DNA of 38,316 bases from a virus, in the IMG/VR virus record IMGVR_UViG_3300011254_000509, positions 1 to 38,316 of that record; one strand, given 5' to 3'. The translations under genes and the position numbers were made by a program. The notes beneath the pieces were generated by a model that did not search any database, was not told the origin of the DNA, and was given only the letters and a program-made list of their open reading frames with translations. This document shows positions 1 through 38,316 of this stretch, one piece after another. Position 1 is the stretch's first letter; each line of letters opens with the position of its first letter.

Positions 1-224
1 GATGTATAAGTCACATAGGTTATGGACTCTATCCTAAGGTATAGAGAACCGCCCACTGTAGGGTTGAAGCCATCTGGGATGCTTGTAAGGCCGTTAAGGT
101 ATAGATAACCGCCCACTGTAGGGTTGAAGCCATCTGGGATGCTTGTAAGGCCGTTAAGGTCTAGAGAACCTTCTATCTTTTCCTCTCCTGAAAATTGTTT
201 TTCTGTTAAATCGCTTAATTTCAT
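1..224 (-). CDS. Leucine-rich-like repeat protein, N-terminal part (runs off left edge)
   Basis: The reading frame opens at an ATG (224-222) and is still open at base 1, so only the first 74 residues are seen. After a short charged leader (MKLSDLTEKQFSGEEKIEG) come 20-residue units of the form L-x-L-N-G-L-T-S-I-P-D-G-F-N-P-T-V-G-G-(S/Y). These resemble the repeats of phage and Bacteroidota 'leucine-rich repeat domain' proteins of unknown function. The third unit changes abruptly after SLYLR into unrelated residues, which may be true divergence or an assembly edge. The likely C-terminus is at 37840-38316. A good promoter lies at 248-277. The role is unknown; a binding or host-interaction protein is a guess. 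Confidence 0.72.
   Translation of the reverse strand, partial: MKLSDLTEKQFSGEEKIEGSLDLNGLTSIPDGFNPTVGGYLYLNGLTSIPDGFNPTVGGSLYLRIESITYVTYT
41..160. repeat. 60-bp tandem repeat (two copies) coding for leucine-rich-like units
   Basis: Bases 49-100 and 109-160 are identical over 52 bp with a 60-bp period. The few bases between them differ (tagagaacc against tagataacc), which swaps Ser for Tyr in the protein. A 20-bp piece of the same unit (ccgttaaggtctagataacc) closes the window at 38297-38316. The repeats keep the reading frame and would recombine or collapse easily. Confidence 0.9.
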
Positions 225-247
225 TATTTTAAATTTTAGTTACAGTA

Positions 248-277
248 TAAATATATATAATTATTTATAAACCGCAA
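248..277 (-). promoter_or_regulatory. Bacteroidota-type promoter of the repeat-protein gene
   Basis: Read leftward, TTG (277-275) is followed by exactly 19 bases and TATATTTA (255-248), one base off the TAnnTTTG consensus. GCGGTTTATAAAT lies just after the TTG, and the leader GTAACTAAAATTTAAA leads into the ATG at 224. The same spacer and leader are found in front of the genes at 6916 and 35383. Confidence 0.7.
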
Positions 278-285
278 GGATTATT

Positions 286-1725
286 TTATCTTATTTGATA
301 ATCGTTATAATTAGAATTTATCAAATCCCTTATTTGTCGGTTAACCCAGCCGTTTTTATAACCCATTTTATTCGCGTAATCCCGTATAGATTCCTCTCCT
401 TTAGACCTAATTATACGCCAAACGTATGAAGATTTGAAATGTTTTTCTTTCTGAATCTTGATAAGTTCATCTACTTCAAGTTCGGATATTTTCTTTCCTA
501 CAAGTTCAGGAGGTGCTGTCGACTTTACTTCAACTAATGTTCCACCCGTTTCTGGTTCACTCGATTTAATTTCGAATTCATGTCCGCAAAAACTACATTC
601 ACGCGCAGAAGCATAAACCATTGCTTCACATTTCGGACAAGTTTTAACGGCTGCTTCACCTTGTTTGGCTTTTTTCTTTTTGATTTCAAGCTTCCATTTT
701 CTAGGCTCCTCCCAAAGTCCGTGTTCATCATGATTCATTCCAAAATCCAAAACAATGAACTCAGATTTATTCGGATATATCCGTGATCCCCTACCGCAGC
801 ATTGTAGCCATAATGGCAAGGATTTAGTTTTTCGGTTCATTACCACGCACTCAATGGATGGTTCGTCATATCCAGTAGTAAGTATTCCGCAATTATTCAG
901 TACAGGAATAAGTCCGTTCGAAAATGCACGTAATATTCTGTCCCGTTCTTCTTTTGGCGTTTTGGATGTGATCACCTCGGATAAGATTCCAGCTTCGTTA
1001 AATTCGGTACACATGTTTTCAGCGTGTTCGATATTCACATTAAATACTATAGTTTTCTTTCCTTCTGCTTTTTCTCGCCATTTTTCAACTACTCCAGCGT
1101 ATAGTTTCCTTTCGTTAAAATGAGAGAATTGACTCTTCTCGGTATATTCTCCGCGCTGTGTATCTAGGTCCGAAAAATCGTCTTGCATCTGGAACGCTCG
1201 ACATGGGGACAAGTAACCTTCCGCAATTAATTGAGGCGTATCGACTGGATGCACAATGTTAGTATAGTACTTTGGTAGATGCTTTCCTACTGGTGTGGCT
1301 GTGGCTCCAATTACTTTTGCGTTTGGGTACTTTTCTAAAACCTTTGTGAAGTTCCCCTTGTGAGCTTCGTCTATTATTATTAGATCAGGCGAGTATTCAC
1401 CAAGCTCACGGCGTTTAATAGTCTCAACCATTGCTACTGTAGTTTTCGCGTTCGGGTTAAACTGGTTCGATTTCATTTTAGCGTTGACCTCTTGCAATTC
1501 GATACCATGACGAGCGAGTGCCTTAAATGTTTGTTTGAACAGTTCAATCCTATCTGTTAGAATTAATGAAACAGTTCCGCGTTTCGAAGCTAGTCGAACC
1601 ATCTCTGAAAATACTACAGTTTTTCCTGAACCTGTAGTGAGGCAGAGGATTTGTCTTTGTTGTTCATTTGCGAATCCTTGTCGCAAAAGTTCAATTGATT
1701 CGTTTTGATATGGTCTTAGTTTCAT
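286..1725 (-). CDS. DEAD/DEAH-box superfamily 2 helicase with C-terminal zinc ribbon
   Basis: A 479-residue SF2 helicase of the type III restriction/UvsW-like phage class. Visible motifs are Walker A TTGSGKT (30-36), DEAH (118-121), GATATP motif III (139-144) and CGRGSR motif VI (309-314). A Cx2C...Cx2C zinc ribbon follows at residues 362-379. It would use ATP to remodel or unwind DNA during replication or recombination. Its start overlaps the stop of the endonuclease gene upstream as TAATG, so the two are probably co-translated. The helicase assignment is firm; the exact DNA substrate is not known. Confidence 0.9.
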   Translation of the reverse strand: MKLRPYQNESIELLRQGFANEQQRQILCLTTGSGKTVVFSEMVRLASKRGTVSLILTDRIELFKQTFKALARHGIELQEVNAKMKSNQFNPNAKTTVAMVETIKRRELGEYSPDLIIIDEAHKGNFTKVLEKYPNAKVIGATATPVGKHLPKYYTNIVHPVDTPQLIAEGYLSPCRAFQMQDDFSDLDTQRGEYTEKSQFSHFNERKLYAGVVEKWREKAEGKKTIVFNVNIEHAENMCTEFNEAGILSEVITSKTPKEERDRILRAFSNGLIPVLNNCGILTTGYDEPSIECVVMNRKTKSLPLWLQCCGRGSRIYPNKSEFIVLDFGMNHDEHGLWEEPRKWKLEIKKKKAKQGEAAVKTCPKCEAMVYASARECSFCGHEFEIKSSEPETGGTLVEVKSTAPPELVGKKISELEVDELIKIQKEKHFKSSYVWRIIRSKGEESIRDYANKMGYKNGWVNRQIRDLINSNYNDYQIR

Positions 1726-2330
1726 TAATCTTCAGGTATTATGTAAACCCTTTTTACAATGTTTTTTACTCTGATAACTTTATGTTCAAAGTTTTTAGCT
1801 AAAAACAAACCAAACGCCCTTCTAGATATTTTTTCATTTTCTTTTTCCGATAATGTTCCGCAAAAGAAAATGTATAACTCTGACGGTTCAACTTTCATCC
1901 CTCCAAACTCTTTTTTTATTTTCGGTATGCTATTTATCATTATGTAATTCCCCTCTAAATCTTTTTCGTTTTTAACAGAAGTCCTTTTCAAAAGACTAAG
2001 TATTGATTCTTTATTTAAACTGTCATAATAACATTCCAAACATTTTCCGATAAAATTTTTTAATTCTTCTTTTTCATAAGTCTTAAAAAATTCAATGTCA
2101 GATTCATTCAACTCGAAAAATTCACCATTCAAACGTTTATCTTTAAAATGCTCATGCATTTTCTTTTCAATTTTTTTTGGATGAATAGTTTCTATTACAG
2201 ATATCAATGTACAACCGTAAGGTGAGTACATATTCATATGACAAACTCTGTTTTTCAAATTTTTTATAGAATAACCGATTTTGTAATAGTTCGTTTTGTT
2301 CTGATTAATTAAATAAACAAATCCTTTCAT
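1725..2330 (-). CDS. T5orf172/GIY-YIG-like endonuclease
   Basis: 201 residues from the ATG at 2330; a longer in-frame start at 2381 is less likely because the conserved domain begins right at MKGFVYLI. GFVYLI (3-8) and YYKIGYS (15-21) match the GIY and YIG strands, and the later stretch EKKMHEHFKD...NGEFFEL is typical of the T5orf172/MUG113 branch. Many such genes in phages are free-standing mobile nucleases. The gene is visibly richer in A/T runs than the helicase and primase on either side, in keeping with insertion. The C-terminal 100 residues are unrecognised and could give DNA specificity. Confidence 0.75.
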   Translation of the reverse strand: MKGFVYLINQNKTNYYKIGYSIKNLKNRVCHMNMYSPYGCTLISVIETIHPKKIEKKMHEHFKDKRLNGEFFELNESDIEFFKTYEKEELKNFIGKCLECYYDSLNKESILSLLKRTSVKNEKDLEGNYIMINSIPKIKKEFGGMKVEPSELYIFFCGTLSEKENEKISRRAFGLFLAKNFEHKVIRVKNIVKRVYIIPED

Positions 2331-2378
2331 AATTATTTTTTGTGCTAAGTTACGCAAGTTTTGTGAAACAACAATAAA

Positions 2379-2386
2379 CAAACGTA
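2379..2386 (-). promoter_or_regulatory. Possible -7 box (TACGTTTG) for the T5orf172 gene
   Basis: Leftward TACGTTTG fits TAnnTTTG and lies about 50 bases before the ATG at 2330. A GTAACT leader follows, as after the other phage promoters. No TTG is found 19 bases upstream, so the call is weak. Confidence 0.3.
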
Positions 2387-2430
2387 ACTTTCTAGTCTTG
2401 TAAACTGCTTAACCCCTATTAATACTATAC

Positions 2431-2573
2431 TTTTATTAAATATATATATATTGTAACACAACAAATGCCACTTAGCACCCTCACAAATATTTTTAATCGT
2501 GAACAATTGATTTTTTTTTGCGCGAAGCAGTTTCGAAAGAAATTTGTGTAACGTTGTGTTACATTTGTTCTTT
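2431..2573. other. AT-rich non-coding spacer with inverted repeats, origin-like
   Basis: The spacer between primase and T5orf172 genes holds no convincing gene. It has an alternating AT run (about 2437-2452), then TGTAACACAAC (2452-2462), whose exact 11-base reverse complement GTTGTGTTACA is at 2553-2563. A third copy, TTGTGTTACA, lies at 2622-2631 inside the primase 3' end. Repeats beside an AT-rich stretch next to a primase gene are what a replication origin would look like, but a regulator site or RNA structure is equally possible. Confidence 0.35.
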
Positions 2574-4778
2574 TTAGAACGGAAGGTCTTGACTTTCAGC
2601 ACTTTTAGACGCAACACTACTTTGTGTTACATTATCCCGAATTACGTGATAAACTCTTTTTGTTATTCCATTTACTCTTTTTATACTTGAATCACCTATG
2701 ACGTTTTTAAGCTCAATAGAAAATCGCCTCATTGAATTAATTTTCTGTCTTGTATTCGTTTCGATATAATCCTTAATTTCTGTACTTGTCAAATATTCGG
2801 AATATCCTCCACCTAAAGATGCAGATTTGAAGAACTTTTGTATTAATTCACGTTCAAACGGCATTACCTCATACTCTTCAGATACTGTTCTAAGACCTGC
2901 TAAATCTTCTTTGTTTAACTTCCACTCGAACCCTGACTCATAGAGTCGTACCAACTCCATAAAGAACTCATCTTTATCAACCGAGTTGTAAAGTTCGTGA
3001 TCTATAGATAAAACGTTTACCGGTAAAATACGAGTATTACCCGTAGGGTCGTTTATAACGTTTGAATCGTTAGAAGTACCGCAAAGTATAGCCAACCGCT
3101 TGAAATCTTCGTTATACCTAGCATATGGAGCACGAAGAGAAAAAATATTTTTCGAGGTTAGTTCCTTGAAACGGCGTTCATCTTGTTTAGATTTGCCGCC
3201 CATCTCATCATCCATAACAACAAGTTTTTGGCACATTAGCATTTCGTCATCTTTTCCAGCGTCCAGTTTCGATTCAGCATAATATTTATTTATTTTAGCG
3301 GGAAGTAATCGCCTAAAAAATTCTGTTTTACCTGAATTTTGCCCCCCAACTAAAGCTAATACAGAACGAACAGGATTACCGTCATAGGCCGCAATAATCG
3401 AGACAAACCATTTCTTCATGAAACTATCAGCATGATCCGTGTTAGTATTTACGGAGCGAATAATATTGTCTATGTTTCCGGTAGAATTTCGGTGACGATT
3501 CTTGTCTATGTATTCCGATATGGGGTTAAATTCTGGTGTATTGTCTGAAAATATTATGGATTCTATCAAATCCTTTGTGACTTCTTTAGAATTAAAACAG
3601 ATACGGGCCTTTAAGTAAATCGTATTCATTCGTTCTTTTTTCAATTCTAGCCCGTTGTTTTTCTCTTCAATCATTCGCGTGATGGAATTTACACGCACCA
3701 TATAATTTTGGCCCATCCATTCAATAAGGGAGTTTATAAGCTGGTCGGGATCACTAGCAACACGAGACAGGTCTATATCTTCACGACTGTACACCTCTTC
3801 CGCTATCCTCTCGGCTATTGCTGGTTCTATTCCGTTAACTTGACTTAGTTGCATTACTACGCCTTCTTTCGTTCGTCCTGACTTCTTACCCATTGCCGCA
3901 ACTTGGACAGCTCTTTGATCAGTTTTAGGTATATCAAAACCGTTCTCTTTGGCTATGTAATAAAACGTTCCAACGGTAACGCCATTATTCTTACCTCTTA
4001 AGCATCTATCGAATTGCTTATCGCATTGCTGGGAATCGTATTTTTCGGAGTTAGAACAAACGGCATGAAAATATTCCCGCCCATTCTCACCAAAACCAGC
4101 AGACAAAGCGAAGCCGATTTTTAAAAACGTTTCATAGTTTGAATCGGTTATGTCCTTCCCTGAATTATGAATATCAGAAATAAGTTTATCAATCTGCTCA
4201 GTCCCCAAAATGATAGGAAGTGAATTTTGTTTCTTTCTTTTGGTGGATTTCGTTTTTGATTTTAATGATTTATGGTTTATAGTCAATTCTGAATCATAAG
4301 ATACAAATCGAAACGAAGCAGGATTTTTTGGCGCTTGGTCTACTGAAATACCATAAGTTGCGAAATAGTAGTGAGAAAGCCAACGATAAGATTCCTTATG
4401 TTTTGCAGGGTTTACTTTAACGATAACGGCAATACCATTTCCGGAAACGGATCTAAACACACAATAGGTATATTTGTCTTCGATTAAGGCGTTTTTGTCG
4501 TTGAAGTTGTCAATGTCAACACAGATAAAACCAGAATGTTCGACCAAAGACACCTCTTCACGGGCCGAAAATGTACCCGAAATAGTAACCCCAGGAAGGG
4601 ACTTTTTCAAACTGTCTCGTTTTGCTTTGTCTTGTTCTTCTCGTATGGGTTCGACTTGATGTTTCCACTTGCCGTACTTAACAGCGTTTAGGAAATCATC
4701 AACTTCCATTGCTTCGGTAGGGACGTGCTTCTCACCCTTAAGGGACGGAAACCGTCCAAATATAGAAATTTTGCTCAT
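2574..4778 (-). CDS. VirE/BT4734-type primase-ATPase (replication protein)
   Basis: 734 residues. The N-terminal BT4734-like region (about 25-165) has acidic VDIDNF (87-92) and FRFVSYD (157-162), as in this primase-like family. A PriCT-2-like region follows (about 190-285). The C-terminal VirE ATPase has Walker A GGQNSGKT (478-485), Walker B LVVMDDE (519-525) and the family signature GTSN...DPTGNTRILPV (567-587). It is the only obvious replication initiator/primase in the window. Its last residues, DLPF, copy the tip of single-strand-binding proteins, which is unusual for a primase. It starts one base after the stop of a 30-aa peptide gene. Family call firm; exact polymerase activity inferred. 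Confidence 0.9.
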   Translation of the reverse strand: MSKISIFGRFPSLKGEKHVPTEAMEVDDFLNAVKYGKWKHQVEPIREEQDKAKRDSLKKSLPGVTISGTFSAREEVSLVEHSGFICVDIDNFNDKNALIEDKYTYCVFRSVSGNGIAVIVKVNPAKHKESYRWLSHYYFATYGISVDQAPKNPASFRFVSYDSELTINHKSLKSKTKSTKRKKQNSLPIILGTEQIDKLISDIHNSGKDITDSNYETFLKIGFALSAGFGENGREYFHAVCSNSEKYDSQQCDKQFDRCLRGKNNGVTVGTFYYIAKENGFDIPKTDQRAVQVAAMGKKSGRTKEGVVMQLSQVNGIEPAIAERIAEEVYSREDIDLSRVASDPDQLINSLIEWMGQNYMVRVNSITRMIEEKNNGLELKKERMNTIYLKARICFNSKEVTKDLIESIIFSDNTPEFNPISEYIDKNRHRNSTGNIDNIIRSVNTNTDHADSFMKKWFVSIIAAYDGNPVRSVLALVGGQNSGKTEFFRRLLPAKINKYYAESKLDAGKDDEMLMCQKLVVMDDEMGGKSKQDERRFKELTSKNIFSLRAPYARYNEDFKRLAILCGTSNDSNVINDPTGNTRILPVNVLSIDHELYNSVDKDEFFMELVRLYESGFEWKLNKEDLAGLRTVSEEYEVMPFERELIQKFFKSASLGGGYSEYLTSTEIKDYIETNTRQKINSMRRFSIELKNVIGDSSIKRVNGITKRVYHVIRDNVTQSSVASKSAESQDLPF

Positions 4779-4779
4779 A

Positions 4780-4872
4780 TCAAAAGAAAAAGCCAGTTGA
4801 ATCGAAGCGTCTAGCCCACGCGACTAGACCGACCACTAAGATTCCAACTGGCATTAAAAGAATGTTTTTCAT
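4780..4872 (-). CDS. 30-residue membrane peptide
   Basis: ATG at 4872, TGA at 4780-4782, with the primase ATG one base further on, so the two are tightly coupled. The peptide is MKNILLMPVGILVVGLVAWA followed by RRFDSTGFFF: one hydrophobic helix, then two arginines, as in single-pass inner-membrane peptides. No family is recognised. A TATATTTG box lies 19 bases upstream. Its DNA also forms a nested inverted repeat, so part of its base order may be constrained by structure instead of coding. A real gene is plausible but not certain. Confidence 0.45.
   Translation of the reverse strand: MKNILLMPVGILVVGLVAWARRFDSTGFFF
4795..4853. repeat. Nested inverted repeat within the small peptide gene
   Basis: The outer arms ccagttgaatc and gattccaactgg pair with one bulge. 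Inside them gtctag and ctagac pair around a 9-base loop (cccacgcga). The structure lies just ahead of the primase start and could affect its translation or act as a DNA site. Confidence 0.45.
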
Positions 4873-4890
4873 ACTGTCGCGTGTACGGTT

Positions 4891-4898
4891 CAAATATA
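4891..4898 (-). promoter_or_regulatory. Possible -7 box (TATATTTG) ahead of peptide/primase genes
   Basis: Leftward TATATTTG matches TAnnTTTG and lies 18 bases before the ATG at 4872, just beyond the end of the preceding gene. No TTG is seen at the expected -33 distance, so this would be a weak or activator-dependent promoter. Confidence 0.35.
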
Positions 4899-4903
4899 CA
4901 AAA

Positions 4904-5098
4904 TCAAAGTGTAAGATTCTTTACATTTAGGAGAATATCTATCGCTTGTTGAAATTTGTCCATTTCTGCTTTGATTTTTAGCTCCTCTAACTCGTCCGAA
5001 ACTTTTCGGGCGTGTCTTAACTCTGGGCTAATAGCTAAATGATACTGTTTTGAAATGTCTTTCCTGTACTCTTTTAGAACTTGTATTGGTGTTTTCAT
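4904..5098 (-). CDS. Small charged helical protein, unknown
   Basis: 64 residues from the ATG at 5098, whose ATGA overlaps the exonuclease stop. A longer frame to 5167 lies wholly inside the exonuclease gene and is not used. The protein is rich in Lys, Glu and Leu with heptad-like spacing (SDELEELKIKAEMDKFQQAI), so a short coiled coil is likely. Being coupled to a recombination exonuclease, it could be an accessory of the recombination set. No family is recognised. Confidence 0.6.
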   Translation of the reverse strand: MKTPIQVLKEYRKDISKQYHLAISPELRHARKVSDELEELKIKAEMDKFQQAIDILLNVKNLTL

Positions 5099-5805
5099 CT
5101 CTCCTGTAAAGTTTCGTAAATATAATCCCGACACGCTTTTACACGTTCGGTTAATTGGTCGATACACTCTTGATCAAAATCGAATTCAAACGAACGGATA
5201 CGCATATCGGGACCCAAATGATCAAAAGACATTTCTTCATGTACTTGGTTCCAAATCTCTTCAACTGTATCCGAATAACCCAAATCGAAAGAACGTTGTC
5301 TAGCTTCTCTTTCAATCAGATTCATTGGCGTATTCATTAGCACATAAAAAACAATGTGCTTTTTTCGACCGACTAGATTCATGTAGACTTGGCCTTGCCA
5401 AAAGTAATCCTTAGATTTTAATTCCTTTTCGAAAAATGGAAACGTTCGAGCCGTCCAGCTTGCTTTATTATCTGCAATATGGTCTGGCTGAATTATATCA
5501 GGCGTACCCGTCATGAATTCGTTTTCAAAGTGCCGAATGTTTGGAACTAAAAACGCATCTGAATAAACGTGCTCGGAAAGATACTCAAGCGCATCAGCTT
5601 CGACAACATTTCCTTTTTCGGTGTATTTATTCGAGAACTGATTAACACGAACCCCCATAAATTCGGGTTGTTCTAGTATCCAGTTTTTCAGGTACGTTTT
5701 ACACGTTTCACCCATAGAACCTTTGGCGCGTCCGTTCGACATTATTTGCCCTGCCGCACTCGCTCGGATTTTGAACGAGTCGGCTATTTGTCTGTTTGTT
5801 CTCAT
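5095..5805 (-). CDS. YqaJ/lambda-exo-like PD-(D/E)XK exonuclease
   Basis: 236 residues. The nuclease core is visible: the helix around TEKGNVVEADALEYL (62-76) gives an acidic residue, GTPDII (100-105) gives the P-D pair (102-103), and DNKAS gives D-x-K (112-114). Later QGQVYMNL matches the conserved Gln motif of YqaJ-type viral recombinases. It would resect double-stranded ends to leave single strands for annealing. Its start overlaps the OB-like gene as ATGA, so the pair resembles a phage exonuclease/ssDNA-binding-or-annealing module. Confidence 0.82.
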   Translation of the reverse strand: MRTNRQIADSFKIRASAAGQIMSNGRAKGSMGETCKTYLKNWILEQPEFMGVRVNQFSNKYTEKGNVVEADALEYLSEHVYSDAFLVPNIRHFENEFMTGTPDIIQPDHIADNKASWTARTFPFFEKELKSKDYFWQGQVYMNLVGRKKHIVFYVLMNTPMNLIEREARQRSFDLGYSDTVEEIWNQVHEEMSFDHLGPDMRIRSFEFDFDQECIDQLTERVKACRDYIYETLQER

Positions 5806-6287
5806 TCCGTCAACAGTTCTTCGTTAGCACTAGACAACGTGTACGCCTTTTTAATCGAGCCGATATCAGTCGAACCGTTCTTAATGGCCTCTTTCGCTGC
5901 GTCCCACTTCTTATGATTCGGCGTAAATTCTGGCAACTTCGGCTTCGTTTCTCGAATCCTTAACGCATCAACAGTTTCGCCAAATGCACGAACCTGAGCA
6001 ACGTATAGTGTAATTCTAAGCCCCGCCCAATCTTCGATAAATGGCGAAGCGGCTAGTTTTTCAATCGTTTTTGCATTTGTCGCGTTTAGAATTAACGGCT
6101 TCTGACCTTTCAGATTCGCAACGATACATTCGTCTTGTCTATTATTAGGCCCCACCACGGTCTTTTTCTCTACCGATACAATCTGGACGTCCAAATCTAT
6201 TGGTTCGTCTCCTGTCATTAGTTCGTACGCCCCTATGTAGTCTTTGTTGGCTAATCGTTTCCAATGAGTTTTAATTTGATTTTTCAT
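5802..6287 (-). CDS. OB-fold-like single-strand DNA-binding/annealing candidate
   Basis: 161 residues. The central part (about 30-112) is beta-rich and ends in a signature WAGLRITLYVAQVRAFGETV then DALRIR, seen in phage proteins beside YqaJ exonucleases. This looks like an OB-type fold, but no catalytic residues are evident. The linked exonuclease suggests it binds or anneals the single strands produced. Its upstream sequence AATAAATTATG and the N-terminal KTHWKRL are repeated about 670 bases upstream beyond the HNH gene, so its original promoter is probably the one at 6979-7008. Function is inferred from context. Confidence 0.6.
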   Translation of the reverse strand: MKNQIKTHWKRLANKDYIGAYELMTGDEPIDLDVQIVSVEKKTVVGPNNRQDECIVANLKGQKPLILNATNAKTIEKLAASPFIEDWAGLRITLYVAQVRAFGETVDALRIRETKPKLPEFTPNHKKWDAAKEAIKNGSTDIGSIKKAYTLSSANEELLTE

Positions 6288-6916
6288 AATTTATTTATTC
6301 TGTTTTTAAATTCTTCTTTAATATGATTAACTACCGACTCATAATAAATTGAGTCTACTAGGTCACTATATTTATTCGATTTTTTCATGTTTTCTTTTCG
6401 ACTAATAACCTGCAAATTGTAAATACTATTTATAACATTACAAGGCGCCCCATCCTTGAACCAACTAACAGGTATTTTATGATCAATACACTCTTTACTA
6501 TTTGGAAACCTACCATTTCTTTCAAGAAAATCCTTTGGAGTAAAATCTAAATATTTGCTTTTAAAATCTAAGTTGTTTGTTTTTAACCTTGATATATGGG
6601 CTCTTATTTGTCTTTCAAATTTAAAGTAAGGATCAATTTCACACCTGTTCTTAATATATTCTACCTGATATCTAGATTTCTTTTCTTTATTTTTTTTTGA
6701 ATACTCTGAAACTCTTTTCTTTATTTTTTTTTGGTTATTTTTATAGTATTCTTTTTGCTGGGTGCTTTTTTTCTTTTTGTATTTGTGATAATTATCATTA
6801 TAGTACTTATTTAAACACTCTTTACATCTAGGCTTATACCCATTCAAAGACCTTGATTCAACGTGAAAATTTGAAACGTCTTTAACTACTCCGCATGAAT
6901 TACATTTTTTTTCCAT
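6284..6916 (-). CDS. HNH homing-type endonuclease with N-terminal zinc finger
   Basis: 210 residues. The N-terminus has Cx2C...Cx2C (C5, C8, C31, C34), as in phage HNH proteins that begin with CxxCG...CKEC. The catalytic part has CIDHKIPVSW (143-152; D145, H146), YNLQVI (166-171) and KENMKK (174-179), a His-Me finger HNH core. A Lys/Tyr-rich middle probably binds DNA. Its last codons run through the leader of the next gene (ATGA overlap). The gene is strongly A/T-biased and sits between a promoter and the OB-like gene, with leader sequence duplicated on both sides: signs of a mobile insertion. Confidence 0.82.
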   Translation of the reverse strand: MEKKCNSCGVVKDVSNFHVESRSLNGYKPRCKECLNKYYNDNYHKYKKKKSTQQKEYYKNNQKKIKKRVSEYSKKNKEKKSRYQVEYIKNRCEIDPYFKFERQIRAHISRLKTNNLDFKSKYLDFTPKDFLERNGRFPNSKECIDHKIPVSWFKDGAPCNVINSIYNLQVISRKENMKKSNKYSDLVDSIYYESVVNHIKEEFKNRINKL

Positions 6917-6956
6917 ACTTAAATATACGAAATAATTTTTTCCAATGTGTTTTCAT
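6900..6956 (-). pseudogene. 18-codon relic of the OB-like gene's start (or leader peptide)
   Basis: Right behind the promoter and GTAACT leader is an ATG (6956) opening MKTHWKKLFRIFKYGKKM, stop at 6900-6902. The OB-like gene at 6287 starts MKNQIKTHWKRL. KTHWK(K/R)L and the DNA AATAAATTATGAAAA are shared. This looks like the original start of that gene, cut off by the HNH insertion. A functional leader peptide coupled to the HNH gene, whose ATG lies inside it, is the alternative. Confidence 0.5.
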
Positions 6957-6978
6957 AATTTATTTTTTAGTTACGGTA

Positions 6979-7008
6979 CAAATATATAAATAAATAATTG
7001 TTTATAAA
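6979..7008 (-). promoter_or_regulatory. Leftward promoter of the HNH/OB/exonuclease operon
   Basis: TATATTTG (6986-6979) is a perfect -7 box. The -33 position, 19 bases away, is TTT instead of TTG. The spacer carries TTTATAAA, and the downstream leader CGTAACTAAAAAATAAATTA matches the leaders at 224 and 35383. Its -33 region overlaps that of the rightward promoter. Confidence 0.6.
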
Positions 7009-7027
7009 AGTTTTTTGTTTATATTTG
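6998..7027 (+). promoter_or_regulatory. Rightward promoter of the 7045 operon
   Basis: TTG (6998-7000), 19 bases, TATATTTG (7020-7027): a perfect Bacteroidota promoter. The start of transcription would be near 7034, giving a very short leader before the ATG at 7045. The palindrome TTTATAAA (7001-7008) is shared with the divergent promoter, so one regulator could control both directions. Confidence 0.75.
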
Positions 7028-7044
7028 TTTCAAAATTATTAATT

Positions 7045-7251
7045 ATGGCAAAAATGATGGCGTTATCGCTTGATCCAGAAGTCGAAGAAAAAGTGCAAGG
7101 TGCAGTTGATTCGGTACAGGATGAAGTTGATTTAACAAAAATGAAACACAACAGAAGAAAACTAACTCAGTCGAGAATATGCGCGACAGTATTAGAACGA
7201 TTTGTTGAAGACCCTATTGGGACATTAGAATTTTTAAAACTGAAAAAATGA
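7045..7251 (+). CDS. Small acidic/basic protein, unknown
   Basis: 68 residues starting MAKMMALSLDPEVEEKVQGA. An in-frame TTG at 7015 would extend it, but lies inside the -35/-7 region, so the ATG at 7045 is chosen. The first half is acidic, the second has a basic stretch (KMKHNRRKLTQSR) that could bind nucleic acid. It is the first gene behind a strong promoter and overlaps the next gene by ATGA. No family recognised; a small regulator or an SSB partner would fit. Confidence 0.6.
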   Translation: MAKMMALSLDPEVEEKVQGAVDSVQDEVDLTKMKHNRRKLTQSRICATVLERFVEDPIGTLEFLKLKK

Positions 7252-7601
7252 TCAAAGCAAGTATCAATTTAAGCGCGTTGAAACACGTGATGATGAAAAA
7301 GAACAACAAAGAAGGAAAAGAGATTACGGGTCTATTTATCCCTCTTGAAGTGAATCACCTTGAACAAGCCAAGAACGGAAACGTTTATTTAAATACGGTG
7401 GCGTTCAAAATGCAGGAGCCTAAAGAATGGGCCGACCACATTATAAAACACTCGCTTCCGAAAGAAGTTCGTGAATCGTGGACAGAGGAAGAGAAAAAGA
7501 ACGAGCCGATATTAGGTAATTTACAATCGTCTGCGTCTGGACAAGGAACTGGCGCGTTGAGTTCAGAGGTTGTTAGTGAGGATGACGACTTACCGTTTTA
7601 G
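7248..7601 (+). CDS. Single-stranded DNA-binding protein-like, with SSB-type acidic tip
   Basis: 117 residues. The N-terminal 60 form beta-rich segments (INLSALKHVMM, ITGLFIPLEVNHLEQ, NVYLNTVAFKM) that would suit a small OB fold. A Gly/Ser linker then leads to the C-terminal SEDDDLPF, the classic SSB tip that recruits replication partners. Together these point to a phage SSB, though the fold is inferred. A rho-independent terminator follows 10 bases after the stop. Confidence 0.65.
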   Translation: MIKASINLSALKHVMMKKNNKEGKEITGLFIPLEVNHLEQAKNGNVYLNTVAFKMQEPKEWADHIIKHSLPKEVRESWTEEEKKNEPILGNLQSSASGQGTGALSSEVVSEDDDLPF

Positions 7602-7610
7602 TTACGAATT

Positions 7611-7641
7611 AAGGCGATTTGAAAAATAATCGTCTTTTTTT
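7611..7641 (+). terminator. Rho-independent terminator after the SSB-like gene
   Basis: The arms aaggcgatt (7611-7619) and aatcgtctt (7628-7636) form a 9-bp stem with one G-T pair and an 8-base loop, followed by a run of T. Confidence 0.8.
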
Positions 7642-7643
7642 GT

Positions 7644-7673
7644 TTGCTAAATTTATTTATTTATATATATTTG
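7644..7673 (+). promoter_or_regulatory. Promoter of the YopX operon
   Basis: TTG (7644-7646), 19 bases, TATATTTG (7666-7673): perfect spacing and boxes. It comes directly after the terminator and 26 bases ahead of the ATG at 7700, so the genes from here to 9949 form a separate transcription unit. Confidence 0.75.
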
Positions 7674-7699
7674 TATTCGTAATTAAACATAGAGGAAAG

Positions 7700-8098
7700 A
7701 TGAAAAGAACAATAAAATTTAGAGCGTGGTTGGATTACATGGAAGAGGACGCTACAATGGAGTATTTTGATTTAGAAAACAGAATAAAGCAATATTGTGG
7801 TGAACACACCTATATAATGCAATTCACAGGCTTAACCGATAAGAACGGAGTAGAGATTTATGAAGGAGACCTGGTTAAATTAATGGAAGGGCACTCAGAC
7901 CATTTGAGTGAAACTTTTAGAGTATGTTTTCAAAATGGTTCATTTGGATTAATTAAGGAGTCGTTTAATGCTCACACGTCATTTGGTTTTTATTTTCAAA
8001 CAGCAATTAACAACGGAATTTTTTTAAATTATACTTCTGTAGATGGGTCTTGTTTTGAAATAATCGGAAACATTCACGAAAACCCTGAATTATTATGA
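7700..8098 (+). CDS. YopX-family protein
   Basis: 132 residues from the ATG at 7700, preceded by an AGAGGAAAG ribosome-binding site; an upstream TTG at 7619 lies in the terminator and is rejected. IKFRAWL at the start, then YIMQFTGLTDKNGVEIYEGDLV and IIGNIHENPELL at the end, are the marks of YopX proteins, common in phages of Bacillota and Bacteroidota. Their function is not known. It heads an operon of small genes and overlaps the next by ATGA. Confidence 0.88.
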   Translation: MKRTIKFRAWLDYMEEDATMEYFDLENRIKQYCGEHTYIMQFTGLTDKNGVEIYEGDLVKLMEGHSDHLSETFRVCFQNGSFGLIKESFNAHTSFGFYFQTAINNGIFLNYTSVDGSCFEIIGNIHENPELL

Positions 8099-8322
8099 AC
8101 GAAGAAAAGAAAATAACATGGCTTTCTGTAGTATTGTTCAGCATACTCCTAACAGGAATGGCTTTAAAGAAACAGTACCCACCAAAACAAGCGGTACAAT
8201 TACTTTATGACAAATGCCCTCACGACACGATAGATCCATCTAGGGATAGCATAGGCAGCATTAAAAGCTTCACTGTTGACGATAAGAGAAAGGTGTTTAT
8301 TAAGGAGGTGGCTAAGTATTAA
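8095..8322 (+). CDS. Small single-pass membrane protein
   Basis: 75 residues. MNEEKKI is followed by a hydrophobic helix (WLSVVLFSILLTGMAL, 9-24) and then a soluble tail with CPHDTIDPSRDS. It could be a signal anchor or uncleaved signal peptide exporting the tail to the periplasm. It overlaps YopX by ATGA. Unrecognised. Confidence 0.6.
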   Translation: MNEEKKITWLSVVLFSILLTGMALKKQYPPKQAVQLLYDKCPHDTIDPSRDSIGSIKSFTVDDKRKVFIKEVAKY

Positions 8323-8337
8323 TTTAAAAATAGGATT

Positions 8338-8544
8338 TTGAAAAACAAAACAAAAGAAGAGGTCTTAAATGATTTAGGTACAAAACTAATGACTAAGATT
8401 GACAAGGATTTTAGAAAATATCTAAGGGAATGTGCAGAGCATGGTATTGAATTACATCAATTTGGTGGGTTTATTAAGATGACTTTAGAAGATGGCAGGT
8501 GTAAAACAGAGGTTAATCTTTATCCTGAAATGATTAAATATTAA
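8338..8544 (+). CDS. Small charged protein, unknown, with TTG start
   Basis: 68 residues if it starts at TTG 8338 (MKNKTKEEVLNDL...), about 5 bases after TAGGA. The first ATG is at 8389 and would lose 17 helical residues. The body is a basic helix (KIDKDFRKYLREC) and a short beta-like end (HQFGGFIKMTLEDGRCKTEVNL). Unrecognised; it lies between two genes of the same operon with short gaps. Confidence 0.5.
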   Translation: MKNKTKEEVLNDLGTKLMTKIDKDFRKYLRECAEHGIELHQFGGFIKMTLEDGRCKTEVNLYPEMIKY

Positions 8545-8548
8545 GATT

Positions 8549-8968
8549 ATGAAAACAGAGAACAAAGAAGAGGCTAAGAGCCTAAGCATTAAGAATAAAA
8601 TTAGAGAGATATTAGTAAATCACTCTGATAATAAAAATGCTAATGATAAAATAGAAGTTGAGTTGTTAGATTTATTTCACCAAACCCGTTTCCACCCTGA
8701 AACATTTGAGAGGGTAGAGAAGCCAGACTTTTATTACATGTACGAAGACCATATAGATGATAGTATTGAGTGGGGATTTAGTAAAGAGGATATTGCATTA
8801 GGACTCTTAAAACAGTGCAAGGCTTACAATAACGCCCTAACCCTTGACCAACTATTAGAAAGGTGTAAGGAGATGAGGGAAGGATTAATTGATTTAAAGG
8901 ATAGTATTAATTCTGGTATTAATAAAAATGACTTGAAGACATTAATAAATCAAATGATTAAAAAATAA
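8549..8968 (+). CDS. Hypothetical helical protein
   Basis: 139 residues, ATG four bases after the previous stop. It is mostly helical and charged, with aromatic patches (HPETFERVEKPDFYYMYEDH, residues about 52-71). No motif is recognised. Position in the rightward operon suggests an early accessory role. Confidence 0.6.
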   Translation: MKTENKEEAKSLSIKNKIREILVNHSDNKNANDKIEVELLDLFHQTRFHPETFERVEKPDFYYMYEDHIDDSIEWGFSKEDIALGLLKQCKAYNNALTLDQLLERCKEMREGLIDLKDSINSGINKNDLKTLINQMIKK

Positions 8969-8972
8969 AACT

Positions 8973-9302
8973 ATGTTAGAAGGAAAAGCACAAGATAAGT
9001 TTGAAGAGTGGTTGATTAAGTGGTTAATTGAAAACGGCTTAAAGTTTCAATCAAAAAGAGCGTTGGTGTATTTCAATGATTTACCAAATGAATTTCAATG
9101 GGGGGTCTTTCAGGATTGGGCTGATAGTTTGGGGTATCACATGGAGACGGTTTTGGAAGAGTGGGGATTTGATATGTCAGAGACAATTCATGTCACATCA
9201 TTTAGGATAGGCATTCATGAAAGTGAAACAAACTATGACACAAGACCGCAAGCCAGAGAAGCAGCAATAAACAAACTAAACACTTTGATAAATGAAGGAT
9301 AA
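8973..9302 (+). CDS. Hypothetical protein
   Basis: 109 residues, starting four bases after the previous stop. Trp-rich N-terminal half (EEWLIKWLIEN, EFQWGVFQDWADSLGYHMET) and a C-terminal FRIGIHESETNYDTRPQAR segment like short beta-alpha units of phage accessory proteins. Unrecognised. The next gene starts inside its end (ATG 9292). Confidence 0.6.
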   Translation: MLEGKAQDKFEEWLIKWLIENGLKFQSKRALVYFNDLPNEFQWGVFQDWADSLGYHMETVLEEWGFDMSETIHVTSFRIGIHESETNYDTRPQAREAAINKLNTLINEG

Positions 9303-9441
9303 AGAAATAATTGAGATTGTAGAACAATTAGTTGAAGCAACTGAAGAACTTAATGGGGAATTTCAAGAAGGTTGGGATGGTGTTATTCAAGACGGTAAAA
9401 AGCTATTAAAACATTTAAACGAATTAATCAATAATAAATAG
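9292..9441 (+). CDS. Small acidic protein (49 aa)
   Basis: ATG at 9292 overlaps the previous gene by 11 bases; TAG at 9439-9441. MKDKEIIEIVEQLVEATEEL and the later WDGVIQDGKKLLKHLNELI form two amphipathic helices with strong negative charge. Tight packing on both sides supports it. Unrecognised; small acidic phage proteins are sometimes inhibitors of DNA-binding host enzymes, but nothing here proves that. Confidence 0.55.
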   Translation: MKDKEIIEIVEQLVEATEELNGEFQEGWDGVIQDGKKLLKHLNELINNK

Positions 9442-9446
9442 AGAAG

Positions 9447-9620
9447 ATGTACGTAAACGTTAGAATAAAAACCTTAAATAATGACTTAGCTACAATAAAA
9501 GTTGAGATTCCTAAAGACTTGAGAGATTATGATTATGACACTTTGAATGATGTTGTAAGTGATTATCTTGATGATAATGTAACAGAGGTTAAATGGTTTA
9601 GAATAATACAAACACTATGA
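9447..9620 (+). CDS. Small protein (57 aa), unknown
   Basis: ATG 9447 follows a GAGAAG site five bases after the previous stop, and the TGA overlaps the next ATG (ATGA at 9617). It has a beta-like start (MYVNVRIKTLNNDLATIKVEI) in which residues alternate, and an acidic end with DYDYDTLNDVVSDYLDDN. Operon packing on both sides supports a real gene. Confidence 0.6.
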   Translation: MYVNVRIKTLNNDLATIKVEIPKDLRDYDYDTLNDVVSDYLDDNVTEVKWFRIIQTL

Positions 9621-9949
9621 ACAACAAGAGATACAATCAAGAAGGTGAAGAGGTTACAAATCCAATGATAGGAATGTATTATGGGTGTACTCTTCAATTA
9701 GACTGCGAACGTTACAATGAGGCCAAAACCATTAAACAATGGATAGAACTAGCTGAAGAGAGAGGTGAGTTATTAATTGTAGCTGGCCGAATAGCTAGAG
9801 ATAAAGAAAGTGAGCTCAAAGCAAAGGATAAATCAATCAAATCCTACGACATCCAAGTAGGTGAGTTACAAAACGAAGTGAACGTTACAAGGCAAGAACT
9901 TGAAAGGCTAAAGAAAGTAATGAGTGATTTAGGACTGAAGAACTACTAA
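9617..9949 (+). CDS. Coiled-coil protein, unknown
   Basis: 110 residues; the last gene of the rightward operon. The first third holds CTLQLDCERY; from about residue 58 to the end a long charged helix (KESELKAKDKSIK...LQNEVNVTRQELERLKKVM) makes a coiled coil. It could be an oligomeric scaffold or regulator. No family recognised. Confidence 0.6.
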   Translation: MNNKRYNQEGEEVTNPMIGMYYGCTLQLDCERYNEAKTIKQWIELAEERGELLIVAGRIARDKESELKAKDKSIKSYDIQVGELQNEVNVTRQELERLKKVMSDLGLKNY

Positions 9950-10049
9950 AACAATAAAGAAAGCAGAGGGTTAATTAGAAGGGCGCTAATATAAATCAAT
10001 TATTAATAAACACCTACTTGGTTGGGTGATGGGTTTAAAAGCCCTCTGT
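9950..10049. terminator. Convergent intergenic region, possible two-way terminator
   Basis: It lies between the ends of the rightward operon and the leftward lysis genes. CAGAGGG (9964-9970) and CCCTCTG (10042-10048) are perfect complements 71 bases apart and would fold the whole spacer into one stem with internal structure. Reading rightward it ends in gttta, so it is not a classical terminator. Confidence 0.4.
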
Positions 10050-10397
10050 TTACTTAACCAAGAAAACAACCCAACCAACTAGCGCACCACCTAACCATAA
10101 AGACAAAAAAGTCCGTTGCCTTCTTAACCTAGTTATTTCATTTCGCTGCCCATATACGAGGGATTCACCAATTTGAATTTGATCTTGCTTTTCATCCAGA
10201 ATTTCGTAAAGTAGTTGTATTTCTTCTTCATTGATTTTATTTAACGAATCGGCAAAGATATACTTTTCATGTGAGGCAGCAAGTATTTTAACGGTGGATA
10301 TTGGTAAGCATAAGGTGTCCAATTCTTGCGCGTAAACTATCTTTTGAAATGTCAGTATAAACAGAATCAATACTGTTAAGCGTGTCTTTAAGTTCAT
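10050..10397 (-). CDS. Outer spanin-like/periplasmic lysis protein
   Basis: 115 residues from ATG 10397 (a start 21 bases upstream is possible). It has a signal peptide (MNLKTRLTVLILFILTF... cleaved near VYA-QE), a helical periplasmic part with a coiled coil (NEEEIQLLYEILDEKQDQI) and a C-terminal membrane segment (LSLWLGGALVGWVVFLV). It has no lipobox Cys. Its beginning overlaps the end of the preceding gene by over 100 bases in another frame, as Rz1 does in Rz. A spanin-like role is inferred from that and from the lysis neighbours. Confidence 0.55.
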   Translation of the reverse strand: MNLKTRLTVLILFILTFQKIVYAQELDTLCLPISTVKILAASHEKYIFADSLNKINEEEIQLLYEILDEKQDQIQIGESLVYGQRNEITRLRRQRTFLSLWLGGALVGWVVFLVK

Positions 10398-10563
10398 GTT
10401 TTTTTGGTTGAAGTTCATTAATTAGCAAAACTAAAGAATCAACTCTGTATTGTGACTCTTTTAACTGTTCTTGATGGTACGTGTTATTTTCTGGTTCAGG
10501 CTTAACGAGCAGAAAAACAACAATCATAACCAAAACTATTATGATAATGTTGTTCGTTTTCAT
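10288..10563 (-). CDS. Inner spanin-like protein (Rz-like)
   Basis: 91 residues. An N-terminal membrane helix (NIIIIVLVMIVVFLLV, 5-20) is followed by a periplasmic helical domain with coiled-coil character (YHQEQLKESQYRVDSLVLLI). This is the layout of an i-spanin or a Rz-like protein. ATGA overlap with the DUF5675 gene upstream, and a long out-of-frame overlap with the next gene. Sequence alone cannot prove spanin function. Confidence 0.6.
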   Translation of the reverse strand: MKTNNIIIIVLVMIVVFLLVKPEPENNTYHQEQLKESQYRVDSLVLLINELQPKKHELKDTLNSIDSVYTDISKDSLRARIGHLMLTNIHR

Positions 10564-10970
10564 ATCGTTACGATTTCCAACTCTTCCATTTTACACTCAA
10601 CCATTCCGGCCAGTGCCTTCTTGCTCGAAACGTTATCTGGAATACCGTCATTTGTAATGTCGTACTGATCAGAACCAGGAAGAATACAGCCAAGCGTATG
10701 TTTAAAATGCGTACCCGAATGAATTAGAATACCTGAACGGCCCGGAACGTTATGAACCCTATAACACCACCCAAACTTCCTATGGTTTTCGATTGTCACA
10801 GGGTAGATTCCTTCAGGAATGCAAGATTTTCGTATTTCGTTTCCTTCGATTCCATCATTATTTAAGTCAGGCAGTTCTAGTGTATAGCATTTAAAATCGT
10901 CACACTGAAATTCTCCCAAAGTTTGTTGAGCGTCTTTTGAAACTCTGTATATTATTCCTCTTTTTTTCAT
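10560..10970 (-). CDS. DUF5675 protein, L,D-transpeptidase-like, lysis candidate
   Basis: 136 residues. LPDLNNDG, IPEGIYPVTI, GRSGILIHSGTH and HTLGCILPG are the hallmarks of DUF5675. H84 and T-L-G-C95 are arranged like the HxnSxGC active site of YkuD-type enzymes, so action on peptidoglycan cross-links is plausible. Phages often carry it beside lysis genes, as here with the papain-like and spanin-like genes. Enzyme activity is inferred. Confidence 0.78.
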   Translation of the reverse strand: MKKRGIIYRVSKDAQQTLGEFQCDDFKCYTLELPDLNNDGIEGNEIRKSCIPEGIYPVTIENHRKFGWCYRVHNVPGRSGILIHSGTHFKHTLGCILPGSDQYDITNDGIPDNVSSKKALAGMVECKMEELEIVTI

Positions 10971-11470
10971 ATCGTTTCTGTTCTTAGTTTACCGAATTGC
11001 CTTAAATGTTTTTCAATATCAATTGGAGTAAGTTTATACGGCTCTAAGTATTGTTTAAATCCATTCTGAACCATAAAATAGGCTATAACATTAGCTAATA
11101 ATTCACTGCAAAACTGCTTTTTTGTGTTTTTTTTATATAGTTTGTGAGTTTGATTAAAAAAGAAAAGGATATTTGCCCAATAATCATAACCAGTTACTAA
11201 ATGTTTAAATCCTTCGTAAACTGACATATCAAACATTTCTTCAGGTAAATCTGAATAAATAAATATTGTTGTACCTTCTCTCCCTTTCTTCCAATCTTCA
11301 AAAGGTATATCCCGCACTCCTTCCCCCGCTACTGACTCATAAACTATCCCTTCATTCATCCAAGCAATATGATCAAAAGCACCGTTTGTTTTCATTCGAG
11401 TTATACCATTTACCCAAGAAATAGGCTTTCTTAATTTTACAGGACGATTTGTCAATATTACCTCAATCAT
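10967..11470 (-). CDS. Permuted papain-like (YiiX/NlpC-P60 type) cysteine hydrolase
   Basis: 167 residues from ATG 11470, which overlaps the previous stop; a GTG nine bases upstream is possible. AFDHIAWM (H34) and QFCSELLANVI (C121, with the SE that follows) give the His-before-Cys order of permuted papain-fold amidases of the YiiX/YaeF group. Such enzymes cut amide bonds; next to DUF5675 and spanin-like genes a cell-wall (endolysin) role is likely. An acyl-transfer role cannot be excluded. Confidence 0.65.
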   Translation of the reverse strand: MIEVILTNRPVKLRKPISWVNGITRMKTNGAFDHIAWMNEGIVYESVAGEGVRDIPFEDWKKGREGTTIFIYSDLPEEMFDMSVYEGFKHLVTGYDYWANILFFFNQTHKLYKKNTKKQFCSELLANVIAYFMVQNGFKQYLEPYKLTPIDIEKHLRQFGKLRTETI

Positions 11471-12017
11471 AGTTTTCACTTATGTATGTTGTTATAGTTA
11501 GATTGATTCTATCGAATAGATCTTGAGTGAAATAAGCGTCAATAGTCAATAAATCCAATTCTTCTTTTGCTGTAACCCACCACCCACGATCTATATTCAA
11601 CTTTACTTTTTCAAGTTTCTGTTCTATAGACTTGTTGACTACTCGTGGTAAGTTTTTACCTTTTGAGTTCACTCTCAACTCTGACATTAAGTCCCTAGAC
11701 ATTTTTCTCCCGTCCGTTATCCTTTTAATATATAGTTTTGACTCTATTTTAATTGCATTCTTCTGTTCAGAGTCATTTATCGGATCTCCGATTACATCTA
11801 TTAAATAACTTAAACAATCTTGAACATTATCAAAATGATTATTTTTTTCATCTAGTATATTTCTATAATCCAAATTATATAAGGCAAATTTATGAAGTTC
11901 CAAATGTTCTATGAAAATACTATCGCCTTGATTATAAGCTTTATATTCATATATAGGAAAATAATCATTTTGTATAATGAAATTATCTGAGTATTCTGAT
12001 TTAAATATTTTATCCAT
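11463..12017 (-). CDS. Hypothetical protein between fibre and lysis genes
   Basis: 184 residues, AT-rich codons. The N-terminal part is aromatic and acidic (YSDNFIIQNDYFPIYEYKAY); the C-terminal part is helical (RVVNKSIEQKLEKVKLNI, then WWVTAKEELDLL). No membrane segment, no recognised motif. It starts three bases after the fibre gene, so it may be a tail accessory such as a fibre chaperone. Confidence 0.6.
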   Translation of the reverse strand: MDKIFKSEYSDNFIIQNDYFPIYEYKAYNQGDSIFIEHLELHKFALYNLDYRNILDEKNNHFDNVQDCLSYLIDVIGDPINDSEQKNAIKIESKLYIKRITDGRKMSRDLMSELRVNSKGKNLPRVVNKSIEQKLEKVKLNIDRGWWVTAKEELDLLTIDAYFTQDLFDRINLTITTYISENYD

Positions 12018-12019
12018 AA

Positions 12020-12649
12020 TTAGTTAATTCTTGACAAAACAAAATTAATGTTGTACACATCACAATTAGTATTTGCATTCAATATTATCTCCAAACCATT
12101 TAATAAGAATGTGTCAAGAGAATAAATCAAAGTTGATATTGAAATTGCTGAAGGGCTTCCGCTAATTCTTAACTCCGAACTTCTTTGGTCGATTACAATT
12201 TGAGACAATACACCTGTGCCAATAGATAGCTTTGTTAGTAATTGTCTACTGTTTGCACTCGGAGTGCATAAAAAAGTAATTCTAAATATATAAGAAGCTC
12301 CAAGCAAAGGGCTCGTGATTCTGTTCGCTGTATCATCAAAAAAGTCGTCTACGTCATACCCTTCAGGTGCGTATGTGTCAATAGTTGAGTCTGCTGTAAA
12401 TGTCAGTACTGTATCTGTATTTGAAGGCAAAGAAAAAGGACTACCACTTGTTTGAGTTTCGTCCGTCATAGTCACCCATCCCAACTGATCAATTCCTCCA
12501 CCAGTACCGTAAATAGTATCTACTCCACTTGAATCTCTTTTTGTCAGTAAATTGTTATTGTTACTATCTAAAAACAAAAAATACCCCCCAGATTGAGGGT
12601 TACCAATTGTTGTTCCGTCTGCTGTTCCTAAGTCTATTAATGCACTCAT
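12020..12649 (-). CDS. Tail fibre/receptor-binding-like structural protein
   Basis: 209 residues, rich in Ser, Thr, Asn and beta strands. LIDLGTADGTTIGNP...GGYFLFLDSNNNNLLTKRDS at the start is typical of proteins that begin a trimeric phage fibre, and the rest (TFTADSTIDTYAPEGYDVDDFF) resembles a jelly-roll or C1q-like tip. Its place at the end of the tail genes supports a host-binding role. Confidence 0.6.
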   Translation of the reverse strand: MSALIDLGTADGTTIGNPQSGGYFLFLDSNNNNLLTKRDSSGVDTIYGTGGGIDQLGWVTMTDETQTSGSPFSLPSNTDTVLTFTADSTIDTYAPEGYDVDDFFDDTANRITSPLLGASYIFRITFLCTPSANSRQLLTKLSIGTGVLSQIVIDQRSSELRISGSPSAISISTLIYSLDTFLLNGLEIILNANTNCDVYNINFVLSRIN

Positions 12650-12650
12650 T

Positions 12651-12854
12651 TTATATCAGTATTAGTTGACCTCTAATTATTAAACGTCCATAAAGATTCA
12701 ACCTGTTATGAACTACCATTTGTTTACCCTCTTCAACTTTGAATACTTGCCTATCATCAATTTGAAAAACACTAGAGTGATGGTCTTCATCAGGAGTTCT
12801 TGACAAGTCAATAGAGGTATTGTTTTTTATATTTCTTTTTGCTAGATTAATCAA
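12651..12854 (-). CDS. Small beta-rich tail protein
   Basis: 67 residues. The end, VEEGKQMVVHNRLNLYGRLI then IRGQLILI, has the regular two-strand pattern of a beta-solenoid turn, often found in fibre connectors. The gene lies between two tail genes, overlapping one by 8 bases. No family recognised. Confidence 0.55.
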   Translation of the reverse strand: MINLAKRNIKNNTSIDLSRTPDEDHHSSVFQIDDRQVFKVEEGKQMVVHNRLNLYGRLIIRGQLILI

Positions 12855-13191
12855 TTTTGACGAATTTAAAAGTTACGTTACCATCCGAACTATTTGCAGT
12901 GTACGATATTCTGAAATATTTATGAATCATATTGTCATCTCTAAAATATTCGCTTATAGGAATATCTGTTGATTCATCTTGATAATTAAACCATGTCGAG
13001 TTATCGTCACTCACTTGAAGAGTAACAGAAGGATCTCCTGTAGTATGCGTACTAGAACAGTATAAAACCCAACCCTTAATCCAATCAATCAAATTAATTC
13101 CAGCAGTTGTAAAATCTGTGACTCCTGTGTATCCATCTATTGCCGTAGCTGTAGCCTCTTCATAGAAAATTACGTAATCTTGTTTAGCCAT
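12847..13191 (-). CDS. Small structural protein, beta-sandwich-like
   Basis: 114 residues. LQVSDDNSTWFNYQ...YFRISYTANSSDGNVTFKFVKI follows the strand pattern of discoidin/galactose-binding or similar phage beta sandwiches (SxDxxxW and a final KFVKI strand). TAATG coupling to the previous tail gene. Likely a tail-tip or fibre part. Confidence 0.6.
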   Translation of the reverse strand: MAKQDYVIFYEEATATAIDGYTGVTDFTTAGINLIDWIKGWVLYCSSTHTTGDPSVTLQVSDDNSTWFNYQDESTDIPISEYFRDDNMIHKYFRISYTANSSDGNVTFKFVKID

Positions 13192-14189
13192 TAGTTGTTA
13201 GTTTTGTAAATGTTGTCATATTCATAGGCCATATCAAAAGAATAAGTTTTCCTTATAGATGTAGCACTAGGATTATTCAAATTCATTCCTTCACGCCTTA
13301 CCGGGAGGTTAACGTATTGATTTGCTTGATAATTTCTAGGGTCTACAACATGATTGTAGACGTTATAATCCGTGACATAAATTTCACTACCGAATAAATC
13401 ATCAAAGACAACCGGCATAACCTGAATCGAACTAAGCAAATGCAAGTCCAGTTGATAAGTTGGTCTAAGTTGGTCTTTTACTTGATAAGTTGAAAGATTA
13501 GAATTATTTAATACTAGATGATCATTCTCCACCTCATTGGATTTGAAATAGAATCTACCTGGCAATCTTGTTTGCTGTTCGAAATATATTCTCTCTGTAT
13601 CAGGTGTAAGTTGTGAATAATTTAACTGAATGTTTGAATAGTCGTTACCATGATGCAATTCACCTTTATTTTTAGAATAAATTCTAACAGTACCATTTGC
13701 AGCCTTATCTGTGTAAGGCATAAGTCTAAACACAGGAGATTGATATTGATTAATCACACCCCCGCCAAAATTAGAATTCTCCACAAGGCTAAATTGATAA
13801 CGTCCATATCCAAGTGTGTTCCAAATGTCGTAAAACGAAACTTTAAACCAGAAATAGTTTTTACCTTCATTCAAAACTCCGTGAGTTCCATCTAATAAAG
13901 TGGTGATAACTCCCGTATCAATATTTGTAACAGTTCGAGTAATTACCGAAGCAGATAAAGGTGGATTGTTTACAGTAGGAATAAACAAAGAGTGCCAATC
14001 GTTCTTCAATTCGTCAGCTCCCGTTTCATCTGTGAACACTTTTAAATCAGGAACACATTGAACAAAACAAGTGCAAAACTCTCTGTCGAAATCAACAGTA
14101 GTTTTTCTTATAACGGGCACTTCATCACTTTTGGTTGAAAAGTACTTTGGCGTTTCTAGGCTAGTAGATGTTTGGTTTAATATTATCAT
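13191..14189 (-). CDS. Tail/baseplate structural protein
   Basis: 332 residues, beta-rich, few charged helices. ATGA overlap with the large tail protein before it and TAATG with the small beta protein after it show a linked tail module. No family motif recognised; place in the order suggests a baseplate wing or fibre-attachment protein. Confidence 0.65.
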   Translation of the reverse strand: MIILNQTSTSLETPKYFSTKSDEVPVIRKTTVDFDREFCTCFVQCVPDLKVFTDETGADELKNDWHSLFIPTVNNPPLSASVITRTVTNIDTGVITTLLDGTHGVLNEGKNYFWFKVSFYDIWNTLGYGRYQFSLVENSNFGGGVINQYQSPVFRLMPYTDKAANGTVRIYSKNKGELHHGNDYSNIQLNYSQLTPDTERIYFEQQTRLPGRFYFKSNEVENDHLVLNNSNLSTYQVKDQLRPTYQLDLHLLSSIQVMPVVFDDLFGSEIYVTDYNVYNHVVDPRNYQANQYVNLPVRREGMNLNNPSATSIRKTYSFDMAYEYDNIYKTNN

Positions 14190-16531
14190 GTGTTTGTAAC
14201 TAAGTGTCCGTAAACATTGAAAGGTTTGTTATTTATGATAAATTCACCTTTAATTCTGCAAGTCAATGTAACTGTTGTTAACGAAGGTTGCGCCACAACA
14301 ACATAATCAGAACCAGCTAAAGGCTTCAAAGCGTTTTGATCACTCTGCCAATCTACAAAAGAACTTAACCTTGAAGTCTGTCCAACCTCACCAGTATATT
14401 CAAACACCATTTCCCCTGCAATATTCAACAACGTTCCGCTAGGCTTTGTGATTGTGACCACAACTTCTACATCTTCACCAGAATAAGCTGTATTTATTTG
14501 ATCACCGTTTAAATCAAAAAACTGTGTCACCTGAGAATATCCCGTTCCGATAACGTCAACGTCAAAATCAGCTACTAGGGATTCGTCAGAACTTAAATGG
14601 TGAATAGTATCCACACCATTGTAGGATGTTACAGCCGTAACAAAAACGAATATATCATAAGTGAGTTCGTCCGAATAGTTAGAAGTCCTCTGATTAAAAT
14701 TGTCGTTTTCTTCTGCTGAATCGTAAAACTGAGGTGCTATTAATGCAGCCGCTAAGTTTTCAATCCAAGTTCTGTGAGGTATTTCAAAACCTAACTGAAA
14801 TGTAAACTCTTGGTAATTTTGAAACACAGCCGGAATAGTAGTGAATAGGTTCACTTTCCTAATTTCGGAATTGTCAGGAGTGTTTCCAAGCGGTCTGTTA
14901 GTATTGATACTTATTGTTTGATACTTCCCCCCACCAACATCTACAAATGAAAGTTTAGATGTAAACGGAAATTTGTACTTATCAATATCAAAAAAGGTTT
15001 CAGTATTTGGTATCCTTCCAACTATTCTATATTCAAGGGATTTCAAAGCATGGTTGGTACTTCCTGACTCCTTAATAGTTCGAAATGAACCCGACATTAT
15101 ATAGGCCGTATTGTTCCAAGTGTTTAGCCCTGTGACTGGTGAAGTCAATGCGATATCCGAACTAGCTGGATAAAAATTAAGTTGATTGTCAGTAATTCCT
15201 AAAGTATCGCTGCTTTTATTTACCGGTCCAGAATACAGTAAAATCGGCATCCTGTTCGAAATTGGCGCATCTAAAGAACCGTTTTCTATTATAACCGAAA
15301 CGGCAATATTATCACCGTCATTTAGCGAATCAGTAACGCCCGCAGCATTCCAATCTAAATCGAATTGCAAATCTAGTTTTCTTGGGTTCCCTCCGTTTAT
15401 ATTCGCTTGAAAATTGTTTATTATCGTAGATGAACTTGTTCCGGCCGCTTCTAAAACGTCCAATTGATCCCAAACAAAGTTGGTTTCAAAAGTATTCGAC
15501 AATACGTCAATTTCTGTTTGTGAAGGAAGTTTAAAAACGTATAGATAAGCCTTTACACCTGAAGCAAAAGAGGCACTTAACCACTCAACAGTTGCGTTTA
15601 TGGTGTTGGTGCTTTTAACATTGTAGTCCGTGTTGTCGATTGTGTCCAGTACGTACTGAGCACCACCGTTATTAAAGTTCTGCCCTTGAAAACCAACAGA
15701 CCCTAATAAATAACCGTCTTCTATAATTTTGGCGTTATTCGGATTATTCGGGTTTGTAAGAAACGAAATCTTTGAAGCGTATCTATAAGAGTTATTTCCT
15801 TGAAATGCTTTAGCTGGTATTGTCCCCGCTAAGTAATTCGAAAGCCAAGTTTCTACAAACGGTGGCATTCTAAAAATATGCTCTATTGTAAAACTAAAAA
15901 CACTCGACCCCGTACCACTAGACCCCGTGTAGGTTGCCTCAACGCTCCCCAAGTCGGTTGAAGGGTTGCTAATATAGGTCATCTGTTTAGCAACGGATAT
16001 TACTAAATCCGATACCGTGTAAAACTGTGGTTCACCGTTTAGTAGTGAGTTATAAGAATTCGTGTTTTGTATATTCGGAATAATCCCAAATTCGAAGTTT
16101 AAAGCAGTTGGCACTGTTGTAACTCTGAATACATAATCGGAACGTTCAAGCCCATCAGAAACACCTAACGCACTAAAAAATGCAGTGTTAGTTGTGTACA
16201 TTAAATTACCCTGAACGGATTCAACAGTCTCGGACGTGTTAACGCCATTCGCTTCAATAAACAAAGTATCTCCAACGGAAATACCCTCAGTTGCCCAACT
16301 ATTATAAGGGTGCGTAAATTTAATTAAAGTTTTGTTGGATTCTGCTTTTATTAAAACATCTGTTGACGCTTCAACAACTGTAGAAACTTCAATGGTTTGA
16401 ACGAGTTTAGTTTTTTCAGCTACCAATATCTGAAAGTAACTAACATAGTCCGTTGTTGGGTTTGTTGCAAACGTGTCCCCGTTTCGGTGCTGGCAAAGCC
16501 ATTTTCTATCTGTTATGTCGATTATGTTCAT
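14186..16531 (-). CDS. Large tail/baseplate protein
   Basis: 781 residues dominated by beta strands with Asn, Ser and Thr; several repeats of strand-rich domains of about 100 residues can be sensed (for example IEVSTVVEASTDVLIKAESN and VEVVVTITKPSGTLLNIAGE). No catalytic motif. It lies after the distal tail protein and before fibres, where baseplate hub or central fibre proteins lie in flavophages. ATGA links on both sides. Confidence 0.65.
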   Translation of the reverse strand: MNIIDITDRKWLCQHRNGDTFATNPTTDYVSYFQILVAEKTKLVQTIEVSTVVEASTDVLIKAESNKTLIKFTHPYNSWATEGISVGDTLFIEANGVNTSETVESVQGNLMYTTNTAFFSALGVSDGLERSDYVFRVTTVPTALNFEFGIIPNIQNTNSYNSLLNGEPQFYTVSDLVISVAKQMTYISNPSTDLGSVEATYTGSSGTGSSVFSFTIEHIFRMPPFVETWLSNYLAGTIPAKAFQGNNSYRYASKISFLTNPNNPNNAKIIEDGYLLGSVGFQGQNFNNGGAQYVLDTIDNTDYNVKSTNTINATVEWLSASFASGVKAYLYVFKLPSQTEIDVLSNTFETNFVWDQLDVLEAAGTSSSTIINNFQANINGGNPRKLDLQFDLDWNAAGVTDSLNDGDNIAVSVIIENGSLDAPISNRMPILLYSGPVNKSSDTLGITDNQLNFYPASSDIALTSPVTGLNTWNNTAYIMSGSFRTIKESGSTNHALKSLEYRIVGRIPNTETFFDIDKYKFPFTSKLSFVDVGGGKYQTISINTNRPLGNTPDNSEIRKVNLFTTIPAVFQNYQEFTFQLGFEIPHRTWIENLAAALIAPQFYDSAEENDNFNQRTSNYSDELTYDIFVFVTAVTSYNGVDTIHHLSSDESLVADFDVDVIGTGYSQVTQFFDLNGDQINTAYSGEDVEVVVTITKPSGTLLNIAGEMVFEYTGEVGQTSRLSSFVDWQSDQNALKPLAGSDYVVVAQPSLTTVTLTCRIKGEFIINNKPFNVYGHLVTNT

Positions 16532-16740
16532 TTCTTCAAGTGAGCTAAATACCGTTGTGCACCTTCTAAGTCCTTATTCTTGATAAAAGTACGAAGATTT
16601 TCATTAATTTTGTCAACTTTTTCTCTTTCTTCTTTTGTTGCGGATTCGTATTTCTCTTTGAAAACACCAAGAGGATTCATTTTATTAATCTGATCAAGGT
16701 TCTTTTTTGTCTTTTCGTTTAGATATTTTGGTGAAATCAT
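16528..16740 (-). CDS. Small helical charged protein in the tail module
   Basis: 70 residues, Lys/Glu/Asn-rich (KNLDQINKMNPLGVFKEKYE, REKVDKINENLRTFIKNKD), wholly helical. ATGA overlaps on both sides. It may be a chaperone or a small helical plug of the baseplate. Unrecognised. Confidence 0.65.
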   Translation of the reverse strand: MISPKYLNEKTKKNLDQINKMNPLGVFKEKYESATKEEREKVDKINENLRTFIKNKDLEGAQRYLAHLKK

Positions 16741-18542
16741 ACTTCTGTTTCAGTTATGTTTGTGTCAAACGGTTCGTTCTTCTCGGCTGTTAGTTCCGCA
16801 CTTCTGTCGTGCTCTGTCCACTCAATATCGTTTATTTTCGCCAATCCATCAAGTTGAAAAAACGGATTTTCTTTCGTTGCTTGGTAATTAGCAAGTGAAA
16901 AAGGTATCCTTAACTGCTCTATAGATATGTACTGACCTTTAAAGTCATTCTGAATAGCCGGCGAAAATGGATAATAACGAGAATTGTATATGAACTCAGC
17001 CGAACAACGCGATTTAAAATCACTTGGTATCCTGATTATCTTATTCACTTCGCTAACAACATCCGCATCTATAAATTTCGGAACGCCCCAAGTATCTGAT
17101 TCAACTTTTAAACCGCCGGGCGTTAATGCTAATACAAAATTCAATCCAGATAACGCAAGGAAATCTGTAGTTGATTGGTCACTGTTTGCACCTGGATCTA
17201 TGTATTGCCCGAATTGAGTCACAAATCCTTGTATAGTACTTAAAAAAGAATTGTTCTCTCCTATCGCCTCTTCAATTATTGGTAACAGAACATCTTGAAT
17301 CGGGTCGTATCTACTAGCCAAAGCCCAATTTATTCGAATATCTTGAAGACCTCCTAAAGTATTCATTCTTGGGTCGAGTTCTGTTATTAAATCGCGGTGT
17401 ACTTCATGCGCATCTCCGTTTTCTGTTACAAGCGTATGCAAATCTGACGGGTCGTAAGTATAAGTAACACGAGTAGTAGCATAAACTTCTTCGGTTTTGT
17501 TTCGATAAATACCGTTTTGCCTTTGCTTAGTCGTTTCAATTAGAACCGATTCGGCAACAAATGAAGGGTTGTCCGTCCAAAATGGGTCGGATTCTGTTTT
17601 GATATGAACTGTATCTCCTTGGTCGTGGAACCGAACGTTGTAAATATTATCCACCTCTTGCAGTGTTTCGCTTATTAGATAACCCCAATCTCTAGGTTTT
17701 AGCGTTCCATTACCAGCCGATTGAATACCCGGAGCCAAAGCCCCTCCAAAACCACTCTCACTTGACTTGACAAATTTTCTATTTATATCATCTTCAATAA
17801 TACCCCACTCAACCGTTTTGCCTAACTTTTCAAACGCTGCCTCAACAACGTCTTTTAATTTCAATACCGGATACCACGTTTCTGATGCAATCATTAAATC
17901 AATACTAGATTCGATAAGACTCTTTAATTGTTGCACCTGAACGAATAGATTTAACATTAATGTAGCGAATTCCACCACACCGACAACAATAGACAGTCCA
18001 ATCATGTCCGAAATAGCAGATAGAAAATCCTGAATCATACTAAAGAACGTACTCGCAACCGTGTAGGTTAAGTTTATCAATTGGAAGTATCTTTCTTTTT
18101 GAGTAATTCGACCCACTTGAACAATTGGGAGCCAGTATTTATTCGATATATTCAGATATCCTTGTTGATACAAAAGGCCCTGAGTGAATATCGAAACACG
18201 GTCAAGCGTTGTTAAGTTATCGGTCAAGTCTCTAATCGGAATCTTGTAAATGATTGGGCCAAGTTTCGAATAGATTTCCATTTCAGAAAGTACCAGAAAA
18301 CCATCAAAAACAATCTCTTGGTCATCTACCACTATTCGATAAGGAATGCCATTAAATACTCCGTACTGTTGACTCCATAGTTTTATGAAAGATGCAATAT
18401 CACCCGTAAAAGTAAGCGTCTGATTCTGCACTTCAGCACTAAAAAAATTGTCCACAACGGACGCATTAATTTTTAACTCTTCCCATTCTTCAGGAGGATT
18501 TAACTGCGTATATTGTGGGCCGTATAAGTGTTTTTGTGACAT
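16737..18542 (-). CDS. Distal tail/baseplate hub-like protein
   Basis: 601 residues, directly after the tape measure gene, where distal tail and hub proteins lie. The first 150 residues are beta-rich (FTGDIASFIKLWSQQYGVFN, IVFDGFLVLSEMEIYSKLG), as in distal tail proteins. Residues about 160-205 are strongly hydrophobic (SDMIGLSIVVGVVEFATLML), which is rare in a baseplate protein and could insert into the host membrane. The rest looks like a mixed alpha/beta hub. The name is positional. Confidence 0.65.
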   Translation of the reverse strand: MSQKHLYGPQYTQLNPPEEWEELKINASVVDNFFSAEVQNQTLTFTGDIASFIKLWSQQYGVFNGIPYRIVVDDQEIVFDGFLVLSEMEIYSKLGPIIYKIPIRDLTDNLTTLDRVSIFTQGLLYQQGYLNISNKYWLPIVQVGRITQKERYFQLINLTYTVASTFFSMIQDFLSAISDMIGLSIVVGVVEFATLMLNLFVQVQQLKSLIESSIDLMIASETWYPVLKLKDVVEAAFEKLGKTVEWGIIEDDINRKFVKSSESGFGGALAPGIQSAGNGTLKPRDWGYLISETLQEVDNIYNVRFHDQGDTVHIKTESDPFWTDNPSFVAESVLIETTKQRQNGIYRNKTEEVYATTRVTYTYDPSDLHTLVTENGDAHEVHRDLITELDPRMNTLGGLQDIRINWALASRYDPIQDVLLPIIEEAIGENNSFLSTIQGFVTQFGQYIDPGANSDQSTTDFLALSGLNFVLALTPGGLKVESDTWGVPKFIDADVVSEVNKIIRIPSDFKSRCSAEFIYNSRYYPFSPAIQNDFKGQYISIEQLRIPFSLANYQATKENPFFQLDGLAKINDIEWTEHDRSAELTAEKNEPFDTNITETEV

Positions 18543-18544
18543 AC

Positions 18545-21500
18545 TTATTTTTTACTAACTGGAAATAGTCGTTTCGTTTTACCCTTTTGATATTGTAATA
18601 CTCCTGTCATGGCATTAAATGCCGCAAGACCTTGATCTGTTTGTTTCATTTTAGAAACCTCAATTAATTCTTTTAGTCGAGCTTCAACAACTCCGCTTTG
18701 TGCTAAACCTGCTTGCTGACTTGGTAGCATTATATCCGTGTCCATAGACTTCTTATTCGAAGCCTCAACAATTCCGTTTTTATACCACGATTTGAAATCA
18801 CCCATAGATTTCCCTTTCAGACCCATTTCGGAAGTAGTTTCTTTATCTACAACAAACTCTCCCTTATGAACGATACCCGCAGTTTCGTATTTACCTCCAT
18901 CACCCGTATAGCCACCTGTGTAAAACTGAGACTGTACAAAGTTTTTAAGCTCTAGCATTTGCCCTTTGATGTTCTGTACTGGATTACCTTGACCGTTCTG
19001 AACTGTTGCGGCTAGTAATTCAAGTGAAGCGACTAAGGCTTTGATTCGTTGCTTGTCCTTTTCCAATTTAGCTTGTTGCGCCAATGCTGCTTTTTGCTTC
19101 TCACGTTCTAAGTTTATAGCTTCGTCTGCTTCAAGCCCTGTTTTCTTGGCTTGGTCGATTAGTCTATTTTCGGCGTCCTTAGAGTCTTCAACTATCTTAT
19201 CTTGTTGGGCTATACGTCTGTCAATTTCGTCCAGCTTTGAACTTTCCAATTCAGCGATAAGATTAAGCCCTTGCGAAATAGTATCTCGCATAGAATCAAA
19301 CATATCACCCAATTTGTTTAACATTTTCTCCTGAGTAGACACGAGTTTTTCAGACTCCTTTTCGATTTCTAAATTGGCGTTCTTTATTATCTCGATTCGT
19401 TCGGTTTGATTCGCATCAACAAAACGTTGGTATTCTAACTCATGATTTTTCAAGATGTCCTTATCTTCTAAATCTAGTTCGATTATCTTATCGCCAGTTT
19501 TACGCATCAATTCAATTTTCTTCTCAGATAATAATGTTACTATCTGTTCCTCTGCTGCTCCTTGTTTTCTTAATGATAATTCATAATCCTTTAATGCTTG
19601 GTCTTGGGCTTTTCTGAACTGTTCTAGTTCGTCAACTTTTGAGTCTTTGGATGCTCCAGTTCCAGAACCTCCATCTTTTTTTCCAAATCTATCATCCAAT
19701 TCATTGAATTTCCTTCTACCTTCAGTGATGTCCTCCCCAGCTTGTTGTAAACCTATTAATTCGTTTTTCAATTTGTTTACTAACTGTTGCTGTTTGTTTA
19801 ACTCAATAGAAACGTTATTGCCAGATAACACACCTGTTAGTTGACCTGTAATATCCAATAGTCCTAATTCATCAGCTTCAGCTTTCAATTCCCTCACCCT
19901 CTTAGTAGCTGCCAAAAGTTCCTCTTCAACAACTTGAAGTTTTATTTTTCTATCTAACTGCTCAACGATTTGACTATAAGCAGCAGCAACTTGTTTTGCA
20001 AAATCTGCTTCATCTTCTAAGTTTTCTAAAGTTGTTCCGTATTCTGCATTTATTTTCTTTATTAATTCCTCTCTTCTCTCGTTCGTTGTGTTTACATTCA
20101 ATAACTCTGCACCAACTAGTTTTAACTTATCTTTTTCAACCTCTAAAAGCTCATTAGCTTTATCCATTGTTTCGTTAAATAGGTCGTTGGCGCTTTTAGC
20201 GTTTATTAAATTGTCCACAATATCCCATATGGCTAAACCAACAGTCACCAATATCGCTACCCAAGAGCCTAATTTTTTAACGTTTATAGACTTATTAAAA
20301 AACTTATTTGCTAAAGTTGCTGACTTAATTGCTGTTTTATAAGCAATGAATGCTATTACGCTCTTCCCTATAATATCCATTACGAACTCCAAATTCTCAG
20401 CTAGAAACTTAATGATATCTTTAAGAGCAGCACCTGCACCACTCGATTCGTTCATCTTTAATATCCAGCCTTCCCAAGCAGACACCAATAATTTCACAGC
20501 ACCACCCAAAGTATCGAGTTGTTTGTCGGCCATTTCCTTAGCGGCCCCGCCTGCGTTGTTTAACTTCTCTGTTAAAGCGTCAGCACTTACACCCGATTCA
20601 GCCAATACGGTTCCGATAACGGCCCCACGTTTACCAAATAAAGCAAGTGAAGCGGCATTTTTATCAGTCGCTCCGTTAATCTTCGCCATGGCCTCCTCAA
20701 ACGTTAACCCTTGTTTCGATAATTCTAAAAATACGTTTCTCAATCCTGTTCCGGCTGTACTCGCATCAATACCCGCATCCGTCAAAGTACCAAGTAAAGC
20801 TGTAGTTTGCTCTATATTAAACCCTGCATTCTTGGCTACTGGAGCAACGGCACGCATAGCTACGGTGAATTTCTCCATATCAAGCGAACTAGCACTAAAC
20901 GATTTCGCCATCACATCAGTAACCCTTTGAGTCTCGCTAACGTCCATACCGAATGCTCGCAATGTGGAACCTACAACCGTGGCAGCTGTCCCTAAATCCG
21001 AATTAGTAGCTGCAGCAAGTTCTAAAGTAGCCTGTGTAACGCCTTCGATTTCCTTCATACTGAAACCAAGTTTTGCGTATTCTTTTTGCAATTCGCTTAC
21101 CTGACTTGCCGTAAATATAGTTGTTGCTCCTAGTTCTTTCGCTTGTGCAGTTAGTCCCGCAACTTCTTCTTTCGTTTTACCTAAAACTGAAGCCAAATCG
21201 GCTGTAGATTGTTCGAAATCTCGAACGGTAGTGAACGCACTACGAATCAACATGAAGACACCAAAAGCCAAACCGAGTTGCCCCAAAGCGCCACGAAGTT
21301 TACCGACCACTTTAGTGTATTGACCAACTTTATGTTGATGCATACCTAGTGCCTCGTTGGCTCTGTTTCGTGTCGCGTTTAATTGCTGTATCTGTTTACG
21401 TAATATTCTGGATTGTTTCGTTTCCTTACCTTCCGCAATGACTAGATCACGGTATCTTTTGGTAAGTAGAGTAATTTTAGTATTGAGTCGGTCAAACGCC

Positions 21501-21880
21501 CCAATGTTCTGATTTGTTAGTTTTGCCTCTTCACGGGCTATTTTGTTTCGTCTTTGCTCCTCAACTTTTAGCTGTTGAATTGTTTTTCTTTGCTGCTCGT
21601 TTACTTGTGTAAGTTTTTGACGTTGCGTAACAATCTGCTTTTCTATTTTCTCCTTTTGCTTCAGGATAGAAACGGATTCTTTTTCGAGTTTTGTTAAATC
21701 TCTAACACCTCGCGCGGTTTCTTTTGTGGCTGTTGCAAGTTCGACAGTTACTTTCAACTCCTTATTCAGAGTCGCTGTCATTTCTTTCAACTCCCCCTCA
21801 CTCATATTGGCTATGTTCTTGAGGTTGGTCAATTCAGTATTCAATTGCCTTACTAAATCCGCGCTGTTCTGTCTAGCCAT
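18545..21880 (-). CDS. Tail tape measure protein (TP901 type)
   Basis: 1111 residues. An N-terminal coiled coil (about 1-190) precedes a TP901 core (DFEQSTADLASVLGKTKEEV ... GATTIFTASQVSELQKEYAK ... AGIDASTAGTGLRNVF). Hydrophobic segments lie near 195-215 and 535-555, followed by long charged coiled coils. It sets tail length; at about 1.5 A per residue the tail would be near 165 nm (inference). The start overlaps the upstream gene by 8 bases. No lytic domain is visible. Confidence 0.93.
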   Translation of the reverse strand: MARQNSADLVRQLNTELTNLKNIANMSEGELKEMTATLNKELKVTVELATATKETARGVRDLTKLEKESVSILKQKEKIEKQIVTQRQKLTQVNEQQRKTIQQLKVEEQRRNKIAREEAKLTNQNIGAFDRLNTKITLLTKRYRDLVIAEGKETKQSRILRKQIQQLNATRNRANEALGMHQHKVGQYTKVVGKLRGALGQLGLAFGVFMLIRSAFTTVRDFEQSTADLASVLGKTKEEVAGLTAQAKELGATTIFTASQVSELQKEYAKLGFSMKEIEGVTQATLELAAATNSDLGTAATVVGSTLRAFGMDVSETQRVTDVMAKSFSASSLDMEKFTVAMRAVAPVAKNAGFNIEQTTALLGTLTDAGIDASTAGTGLRNVFLELSKQGLTFEEAMAKINGATDKNAASLALFGKRGAVIGTVLAESGVSADALTEKLNNAGGAAKEMADKQLDTLGGAVKLLVSAWEGWILKMNESSGAGAALKDIIKFLAENLEFVMDIIGKSVIAFIAYKTAIKSATLANKFFNKSINVKKLGSWVAILVTVGLAIWDIVDNLINAKSANDLFNETMDKANELLEVEKDKLKLVGAELLNVNTTNERREELIKKINAEYGTTLENLEDEADFAKQVAAAYSQIVEQLDRKIKLQVVEEELLAATKRVRELKAEADELGLLDITGQLTGVLSGNNVSIELNKQQQLVNKLKNELIGLQQAGEDITEGRRKFNELDDRFGKKDGGSGTGASKDSKVDELEQFRKAQDQALKDYELSLRKQGAAEEQIVTLLSEKKIELMRKTGDKIIELDLEDKDILKNHELEYQRFVDANQTERIEIIKNANLEIEKESEKLVSTQEKMLNKLGDMFDSMRDTISQGLNLIAELESSKLDEIDRRIAQQDKIVEDSKDAENRLIDQAKKTGLEADEAINLEREKQKAALAQQAKLEKDKQRIKALVASLELLAATVQNGQGNPVQNIKGQMLELKNFVQSQFYTGGYTGDGGKYETAGIVHKGEFVVDKETTSEMGLKGKSMGDFKSWYKNGIVEASNKKSMDTDIMLPSQQAGLAQSGVVEARLKELIEVSKMKQTDQGLAAFNAMTGVLQYQKGKTKRLFPVSKK

Positions 21881-22334
21881 TTTGCGTTGGTGTTTGTTCG
21901 CTTATAACTTCCGAAATTTTAATGAACTCCGCAAGCGTTGTTGTTTTTGGATTTATCGATTGTCCGTATCGCTGTTGAACAATCATCCTTGTCTTAATTA
22001 TATCTACATCCTGTGAGGACGATTTTAAATTTTCAATTTTTGCCGTGTAGAAATCAATCCAATTTTGTTGGAATAAATCACCAGCAGCAAACAAAACTCG
22101 CGCTCTCATTCTTTGTATAATAAGTGTACGCCATTTTGCAATAATGTCTTTGTTGCCTTTTGTCAATTCAATGTACTCGTCTTGAATATCAAAATAGGCC
22201 TCTTCTAATTCTTGCCAGTCTACTTTCTTCTCCCTATCCTTCTCATCTTTAATCAGCCATTTCAAATCCCCTTTTATGTTCAACTGTTCCCAATTGTGTA
22301 ACAGTATCTCATAAGTCGAATTTATTATTTTCAT
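21873..22334 (-). CDS. Tail assembly protein ahead of the tape measure
   Basis: 153 residues, helical, charged and Trp-containing (LLHNWEQLNIKGDLKWLIKD; ELEEAYFDIQDEYIEL). The spot between tail tube and tape measure is that of tail assembly chaperones in many siphoviruses, which makes this the best candidate. No frameshift slip site was found. It overlaps the tape measure start by 8 bases and the gene before by ATGA. Confidence 0.6.
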   Translation of the reverse strand: MKIINSTYEILLHNWEQLNIKGDLKWLIKDEKDREKKVDWQELEEAYFDIQDEYIELTKGNKDIIAKWRTLIIQRMRARVLFAAGDLFQQNWIDFYTAKIENLKSSSQDVDIIKTRMIVQQRYGQSINPKTTTLAEFIKISEVISEQTPTQNG

Positions 22335-22789
22335 GCCGCGATTTTAGTCAATATACTCTCGAAATATAAATTTAGCATAAATTCCGCAGCTTTTTGCACA
22401 CTTTCAAAAGTTAACCCTTCTATTTCTTCTCCCCACTCTTCTTTCAAGTCCACATCTCCCTTGTTGGAATCGGACTCAATGTCGAATCCACTAGCACTAA
22501 TATTCTCGATTCTAAACGATTCATGATATTCTCCTGTATCATACAAATCAACTTTAAACTTTCCTTGCTTTTTTCCAAGCGATAAGGTGAAATTCGAATA
22601 ACCTCCACCAATATCAGACAGTAATTTGCCTTCTGAATTCACAAACTGCCACCTTAACTGATCCGTATTGAGTTTAACAAGAAATTCTTGTGTAACTTTC
22701 TGGCGCATTACCGATACAAATATTTGCCCCGCGTCAAGTGTTTTGATACGCTGCAACATGATCCCGATATCTGTATTATTTAAATCCAT
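22331..22789 (-). CDS. Tail structural/assembly protein, unknown
   Basis: 152 residues from ATG 22789. An upstream in-frame ATG reads MGAFF from the terminator stem itself and is rejected. Beta-rich N-terminal two thirds (FLVKLNTDQLRWQFVNSEGK...GGYSNFTLSLGKKQGKFKV) and a helical C-terminus. Related-looking proteins lie beside tail genes in flavophages, but I know of no proven role. Confidence 0.6.
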   Translation of the reverse strand: MDLNNTDIGIMLQRIKTLDAGQIFVSVMRQKVTQEFLVKLNTDQLRWQFVNSEGKLLSDIGGGYSNFTLSLGKKQGKFKVDLYDTGEYHESFRIENISASGFDIESDSNKGDVDLKEEWGEEIEGLTFESVQKAAEFMLNLYFESILTKIAA

Positions 22790-22791
22790 AA

Positions 22792-22823
22792 AAAAAGCCC
22801 CCACCGTTGGGCGAGGGCTTTTT
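22792..22823 (-). terminator. Rho-independent terminator after the 66-aa gene
   Basis: Read leftward, AAAAAGCCC and GGGCTTTTT form a 9-bp stem, followed by more T. It lies right ahead of the gene at 22789, so part of the late transcription stops here and expression of downstream tail genes may be lowered. Confidence 0.75.
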
Positions 22824-22825
22824 AG

Positions 22826-23026
22826 TTATTTGTAACTGTCTCGCCATTTTTCGGCTCGACTCCACGCGTCCTCGATTTTACTCGCTTCGATATTGCCCTT
22901 CCATATCTTAACGAATTCGACTTGCGTTCGGATCATACAGGACGGCATTTGAATCTTATCAATTTTCGAATCCTTGTAAAGTTTTGGCATTACTTTTTTT
23001 TCGCTTTTCTTTTTTTCTTTAACCAT
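22826..23026 (-). CDS. Small basic protein after tail tube
   Basis: 66 residues; the first 25 are very basic (MVKEKKKSEKKVMPKLYKDS), with WSRAEKWRDSYK at the end. It follows the tail tube gene by 18 bases and precedes a terminator, so it may be co-expressed in high amounts with the tube. Unrecognised. Confidence 0.6.
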   Translation of the reverse strand: MVKEKKKSEKKVMPKLYKDSKIDKIQMPSCMIRTQVEFVKIWKGNIEASKIEDAWSRAEKWRDSYK

Positions 23027-23044
23027 CTGACCTGTGTTTAATTA

Positions 23045-24016
23045 TTAATCCAATGTTACTTTGAAAGTTCTCATTGATACCCCAGACTTGAAGAAATCAA
23101 TCCAGATTTCGTTTGTAGCTGTTTGAGCAGCTGTCAAAGTCAAAGTATATGCGCCCGGTTCAGTTGAAGACTCGGCCAAAGTTGCAGCCACGTTTGCAGC
23201 AGTACTTTTATTGTAGACTTCTCCCGTAGTAACACCCTTGTCTGGTGACAAATCGGCAGTTACTAATCCAGTCACTGGCTTCTTAAAGTCAACACCACCA
23301 TAAAGCGCGTTAGCTCTAAAAAGAATGATAGTTTGAGTAGCATTTGAAATTTCGTAAGGGATAATCTCAATAGCACCGATTGAAAACCAGTTTTTCACTG
23401 GATAAGCAATGCTTTCTGAAGAGATGTAATCTCTATTCGCTTCGTTTTCCAACTCATCCATCAACATTGAAACCATCATTTTTTGAAGTGAACCTTTTAC
23501 AGCCGCCCCATATTGAGCAGATAGTGTCTCACCTTGAAGTTTCATTGGGATTAAATTACCGTTTCCATCATTCATGCCCTCTAATTGGCCTGAATAAGTG
23601 CCGTAAATAACTCCGATTTCGTTACATTTCAACGAATCGTAAGAAGCTTTTAACGCTGGGTTTGCATCTTCTTTCGAGTGCTCCCAAGTAATCGGCTGCT
23701 TAATTTCCTCACCTGTTGGAATCGGAACACCGTCACGGTCTTCTGTTTCATTTTCTCCTGGAGGAGCTGCGAGGTTATACATTTCAGGATATATGAACCA
23801 AGCGTCTGCCGGATTCGTATTCACTGCGTCAATCTTACCTTGTACGTAAGCTTGGTCAATAACAGTTCCAGCCGGAATAGAATTTGGCTGCCCTGAACTG
23901 TTAGTCATATACATAAAAATCGGGAATTTCGCTCTTGAAACAAGAGGCATGCATCCACTATGGCCAGGAACTAGGGGTTTTCCCGCACATTGACATTCAA
24001 TTAAAAATTGTGACAT
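23045..24016 (-). CDS. Major tail tube protein
   Basis: 323 residues. A first domain of about 240 residues with a Cys-bearing start (ECQCAGKPLVPGHSGCMPLV) and IPYEISNATQTIILFRANAL fits the tube proteins of Bacteroidota siphoviruses. The last 75 residues (TAANVAATLAESSTEPGAYT) look like an added Ig-like domain, as tail tubes often have. It has its own promoter-like motif (24085-24100) and a terminator one gene on, matching the high expression needed. Assignment rests on size, order and style. Confidence 0.75.
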   Translation of the reverse strand: MSQFLIECQCAGKPLVPGHSGCMPLVSRAKFPIFMYMTNSSGQPNSIPAGTVIDQAYVQGKIDAVNTNPADAWFIYPEMYNLAAPPGENETEDRDGVPIPTGEEIKQPITWEHSKEDANPALKASYDSLKCNEIGVIYGTYSGQLEGMNDGNGNLIPMKLQGETLSAQYGAAVKGSLQKMMVSMLMDELENEANRDYISSESIAYPVKNWFSIGAIEIIPYEISNATQTIILFRANALYGGVDFKKPVTGLVTADLSPDKGVTTGEVYNKSTAANVAATLAESSTEPGAYTLTLTAAQTATNEIWIDFFKSGVSMRTFKVTLD

Positions 24017-24084
24017 AATTAATAATTTTAATTGTTAGATTTGCGGCCCGTCTTTACGCCCGGAATCCATAGCGTTTTTTCATG

Positions 24085-24100
24085 AACAAATGTATGAAAA
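24085..24100 (-). promoter_or_regulatory. Late-promoter-like motif upstream of tail tube gene
   Basis: Leftward TTTTCATACATTTGTT is identical over 16 bases to the motif ahead of the portal gene and contains a TAnnTTTG box (TACATTTG). No TTG occurs at -33 in either place, hinting at a factor-dependent class. The ATG is about 70 bases downstream. Confidence 0.5.
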
Positions 24101-24114
24101 TTATTTATCATATT

Positions 24115-24453
24115 CTAATCTTCATTTTCGTTTATAATAAAATCTTCAACAACTTTTATAGCTTCACTAACACTTTCATTTCCTTCTGCTAATTTCTTCA
24201 ATAAAGGGAGTAGTATCTTAAAACTTGTTGCCATCTGTGCGTTTTGCATTTCAATAATTTTGTACTTACCTTCTAGTATTTGATATTTATCTTGAAGACT
24301 TCTTATGTCGTCTTCATCCTTTTGCAGCCGGGTCATCTTAATTTTAGTTAGATTTGAATCCCTACTGATAAGGTACTCCCAAAGCTTTTTGGCTCCAAAC
24401 ACTGTAACGGCTAAACCGCTAACTGATGATAATACGATTTCAAGTGTTGTCAT
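24115..24453 (-). CDS. Membrane-anchored coiled-coil protein (holin or spanin candidate)
   Basis: 112 residues. An N-terminal hydrophobic stretch (VLSSVSGLAVTVFGA, 7-21) is followed by a long charged coiled coil (about 35-75) and an acidic end (EDFIINENED). One membrane helix plus a helical tail fits small holins or adhesin anchors, but it lies among tail genes, not with the lysis genes. The role is undecided. Confidence 0.6.
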   Translation of the reverse strand: MTTLEIVLSSVSGLAVTVFGAKKLWEYLISRDSNLTKIKMTRLQKDEDDIRSLQDKYQILEGKYKIIEMQNAQMATSFKILLPLLKKLAEGNESVSEAIKVVEDFIINENED

Positions 24454-24487
24454 TGTTTTAAATTATTATTTGTTTAGTCTTTTGTTT

Positions 24488-25714
24488 TCATTGTATTAAT
24501 GGTGTTATTTGAGCTTCAATCCAAGCGTTCAAAGTATCGCTCCAGTGCAAACCGTCTCCAGAGTCAGAGGAGGCGTTCAAAAAACCGCTTCCATTGTCTG
24601 CCTCAGAGTACACGTCAATTATTGGGGAGGTCAAGTATTCGCCAGAATGCCAAGAGTTGAAACTTGCAGGATTTGCTAGCCCATTATAAGGAGGACAATT
24701 CAATAAAATCATGTTTTCTCTTGCTACTCCTTGAGATTCTAACTCATCCGTGAAAGCAAGATATGAGGCTTGAACGGTCGCTAAACTGTTGTTGATAATA
24801 TCATTTATTGGAAACTCAACAACCCACTTGTTCGCGTTTATCAATGCTATTTCTGAAGACTTATTTAACGCTGTACTTGTTTGGTCATTTATTGCAGCCG
24901 TTTTTGTAAGGGTCAGTAAAGGATTATTTGTTTTCAACAATTCAAAATAAGTATTTGAAGGGGTTGTGGCTCCATAACCTTTGGTTTGTGAAGTTCCAAT
25001 AACTCCTATATCTACGTTTTTCATTTCAGTAGATGAAAGCTCAATAGAAGAGACCCAATGCTCACCATTAAAGTGCCCTATAAACATTCTAGAAGAAGAC
25101 ATGTCCAAAAGGCCAAAAGGATAAGCATAAGTATATGTTATCGCTGATCCGTTTTCACTTTCGAGTAAAGAAAGATTTTGAATTGTGACCGTGTAAAGGC
25201 CATTATCATAGTCCAGAGTCATTCTGTATTCGTCATCAATGGAGTTTGTTACTGCTGTAGTAGTAGCATAGCCAGCGTTTGATCCTGTGCCTTGATTGGC
25301 CCACCAAACCTTCCCATTAAAAGAAGCGTTGTCTGTGTCTCTCCAGTGAAGATACCAATCATTTCTTTCAAAAGGGAGTAGAGGGTCTGAATAAAAACCA
25401 ATTGCCAAGCCTTCTGTTGTTGTTGTCATTGACTTTACGATATAATCAACTGTAAAACTCCATTTTGACAAGCCTGTTATATAGTTTTTAAACTCTATTC
25501 TGTCAACAAACGGATAGTTAACTCCTGCAGCAGGACTTCCTGAAAACTTGATATAACCATCTTCTAGGACAACACTTGTACTTCCTGTTGTTTCTATATC
25601 AAAATCATTTAGATCAGAAAGATCAGATGCCTTCACTCTGAAAATTCTACCAAATGGTGTTGGTCCCAAGTTTGGAGTTGAAGCCCTAAGAAGATTTAAG
25701 TCGCGCCCGTACAT
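24488..25714 (-). CDS. Tail-associated SGNH-type esterase with lectin-like N-terminus
   Basis: 408 residues. Residues about 50-230 form a concanavalin/laminin-G-like beta sandwich (YIKFSGSPAAGVNYPF, WSFTVDYIVKS, LTLDYDNGLYTVTIQ-like strands). The C-terminal part has SGNH blocks: VIGTSQTKGYG (Ser242), PINDI (N304) and GDGLHWS (D387, H390). The first block reads GTS in place of GDS. Such enzymes deacylate polysaccharide; on a phage tail it would trim host surface sugars. TAATG coupling to the small gene before. Confidence 0.75.
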   Translation of the reverse strand: MYGRDLNLLRASTPNLGPTPFGRIFRVKASDLSDLNDFDIETTGSTSVVLEDGYIKFSGSPAAGVNYPFVDRIEFKNYITGLSKWSFTVDYIVKSMTTTTEGLAIGFYSDPLLPFERNDWYLHWRDTDNASFNGKVWWANQGTGSNAGYATTTAVTNSIDDEYRMTLDYDNGLYTVTIQNLSLLESENGSAITYTYAYPFGLLDMSSSRMFIGHFNGEHWVSSIELSSTEMKNVDIGVIGTSQTKGYGATTPSNTYFELLKTNNPLLTLTKTAAINDQTSTALNKSSEIALINANKWVVEFPINDIINNSLATVQASYLAFTDELESQGVARENMILLNCPPYNGLANPASFNSWHSGEYLTSPIIDVYSEADNGSGFLNASSDSGDGLHWSDTLNAWIEAQITPLIQ

Positions 25715-25995
25715 TATTTCGTCAAGTTTGCGTTTCCTGCTCCAAGTTCAATCTCTGTAAAACTCTTTCCGTCTTGCGCTGAAATATAACCACCATTTCC
25801 ACCAACAGCAGAACCTGGGGTTGAAACATATAGGCCGCGAACATTTTCATCGCTTCCTGAATGTTTTAATCTTGTAACCGTTGCGTCTGCAGATAAAAAA
25901 ATCTGTGAAGCGTTAATTGTATGCAAGTCTGTATCGTTTATAATACTCCCTCCTTTGTGTTGGGCTATTGTTGATAATCCTTTTGTTGCTCTCAT
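25714..25995 (-). CDS. Small structural protein upstream of the esterase
   Basis: 93 residues: MRATKGLSTIAQHKGGSIIN, then DLHTINASQIFLSADATVTRL and GNGGYISAQDGKSFTEIELG. This is the style of short proteins that join fibres or decorate capsids in flavophages. It is translationally coupled to the esterase (TAATG), so it may anchor it to the particle. Confidence 0.6.
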   Translation of the reverse strand: MRATKGLSTIAQHKGGSIINDTDLHTINASQIFLSADATVTRLKHSGSDENVRGLYVSTPGSAVGGNGGYISAQDGKSFTEIELGAGNANLTK

Positions 25996-26021
25996 TTTTA
26001 TTTATTGTTAAATTTTTTTAA

Positions 26022-27860
26022 TTAAAATTGTCCTCTTGCATCTCTCACAACTGCAAAAGAATCTGAGGTACTGTATAGTCGTGAAGAAGCAATACTACCA
26101 TTAGTATCCATAAACCACCCTGAAGCAGTTGGGTTTCCTGCCGTTGGGGTGCACGTCTTAAGTGTTTGTAGTATATTAAATATTGGGCTGCTTGTCCCTT
26201 GCATTGGTAATTGTAAGGTCTCGTCTATCACTGAATCCATTTGGGCCTTAATAGGTAAATGATAGTCTGTAAAACCTTGGAAAGAAAAACCTTCGCAAAA
26301 TGATATTGCGCCCGTTAAATTAGAAGGCCCGCCTTTAGTTAAAACCCATCCAGCCCCCGTTAACCTATCGAAAGCATAAAGAGTTGTGTTAAATGTTGCT
26401 GCTCTTGTTGTGGCCACATGGCTAGCGTTATAATACAAACCATCATCACTATTATAATAAGCAGCGTTTAAATCTATAAATCTATAGTTATGCCCTAAAC
26501 CTTCTTTATCAAATTGAACCTTATAAAAATCTCCGTTTGCGAGCGCTTGCATTCTACCATCCGCCGGAATTGTATTATCGTAAGTGCCGTTTATATTATG
26601 CCATCCTTCGTCATAAGTATTGTAAATTACATCCCAAGTTGGTTGAGGCACATTATAATAAATATCGCCCACACCATTAGGAAATTCTAATTTAAGTAAT
26701 TCCTGACTATTAGTTATTATGGTTGGATTTATAGTATTTCCGTCAGTATCTACCGTTTCAATTTCTTTAGGTATTGTATTACCGACTTTGGGACCATCAA
26801 TAGGAACGCCGTTTAAGTTTTCTAAAGGATTATTAAAATAAAGAACTTTACTATTTGGGTCATCCAAATCAATATCTGGTGTGATCTCTTCGTCTTCTGA
26901 ATTGTACAAGGTGTAATCTACATTCTCACCACTTGGAGTACTAGATAGAGATATAGACCCGGCATTTAATGTTTGAGTAACTGGATCACACGAAGCAGAA
27001 TCTACAGTAATTCGTTTAGTATTAGCCGTATTTGTTGTAAGTGTACCAGTGTCGTTTCCTAGCGAATCAACAACCTCAATTGCTATGTTTTGCCCCGCAG
27101 CCGTATCGACACCCGTATCTACCCCGTTGAATGAAGTCGTTACATCTTGACATGTGTTCGGGTCCTGTTCGTCAGGACAATCACAAAACGAATAAATCAA
27201 AACTTCTAAATCAACTTGAAGCTCTACACCAGAAAGTGGTTGATCAAAAATCAACTCATCATTTCCCCATACAGTAGAATCCCCAAAATTCGGCCACTCT
27301 TCGCGCCTTGCTCTTTCTGGCTCATTGAATCTGTCATCATCTTGAACCAGTTTAAAAAACAAATCTGCCATTGAATGAGCTGGATCTATTACTTTAGATT
27401 GTTGTAGTTTTGTAGTGTCGTACTTTTTCAAGTAGTTCAGTAAGAATATAGGTCGAATCGAACCTGTATAAGCTATATCAGAATCGTATTCTCCCGGCTG
27501 TGTTGCTCTAGTTTTTGGTAAGTAAACAACTGGATTCTTAACGTTCTTCTTTTTGGCTCTCTCTCCTTCTACTTTTCGGTGCGAACCGTGCCAGAACTCA
27601 GGCGCTTCTAGTTGAAACGTCACCTCTCCTGGAGCAGTTGAACCTTTTAATGTAATATCTTGGTTTAGTGTGAAATCAGTTACCGTATAATTATTCCCAT
27701 CAATAGTAAGCGACTGTCCCAAGTGAACCCAATATGTATTGCAAACCGATACAGTAAAACTCGTAGAGTTATTGGTCGTTACGTTAGTAATCGTCAATAC
27801 AGGAGTCATTTGATTCACTATCGACTCAATTACTGTTACTATGTTAGCTGCGTAATTCAT
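26022..27860 (-). CDS. Neck/appendage protein with C-terminal Lcl (DUF1566) domain
   Basis: 612 residues. The N-terminal 230 look like a tail-completion or neck protein following the connector (SMADLFFKLVQDDDRFNEPE, EEWPNFGDSTVWGNDELIF). The middle (about 240-400) is beta-rich with Cys-bearing linkers (CDCPDEQDPNTC). The C-terminal 150 have the Lcl/DUF1566 pattern: GAISFCEGFSFQGFTDYHLP then a Ser-Thr-Ser stretch (SRLYSTSDSF) and AVVRDARGQF at the end. That C-type-lectin-like fold usually binds surfaces. A neck protein fused to an adhesin-like head suggests a whisker or appendage. TAATG coupling to the connector. Confidence 0.68.
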   Translation of the reverse strand: MNYAANIVTVIESIVNQMTPVLTITNVTTNNSTSFTVSVCNTYWVHLGQSLTIDGNNYTVTDFTLNQDITLKGSTAPGEVTFQLEAPEFWHGSHRKVEGERAKKKNVKNPVVYLPKTRATQPGEYDSDIAYTGSIRPIFLLNYLKKYDTTKLQQSKVIDPAHSMADLFFKLVQDDDRFNEPERARREEWPNFGDSTVWGNDELIFDQPLSGVELQVDLEVLIYSFCDCPDEQDPNTCQDVTTSFNGVDTGVDTAAGQNIAIEVVDSLGNDTGTLTTNTANTKRITVDSASCDPVTQTLNAGSISLSSTPSGENVDYTLYNSEDEEITPDIDLDDPNSKVLYFNNPLENLNGVPIDGPKVGNTIPKEIETVDTDGNTINPTIITNSQELLKLEFPNGVGDIYYNVPQPTWDVIYNTYDEGWHNINGTYDNTIPADGRMQALANGDFYKVQFDKEGLGHNYRFIDLNAAYYNSDDGLYYNASHVATTRAATFNTTLYAFDRLTGAGWVLTKGGPSNLTGAISFCEGFSFQGFTDYHLPIKAQMDSVIDETLQLPMQGTSSPIFNILQTLKTCTPTAGNPTASGWFMDTNGSIASSRLYSTSDSFAVVRDARGQF

Positions 27861-28375
27861 TAACCTAAACCGTTATAAAAATCAAGGTGCTGCCCGTTGT
27901 ATTCTGGATAATCCGAAGAGTTATCACATATGTACCACTGAATCATTCGAGCCGTTCTAATAGCTTCGTTATAATTCTTAGCCATCCAAATACCGTCATT
28001 TGTTGGTGTACTATTTTCGGATAGTTGCGTGTGATTACCGCCCGTGGTTACCAACGAGTTGTTTTGTCTTGCGTAATAAAACCAAAGAATCCCTTTGATA
28101 GAGAACTGCATACCTTTCGATTCAACAACAGAGCTGCCACAGTCTTCTTGGAACGCATCCCAAATGGATTTAAATCGGGCGTCTAGTAGTGACGAATCAC
28201 CAACAACAGCATCCCAATTGGCTAAGAATAGATTTCCCAATTCAACACCGAGTAATTGTCGAACGAATGGCCGGGCGTGTTGGTTTAGTATCTGATCAAA
28301 CCAATCAGAAGTGTTAAGGTCTTCTTGTAAAAACTCTTCTCCTGTGAAGTCTGATATCGATATTAATTCCGCCAT
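27860..28375 (-). CDS. Head-tail connector protein
   Basis: 171 residues, mostly helical: ISDFTGEEFLQEDLNTSDWF, HARPFVRQLLGVELGNLFLA, then MQFSIKGILWFYYARQNNSL and a helical end. This pattern and its spot two genes after the capsid match gp6-like connector/DUF6712-type proteins of Bacteroidota phages. It would sit between portal and tail. Confidence 0.68.
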   Translation of the reverse strand: MAELISISDFTGEEFLQEDLNTSDWFDQILNQHARPFVRQLLGVELGNLFLANWDAVVGDSSLLDARFKSIWDAFQEDCGSSVVESKGMQFSIKGILWFYYARQNNSLVTTGGNHTQLSENSTPTNDGIWMAKNYNEAIRTARMIQWYICDNSSDYPEYNGQHLDFYNGLG

Positions 28376-28384
28376 TTACCACCA

Positions 28385-28413
28385 AAAGCCCGCACCGATT
28401 AAGTGCGAGCTTT
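28385..28413 (-). terminator. Rho-independent terminator after the capsid unit
   Basis: Leftward AAAGCTCGCAC and GTGCGGGCTTT form an 11-bp stem with one T-G pair and a 7-base loop, then TTGG. It follows the 56-aa gene and would end capsid transcripts. Confidence 0.75.
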
Positions 28414-28430
28414 CTAGTGCGTAACTAAAA

Positions 28431-28601
28431 CTATGCTTTTTTTGCTTTACGAGAAGCTGCTTCCTTTTTTTTAGGAGTTTCCTCCGTTTTAAGTTCGGCT
28501 ACATCTCGTATGATTAGGTCAGAAGCGAGCATGCTATCACACTCTATTTCCTCACCTTTCTTCCTTGTTGCGAAATCTTCTTTAAAAACAATTTTTCTCA
28601 T
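28431..28601 (-). CDS. Small Lys/Ala-rich protein after the capsid gene
   Basis: 56 residues from ATG 28601, six bases after the capsid stop; TAG at 28431-28433. MRKIVFKEDFATRKKGEEIE gives a short beta-like start, and the end is basic (TPKKKEAASRKAKKA). Similar small proteins, often with a basic tail, follow the capsid gene in many siphoviruses; some help pack or decorate heads. The function is not known here. Confidence 0.65.
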   Translation of the reverse strand: MRKIVFKEDFATRKKGEEIECDSMLASDLIIRDVAELKTEETPKKKEAASRKAKKA

Positions 28602-28607
28602 AACTTA

Positions 28608-29873
28608 TCAAGTTGCTAAAGTAACTAATGCTGCTGAGATATCTGTAACCTCTAAGAAACCAGTTTTGTCTACTTCTCTAATTAAGAACGCTAAACGTTT
28701 TCTGATTTTTAAAGTCATAGTATCTTCAACGAATTGCTGATCAACATATCCTTTTGAAATCTCTACTCCAGTTCTTTCGTAGATTCTTGCAAATCTAGTG
28801 TCACCAACCGCCATTGTATTAGCTGCTACAGTGTTGTCTTCAACGATTGTTAAACCGTCTACAACGTTTCCTGATCTGTCAACGAATGGAGGTAAAATAT
28901 AGTTATTATTAGCATCTTTCTTCAATTTCATTTTGTTGATGTCTACTAAATTCATCAAAGCGAAGTTTACTCTATATTTACCACCTCTTGACGCAGAAAT
29001 AGATTCTCTTAGTTTTACAATCAAATCATAAATAGAAGCGTCTGTAATACCAGAAGCTGCTGGCACATAAGCAGGGATAGAAGTGAATAATCCAGTAAGG
29101 TTCGCGCCTGTACCATCTCCATTCACTACTTGGTCATTGATTTTGATATCAACATTAGTTCTCAAGAACATACCAAGCTCTGCGTAGAACATTTGTTCAT
29201 CTTCGAAGAACTCTTCTGTAACTGGTAACGTGTCACCAACTTTTTGAATTGGCATTGTGTATTGTTTCCATTTAGCAGTAGACTCTGGGAATGTTCCGCC
29301 CTCCGCAACCATTGCCGCAGCTCTTACTGTTGTAGATTCGTCCCAATCCCAATAATTGATGTTTTTGTTGATGTTCTGATTGTCAGAAATAACCTGTTTT
29401 GGGAAGATAGCATAAGCATTTCTTTCCGCTTCAGAAAGTTGACCAACACTTGGGATGTCAAATCCGGCAGTGTTTGTAGCAATTGCCGCAACATTCGTTA
29501 AGGCTTTTACTTCAACTTCACCAGAATTACCTTTTGCAATAGATTTTACTGTATCTTTGATTGCATTAAAAGCTTTAGACAATAGGTTTTCTCCTTTGTC
29601 AGCTCTTTCAGACATTCCCTTAACTTCTAAAGCAACTTGTCTAAGTGCTTTGTTAAGTGTTTCAAACTGTTCGTTGTAGTTCTCAGCCATTTCTTTTTTA
29701 GCTTTCTCTACCGCCTCAGTGTTTCCTTTTTCGATTTCTTCTCTAATTAAATTCGCGTTTTCTTCATTCAAAGCGTCAAAGTGATTGGCTTTTTCAATGT
29801 CAGAAAGGGAATCAAATTTTTCTTGCGACAACTCAATAGCTATCAAGTAAGCCGCCAAAGTTTTTAATTTCAT
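28608..29873 (-). CDS. HK97-fold major capsid protein
   Basis: 421 residues. The first 120 form a charged coiled-coil delta/scaffold domain (EKANHFDALNEENANLIREE...), probably removed by the protease gene before it. The rest follows the HK97 plan: N-arm, E-loop around VAEGGTFPESTAKWKQYTMP, then IQKVGDTLPVTEEFFED, the P domain with DQVVNGDGTGANLTGLF, and the end VGDTRFARIYERTGVEISKG. Short 11-base gap after the protease gene. Confidence 0.93.
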   Translation of the reverse strand: MKLKTLAAYLIAIELSQEKFDSLSDIEKANHFDALNEENANLIREEIEKGNTEAVEKAKKEMAENYNEQFETLNKALRQVALEVKGMSERADKGENLLSKAFNAIKDTVKSIAKGNSGEVEVKALTNVAAIATNTAGFDIPSVGQLSEAERNAYAIFPKQVISDNQNINKNINYWDWDESTTVRAAAMVAEGGTFPESTAKWKQYTMPIQKVGDTLPVTEEFFEDEQMFYAELGMFLRTNVDIKINDQVVNGDGTGANLTGLFTSIPAYVPAASGITDASIYDLIVKLRESISASRGGKYRVNFALMNLVDINKMKLKKDANNNYILPPFVDRSGNVVDGLTIVEDNTVAANTMAVGDTRFARIYERTGVEISKGYVDQQFVEDTMTLKIRKRLAFLIREVDKTGFLEVTDISAALVTLAT

Positions 29874-29884
29874 TTTGTGTTTTT

Positions 29885-30685
29885 TTAGTTAAAAATTGTG
29901 TTAAACTGTGATTTTCGAGTGTCTTTCAACGGCTCATTTGTTGAAGTGCTTTGTGCGGCTTCAATATTTTTGCTCGATTCAACCGATAGTGTCGGCGTGA
30001 ATGAGTTACTTCCTTTTAATACTGCTGAACCTTCAACCACTTTAGCTTCAGTTACAGCCCAGAAATAGCCATTATCTTCGGCGTCTTTCTGATTTACTAC
30101 TTGGTCAATGTACTTATTCCATGTCGCAAACTCTTCTTTGTATTCTTCATCCTCAGAATTAATAGCCAGTGCAATCTTTACGTATTGCATACCTACCGAA
30201 TGCTCCTTAACAGTTCCGCGCGCATATCTCTTAAACATGGATTCATTTTCAGCCTTTTCGACTTCTGCTATGAACGTTAACGCTTGAGTTTGGCCCTTAA
30301 ATCTAAATCCTAAATCCTTCCATGAGACATCATTCGCAACCGCTTTTACCTGATCCGAAATCATGTGATCAAAATCCATTTTGTGTTCTTGCAGTAATAG
30401 GATAGACTTGTTTTCTTTCAATGATTTTGTCCAAAGACCAGGGATATGAACGTCCTTGTGCGAATCCATTATACCAGTAGTGTTAATTACAACCTCTACT
30501 GTTACTTTGTTTGTGGAATCGGGGTCAATGGTTTGAGATTTTTCAGTACCAGAGTCAACAGATGTAACCAATATTGGGTCGGCCTTTTTTAATCCAGCCG
30601 CTTTTTTTGATTTAATTAATAACTCTTTGTTCGCCTTTAGGTAATCAAACAGCTCCTTTGTCGTGTTGAATTGTGGTATCTCCAT
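29885..30685 (-). CDS. Prohead protease (HK97/S78 type)
   Basis: 266 residues. The family motif shows at ILLLQEHKMDFDHMIS (His101) and KEHSVGMQYVK (Ser163), with GIMDSHKDVH before it. It would mature the capsid by cleaving the delta domain of the major capsid protein and itself. The Lys-rich N-terminus (KSKKAAGLKKADP) is probably cut off. The ATG at 30685 lies within the end of a small charged ORF. Confidence 0.9.
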   Translation of the reverse strand: MEIPQFNTTKELFDYLKANKELLIKSKKAAGLKKADPILVTSVDSGTEKSQTIDPDSTNKVTVEVVINTTGIMDSHKDVHIPGLWTKSLKENKSILLLQEHKMDFDHMISDQVKAVANDVSWKDLGFRFKGQTQALTFIAEVEKAENESMFKRYARGTVKEHSVGMQYVKIALAINSEDEEYKEEFATWNKYIDQVVNQKDAEDNGYFWAVTEAKVVEGSAVLKGSNSFTPTLSVESSKNIEAAQSTSTNEPLKDTRKSQFNTIFN

Positions 30686-30764
30686 CCTCTTTTTTTATGA
30701 GTTTCTGAGATTTGACCTTGTTTTCACGGTCTTTTTTTATCTTCTTAACCTCTTTACTTTCCAT
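30645..30764 (-). CDS. Small highly charged ORF ahead of the protease
   Basis: 39 residues from ATG 30764 to TGA 30645-30647: MESKEVKKIKKDRENKVKSQ then KLIKKEDGDTTIQHDKGAV. It overlaps the protease start by 41 bases in another frame. A TAAGTTTG box lies at 30773-30780. Coupled translation of the protease is plausible, but composition is low in complexity, so it may be chance. Confidence 0.35.
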   Translation of the reverse strand: MESKEVKKIKKDRENKVKSQKLIKKEDGDTTIQHDKGAV

Positions 30765-30796
30765 AATTTTAACAAACTTATGCAAAAACTTTTATA

Positions 30797-30812
30797 TTTT
30801 CATACATTTGTT
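30797..30812 (+). promoter_or_regulatory. Late-promoter-like motif of the portal gene
   Basis: TTTTCATACATTTGTT with a TACATTTG -7 box, 18 bases ahead of the portal ATG (30830). The same 16 bases lie ahead of the tail tube gene on the other strand. No TTG at the -33 distance. Confidence 0.55.
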
Positions 30813-30829
30813 ACAAAAATTATCCAAAC

Positions 30830-32077
30830 ATGAGTAATTCATTTCGACTTTTTGGAAACGATGGCCTTTTAAAAAGAGCATTTCGTTTCGGTTCAAACAA
30901 TAACAAGTACATTTCCCAACCAGATTTCCATCTGCAACCCTTTAATCTAAGTCGAAACGAGGATTATATTTCGGTAGAAGGTAAGGAACGAGACATTTAT
31001 CTCACAACTGCTGAGCTCCGAGTCGTTATTGACCGACTTGCATTGATGTTGTCGAATGGTCATTGGGTACATAGGGATAATAATGGCGATATCATAGAGA
31101 AAAGCGAATTTGTGAAATTACTGGACAATCCTAACGCCTTACAATCCCGAAACGAATTCTTATTTCAATTCATGGTTCACCGTTGTTTGTATGGCAACGA
31201 TTTTGTGTACGAACTAAAAGCATCTTCATTTTTCGAAGTACCAGAAGCCCTTTGGCATTTGTCACCATCTAGAATCAAAGTAAAACGAACGGGTAAAATA
31301 TGGAAACAGACGAAAGTAGAGGACATTATAGAATCCTATTGCTTCGAAATGGACGGTGGCGTTAATGACGAAACGTTCACCCCTTCTGATATCATACAGT
31401 TCTCAATGCCGAATCCAGATGATCCCGTATTGGCAGCATCTCCTTTGTTGTCGGTTAGAATGGCACTGTCTAATTTACGTGCGGCACTAGGTTATCGAAA
31501 TGTAATACTAACCAAGAAGGGGGCGATTGGTATCTGGTCCAGTGATGCAAAAGACGTTGCCGGAACTGTTAACCTAACCGACCCAGAACAAAAGGAACTA
31601 TCCAGACAACTAACAGAAACGTACGGAATCGGAGACAGACAAGCATCCGTTATGGTTTCAAGCAAGCCTTTGAAGTGGACACCTGCCGTTTATCCTACAA
31701 AGGATTTGGAATTGTTCAAAGAAGTTGACGAGGATATGAAATCTATCATTGACCTATACGGAGCAAATGAGAATATGTTCTCACGTTCTTCGGATGGTAA
31801 AGGTTCCACGTTTGACAATGTGGCCATGGGTGAAAAGCAGTGCTATCAAAATACTATCTTCCCAATTGCTTCGGATCTAGCAAACGGTTTAGCCAAACGT
31901 TGGGGTATTCTGGACCGAGGAGAAACGCTTGAGTTAGAATACGACCACTTGCCAGTGATGCAAGAGGATGAAGGTAAGCGAGCCGAAGTAGTTAAGAGAA
32001 AGGCCGAAGCGTATAAGATTTTAATCGAGCAGGGATTTAACGAACAGGCGGCGCGTGATATTGTAGGGTTTGAGTAA
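30830..32077 (+). CDS. Portal protein (HK97 family)
   Basis: 415 residues. LTTAELRVVIDRLALMLSNG, the LLDNPNALQSRNEFLF motif, CLYGNDFVYEL, LWHLSPSRIKV, DIIQFSMPNPDDP, SPLLSVRMALSN and the late DLYGANENMFS...STFDNVAMGEKQCYQNTI all follow the HK97 portal plan. It would form the ring through which DNA enters and leaves. It is complete, yet it is on the + strand, while terminase, protease and capsid genes around it are on the minus strand: an inversion of one gene. It carries its own promoter motif. Confidence 0.92.
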   Translation: MSNSFRLFGNDGLLKRAFRFGSNNNKYISQPDFHLQPFNLSRNEDYISVEGKERDIYLTTAELRVVIDRLALMLSNGHWVHRDNNGDIIEKSEFVKLLDNPNALQSRNEFLFQFMVHRCLYGNDFVYELKASSFFEVPEALWHLSPSRIKVKRTGKIWKQTKVEDIIESYCFEMDGGVNDETFTPSDIIQFSMPNPDDPVLAASPLLSVRMALSNLRAALGYRNVILTKKGAIGIWSSDAKDVAGTVNLTDPEQKELSRQLTETYGIGDRQASVMVSSKPLKWTPAVYPTKDLELFKEVDEDMKSIIDLYGANENMFSRSSDGKGSTFDNVAMGEKQCYQNTIFPIASDLANGLAKRWGILDRGETLELEYDHLPVMQEDEGKRAEVVKRKAEAYKILIEQGFNEQAARDIVGFE

Positions 32078-32172
32078 CTTTCGATAACGTTTAGTAAAAA
32101 GCATTAAAACGAAATTTTACCGCTGCTTTATGAAAAATAAAGAGTGTTCAAGTCTGTAGTTTTGAAGGCGCA
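32078..32172. terminator. Spacer after portal, possible terminator
   Basis: AAAGCA (32098-32103) and TGCTTT (32124-32129) can pair, with TAAAA/TTTTA inside, followed by an A-rich stretch and no clear T run. A weak rightward terminator for the portal transcript. Confidence 0.3.
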
Positions 32173-32307
32173 CTATGATTGGCTACACCCCCTCAATAAA
32201 CAACGCTCTACAAAAGCTGTGATACCATTCCCTGACATTAGTCCTTTTATGGTTGCCCCTCCAATCCGCATATCACCGTTTACATTCAGGCACTCTTTAT
32301 AATTCAT
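32173..32307 (-). CDS. Small ORF (44 aa) convergent with portal
   Basis: ATG 32307 after a GAAGGA site; stop 32173-32175. MNYKECLNVNGDMRIGGATI followed by KGLMSGNGITAFVERCLLRG and CSQS. Balanced composition and a good ribosome-binding site favour a real gene, but it is short and unrecognised. About 90 bases separate it from the next gene upstream. Confidence 0.4.
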   Translation of the reverse strand: MNYKECLNVNGDMRIGGATIKGLMSGNGITAFVERCLLRGCSQS

Positions 32308-32395
32308 TCCTTCATCATTAGTTTAAGATACAAATATCTTTGGTTTCTATCGGTTGTAAGCGCAATGGCTTGTCGTGTTAATCTGTGAAATTTTC

Positions 32396-32641
32396 TCATT
32401 TTACTTGTCTTTTATACGCGTCTCGTTCCTTCTCTAAAAACAAGATCCTTGCGTGAAGTTCGTTAATTTCGTTCGTTACTGCCTTTTCAAAAGTAAGCTT
32501 TTCTGCTCGGTTTGGATTCAGAACTTTATCCTGAATGGCCCCGAACAAGCGTTGCGTTCTATCCGTTACCAATAGCTTCTCGTCATCATCCAACTCAATA
32601 AACTTATTGGTCGGTTCGGTGTAGGTGTTTTTAATACTCAT
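32396..32641 (-). CDS. Small protein with C-terminal helix, unknown
   Basis: 81 residues. Acidic start (NKFIELDDDEKLLVTDRTQR), helical end (AVTNEINELHARILFLEKER) with heptad spacing. It overlaps the 110-aa gene by 11 bases, so the two are co-translated. Unrecognised. Confidence 0.6.
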   Translation of the reverse strand: MSIKNTYTEPTNKFIELDDDEKLLVTDRTQRLFGAIQDKVLNPNRAEKLTFEKAVTNEINELHARILFLEKERDAYKRQVK

Positions 32642-32963
32642 AATCCATAATTAAATGTTTCAACTCTTTTGTTTGTTCTTCAGTCATATCCAGAACGCGA
32701 ACAACCTCGTCCAAATCGTACCATAACGATACGCTAAATATTACTTCAATCTTTTTAGGTAGGTCGCTGTTTACTTCATACTCTTGTTCGTAATCGTTCC
32801 AATCGTATTGAGGCTCTAGACCTACTTCTATCACAAAATTGAGTTTGAATGATTCGAGATCTTCGAATTTGATAATAATCTTATCTTCATCAAAGTGTTC
32901 TAGTTTACTTAATCTATCCTTTTCGGTTAAGTCTTTCAGTCTTTTTAAAATGTTTTCAATCAT
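32631..32963 (-). CDS. Acidic protein, unknown
   Basis: 110 residues, strongly acidic (EQEYEVNSDLPKK, WYDLDEVVRVLDMTEEQ), with helix-strand alternation and no Cys or membrane segment. It has its own promoter (32985-33014) of the phage's shared type, so it is likely controlled with the early genes, not with the terminase. Acidic small proteins can mimic DNA, but nothing specific supports that here. Confidence 0.6.
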   Translation of the reverse strand: MIENILKRLKDLTEKDRLSKLEHFDEDKIIIKFEDLESFKLNFVIEVGLEPQYDWNDYEQEYEVNSDLPKKIEVIFSVSLWYDLDEVVRVLDMTEEQTKELKHLIMDYEY

Positions 32964-32984
32964 ATCTGTCGCGTTTTGTTACAC

Positions 32985-33014
32985 CAAAGATACTACTTAT
33001 TTATAAACCGCCAA
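32985..33014 (-). promoter_or_regulatory. Promoter of the 32963 gene
   Basis: TTG (33014-33012), 19 bases, TATCTTTG (32992-32985), with GCGGTTTATAAAT after the TTG and a GTAAC leader after the -7 box. Same plan as at 277 and 35436. Confidence 0.75.
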
Positions 33015-33020
33015 ACTTTT

Positions 33021-34454
33021 TTAGACTTTTTTTATTATTCCTTTTTGAATCAATCGGAAATAGAAGTAACGAACGCAGTCCATTAAGTGGTTATCGGTGT
33101 CCTCTGGGTCGTCTAGTACGCGACCGTGCGTGTCAACTTTACGTGAGTAGTTCTCTTGTTCATGCGCTAGGTTCTCGCTCGACTTGGTGTAGTAAACATT
33201 TAAACCGTTCACGCCGTCTATTCCATCCAGTATGGAACCTTTAACTTTCACAGCCGGAGTAGCAACCCAACCGGCCCGCCTTAGAATCGCTATTTTCATA
33301 GGTCGGTTGTTGTCACATACTACATCAGAATTCTTTCGTACACCTAATTTCGTGAAAATGTACGTCACTATTCCTTCGTCCTCACCTCGTATCTGAGCCA
33401 ATTCGGTAGCGTTCATTTTTTCACGTATCTCGTTTTCACTTCGGTAGTTCAGTTCGTGCAGATATAAACCGCCATCATAATACTTGGCCGACATAATCGC
33501 CCACGGATCAACAGAACCCCAATCAGTAATGATATATTCCTCAGCTTCTAAGTTGAAGTAGTCTTGATCAGGAATTTCATTGAATCGGAATATTCGGTTA
33601 GGTCGCTCCGCTTTGGTTCCTAATCCATACACTTGCCAATTAAAACTACTCGCACTGTTTTTATTTTCGTTCTCAATGGTTCGGTTGAGTTCGTCTAGTT
33701 GTGGTTTAGTGAACTCCAAAGGATTTGATTCGAAGTCATATTCATTCGCCTCCTTTTCGGTTATCGTTCCATCCTGGACCACTTCAGCAAATTCAACGGG
33801 CTGATAAGATAGTATCTTTCGGCGTTGCTCTGGTGGGCAGAATGGATTGTCTTTGAATGTGGATTCGATTACAATGGCGCGGGGGTCTCTCGCTACGTCT
33901 TCAACCCAATGGCCTTTTTTCGGGTTGTAATCTATGAACATGAAATCGGAAGTTCTTTGATCTATTTGGTTGAATGTCTCCAGTGCGATTTTATACGGCT
34001 CATTCATCCACGAAACGTCCTGTTCTAATCCGTGTACTGTCTCTTCATCATCCGCGCCGTAAAATTCTAAGGTGGATTCGGTGGAATATGAAAGGGCTTT
34101 GTTTGTTTTGTTAAATTCGTGATTGAGTAACCAACGTCCGGTGCGTTTAAAATGCTTCTTCAAGTCGTTCAAGATGGTATCGACACAAATCCGCTTAGTG
34201 TCCCGCCAGATAGTGATACGTTTCGAGTGGTTCTGTCTCGCATAGAAATCTACGCAATCTATTAACGAAATGGTTTTAGATGACCTGGACGAACCTTTGT
34301 TGATTATGTACTTATAATGTTTACCTGAACCACCGCACCAACCACAGTCCGAATCCGTAGCGGTTGTTTTGCCTGTTCCGCCACAACTTTCACAGTCTTT
34401 GTTTATCGCGTTCCAGTTCTGTTCCCAAACGATTGTGCATTCTAGGTCGACCAT
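33021..34454 (-). CDS. terL: Terminase large subunit with DnaJ-like zinc motifs
   Basis: 477 residues from ATG 34454; an ATG at 34487 reads MGAFFF out of a terminator stem and is rejected. ATPase motifs: NKGSSRSSKTISL (Walker A, 54-61), DVSWMNEP (146-153), FIDYNPKKGHW (173-183). Nuclease acids: TDWGSVDPW (D311), VVCDNNRP (D381), NHLMDC (D459). Ahead of Walker A come CESCGGTGK (21-29) and CGWCGGSGK (37-45), a pair of CxxCGGxG motifs as in the DnaJ zinc domain. It packages DNA into proheads; the zinc pair is an unusual addition. Confidence 0.92.
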   Translation of the reverse strand: MVDLECTIVWEQNWNAINKDCESCGGTGKTTATDSDCGWCGGSGKHYKYIINKGSSRSSKTISLIDCVDFYARQNHSKRITIWRDTKRICVDTILNDLKKHFKRTGRWLLNHEFNKTNKALSYSTESTLEFYGADDEETVHGLEQDVSWMNEPYKIALETFNQIDQRTSDFMFIDYNPKKGHWVEDVARDPRAIVIESTFKDNPFCPPEQRRKILSYQPVEFAEVVQDGTITEKEANEYDFESNPLEFTKPQLDELNRTIENENKNSASSFNWQVYGLGTKAERPNRIFRFNEIPDQDYFNLEAEEYIITDWGSVDPWAIMSAKYYDGGLYLHELNYRSENEIREKMNATELAQIRGEDEGIVTYIFTKLGVRKNSDVVCDNNRPMKIAILRRAGWVATPAVKVKGSILDGIDGVNGLNVYYTKSSENLAHEQENYSRKVDTHGRVLDDPEDTDNHLMDCVRYFYFRLIQKGIIKKV

Positions 34455-34458
34455 GAGA

Positions 34459-34466
34459 CAAATATA
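34459..34466 (-). promoter_or_regulatory. Possible -7 box (TATATTTG) directly before terminase ATG
   Basis: Leftward TATATTTG ends five bases before the ATG at 34454, so a transcript would begin about at the start codon (leaderless). No TTG at -33. It follows directly on the terminator of the gene before. Confidence 0.3.
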
Positions 34467-34470
34467 AACA

Positions 34471-34503
34471 AAAAAAAACGCCCCCATAAAATAGAGGCGT
34501 TTT
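34471..34503 (-). terminator. Rho-independent terminator before terminase
   Basis: Leftward AACGCCTC and GGGGCGTT pair (one T-G), with a 9-base loop and then a long T run. It ends the 34524-34889 gene. The stem is GC-rich and read in frame gives MGAFF. Confidence 0.85.
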
Positions 34504-34523
34504 CCTTTTTCAGAATTATAAAC

Positions 34524-34889
34524 TTAAGCTAACCTAAAGTCGACATAATATTCTCTTCCTCTCTCAAATAACTCAAGGGCTTTTGAGTCTTTATCTATCC
34601 CGATATTAATACCCCCGTATGGAGTGTACTTTGAAAACTCTTTATTCTCCGCGCTTCCTTCAATCACAACACTTAAATGAATATTACAAGTATCGTTATC
34701 GTCACTTTCAGAATCAGAATTGTCGCAAATAAATTTAGCTCTAACAACTTGGTCTTTCATTTTAGAAAGTTTCCAGTTTTCAAAATCTGCGTGAGTGACT
34801 TCATGCGATTGTTTTTGCCCTGTCTGTACTAGATTTAGTACATAATTTGTAAAGGATGTCATATCCTTTGAATTGAATTGTGTAACCAT
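34524..34889 (-). CDS. Unknown protein with acidic insert
   Basis: 121 residues. A helical N-terminus (NYVLNLVQTGQKQSHEVTHA) is followed by AKFICDNSDSESDDNDTCNI, then IHLSVVIEGSAENKEFSKYT and a beta-rich end (REYYVDFRLA). Unrecognised. It stands between two strong terminators, so it forms a single-gene unit; no canonical promoter is seen before it. Confidence 0.6.
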   Translation of the reverse strand: MVTQFNSKDMTSFTNYVLNLVQTGQKQSHEVTHADFENWKLSKMKDQVVRAKFICDNSDSESDDNDTCNIHLSVVIEGSAENKEFSKYTPYGGINIGIDKDSKALELFERGREYYVDFRLA

Positions 34890-34938
34890 TTTCTTTATTT
34901 TTCATGGTATTGTGACAATATCGTCTCGGTAAATTTAC

Positions 34939-34978
34939 AAAAAAAAACGACACCTCGCCAAATGGTTTAGTGTCGTCT
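34939..34978 (-). terminator. Rho-independent terminator after 35033-35383 gene
   Basis: Leftward ACGACAC and GTGTCGT pair perfectly around a 16-base loop and are followed by nine T. Confidence 0.85.
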
Positions 34979-35032
34979 TGTATGAAAAGGTTTTGTTTAC
35001 TGTGCGTCTAGGTTATAATTGTTTTTGATTTT

Positions 35033-35383
35033 TTAGTCTTCGTAATAATCTTGACATTCAGTAATGTCATAAATCTTTTCGTATCCCTCTCCTTTTACAA
35101 CCAAATCAATGTAGTCTCCATAATAACCATTATTGTCTCCATACCCAGGGATTTTAACAGAATGACCTTTGATTGGAATCAACTCTATCCCATATCCTGG
35201 AATCCGCTTAAAGAATTTGTCATTTGTTAAGTCAAACTCTAATCCATCAAAATCTTTTAAGGTTAGGTCGCTCGTAGATAAGTAGTGATGCTCGCAGCAA
35301 TCAGAGACATGTTCTGAATAAATCTTGAATCCATTATCGAATATCAATCCTTCATCTTCTAATTCTATTACTCTTGCTTCCAT
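35033..35383 (-). CDS. Small early-promoter protein, unknown
   Basis: 116 residues, acidic, with Cys-Cys-His (VSDCCEHHYL) and two similar segments, KRIPGYGIELIPI and VKIPGYGDNNGYY, about 20 residues apart. The end is very acidic (ECQDYYED). A perfect promoter (35407-35436) and a strong terminator make this an isolated, well-expressed unit. Such isolated units often code host-directed functions. Unrecognised. Confidence 0.65.
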   Translation of the reverse strand: MEARVIELEDEGLIFDNGFKIYSEHVSDCCEHHYLSTSDLTLKDFDGLEFDLTNDKFFKRIPGYGIELIPIKGHSVKIPGYGDNNGYYGDYIDLVVKGEGYEKIYDITECQDYYED

Positions 35384-35406
35384 TTGTTTAATTTTTAGTT
35401 ACGACA

Positions 35407-35436
35407 CAAAGATAAACAATTATTTATAAACCGCAA
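35407..35436 (-). promoter_or_regulatory. Promoter of the 35383 gene
   Basis: TTG (35436-35434), 19 bases, TATCTTTG (35414-35407): exact consensus. The spacer begins GCGGTTTATAAATAATTG, and the leader CGTAACTAAAAATTAAAC leads to the ATG. It overlaps the end of the small terminase gene. Confidence 0.8.
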
Positions 35437-35721
35437 CTATTCTTCAGGTTTTTTTATAGAAATTTGGAAAGGCGTAATATCGAACGGTTCGTCTCCGCTT
35501 GTGTGGTCGATTCTATCAGGTGCTTTTCCGATTAGATGTTCAGCGAAAAATTTCATCCCTTCTTTGGTTTCTACAAAGTCAGCCATAAAGGAAATGACAT
35601 TATCCTGATCGTCTTGTTTCTGATATTTTAGTTCGAGAGCATTTAGAAGAATTTGCCGCGCTTCTTTTTCTTGAAGTCTTGGTTTTCTTCCCGCTCCTTT
35701 TCGTGCTCCACCTCTTGCCAT
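35437..35721 (-). CDS. Small terminase subunit-like protein
   Basis: 94 residues. MARGGARKGAGRKPRLQEKE is the basic opening typical of small terminase subunits and related phage DNA-binding proteins. A helical middle (KEARQILLNALELKYQ) and a short beta-like end (FDITPFQISIKK) follow. It would guide the large subunit to the packaging site. The large subunit is three genes downstream, with two independent units between them. Confidence 0.65.
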   Translation of the reverse strand: MARGGARKGAGRKPRLQEKEARQILLNALELKYQKQDDQDNVISFMADFVETKEGMKFFAEHLIGKAPDRIDHTSGDEPFDITPFQISIKKPEE

Positions 35722-35737
35722 GTATGAAAAACGTTGA

Positions 35738-36061
35738 TTATTCTATAATCCGCCCCAGCTTATGATCATAACATCTAACCACTAAATTCAACCCGGACTT
35801 GTTTGTTTGCATCAAATATACAACACTTTTCACGTTTTCAAACATCCAGTACGAACATTTTTTTAGTGGAACGTCTTGGAATTTGACTTCACCCGACTCT
35901 AAGTTAGTCATTTTAACGTAATTACCGTTCACTTTGTTTTGGATCACAAACAGGCCGTTTCGTCTTTGACTCCTATTAAAATGGGACAAGTCGATTGGTT
36001 CTACTGGTCCTTCTGGAACGGTTGCGGGCTTCCGCTTAAATATTTCCTTTAGAAATGTCAT
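35738..36061 (-). CDS. Unknown protein
   Basis: 107 residues from ATG 36061; a TTG six bases upstream is possible. MTFLKEIFKRKPATVPEGPV starts basic; the body is beta-rich (NGLFVIQNKVNGNYVKMTNL, EVKFQDVPLKKCSYWMF). It overlaps the membrane-protein gene before it by 26 bases. Unrecognised. Confidence 0.55.
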   Translation of the reverse strand: MTFLKEIFKRKPATVPEGPVEPIDLSHFNRSQRRNGLFVIQNKVNGNYVKMTNLESGEVKFQDVPLKKCSYWMFENVKSVVYLMQTNKSGLNLVVRCYDHKLGRIIE

Positions 36062-36248
36062 CTTCAAATTTATTTACGGTTAGTTGATTTAGTTTCTTTG
36101 CATTATGTTCCTCCATGCCTCGTTCGTATATGAACGTTAAAATGGGTGAGAAGATAATCGTCACGGTTAGGTAGTACCATGTGAAGTCCGTCACGGTTAG
36201 GTAAAGGGACATCAAGAATATGGCGTTAAAGAATGTTAGTTGTTTCAT
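36036..36248 (-). CDS. Small two-helix membrane protein (holin candidate)
   Basis: 70 residues. Two hydrophobic segments, NAIFLMSLYLTVTDF (8-22) and YYLTVTIIFSPILTFIY (25-41), then a charged tail (ERGMEEHNAKKLNQLTVNKF). This is the build of a small holin, though it lies far from the lysis genes. Two direct DNA repeats, gtcacggttaggta, code YLTVT twice. Confidence 0.5.
   Translation of the reverse strand: MKQLTFFNAIFLMSLYLTVTDFTWYYLTVTIIFSPILTFIYERGMEEHNAKKLNQLTVNKFEDDISKGNI
36161..36203. repeat. 14-bp direct repeat in the membrane protein gene
   Basis: gtcacggttaggta occurs twice, about 29 bases apart, giving YLTVT twice in the protein. Probably a small internal duplication. Confidence 0.7.
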
Positions 36249-36268
36249 AAGTTAAAGATATGTAAAAA

Positions 36269-37018
36269 TTATGCTCCACAGTCAAAAATGGTCTGCTGGG
36301 CTGTGTGGTTTTGTATTCGTTTAATTGCTGCTTCAAAGTATGGAGTATGCATATCACACCCATTAAATGAAGAATTAAATTTTATTGCTGATAAGCATAA
36401 AGATACTAATCCACAATGAGTGTCTAAAATACTAGCTATATCTATTCCCATGTCTCTGCAAAATTTTAATATTAAATCCCAAAGGAGAACAGGTTTTTGT
36501 GTTGGGTGAATCCTGACCTCATTAAGTTTCTTATTTCCTTGCTGAATCATTGGTTCTTTAATGCTCTTGCCTTGCATCATTCCAGCCCACAAATATTCAA
36601 TTTCTTTAACATAGTCTATAAAACTGCAGTAGGCTGTTTCAAACCCCTTAAAACTAACTTCTTCGGAGAACCCTTTTATCCATTTTATTCTTCCTGTTCC
36701 TAATTCTGAATAATTAACATAATCTACGCCAAAAAATATCTGCTCTTTAGTCACTCTCTTGAACTCATTAAACCATTCTTGTGAGGGTGTTTCTTTATCC
36801 CACACTGCAGGCTTCATCTTTTTATTCTTATTAGGGTTTAATCTTGTTCCGTTCTTTTGCTTTACTGTAGTTTTATTTTCTTTTACATAAGACATGTCTC
36901 CTACATTAATCCCGTAAGGTATATCAGTTATACCGATAGAGAAATAGTTATCTGGATAACGTTTCATTAACTCCATACAGTCCTCGTTGGTGATTTCAAT
37001 CTTATCTGTTACCTTCAT
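36269..37018 (-). CDS. DNA methyltransferase (N6-adenine/N4-cytosine type) with altered SAM motif
   Basis: 249 residues in the beta order: catalytic TDIPYG (31-36; usual DPPY), then HPTQKPV (171-177), then ILDTHCGLVSLCLSA (197-211) in the place of DPFxGSGTT. This is the COG0863 modification methylase plan. No restriction enzyme is next to it, so it may shield phage DNA. The GSG of the SAM loop is replaced by GLV, so activity is uncertain. It overlaps the preceding gene by ATGA. Confidence 0.8.
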   Translation of the reverse strand: MKVTDKIEITNEDCMELMKRYPDNYFSIGITDIPYGINVGDMSYVKENKTTVKQKNGTRLNPNKNKKMKPAVWDKETPSQEWFNEFKRVTKEQIFFGVDYVNYSELGTGRIKWIKGFSEEVSFKGFETAYCSFIDYVKEIEYLWAGMMQGKSIKEPMIQQGNKKLNEVRIHPTQKPVLLWDLILKFCRDMGIDIASILDTHCGLVSLCLSAIKFNSSFNGCDMHTPYFEAAIKRIQNHTAQQTIFDCGA

Positions 37019-37203
37019 AATTTCATAAGATTTAGCAACCTAGACCGTTCGATTTCAGCGAATCGTTCGGGTCCTGGTTCTGATTTAGTAATATTTTTAA
37101 CTGTGTCAAGTGTTCGACCGTTTACGACACGGGTTCCAGTGATTTGAAACGTGGTGTTTTTGATGGTGAACTGGTTTAGTGGGATTGGCTTTGTACGCTG
37201 CAT
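37015..37203 (-). CDS. Small basic protein, unknown
   Basis: 62 residues, rich in Thr, Arg and Asn (NQFTIKNTTFQITGTRVVNG), with a beta-like middle and a helical end (RFAEIERSRLLNLMKL). ATGA coupling to the methyltransferase; 28-base overlap with the zinc-ribbon gene. Unrecognised. Confidence 0.55.
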   Translation of the reverse strand: MQRTKPIPLNQFTIKNTTFQITGTRVVNGRTLDTVKNITKSEPGPERFAEIERSRLLNLMKL

Positions 37204-37400
37204 GGTTGCGGTTGTATTTTACAGTAAAAATCAATTTTCATTTGTAGACCTTCTCCACAATTATCGCAGCACCAATATATAAAGTTATTTTTATCAGTAT
37301 CTGGATAACAAAGATAAACGTCTGTCAAAACGTCTTTGTGTTCGCATTCGGTGCAAGTGTATGGTGCTTCAATATATAGCCTTTTTATGTCTAGTTTCAT
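37176..37400 (-). CDS. Zinc-ribbon protein
   Basis: 74 residues with CTECEH (about 16-21) and CCDNCGEG (44-51), a Cx2C...Cx2C zinc ribbon. Between them lies a beta-like YLCYPDTDKNNFIYW. It could bind DNA or act as an adaptor. Its end overlaps the next gene by 28 bases. Confidence 0.65.
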   Translation of the reverse strand: MKLDIKRLYIEAPYTCTECEHKDVLTDVYLCYPDTDKNNFIYWCCDNCGEGLQMKIDFYCKIQPQPCSVQSQSH

Positions 37401-37403
37401 AAT

Positions 37404-37511
37404 TTATCTAAGTATTAAATTTATAACTAATCCACCAATTACACCAGTGTAAAAGATGATTAACATCCTTCTTTCTTTTTTGGTGAATAGTTCTTTGTAT
37501 GGGTTTTTCAT
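37404..37511 (-). CDS. 35-residue membrane protein
   Basis: ATG 37511 overlaps the VRR-NUC stop (ATGA); TAA at 37404-37406. MKNPYKELFTKKERRMLIIF then YTGVIGGLVINLILR: a basic N-terminus and one membrane helix. Tight coupling on the upstream side supports it. Unrecognised. Confidence 0.6.
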   Translation of the reverse strand: MKNPYKELFTKKERRMLIIFYTGVIGGLVINLILR

Positions 37512-37843
37512 GATTGTATTATTTCCTTAAACTCTTCAAGCGACCTAACCAGATAGTAATCGAAACCCATTATTCTGGCACGTTCTTGAAATAAAATTTG
37601 ATTCTTCGATTGCTTTCCAGTTTCATCCTTAACCTCAACGAATAGGATACGATTCTGCATCATAACGATTAGATCCGAAACACCCGACATCATGCCAGTA
37701 GATAGTTTTCGCATTTGCTCCTTGACGTTTCGACCTTCATTCGGTACAGAAAAAATCATGCACTGTGGTTGATGTACGGTTCGGCAATATTCGTTACGGA
37801 ACCACTGTACTATTTCCTGCTGGATTCTTGCTTCTGTTTTCAT
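37508..37843 (-). CDS. VRR-NUC domain nuclease
   Basis: 111 residues. TEARIQQEIVQWFR holds the early acidic residue, GVSDLIVMM gives Asp57, and LFVEVKDETGKQS gives E70-x-K72, with NQILFQ (Q82) after it: the PD-(D/E)XK layout of VRR-NUC proteins, often the full length of such phage proteins. It could resolve recombination intermediates or cut structured DNA. Its start overlaps the stop of the repeat protein (ATGA). Confidence 0.85.
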   Translation of the reverse strand: MKTEARIQQEIVQWFRNEYCRTVHQPQCMIFSVPNEGRNVKEQMRKLSTGMMSGVSDLIVMMQNRILFVEVKDETGKQSKNQILFQERARIMGFDYYLVRSLEEFKEIIQS

Positions 37844-38316
37844 GCAAAGAATGATTTAAATGACTCATGACCGTATTCGCCAGAGGTGAGGTGGATAATA
37901 TCTGAGATATTTATATCCTTACGTTCAACATTTTTACGTGAAAGGAAATCCTTTACTCCGAATTTACAAGCACCAGTTAAAACACGATAACAAACGACAG
38001 CCTCTTCGAATGTCAAAACGCTATAGGTGGTTAAATCTTCATAGTCTGACTTTGATTTGTTCGAAGTCTTAAAAATTAAGTCCTCTTGAGCTTCTTTGAT
38101 ACTATCACCATGCGACCAACTTCCCTCACCGTCCGTAATAATATAAAACGTCTTTTCTGAACCGTATTTTTTCGCCTTGATTACGTTTGATTTTCTGTGT
38201 AATTTCTCGCAGAATATACCGTCTACTAAAATGTACTTACCATCTTGCCACTCGATATAGTCTAGGTTTGTTTCTGCTCCGATATACCTTGATTCGCCGT
38301 TAAGGTCTAGATAACC
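37840..38316 (-). CDS. Leucine-rich-like repeat protein, C-terminal part (enters from right edge)
   Basis: 158 residues, no start seen. It opens with GYLDLNGESRYIG, the end of an L-x-L-N-G repeat, and continues into a domain of about 140 residues: DGKYILVDGIFCEKLHRKSN, YIITDGEGSWSHGDSIKEAQ, YSVLTFEEAVVCYRVLTGAC, FGVKDFL and EYGHESFKSFF. I recall this C-terminal domain behind such repeats in phage and Bacteroidota proteins; its function is not known. It is probably the other end of the gene at 1-224, although joining base 38316 directly to base 1 shifts the frame, so repeats are missing or collapsed. Confidence 0.75.
   Translation of the reverse strand, partial: GYLDLNGESRYIGAETNLDYIEWQDGKYILVDGIFCEKLHRKSNVIKAKKYGSEKTFYIITDGEGSWSHGDSIKEAQEDLIFKTSNKSKSDYEDLTTYSVLTFEEAVVCYRVLTGACKFGVKDFLSRKNVERKDINISDIIHLTSGEYGHESFKSFFA

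Follow-up and report, generated by a model that had tools for sequence, protein, structure and literature searches.

The window, by which we mean the whole stretch of DNA analysed, is IMG/VR virus record IMGVR_UViG_3300011254_000509, a metagenomic contig of 38,316 bases that carries the genes of a tailed phage (capsid, portal, terminase and tape measure) whose hosts are Bacteroidetes-type bacteria. Its minus strand holds a replication and recombination operon, which runs from a divergent intergenic region through a gene-start fragment with a short open reading frame, an HNH endonuclease gene and the gene of a predicted OB-fold protein to a RecE-like exonuclease gene. The intergenic region (6917-7044) comprises 128 bases at 14% GC, with TAnnTTTG elements on both strands (putative divergent promoters), and parts of it are conserved among relatives. 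TAnnTTTG is the -7-type promoter consensus of Bacteroidetes, and it is from this known consensus that we assign TATATTTG (6979..6986, minus strand) as a putative promoter element. Behind it, as a first-pass annotation of this DNA had noted, a short open reading frame beginning MKTHWKKL is present at 6956-6900 (minus strand). This mini-ORF has 18 codons (MKTHWKKLFRIFKYGKKM, followed by a stop), and the first eight of them (ATGAAAACACATTGGAAAAAATTA, 6933..6956, minus strand) match the gene starts of relatives. The end of the mini-ORF overlaps the first 17 bases of the HNH gene (6284..6916, minus strand, 210 aa), whose stop in turn overlaps, as ATGA, the ATG of the OB-fold protein gene (5802..6287, minus strand, 161 aa); the latter opens with ATGAAAAATCAAATTAAAACTCATTGGAAACGATTA, encoding MKNQIKTHWKRL (6252..6287, minus strand). 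Next comes the exonuclease gene (5095..5805, minus strand; PHROG 5715 exonuclease, E = 6e-45), in the same gene order as in relatives. Both the order and the overlaps are direct observations. The first-pass annotation had set the arrangement at 6254-6965; the DNA is as it described, but most of it lies slightly outside that span.

The base composition of the HNH gene is foreign: its GC content is 26.5%, against 43.4% for the target OB gene and 37% for the phage, and together with a GIY-YIG nuclease gene described below it has the lowest GC of the 39 phage genes. The third-lowest value in the phage (28%) belongs to a minus-strand gene in the tail/lysis region (11463-12017). The HNH protein has an N-terminal CxxC...CxxC, a lysine-rich middle and the core CIDHKIP...NLQ...ENMKKSNKY. 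It matches PHROG 1035 (endonuclease VII, E = 3.8e-15) and PHROG 2340 (endonuclease, 6e-9), while its match to Pfam HNH_3 is sub-threshold (0.07). Aligned with two distant homologs (L037 and L038), residues D145, H146, N167 and N176 are invariant and the segments IDHKIP, NLQ and ENMKKSNKY are conserved, which gives the catalytic motif D/E-H ... N ... N/H of His-Me finger HNH endonucleases. The AlphaFold model is poor over this core, where a beta-beta-alpha-metal fold would be expected, with pLDDT under 50 at residues 116-196. The protein may be compared with F-CphI, a free-standing phage endonuclease of the endonuclease VII-like DHHRN family that has CX2-4C-DHDH-CX2C around its active site (PMC6083498). 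Both are free-standing phage nucleases, and the best PHROG match of the window protein is called endonuclease VII; however, the HNH type fits better than the F-CphI type because both CxxC pairs are N-terminal and the core reads DHK...N...N. Searches of phages, plasmids, viral contigs and 395 genomes of one bacterial phylum returned no close relatives of the HNH protein, only distant ones, and no solved structure was convincingly matched by sequence to either the HNH or the OB protein. No close homolog at another site was among them, and the HNH gene is presumed to be mobile.

The target gene product belongs to PHROG 21613, a family without assigned function despite the adjoining RecE-like exonuclease gene. 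Its AlphaFold model has a mean pLDDT of 87.9 and is good except for residues 1-12. The best structural matches of the model are OB folds, all at weak Z scores (PrgE 5.7, LEF-3 4.8, RPA 4.4), and several of the weak matches are single-strand DNA binders, so that the product is predicted to be an OB-fold, DNA-handling protein. The KTHW motif near its N-terminus is disordered in the model, yet few other parts are as well conserved across the family, and the insertion point therefore lies in a conserved DNA stretch. Homing sites are usually located in such stretches.

The locus was compared with that of five syntenic relatives (L001-L005, the closest found and partly the same contigs as L043-L047), whose OB protein is about 76% identical; the divergent neighbours are shared, and so is the exonuclease gene that follows the OB gene. 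Further on the loci vary: in L001, two DNA methyltransferase-like genes lie behind the exonuclease gene (4319-6188), where L003/L044 has other genes. In all five, the ATTTATTTATATATTTG block and the same leader are continuous with ATGAAAACACATTGGAAAAAGTTA, with no HNH gene between them; the block is likewise conserved in L044, L046 and L002, all HNH-less, at an about equal distance from the gene start. An HNH gene upstream of the OB gene was found in 0 of 60 homologous loci inspected, and 10 homolog-bearing records searched contained no HNH gene. Relative to its relatives, then, the window carries an insertion: one fixed site is occupied here and uninterrupted in the relatives, a presence/absence polymorphism like that of a free-standing homing endonuclease gene. 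The first-pass annotation had proposed that in relatives lacking the HNH gene the promoter should run straight into a gene starting M-K-T-H-W-K, which is what the five relatives show. They thereby support its view that the HNH gene was inserted between a promoter and its gene, leaving a start relic and keeping the target open.

The identity of the relic is equally clear from the comparison of gene starts. ATGAAAACACATTGGAAAAAATTA shares 23 of its 24 bases with the closest relatives' gene start, matches every one of 26 distinct homolog starts at 21-24 of its 24 bases, and represents the family consensus of the OB-gene start. Among 2.9 million viral contigs, the 24-mer ATGAAAACACATTGGAAAAARTTR has matches in 11, all of them starts of the OB-fold gene; some of these contigs are of phages in which the identity of the OB protein falls to 35-45%. 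Because the leader joins the gene start directly in the HNH-less relatives and the 24-mer is gene-specific, we read the upstream MKTHWKKL piece as the old OB-gene start, severed behind codon 8 when a free-standing nuclease gene without a promoter of its own moved in. The similarity between relic and target gene stops at codon 8; beyond this point there is no match to codons 9 onwards (P = 0.51), and a longer relic was rejected. One might instead regard MKTHWKKL as a regulatory leader peptide or a chance start context, given that the mini-ORF is open for 18 codons and that a 16-base word common to the two flanks, considered below, is partly generic. We judge this very improbable, since the 24 bases match the OB-gene start even in distant phages, every pattern match (11/11) is an OB gene, and the relatives have no such leader ORF.

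An HNH-containing self-splicing intron would place the end of exon 1 after MKTHWKKL and join it to OB codon 9, and relic codons 1-8 joined in this way would indeed restore a normal in-frame protein. Rfam searches, however, gave no match to a group I or group II intron or any other known RNA up to E = 1, and the conserved RNA core of a group I intron with an HNH gene was not found at permissive thresholds. Only 16 bases separate the relic from the HNH gene, and none the HNH gene from the second start, which is too little space to hold an intron core; nor would an intron explain why the 3' side has a second, complete start. We therefore consider an intron hardly credible; no intein was found around the HNH gene either. 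A candidate of a different kind, an RNA hairpin controlling translation of the HNH or OB gene, was rejected, as folding is not unusual at either (z -0.89 and 0.38).

How the second start arose is less certain. The first-pass annotation had pointed to DNA repeated on both sides of the HNH gene, and the repetition is real: TTTTCATAATTTATTT is present at both flanks and, at 16 bases, is the longest word they have in common, against at most 14 in 1000 dinucleotide shuffles of the flanks. Part of the 16-mer is nevertheless ordinary start-codon context, 13 contiguous bases of it recurring at an unrelated start of the same phage, and the better alignment of the flanks is that in the KTHW register. 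There the best local alignment pairs AAAAAT-AAATT(ATG)AAAACACATTGGAAAAAATTA with AAAAATCAAATT---AAAACTCATTGGAAACGATTA (score 35, P = 0.002 from shuffles). In this register the ATG of the first copy has no counterpart in the second, whose new ATG lies 12 bases further upstream; compared with the relic, the second copy has changes in codons 3 and 7 (ACA/ACT and AAA/CGA) as well as the moved start codon. Since the copies differ in these respects and the 16-mer is partly generic, a simple duplication is unproven. It had also been suggested that the end of the HNH gene reuses a duplicated leader, so that the OB gene keeps a start codon. The start is kept, in the ATGA overlap, but a plain duplicate is not established, given the differing codons. 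We thus describe the second start as what appears to be a replacement 5' end. To speak of a clean case, as the annotation did, understates the matter: codons 1-8 went away with the promoter, and the OB gene therefore now has a replacement 5' end.

Target duplication at insertion, in which either the nuclease cut or a repair event doubled the leader and codons 1-8 in place and the second copy then drifted, has the insertion itself in common with our reading and differs only in the origin of the second start. It accounts for the same kind of segment on both flanks and for their local alignment (P = 0.002). On the other hand, the relic is unchanged with respect to the family consensus and all the changes are in the copy under selection, where the reverse is expected if the relic is functionless; this argument rests on few sites and is not decisive. 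We regard such a duplication as a serious possibility, though one on the lesser side of even. Over its N-terminal 41 residues the OB protein is 66% identical to that of L044, against 79% over the remainder (P = 0.09). This would fit a replacement by donor sequence but is not significant, and a recombination boundary inside the OB gene is at most weakly hinted at by these values.

The same phage has a second nuclease gene at a second replication gene. Between its primase and helicase genes lies a GIY-YIG endonuclease gene of the T5orf172/MUG113 type (1725..2327, minus strand, 200 aa; Pfam matches MUG113 3e-15 and T5orf172 3e-9), which, like the HNH gene, has a GC content of 26.5% and whose stop overlaps the helicase ATG (TAATG). 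In L133 and L134 (helicase 82% identical; around 2501), the leader runs straight into the helicase ATG and there is no GIY-YIG gene. The corresponding leader in the window, now preceding the GIY-YIG gene (2389..2566, minus strand), has a long, highly similar match to the L133 primase-helicase intergenic region (score 206). No coding relic of the helicase start was found before the GIY-YIG gene (P = 0.66), and no relatives of this gene were found in viral contigs. By this comparison, two unrelated nucleases appear each to have taken the promoter or leader of a replication gene and to have placed their own stop on its start codon. T5orf172/MUG113 GIY-YIG homing genes of phages cluster near essential phage genes (PMC10448857), and the present one resembles those near replisome genes; unlike the described cases, it sits exactly where leader and start meet, and relatives show the empty site. 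These observations also bear on a metagenome assembly chimera, in which two related phages would have been joined at a gene start. The HNH arrangement is known from a single contig, and no second genome with the HNH gene at the same place was found; yet both junctions are tight, functional overlaps of reading frames (ATGA and 17 bases) and the construction recurs at the second nuclease gene. We think a chimera very improbable.

From these observations we hold it highly probable that a promoter-less free-standing HNH gene inserted in the 5' end of the OB gene. It would resemble the homing genes seg and mob of T4, with the 5' gene end replaced in addition. Homing would have proceeded by target cleavage and repair. 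Codon 8 is the last before the insertion, and upstream of the insert are left the promoter, the leader and the first eight codons, which would now serve as promoter and as translated mini-ORF. As the end of the mini-ORF overlaps the HNH start, the HNH gene is probably translated by termination-reinitiation: mini-ORF and HNH gene would be translationally coupled, ribosomes that start at the old start being able to move on to the HNH gene via the 17-base overlap. The last part of the insert would be a substitute 5' end of the target gene (MKNQIKTHWKRL), its ATG lying on the HNH stop, and because of this overlap a single transcript would still yield the OB protein and the downstream exonuclease.

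In T4, the seg and mob genes frequently take the form of promoter-less cassettes between genes, co-directional with their neighbours and using upstream phage promoters, and segC, segF, mobA and mobC overlap the upstream reading frame by 11-24 bp, which is thought to permit low-level reinitiation (PMC2988022). The window gene is, like segA-G and mobA-E, a promoter-less nuclease cassette, and the 17-base overlap of mini-ORF and HNH gene fits the T4 range. Unlike them, it lies within the coding sequence of its target, behind codon 8, and the target 5' end occurs on both sides of it; in a review of T4 homing endonucleases, neither a start relic nor a duplication was found to be described (PMC2988022). 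A closer parallel to the twofold end is offered by the WHO elements of Torulaspora and Lachancea, in which a homing gene brings a resistant 3' end for FBA1 that takes the place of the old one, which is left as a fragment, and for which allele-specific cutting of FBA1 has been shown (PMC7282813). In the window, too, the target is made whole with a replaced end (6287-6252) and the old end is left as a fragment (6956-6933). Here, however, the arrangement is mirrored, with the 5' end and the promoter affected, and about 24 bases are involved rather than about 400; and the WHO endonuclease is intein-derived with a zinc finger and targets FBA1, while the window has a phage HNH nuclease and a phage OB-fold target. 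The element in the window would thus work like a WHO element without being a member of that group. By analogy with the replaced FBA1 end, the changed 5' end may have come with the donor and may protect against re-cutting. More tentatively, and with rather less than even confidence, we hypothesize that the mobile unit consists of the nuclease and a cut-resistant target 5' end, such that homing would give the target a new start and reuse the recipient's promoter and old start for the nuclease.

Free-standing phage nucleases are usually located between genes. Here an HNH gene lies inside the first codons of a gene, yet the gene survives, because the insert brings a substitute start. In this way a selfish gene would have a simple route into coding sequence that needs neither an intein nor a self-splicing intron. 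The case of the GIY-YIG gene at the helicase suggests that, in this phage group, such genes regularly land where the leader of a replication gene meets its start. The element is of a known kind, the free-standing phage homing genes; what is new is the insertion in the first codons with a replaced 5' end, and since both empty and filled sites are known, cleavage and transfer are directly testable.
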